From: a candidate division TA06 bacterium SM23_40
Lineage (GTDB): Bacteria; LJUI01; SM1-40
Direction of reading: 5' to 3'
DNA length: 7,018 nt
Assembly (NCBI GenBank): GCA_001303705.1
Contig: LJUI01000135.1
Span: forward strand, 1 to 7,018
Both the position numbers and the translations under genes were made by a program. Within the stretch, counting starts at the first letter, position 1. Each line of letters begins with the position of its first letter. Positions 1 to 7,018 of this stretch are shown here, piece by piece. Below the pieces are notes generated by a model, which saw only the letters and a program-made list of their open reading frames with translations, made no database searches and was not told where the DNA came from.

Positions 1-50
1 ATCGAAAGCACGGAAAAGGTGTGAAGATGAGTAGAAGTCATACCTCCCGG

Positions 51-79
51 ATTCTATTCCCGCACGACCACCGCGTCAA
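51..79 (-). promoter_or_regulatory. Leftward sigma70-like promoter
   Basis: On the minus strand the sequence reads TTGACG (79-74), a 17-base spacer, then TAGAAT (56-51). That is one mismatch to each consensus box at the best spacing. Transcription would start near base 43-45 and run leftward out of the window. The minus strand from 41 to the window edge is open from an ATG (MTSTHLHTFSVLS...), so a leaderless or very short-leader gene could begin there, but 13 codons are too few to call it. The -35 box lies inside an inverted repeat shared with the rightward promoter. Confidence 0.4.
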
Positions 80-91
80 CCCCAATCCCTC

Positions 92-133
92 CCGGGGACG
101 TTGGTAGGTTCAGAAGGTTACGGCCGGGGACGT
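92..133. repeat. 10-bp direct repeat between divergent promoters
   Basis: CCGGGGACGT occurs at 92-101 and again at 124-133, perfectly conserved and 32 bases apart, close to three helical turns. Both copies lie in the 70 bases between the two opposed -35 boxes. Two half-sites on one face of the helix in that place would suit a dimeric or cooperative transcription regulator. The repeat is directly visible; the regulatory role is inference. Confidence 0.4.
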
Positions 134-149
134 GCTCGGGAGTTTTGGG

Positions 150-178
150 TTGACGGGGGGAGGTGGTCGTAATAGGAT
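150..178 (+). promoter_or_regulatory. Promoter of the radical SAM gene
   Basis: TTGACG (150-155), a 17-base spacer and TAGGAT (173-178) match the sigma70 consensus at 5/6 and 4/6 positions. The predicted transcript starts near 185, leaving about 50 nt before the TTG start at 234. The -35 box lies in the right arm (147-170) of an inverted repeat whose left arm (64-82) holds the -35 box of the opposed promoter. The arms share 9-base blocks: GGGTTGACG with CGTCAACCC, and GGTGGTCGT with ACGACCACC. Confidence 0.5.
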
Positions 179-233
179 ATGTGGGCCTTTCTGTGCGCCC
201 ATCAGGTCGGCCTGCCTCCGGAGGTGTTCTCCG

Positions 234-1751
234 TTGGATGGTGTGTCTTCTCCTGCGATCAATCCGGTGAGCGTATTGCTCATCAACCCCCCTGTCTTCT
301 TGCTCGCGCGTGATATGCGTTCAGGTGCCGGGATTCCGTCCGGCCTTCTCTCGATCGCGGCCGTGCTCAATGCCCACGGGTACCGGGCTCTGGTGTACAA
401 CGCCGATTTCGAGGGTTCAGTGAGAGCGAGGTCCGGACGGCGAGGGCATGCGAGCAGGGGGTTGGGTGCACAGGAGATATGGAGCTCCGTGCGGGAAGTG
501 ATGAGGGAGCATCGTCCCGGGGCTGTGGGGATATCGTTCGCCACGGGCGGGCTAGCACCTGCAATCGAGCTAGCCAGGCTCGTCAAGGAGATCGATCCGG
601 GGGTATGGGTGATCGCGGGGGGCATCCATCCCACGGCCCGGCCTGAGGAGGTACTCTCCTCCCCCGGATTCGATGTGGCGGTGTGCGGTGAGGGGGAATA
701 CACCACCCTCGAGGTGATCCGGGCGCGGGAACAGGGACGGCCGCTCGGGGATGTCCCGGGGATCGCGTACCGTGATGAGGGGAGGGTGGTAGGGACGGGG
801 CGAAGATCCCGTATCGACGACCTCGATCAGATTCCCGTCGACTATCGAGACTTGCTGATCGATGTCGATCTCTATCCCCGGGAGGCGCTGGGATATATCT
901 GGACGTCTCGGGGATGTCCATTCAGCTGCGCGTATTGCTCATCTGCGATTATCTGGGGTGGGGAGGTCCGATTCCGCAGCCCCGAGCACGTAGTTGAGGA
1001 GCTCGGTCACGTCTTCGGGCGGTACGGGGTCCGTGACTTTCGCTTCATTGACGACAACTTCACCTACCATCCCCGACGCGTGACCCGGATCTGTGAGGGC
1101 ATCCTCGACCGAGGACTGAGGATATCGTGGTCCTGCTGTTCGCGGGCCGATCTGGCGATGAAGTTTTCCCCTGACCTGCTACGACTCATGCGTCGATCGG
1201 GATGTCGGCGTATCTGCATCGGATTCGAATCAGGGTCTCAACAGATCCTGGACTCGGTGGGCCGCGGGGTCTCTCTTTCCGATATGGCGGTCACCCTGGG
1301 AGCGATGAAGCGGGCTGGTATCGGCATCCATGCGGACTTCATTATCGGGATGCCCGGGGAGAGCAGCACCAGTCTGGCGGCCACGTTCGATCTGGTGCGC
1401 CGGGTAGGTGAGGGTGCTGGAGCGACTCTGAGTATTGCTCGCTTTCGCCCGTACCCGGGGACGCCGCTGTCGGAGGATCAGGCTTCCCGCGATCCCGGCG
1501 CCCGGACGGTTGCGGCTCCGGGCCGGGATCAACCGGTCACGGACGGGGAGATCGACCGCTGGGTGGAGATGGCGAGACAATACGCCGAGGTACACAATGT
1601 GCGCGTGCTGGCGCGCAGCCCGACGTTCGTCCTTGGCCGGCTCAGGGAGAATCTCCGATCTCCGCGGGGGATGGCGGGACTCGTCTCACGAGTAGTGCGT
1701 TCCTATCTTGCCCGCTCCAGGCCGCCGGCCGGGCCCTGTTGTCGGCAATAA
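234..1751 (+). CDS. B12-binding-domain radical SAM enzyme
   Basis: A protein of about 505 residues with the two-domain layout of cobalamin-dependent radical SAM enzymes. Residues ~12-165 are a B12-binding Rossmann-type domain (VSVLLINPP; GIPSGLLSIAAVLNAHGY; IAGGIHPTARPEEVL; CGEGEYT). The radical SAM core begins TSRGCPFSCAYCS, whose CxxxCxxC cysteines (~228, 232, 235) bind the [4Fe-4S] cluster that cleaves S-adenosylmethionine. RFIDDNF, IGFESGSQ, IIGMPGES and the closing YPGTPL follow in usual order, then a ~95-residue C-terminal region. Known relatives methylate or rearrange unactivated carbons in hopanoid, bacteriochlorophyll and antibiotic pathways; nothing here reveals the substrate. TTG at 234 is chosen because GGAGGTG lies 7 nt upstream, the conserved domain starts soon after, and the promoter at 150-178 lies upstream of it. 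The in-frame GTG at 132 would put that promoter inside the gene. Likely cytosolic, possibly membrane-associated. Confidence 0.9.
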   Translation: MDGVSSPAINPVSVLLINPPVFLLARDMRSGAGIPSGLLSIAAVLNAHGYRALVYNADFEGSVRARSGRRGHASRGLGAQEIWSSVREVMREHRPGAVGISFATGGLAPAIELARLVKEIDPGVWVIAGGIHPTARPEEVLSSPGFDVAVCGEGEYTTLEVIRAREQGRPLGDVPGIAYRDEGRVVGTGRRSRIDDLDQIPVDYRDLLIDVDLYPREALGYIWTSRGCPFSCAYCSSAIIWGGEVRFRSPEHVVEELGHVFGRYGVRDFRFIDDNFTYHPRRVTRICEGILDRGLRISWSCCSRADLAMKFSPDLLRLMRRSGCRRICIGFESGSQQILDSVGRGVSLSDMAVTLGAMKRAGIGIHADFIIGMPGESSTSLAATFDLVRRVGEGAGATLSIARFRPYPGTPLSEDQASRDPGARTVAAPGRDQPVTDGEIDRWVEMARQYAEVHNVRVLARSPTFVLGRLRENLRSPRGMAGLVSRVVRSYLARSRPPAGPCCRQ

Positions 1752-1765
1752 TCTAGAGAATTCTA

Positions 1766-1795
1766 TTGACAGGACGGGCATCGGTGGGGTACAAT
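1766..1795 (+). promoter_or_regulatory. Near-consensus promoter of the small secreted protein
   Basis: A perfect TTGACA (1766-1771), an 18-base spacer and TACAAT (1790-1795, one mismatch) form the best promoter in the window. It begins 14 nt after the stop of the radical SAM gene, so the downstream gene is its own transcription unit. The bases just upstream are AT-rich and hold the 8-bp palindrome AGAATTCT (1757-1764), which touches the -35 box and could act as an UP-like or operator element (inference). Predicted start is near 1802. Confidence 0.65.
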
Positions 1796-1800
1796 CCCTG

Positions 1801-1861
1801 GGCGAGGAGAAGCGGCTCGATTGCCTGATACGAGCCTTTGGGTCTCGAGGTGGGGTATCAG
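1801..1861 (+). promoter_or_regulatory. Structured 5' leader, two hairpins
   Basis: Two hairpins fill most of the leader between the predicted start (~1802) and the ribosome site. The first pairs GGC (1801-1803) with GCC (1823-1825) and CGAG (1803-1806) with CTCG (1816-1819), the shared C allowing alternative registers. The second pairs CTGATAC (1825-1831) with GTATCAG (1855-1861), and inside it GAG (1832-1834) with CTC (1844-1846), leaving an 8-base 3' bulge. No known riboswitch class is recognised. It could stabilise the mRNA or gate the ribosome site at 1871-1876. Confidence 0.4.
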
Positions 1862-1882
1862 CATCGTTCGAGGGGGCGCACA

Positions 1883-2386
1883 ATGAAGAAGATCATGAAT
1901 GAGAAGAGACGGCTCATAGGGGTTCTTGCACTGATCGCTCTGACGGCGGGCATGCTTGCCTGGCAGGTGCAGGCGTCGAACATAGAGAAAGAGGATGCGC
2001 GGAGGGAGTTCGGGGAGGCGTACGTGGAGATCGACCAGGTCTTCACAGACTACCAGTACTACTATCCCGGCGACCCGGTCCTGGTGACGGTGATCTGGAC
2101 CTACGTCAATACCATCATACCGGGAATGCCGTTCGATTTCGATGTCACCCTGGGGATCGCGCGCAATAATCCGCCGTACTACGGCGGCCTGCAGACGGCC
2201 GAGGTCAACTGCGACAACTACATCCCGGGAACCTACTATACCTCACACTGCCTCACGATTCCGTGGACCGCGCCGTCCGGCATCGAGGGTATCTGTGGGG
2301 CCAAGGTGACGCCTGAACCACCGTACCAGAGCCACGGCACTGGCACGGTGCAAGGAAACGTCTTCCATATTATGGAGTGGGAGTAG
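1883..2386 (+). CDS. Small secreted Ig-like protein, function unknown
   Basis: A 167-residue exported protein of no family I can name. The N-terminus is a typical Sec signal: a lysine/arginine-rich start (KK, EKRR), a hydrophobic stretch at ~11-27 and a VQA site after residue 31. The mature ~136 residues are rich in Tyr, Pro and Asn with alternating hydrophobic strands (YYYPGDPVLVTVIWTYVN; FDFDVTLGIARNN; TIPWTAP), which suggests one Ig-like beta-sandwich. Three cysteines remain after cleavage, in VNCDNY, SHCLTI and GICGAKV, so one disulfide is possible. The ATG at 1883 is preferred over in-frame TTG at 1838 because AGGGGG lies 6 nt upstream and the signal peptide begins there. It has its own strong promoter, structured leader and terminator, so it is probably expressed as an abundant single-gene message. 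Location is periplasmic or extracellular. Confidence 0.75.
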   Translation: MKKIMNEKRRLIGVLALIALTAGMLAWQVQASNIEKEDARREFGEAYVEIDQVFTDYQYYYPGDPVLVTVIWTYVNTIIPGMPFDFDVTLGIARNNPPYYGGLQTAEVNCDNYIPGTYYTSHCLTIPWTAPSGIEGICGAKVTPEPPYQSHGTGTVQGNVFHIMEWE

Positions 2387-2418
2387 CCCGGCCGCCGACT
2401 CGCAGGATTCGAGACACC

Positions 2419-2471
2419 CACCTCGCGGATGATACGTCTGCATGGAACGTAATCTGCGAGGTGTTCCTTTT
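2419..2471 (+). terminator. Intrinsic terminator after the small secreted gene
   Basis: CACCTCGCGGA (2419-2429) pairs over 11 bases, with one G-U, with TCTGCGAGGTG (2453-2463). TACGT (2433-2437) pairs with ACGTA (2447-2451) inside it. The stem is followed at once by TTCCTTTTCC, a pyrimidine tract with six T in ten. It sits 33 nt past the stop codon and separates this gene from the beta-propeller gene, for which I see no good promoter; partial read-through may feed it. Confidence 0.7.
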
Positions 2472-2556
2472 CCGGAGATGACACGTGAGTGGCGCGGGCC
2501 GGCGCTCGTCCTGTGGTATGGAGAGTGCGCGGACTGAGCAGGTTCTGGAGGATTTC

Positions 2557-3885
2557 GTGATCCGCCCGGTACGATCATTCAGTCTCGTTAGGTCTGCCCT
2601 CGGTGTCCTGCACCTGGTCGCCCTCCTCGCGTGCGTTGGCGCTGCAGACGCACGGATAGAGGGAGAGTTCCAGCTCAACACCTGGGTCGCGGGGGATCAG
2701 GAGCGGCCGGCGGTCGCCTCGCATCCGGCCGAGGGGTGGGTCGCGGTCTGGCAATCTGGTGAACAGGATGGCGACTGCTACGGCGTGTACGGAAGGCTCT
2801 TTGCCCCGGAGGGAGAGCCGGACGGAGAGGAATTCCGTGTCAATGTCGACACGATCGGATGCCAGATGTTTCCCCGCATTGATTCCGACCCGACAGGCAG
2901 GTTTGTCGTCGTCTGGCAATCGTGGGGGCAGGATGGTTCTGGATACGGGATATTCGGGCGTCGCTTCGATGATGAGGGCACCCCTCTCGGGCCGCCGTTT
3001 CAGATCAACATCTGGACTGCCGGCAACCAGGAGCGACCGGCGGTTGCGACACAGAGTGATGGCTCGTTCCTCGTAGTCTGGCAGTCTTCCGCACAGGATG
3101 GATCGAGCTATGGGGTGTACGGGCAGGAATTCGATGAGGAGGGCAACCCGACGGGCGAGGAGTTCGGTGTCAATGTGGAGACCGAGGGGTGGCAGGGCAA
3201 TCCCGATCTGGCCATCGGGCCTGCGGGGACATGGGTTGTTGTCTGGGAATCGGAGAACGGCGACGGCAATGGGTTCGGTATCCTGGCCAGGCGCTTCGGA
3301 GCCGCGGGCATTCCGCTCGGCCCTGAGATCGCAGTCAACGAGCACCTCATCAATGATCAGATCCTCCCCGCTGCGGGCGTCGATAGCCAGGGCAACCTCA
3401 TCGTCGTCTGGTCGTCGGAGGATCAGGATGGCCATCGGTTCGGCGTCTATGCGAGGCGGTTCTCGTCCGAGTTGGTGCCCCTGGGCGAAGAATTCCAAGT
3501 GAATACCTACACCTACAAGGATCAGATGGGCCCGAGCGTGGCCGTGACCCCTGATGGGCAGTTCGCAGTCCTCTGGATGTCATCGTTTCAGGACGGGAGC
3601 GGTCTGGGAGTATTCGGTCAGGTCTATCTGGCCAACGGGCAGCCGTTGGGAAGCGAGTTCCAGGTGAACGAGTATACCGATCTCTATCAGTCATTCCCCC
3701 GGGCGGCGTGCGATACAGGATGTCTGGTCATCGTCTGGCAGTCCGATGTTCAGGACGGGGACGGGTACGGTATCTGGGCTCGTGCTTACCAGATGGCCGA
3801 GCTGGGTGGGGACAGTGAGAGGATCGCGCGGCCGCACGGAGCGCAACATGCCGGGACGGGATCGAATCTGCCCGCGAAGGAATAG
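2557..3885 (+). CDS. Secreted seven-bladed beta-propeller protein
   Basis: A 442-residue exported protein made almost wholly of repeats. After a signal peptide (RPVR start, hydrophobic ALGVLHLVALLACVGA, ADA site near residue 32) come seven consecutive units of exactly 55 residues, each following F-Q-V-N-x-x-T-x-x-x-Q-x-x-P-x-V-A, then VVVWQS, QDGxGYGI, a basic GRRF and GxPLGxEF. Seven units of four short strands fit a seven-bladed propeller, usually a binding or scaffold fold. QDGDG-like loops may bind calcium (inference). A ~24-residue polar tail follows. I prefer GTG 2557 (GGAGG 5 nt upstream) because it gives a normal-length signal. In-frame GTG 2485 also has a GGAG 7 nt upstream and would add 24 residues before the signal. 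The next gene starts 2 nt past the stop, so the two are probably cotranscribed. Ligand unknown. Confidence 0.85.
   Translation: MIRPVRSFSLVRSALGVLHLVALLACVGAADARIEGEFQLNTWVAGDQERPAVASHPAEGWVAVWQSGEQDGDCYGVYGRLFAPEGEPDGEEFRVNVDTIGCQMFPRIDSDPTGRFVVVWQSWGQDGSGYGIFGRRFDDEGTPLGPPFQINIWTAGNQERPAVATQSDGSFLVVWQSSAQDGSSYGVYGQEFDEEGNPTGEEFGVNVETEGWQGNPDLAIGPAGTWVVVWESENGDGNGFGILARRFGAAGIPLGPEIAVNEHLINDQILPAAGVDSQGNLIVVWSSEDQDGHRFGVYARRFSSELVPLGEEFQVNTYTYKDQMGPSVAVTPDGQFAVLWMSSFQDGSGLGVFGQVYLANGQPLGSEFQVNEYTDLYQSFPRAACDTGCLVIVWQSDVQDGDGYGIWARAYQMAELGGDSERIARPHGAQHAGTGSNLPAKE
2668..3822 (+). repeat. Seven 165-bp in-frame repeats (propeller blades)
   Basis: The residue following the Glu or Pro of the EF/PF/EI landmark recurs every 55 codons, seven times, giving units starting at 2668, 2833, 2998, 3163, 3328, 3493 and 3658 with no insertion or deletion between them. 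The most constant parts are VWQS, QDG and G-I/V-x-G/A-R. Blades 1 and 3 share W-x-A-G-x-Q-E-R-P-A-V-A, while 2 and 4 share V-N-V-x-T, which hints at duplication of a two-blade block. The last unit decays after WARAY. Confidence 0.85.
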
Positions 3886-3887
3886 AC

Positions 3888-4154
3888 GTGAGGAGAGCGA
3901 TGCTAAGATTGGTCCTTATCCTGCTCACCTGCTTGCTGACAGCCCCTGCCGTCTGCTGCGCACAGTCGGTCTTCATCTGGAAGATGGAGACCGAGTCAAT
4001 CGTCGATCCGGACGGCGGCGGGTCGGTGCAGCAAGATTATGCTGTGAAGCGTGCACTCGACGAGCTGGAGCTCGTCTATGAGGTGGGTAGAGATCTCCCG
4101 GAAGATCTGTCGCCGTACCGGGTCATCTTCGTCCTCATGGGATGGTGGTGCTGA
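3888..4154 (+). CDS. 5' part of exported protein interrupted by in-frame TGA
   Basis: The first 88 codons of a gene that is open through codon 357 but for a TGA at codon 89. The N-terminus is a Sec signal (MRRAMLRLVLILLTCLLTAPAVCCA, cleavage probably before QS). Then comes the start of an alpha/beta domain (VFIWKMETE, a helix with ALDELELVYEV, and strand YRVIFVLMGWW), which stops in mid-fold. The start is GTG 3888 with GAAGGAA 5 nt upstream; ATG 3900 with AGGAG 4 nt upstream is about as good and does not change the product's nature. It lies 2 nt past the propeller gene. An 88-residue product would be a signal peptide plus a third of a domain, so it is not a natural end. Recoding, nonsense mutation and sequence error are weighed in the findings. 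Confidence 0.7.
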   Translation: MRRAMLRLVLILLTCLLTAPAVCCAQSVFIWKMETESIVDPDGGGSVQQDYAVKRALDELELVYEVGRDLPEDLSPYRVIFVLMGWWC

Positions 4155-4205
4155 GGCGGGGGCGGAGCTACGATTGCTCCGGAGGAGCAATTGCGATTGA
4201 CCTCG
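4152..4205 (+). other. In-frame TGA with SECIS-like hairpin
   Basis: TGA at 4152-4154 is in the same frame as both flanking coding parts (Trp-Trp-Cys before, four Gly after). Downstream, ATTGCTCC (4173-4180) pairs perfectly with GGAGCAAT (4184-4191) around a GGA loop; a G-U and a C-G pair extend it to ten. The loop begins 26 nt past the TGA and has G at its first two positions, within the usual description of bacterial selenocysteine insertion elements. TGAGG (4152-4156) can also pair with CCTCG (4201-4205), closing a larger arm at the TGA. The element also contains GGAGGAG (4181-4187), a ribosome-site-like sequence 9 nt before TTG 4197. The structure is seen; its function is inference. Confidence 0.4.
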
Positions 4206-4961
4206 TTCCTCGACGATGGCTGCGGCCTGTACATCGAGGGGAATGACTTCGGCATGCACCATCACGCGTGTTCGCTGTACGGGTACTTCGGCTGCGCATA
4301 TCTCGGCGATGGCAACAACTACTACAACGTCGCCCGCCTCGACGGTCAGGCCGGGAGCCTGGCAGAGGGTATGGTCTTTCACATGCTCTATGGTCAGGAG
4401 CCCGACATATTTCCCGACGAAATAGGCAATGCCGGCGGCGCTCTGTTGTTCTTGTCTCAGGACGGCATCGGCCGCGGCGTGCAGCACAGTCCTCTGGGGT
4501 ATGAGTATCGGGCGATCCACCTCACCGTGCCCTTCGGCGCCCTTATCGACGAGGAGTCCACCAAGTCTCAGCTCATGGCTCGATATGTCGACTTCCTCTG
4601 GAGCACAATCCACGTCGGGGTGGACCCGGATACGACGCTCATCCCCCAGGGCGGGATTCTCGAGTACGACTGGTCTCTGGTGAACAACTCCGGTGTGCCT
4701 CAGTCGGTCTGGGCACGATCCCGCGTGAGGCTCCCCGGGGGGACGGTCCTTCCCCTCCTCGGGCCGGTTCCGGTCACCCTCGGGCCCGGGCAGCAGGTGA
4801 GCGGACACCGGGTGCACGGGGTCCCGGCAAACGCGCCGATCGGTGAGTATGTGTACATCGTCGAAGTCGGTGTGCCGCCCGACAGCCTCATCGACCAGGC
4901 CAGATTCGCGTTCAGCGTGGAGAGCGGGATGAGAGTGGATGGCGCTTCTGGTTCCGACTGA
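4191..4961 (+). CDS. 3' part of interrupted protein: alpha/beta domain plus Ig-like end
   Basis: About 256 codons open from the TGA to a TGA stop at 4959-4961, in the same frame as the 5' part. The first ~140 residues complete the alpha/beta domain (EEQLRLTSFLDDGCGLYIEGNDFG; AGGALLFLSQDG), with a layout reminiscent of ThuA- or glutamine-amidotransferase-like folds; that likeness is tentative. Residues ~143-244 form an Ig-like domain (DPDTT, LPGG, LGPGQQ, HGVPANAPIGEY, VEVGVPP, FAFSVE) that matches the end of the next gene motif for motif. This part lacks its own signal peptide. It could start alone at TTG 4191 or 4197 behind GGAGGAG, but that would split the domain at a beta-strand and leave it in the cytosol, so one long protein is the likelier ancestral form. 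No further lesion is seen downstream, so any inactivation is recent or the TGA is read through. Confidence 0.7.
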   Translation: MRLTSFLDDGCGLYIEGNDFGMHHHACSLYGYFGCAYLGDGNNYYNVARLDGQAGSLAEGMVFHMLYGQEPDIFPDEIGNAGGALLFLSQDGIGRGVQHSPLGYEYRAIHLTVPFGALIDEESTKSQLMARYVDFLWSTIHVGVDPDTTLIPQGGILEYDWSLVNNSGVPQSVWARSRVRLPGGTVLPLLGPVPVTLGPGQQVSGHRVHGVPANAPIGEYVYIVEVGVPPDSLIDQARFAFSVESGMRVDGASGSD

Positions 4962-5003
4962 TCGAGCGCGAGGGCGCGTTACAGACGTCGCATTTGATAG
5001 TAC

Positions 5004-5026
5004 GCGATGCAGCTTCCCGGCATCGC
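5004..5026 (+). terminator. Possible weak terminator hairpin
   Basis: GCGATGC (5004-5010) pairs perfectly with GCATCGC (5020-5026) around a 9-base loop, 43 nt past the stop of the interrupted gene. The following CTTGTC is only weakly T-rich, so termination would be partial or Rho-assisted. No convincing promoter is seen between here and the beta-helix gene, so some read-through would be needed for its expression. Confidence 0.3.
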
Positions 5027-5096
5027 CTTGTCGGGGGCGGGGCGTGCGAGCTCGGGGGAGTTGACCAGTACACGGACCTCCTGGAGGGGAGGGTAT

Positions 5097-5117
5097 GCTC
5101 CTCCCACGCGGAGGAGC
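5097..5117 (+). promoter_or_regulatory. Leader hairpin before the beta-helix gene
   Basis: GCTCCTCC (5097-5104) pairs perfectly with GGAGGAGC (5110-5117) around a CACGC loop, ending 11 nt before the true ribosome site GGAGG (5129-5133). The left arm carries CCTCC, which resembles the 16S anti-Shine-Dalgarno and could instead pair with that GGAGG, giving two alternative folds. A translational switch is possible but unproven. Confidence 0.35.
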
Positions 5118-5139
5118 GACAGCGGAAGGGAGGCGGAAC

Positions 5140-6234
5140 ATGAAGTGGGCAGTGGCGATAGCGTGTGCGGCTCTGATCCTTGCGCAGGCCGCATCCGGAA
5201 CCATCATCCGCGTTCCGGAAGACTACTCGACGATTCAGGCCGGGATCAACGCGGCCTCGTTCGGGGATACGGTCCTGGTCGGGCCAGGGCTGTATGAGGA
5301 GACGATAACTCTTGCCTACGGGGTGTACGTGACGAGCGAATACGGACCTGCCTACACGGAGATCACCGCACACGGTCATATCATAACCGGAGCGGACAGC
5401 AGCGTGTTCGAGGGTTTCCGCGTCACCAACGACGGCCTGGGGACCAGCTGGGGGTACGGGTGGTCTGAGTCGACTACGATCATCCGCCGCAATGTCTTCA
5501 TCGGCCACTACGTGGGCCTTCACTGCGGGCAGACGGGAAGTGCGGAGACGATCGTCAACAATGTGATAACCGATAATGCGCATAGCGGTATCACGTTCGG
5601 ATGGGATGCGGCGCCGATTATCGAGAACAACATCGTCTACGACAACAATGCTGGCCTACATCACTACGGTACGGGATACGCGCCGACGATCGACTACAAC
5701 GACGTCTGGAACAACGTCACTAACTACAGCAACGTGACGCCCGGCCCCAACGACATCAGCGCCGATCCGAATTTCCTCAACACGGCCAAGCGAGACTGGA
5801 GGCTCCTCTGGCCTTCTCCCTGCATCGATGCGGGCAATCCGGCTACACACTATAACGATCCGGATGGGACGAGGAATGACATCGGCGCGTACTACTTTCA
5901 TCAGGGAGGGCCGGCCGCGATCTACCTCACTCCGGATACGACGACCGTCGCGAGGGGGGGCTCACTGGGGGTGACCTACACTGCGATCAACCCAAGTCCG
6001 ACGCAGCCCCTGTCGTTCTACGCGAAGACAGAGGCGACGCTCCCGAACGGTAATCCCTTCCCGGTCTTCCTGAAACAGGCGGGTCTCGGTCCGGGGGAGA
6101 CGAAGCAGGTGTACATAACGCACACGGTCCCCATGGCGGCTCCGCTCGGGCTCTATCTGTACACCACCTATATCGGGGTGCCGCCCAACACGCTGTGGGA
6201 CACGGATGTCTTCCCATTCAGCGTAGAGCCGTAG
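5140..6234 (+). CDS. Secreted right-handed beta-helix protein with Ig-like C-terminus
   Basis: A 364-residue exported protein. Signal peptide: residues 1-17 (MKW, hydrophobic AVAIACAALILAQA), cleaved near AQA. Residues ~21-253 are a pectate-lyase-like right-handed parallel beta-helix. It opens with IIRVPEDYSTIQAGINAA and GDTVLVGPGLYEE, the usual entry of this family, continues with N-rich rungs (IVNNVITDNAHSGI, IIENNIVYDNNAGL) and closes with SPCIDAG...DPDGTRNDIGAYYF. Residues ~260-363 are an Ig-like domain close to that of the preceding interrupted gene. Such helices bind or cleave polysaccharides or simply form surface scaffolds; no catalytic set is evident, so a lyase role is not claimed. 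ATG 5140 has GGAGG 6 nt upstream and starts the signal, so it is preferred over ATG 5095. It lies 178 nt past the interrupted gene and is followed by a strong terminator. Confidence 0.85.
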   Translation: MKWAVAIACAALILAQAASGTIIRVPEDYSTIQAGINAASFGDTVLVGPGLYEETITLAYGVYVTSEYGPAYTEITAHGHIITGADSSVFEGFRVTNDGLGTSWGYGWSESTTIIRRNVFIGHYVGLHCGQTGSAETIVNNVITDNAHSGITFGWDAAPIIENNIVYDNNAGLHHYGTGYAPTIDYNDVWNNVTNYSNVTPGPNDISADPNFLNTAKRDWRLLWPSPCIDAGNPATHYNDPDGTRNDIGAYYFHQGGPAAIYLTPDTTTVARGGSLGVTYTAINPSPTQPLSFYAKTEATLPNGNPFPVFLKQAGLGPGETKQVYITHTVPMAAPLGLYLYTTYIGVPPNTLWDTDVFPFSVEP

Positions 6235-6306
6235 GGGGACGCTCTCCAGGGACCCGGGGGGAATCCCATCGATGCCGCCTGCAGCGTCGTTGAGCCGATG
6301 GAAAAG

Positions 6307-6339
6307 GAGCCGGGGCGAACGGTATGTTCGCCCCGGCTC
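6307..6339 (+). terminator. Strong terminator hairpin after the beta-helix gene
   Basis: GAGCCGGGGCGAAC (6307-6320) pairs perfectly over 14 bases with GTTCGCCCCGGCTC (6326-6339) around a GGTAT loop, 72 nt past the stop codon. The plus-strand tail (TCAATCGTT) is only moderately T-rich. On the minus strand the stem is followed by CTTTTCC, so it would also stop leftward transcription. It insulates the beta-helix gene from the riboswitch unit. Confidence 0.65.
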
Positions 6340-6350
6340 TCAATCGTTAG

Positions 6351-6385
6351 CCGCCCCCTGCGACGATGCGCTGCACAAGGGGCGG
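6351..6385. repeat. Second inverted repeat in the long intergenic gap
   Basis: CCGCCCC (6351-6357) is complementary to GGGGCGG (6379-6385) with 21 bases between. It sits 11 bases after the main terminator, followed by the palindrome GCCCGGGC (6388-6395). It may be a back-up terminator stem or an operator upstream of the next promoter; neither is proven. No gene is seen in the 389 bases 6235-6623, which hold the terminator, this repeat, a promoter and the riboswitch. Confidence 0.3.
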
Positions 6386-6417
6386 TAGCCCGGGCCTGGG
6401 GGCAGACAAGATGCTCG

Positions 6418-6446
6418 TTGACACGACGTCGATGCTGTGTTATGTG
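6418..6446 (+). promoter_or_regulatory. Promoter of the receptor-like gene
   Basis: A perfect TTGACA (6418-6423), a 17-base spacer and a weak TATGTG (6441-6446) preceded by TGT (6438-6440), an extended -10 pattern that can offset a poor -10. The predicted transcript starts near 6453, just where the structured aptamer region begins, which supports both calls. Confidence 0.45.
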
Positions 6447-6452
6447 AGACAT

Positions 6453-6600
6453 TGATGCGAGCCCATCTCAGAGGCTGAGTGTGGGGGAATGCAGCGAACT
6501 CGCGAAGGCTGGCTGCGGCACGTGAGCCGGCTTTTCCCCGGCGGCCACGGCGGGCAGGTGCCCCGGTGGACTGAGGAGTCCGATCCGGATGCCCGCACGC
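6453..6600 (+). promoter_or_regulatory. Probable cobalamin riboswitch
   Basis: The leader carries, in order, the landmarks of the B12 aptamer. First is a hairpin (CTCAG 6467-6471 with CTGAG 6475-6479, flanked by CCCA/TGGG), then GGGGGAA (6483-6489) and a small stem (GCG-AACT-CGC, 6494-6503). Next come GCTG and GCGGCACGTGAGCC (6515-6528), a stem GCCGG (6526-6530) with CCGGC (6538-6542), GGCCACGG (6543-6550, compare GCCACTG) and GGGCAGG (6552-6558). Last is GAGTC...GGATGCCCGC (6577-6596), close to the 3' signature GAGTCAGGATACCTGCC apart from a short insertion. The ribosome site begins 7 nt after the element and no terminator stem is visible, so control of translation initiation is likely. Cobalamin would be expected to shut off the receptor. 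The match is by eye; a covariance-model score is lacking. Confidence 0.6.
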
Positions 6601-6623
6601 CAACCTGAAGGAGCAGATGTAGC

Positions 6624-7018
6624 ATGAAATACCCTGTGAGGGCTGCCTGGTTCGGCGGCATCGCGCTCATCATTTCAGGCTCCTGGGCCATCTCGACGCC
6701 GCTCGTCCAGTATGCGGCGGCCGGGGAGTATGCGACGCAGAATGAGTCGGCAGGTGCGGAACGTGCGTACGATGGTCCTGCCTATGCGGATACGTCGGCA
6801 GGTGAGGAACGTGCGTACGAGGGTCCTGCATATGCGGATGAGTCGGCAGGTGAGGAACGTGTGGACAAGGGTCCTGCGTATGCGGATGAGTCGATAGGTG
6901 AGGAGCGTGTGGACGAGGGTCCTGCGTATGCGGATGAGTCGGTGGGTGAGGAACCGGGGCATGAAGAGCCGGCATATACGATTGAAGGGATCGAGGTCAT
7001 CGCCTCTCCCATCATCGA
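6624..7018 (+). CDS. N-terminus of probable TonB-dependent receptor (partial)
   Basis: The first 131 codons of a gene cut by the window edge. ATG 6624 has AAGGAG 10 nt upstream. Residues 1-33 form a Sec signal (MKYPVR, hydrophobic AAWFGGIALIISGSWAIS, AAA cleavage site). Residues ~34-121 are an acidic low-complexity stretch holding five 16-residue repeats. Then comes YTIEGIEVIASPII, which resembles the TonB-box and plug entry of outer-membrane receptors. With the B12-type riboswitch directly upstream, a BtuB-like cobalamin or cobinamide importer is the best guess. The barrel and most of the plug lie outside the window, so the family call is moderate. The repeats would lie in the periplasm between the signal and the TonB box, where they could act as a flexible reach or as a binding segment. 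Confidence 0.6.
   Translation, partial: MKYPVRAAWFGGIALIISGSWAISTPLVQYAAAGEYATQNESAGAERAYDGPAYADTSAGEERAYEGPAYADESAGEERVDKGPAYADESIGEERVDEGPAYADESVGEEPGHEEPAYTIEGIEVIASPII
6747..6986 (+). repeat. 48-bp tandem repeat, five copies, in frame
   Basis: Five head-to-tail 48-bp units start at 6747, 6795, 6843, 6891 and 6939, encoding variants of SAGEERVDEGPAYADE. Units 2 and 3 differ at about four bases; the first unit is slightly diverged and the last strongly so (SVGEEPGHEEPAYTIE). The unit is a multiple of three, so copy-number change by slippage keeps the receptor in frame. Diverged ends with uniform middle units are usual for arrays that expand internally. Confidence 0.85.

Follow-up and report, generated by a model that had tools for sequence, protein, structure and literature searches.

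Evidence for a family of exported selenoproteins with a fixed selenocysteine and a movable cysteine partner in a candidate division TA06 bacterium and in Calditrichota

Introduction

How is a TGA codon read when it stands alone within an otherwise intact gene? Such a codon is found at positions 4152-4154 of the window, a stretch of 7,018 nucleotides that forms contig LJUI01000135.1 (C99) of the candidate division TA06 bacterium SM23_40. The genome, termed G000 here, is a fragmented draft of 189 contigs and is about 90% complete. A first-pass annotation made from the sequence alone regarded the codon as a candidate for selenocysteine (Sec). The conservation of the TGA among relatives, a covarying hairpin downstream of it, the presence of sel genes in the genome and selection on the downstream codons all support that reading, and the TGA is very probably decoded as Sec.

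The gene and its in-frame TGA

The frame at 3888-4961 of the forward strand contains 357 sense codons and is interrupted by a single TGA at 4152-4154; a second TGA, at 4959-4961, closes it. The likely start is the ATG at 3900, for which inspection of the sequence revealed a likely ribosome-binding site, AGGAG, at 3891-3895 of the same strand. The internal TGA is codon 85 when counted from this ATG and codon 89 when counted from the GTG at 3888, which is the numbering of the first-pass annotation, and it is the only internal stop in the frame, just as described there. Read through the UGA to the terminal TGA, the gene at 3900-4961 (forward strand) would encode a selenoprotein of 353 residues. 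A Cys codon (4149-4151, forward strand) lies immediately 5' of the Sec codon (4152-4154, forward strand), and Cys precedes the TGA in all three paralogs of the genome. Between relatives, dN is smaller than dS on both sides of the TGA in several pairs, which indicates purifying selection in a qualitative sense, dS being saturated in several pairs.

The upstream gene (2485-3885) encodes an exported protein composed of short repeats of the VWQSxxQDGxGYGIFGR type and has no Pfam match. It ends 15 bp before the ATG of the selenoprotein gene, and the two genes may be co-transcribed. The gene at the right edge of the window starts with tandem repeats of about 60 bp at 6712-6960 (GPAYADESAGEERVDE-like units).

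Conservation of the TGA in a family of relatives

Two paralogs encoded on contig C75 of the same genome are 43% identical to the window protein. In both, a single in-frame TGA stands at the corresponding codon, also after Cys, and the hairpin is retained; the local motif is GWWC-TGA in the window gene and one paralog and GWYC-TGA in the other. An alignment-based scan detected five loci in Calditrichota-type metagenome genomes, all with one TGA in the motif CPG-TGA-GGGTPAS. Searches of 39 Calditrichota genomes identified 15 members in seven genomes. Each of the 15 exceeds 210 bits and has a single TGA, whereas none of the weaker Calditrichota matches (below 90 bits) has a TGA, and at the Sec site the weaker matches that were aligned show neither Cys nor TGA. 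Wider sampling added one gene of G468 and two genes of G530 with TGA in the same column, the motifs being UGSC and CU.

The family has 21 members in ten genomes, three in G000 and 18 in nine others (seven Calditrichota, G468 and G530), with up to five members per genome, and spans at least three separate bacterial lineages. Every one of the 21 carries exactly one TGA, always in the same alignment column, in a domain free of any other internal stop. The genomes concerned are all drafts or were assembled from metagenomes, and G000 is the sole genome of its phylum among those searched. The relatives came from the alignment-based scan and from whole-genome searches; plasmid records, a single-sequence scan of genome contigs and a viral-contig scan yielded none.

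A close relative of the G468 and G530 members, L110 (G330:C197), is missing its N-terminal portion as far as the Sec codon; it was treated as a truncated gene or an assembly break and left out of the member counts. At both L110 and L102 (G468:C188), the end of the immediately preceding frame encodes an FmdB-like zinc-ribbon protein with an SVKTxKKTW C-terminus. A homolog in G120/G302 (about 37% identical, 110 bits) was rejected as a member, having neither Cys nor TGA at the site.

The first-pass annotation had proposed that homologs should show Cys or TGA at this column. The close relatives all have TGA, but Cys at the Sec column was not found in any relative, and the distant homologs have neither. 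The tree of the sequences has at least three label changes under midpoint rooting and is compatible both with one gain of the Sec form plus losses and with several gains.

A covarying hairpin downstream of the TGA

A hairpin of the bacterial SECIS type is located at 4171-4193 of the forward strand (CGAUUGCUCC-GGA-GGAGCAAUUG). The 5' arm (4171-4180) and the 3' arm (4184-4193) form a 10-bp stem with one G-U among its pairs, and the GGA loop (4181-4183) begins 26 nt past the TGA. Loop and spacing agree with the first-pass description, and its stem of 8-10 bp is now placed at 10 bp. The published bSECIS model has a loop of 3-9 nt with G in its first two positions, a stem of 4-16 bp, a spacing of 16-37 nt and a minimum free energy of at most -7.5 kcal/mol (PMC13188914). 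The window hairpin, with its GGA loop, 10 bp, 26 nt and -12.6 kcal/mol, falls within all of these limits, and several Calditrichota hairpins miss the energy limit of that model.

Taken by itself, the window hairpin is modestly above chance (z -1.9), and 8 of 200 shuffled sequences fold equally well. Comparison turns the hairpin into decisive evidence, because the 21 relatives retain both the TGA and the hairpin, as the first-pass annotation had suggested checking. When all 21 members are centred on the 3-nt loop, the six inner pairs are in register and 123 of 126 are formed. Among 20,000 shuffles of the arms, none attains 123 pairs (mean 79.7, maximum 104). If the centre is moved by 1-15 nt, 18-54% of the pairs form; this control retains the relatedness of the sequences, which the arm shuffles ignore. 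For Calditrichota alone, 87 of 90 inner pairs are formed against a shuffle maximum of 81.

The paired positions vary in sequence. The third pair is T-A, C-G, G-C or T-G, and in the third copy of G000 a C-G pair is replaced by G-C with both of the encoded amino acids altered (IAPxEQ to IGPVDQ). The 3-nt loop is GGN, GAT or GTC, and the distance from TGA to hairpin is nearly constant (23 nt in most members; 17, 20 or 26 nt in the others). The fifth pair is mismatched in two hairpins, both of G148, and the closing pair of another, that of G147:C38, is A-C.

Selenocysteine machinery and gene neighbourhood

The first-pass annotation had objected that no sel genes are in view. These genes are located elsewhere in the genome: G000 encodes tRNA-Sec with anticodon UCA, SelB, SelA and SelD, with SelA beside SelB and SelD beside tRNA-Sec. 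Because TGA is an ordinary stop in other genes of G000, where it terminates SelA, GlmS and SelD, the codon is not reassigned genome-wide. SelD itself (G000:C58, L032:370-1470), directly after tRNA-Sec, is apparently a selenoprotein whose active-site motif, CAGUASK, is encoded with an in-frame TGA (CAG-TGA-ASK).

Each of the seven Calditrichota genomes with members encodes both SelB and tRNA-Sec, and no TGA member occurs in the genomes of this phylum for which neither was found (e.g. G149 and G153). Many genomes encode the machinery but no member of the family. In six of the seven Calditrichota genomes with members, a member lies close to sel genes. In G145, G147, G150 and G151 a family gene comes after selB and an ftrB-selD frame; in G152 it is one gene further from selB-(ftrB-selD), and in G148 it stands directly behind selA and tRNA-Sec. 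The window copy has no sel-gene neighbours. At L098 (G145:C288), L099, L117, L118 and L119, a ferredoxin-thioredoxin reductase-like frame apparently continues into SelD across an in-frame TGA (CPG-TGA-ASK), suggesting that a putative FtrB-SelD fusion selenoprotein is encoded next to selB in Calditrichota.

Export, predicted fold and the Cys-Sec pair

Inspection of the translation shows an N-terminal signal sequence (MLRLVLILLTCLLTAPAVCCA) at 3900-3962 of the forward strand, and family members have a hydrophobic leader, in keeping with the exported protein foreseen by the first-pass annotation. A type IX secretion sorting domain forms the C-terminus of the two long Calditrichota forms that were tested. 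Because of the leader and this sorting domain, the proteins are considered to be exported. The window protein ends in a C-terminal beta domain (4617-4930, forward strand), which was delimited from match lists within G000 and belongs to no Pfam family. A beta domain of this kind, about 110 residues long, occurs in about 60 other places or proteins of G000, including the next gene of the window (5860-6228), and is perhaps a sorting or surface-attachment domain.

The Cys-Sec pair is carried by a domain at 3966-4604 (forward strand), for which a glutamine-amidotransferase/ThuA-like fold is predicted from an AlphaFold model and comparisons with the PDB (VIA-align Z about 16). The same fold is seen in both models, one built for the window protein (pLDDT 67) and the other for the Sec domain of a Calditrichota member (pLDDT 79). 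VIA-align Z scores are 16-17 to 3soz, 2gk3, 3rht and 5xb7, and Foldseek matches include the ThuA-like structures 4e5v and 4jqs; a sequence search matched no solved structure. The Cys-Sec loop, which is poorly defined in both models, is placed after the third core strand. The first-pass annotation had located the break just after a predicted strand, and in the predicted structure the residue indeed falls in the loop that follows strand 73-79. Class I glutamine amidotransferases have a catalytic Cys-His-Glu triad at the nucleophile elbow. In the sequence alignment of the present family, nearly all members have the conserved, Cys-free motif [YF]xEGN[DN] after the fourth strand.

The Sec column is among the few invariant columns of a 19-row alignment. 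The partner Cys is near Sec in 21 of 21 members, although its position relative to Sec varies (-1, -2, -3 or +3), and the motifs seen are CU, DCU, GCGU, CPGU, CNTU, CPSU and UGSC. No Cys-containing form of this family was found, whereas most known selenoprotein families include one, which is a point against the Sec reading. The fixed Sec with a movable Cys suggests a Sec-Cys redox pair, and for the same reason the Sec residue itself appears to be important. Such a redox role is somewhat more probable than its absence, its basis being the resemblance of the motifs. The variable spacing (CU, CxU, CxxU, UxxC) round a fixed Sec offers a direct test of the role of Sec in catalysis.

How the TGA is read

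A nonsense mutation or a sequencing error in a gene that is decaying or misassembled would need only a single substitution, and the window does come from a fragmented draft genome. However, two diverged paralogs and 18 genes from nine further genomes each have this TGA once, always in the same column, while purifying selection persists downstream and the hairpin covaries. The probability of such a lesion is next to nil. Translation of the UGA as Trp, Cys or Arg, through a reassigned code or leaky readthrough, would likewise hold the downstream frame under selection, and the evidence is genomic throughout. It is nevertheless extremely unlikely, since TGA terminates not only the three genes named above but also the window gene itself, tRNA-Sec(UCA) and the three Sel proteins are encoded in the genome, the hairpin fits the published bacterial model, and the family is linked to sel genes in Calditrichota.

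During Sec decoding, UGA competes with the release factor, and some truncated product is expected. This leaves some room for the view that the UGA is mainly a regulated stop, the exported peptide of 84 residues being a product in its own right and the full-length protein being made only when selenium is plentiful. Such a role is very unlikely, since the short product would end in the middle of the predicted fold and the fixed Sec column with its movable Cys suggests that the Sec residue matters.

Sec decoding, which we infer from the comparison of relatives, would proceed as follows. The hairpin at 4171-4193 would recruit SelB, which would deliver Sec-tRNA(UCA) to the UGA at 4152-4154, and the terminal UGA of the same gene would halt translation as usual. 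In the exported product, the loop behind the third core strand of the glutamine-amidotransferase/ThuA-like domain would hold the Cys-Sec pair. This pair would presumably cycle between the selenol/thiol and selenenylsulfide forms, and the protein may serve as a redox or electrophile-reducing (or metal-capturing) centre outside the cytoplasm.

The chances are slightly better than even that these features belong together, i.e. that a Sec family free of Cys counterparts and exported (by a type IX signal in Calditrichota) bears a Cys-Sec pair on a glutamine-amidotransferase-like fold and is encoded by a gene that travels with selenocysteine genes. If true, this would be a new chemistry for an extracellular selenium enzyme and possibly a main reason why these lineages keep selenocysteine.

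Comparison with known systems

The Sec domain has no significant match among the models of Pfam and of NCBIfam 2026, and none of the 119 prokaryotic selenoprotein families in the 2026 catalogue fits it (PMC13188914, Table 1; compared through Pfam and NCBIfam models). Literature searches on Calditrichota selenoproteins, type IX-secreted selenoproteins and glutamine-amidotransferase-like selenoproteins found nothing relevant; they covered a minority of subscription papers and no bioRxiv preprints, and an earlier description is possible. Because no model matches and no catalogued family fits, the putative exported selenoproteins are regarded as a new family, absent from the sources searched. They add an undescribed multi-copy family in poorly studied lineages, whose genes are split by annotation that reads UGA as a stop. 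Predictors based on Cys homologs probably miss the family because no Cys version was found. The homology module of deep-Sep relies on Cys homologs (PMC12013277) and is expected to miss its members.

The decoding mechanism is apparently nothing new. As in SECIS-directed insertion by SelA, SelB, SelD and tRNA-Sec in other bacteria, there is a UGA, a small G-bearing loop 16-37 nt downstream and the full machinery; the difference is that the published energy limit is not reached by some of the Calditrichota hairpins. The only catalogued selenoprotein of the glutamine-amidotransferase type is the CTP synthase C-terminal region-related family (NF004836), which has a GxUxG motif, Cys homologs and a COG0504/PyrG domain (PMC13188914, PMC12013277). 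The present proteins do not match NF004836, and they differ in being exported and in having Sec near Cys in the loop after the third core strand. They share a predicted fold with ThuA-like and class I glutamine amidotransferase-like proteins, but there is no Pfam match and the identity to the structures is about 10-18%; the Cys-Sec loop is present in the new family and absent from the distant homologs aligned. Adjacent Cys-Sec or CxxU motifs also occur in SaoC, HgcA, MbdU, GrdA and AhpD-like selenoproteins (PMC13188914, Table 1). Such CU and CxxU redox-type motifs are shared with the window family, whereas the families themselves are unrelated, and none of their NCBIfam models matches it.
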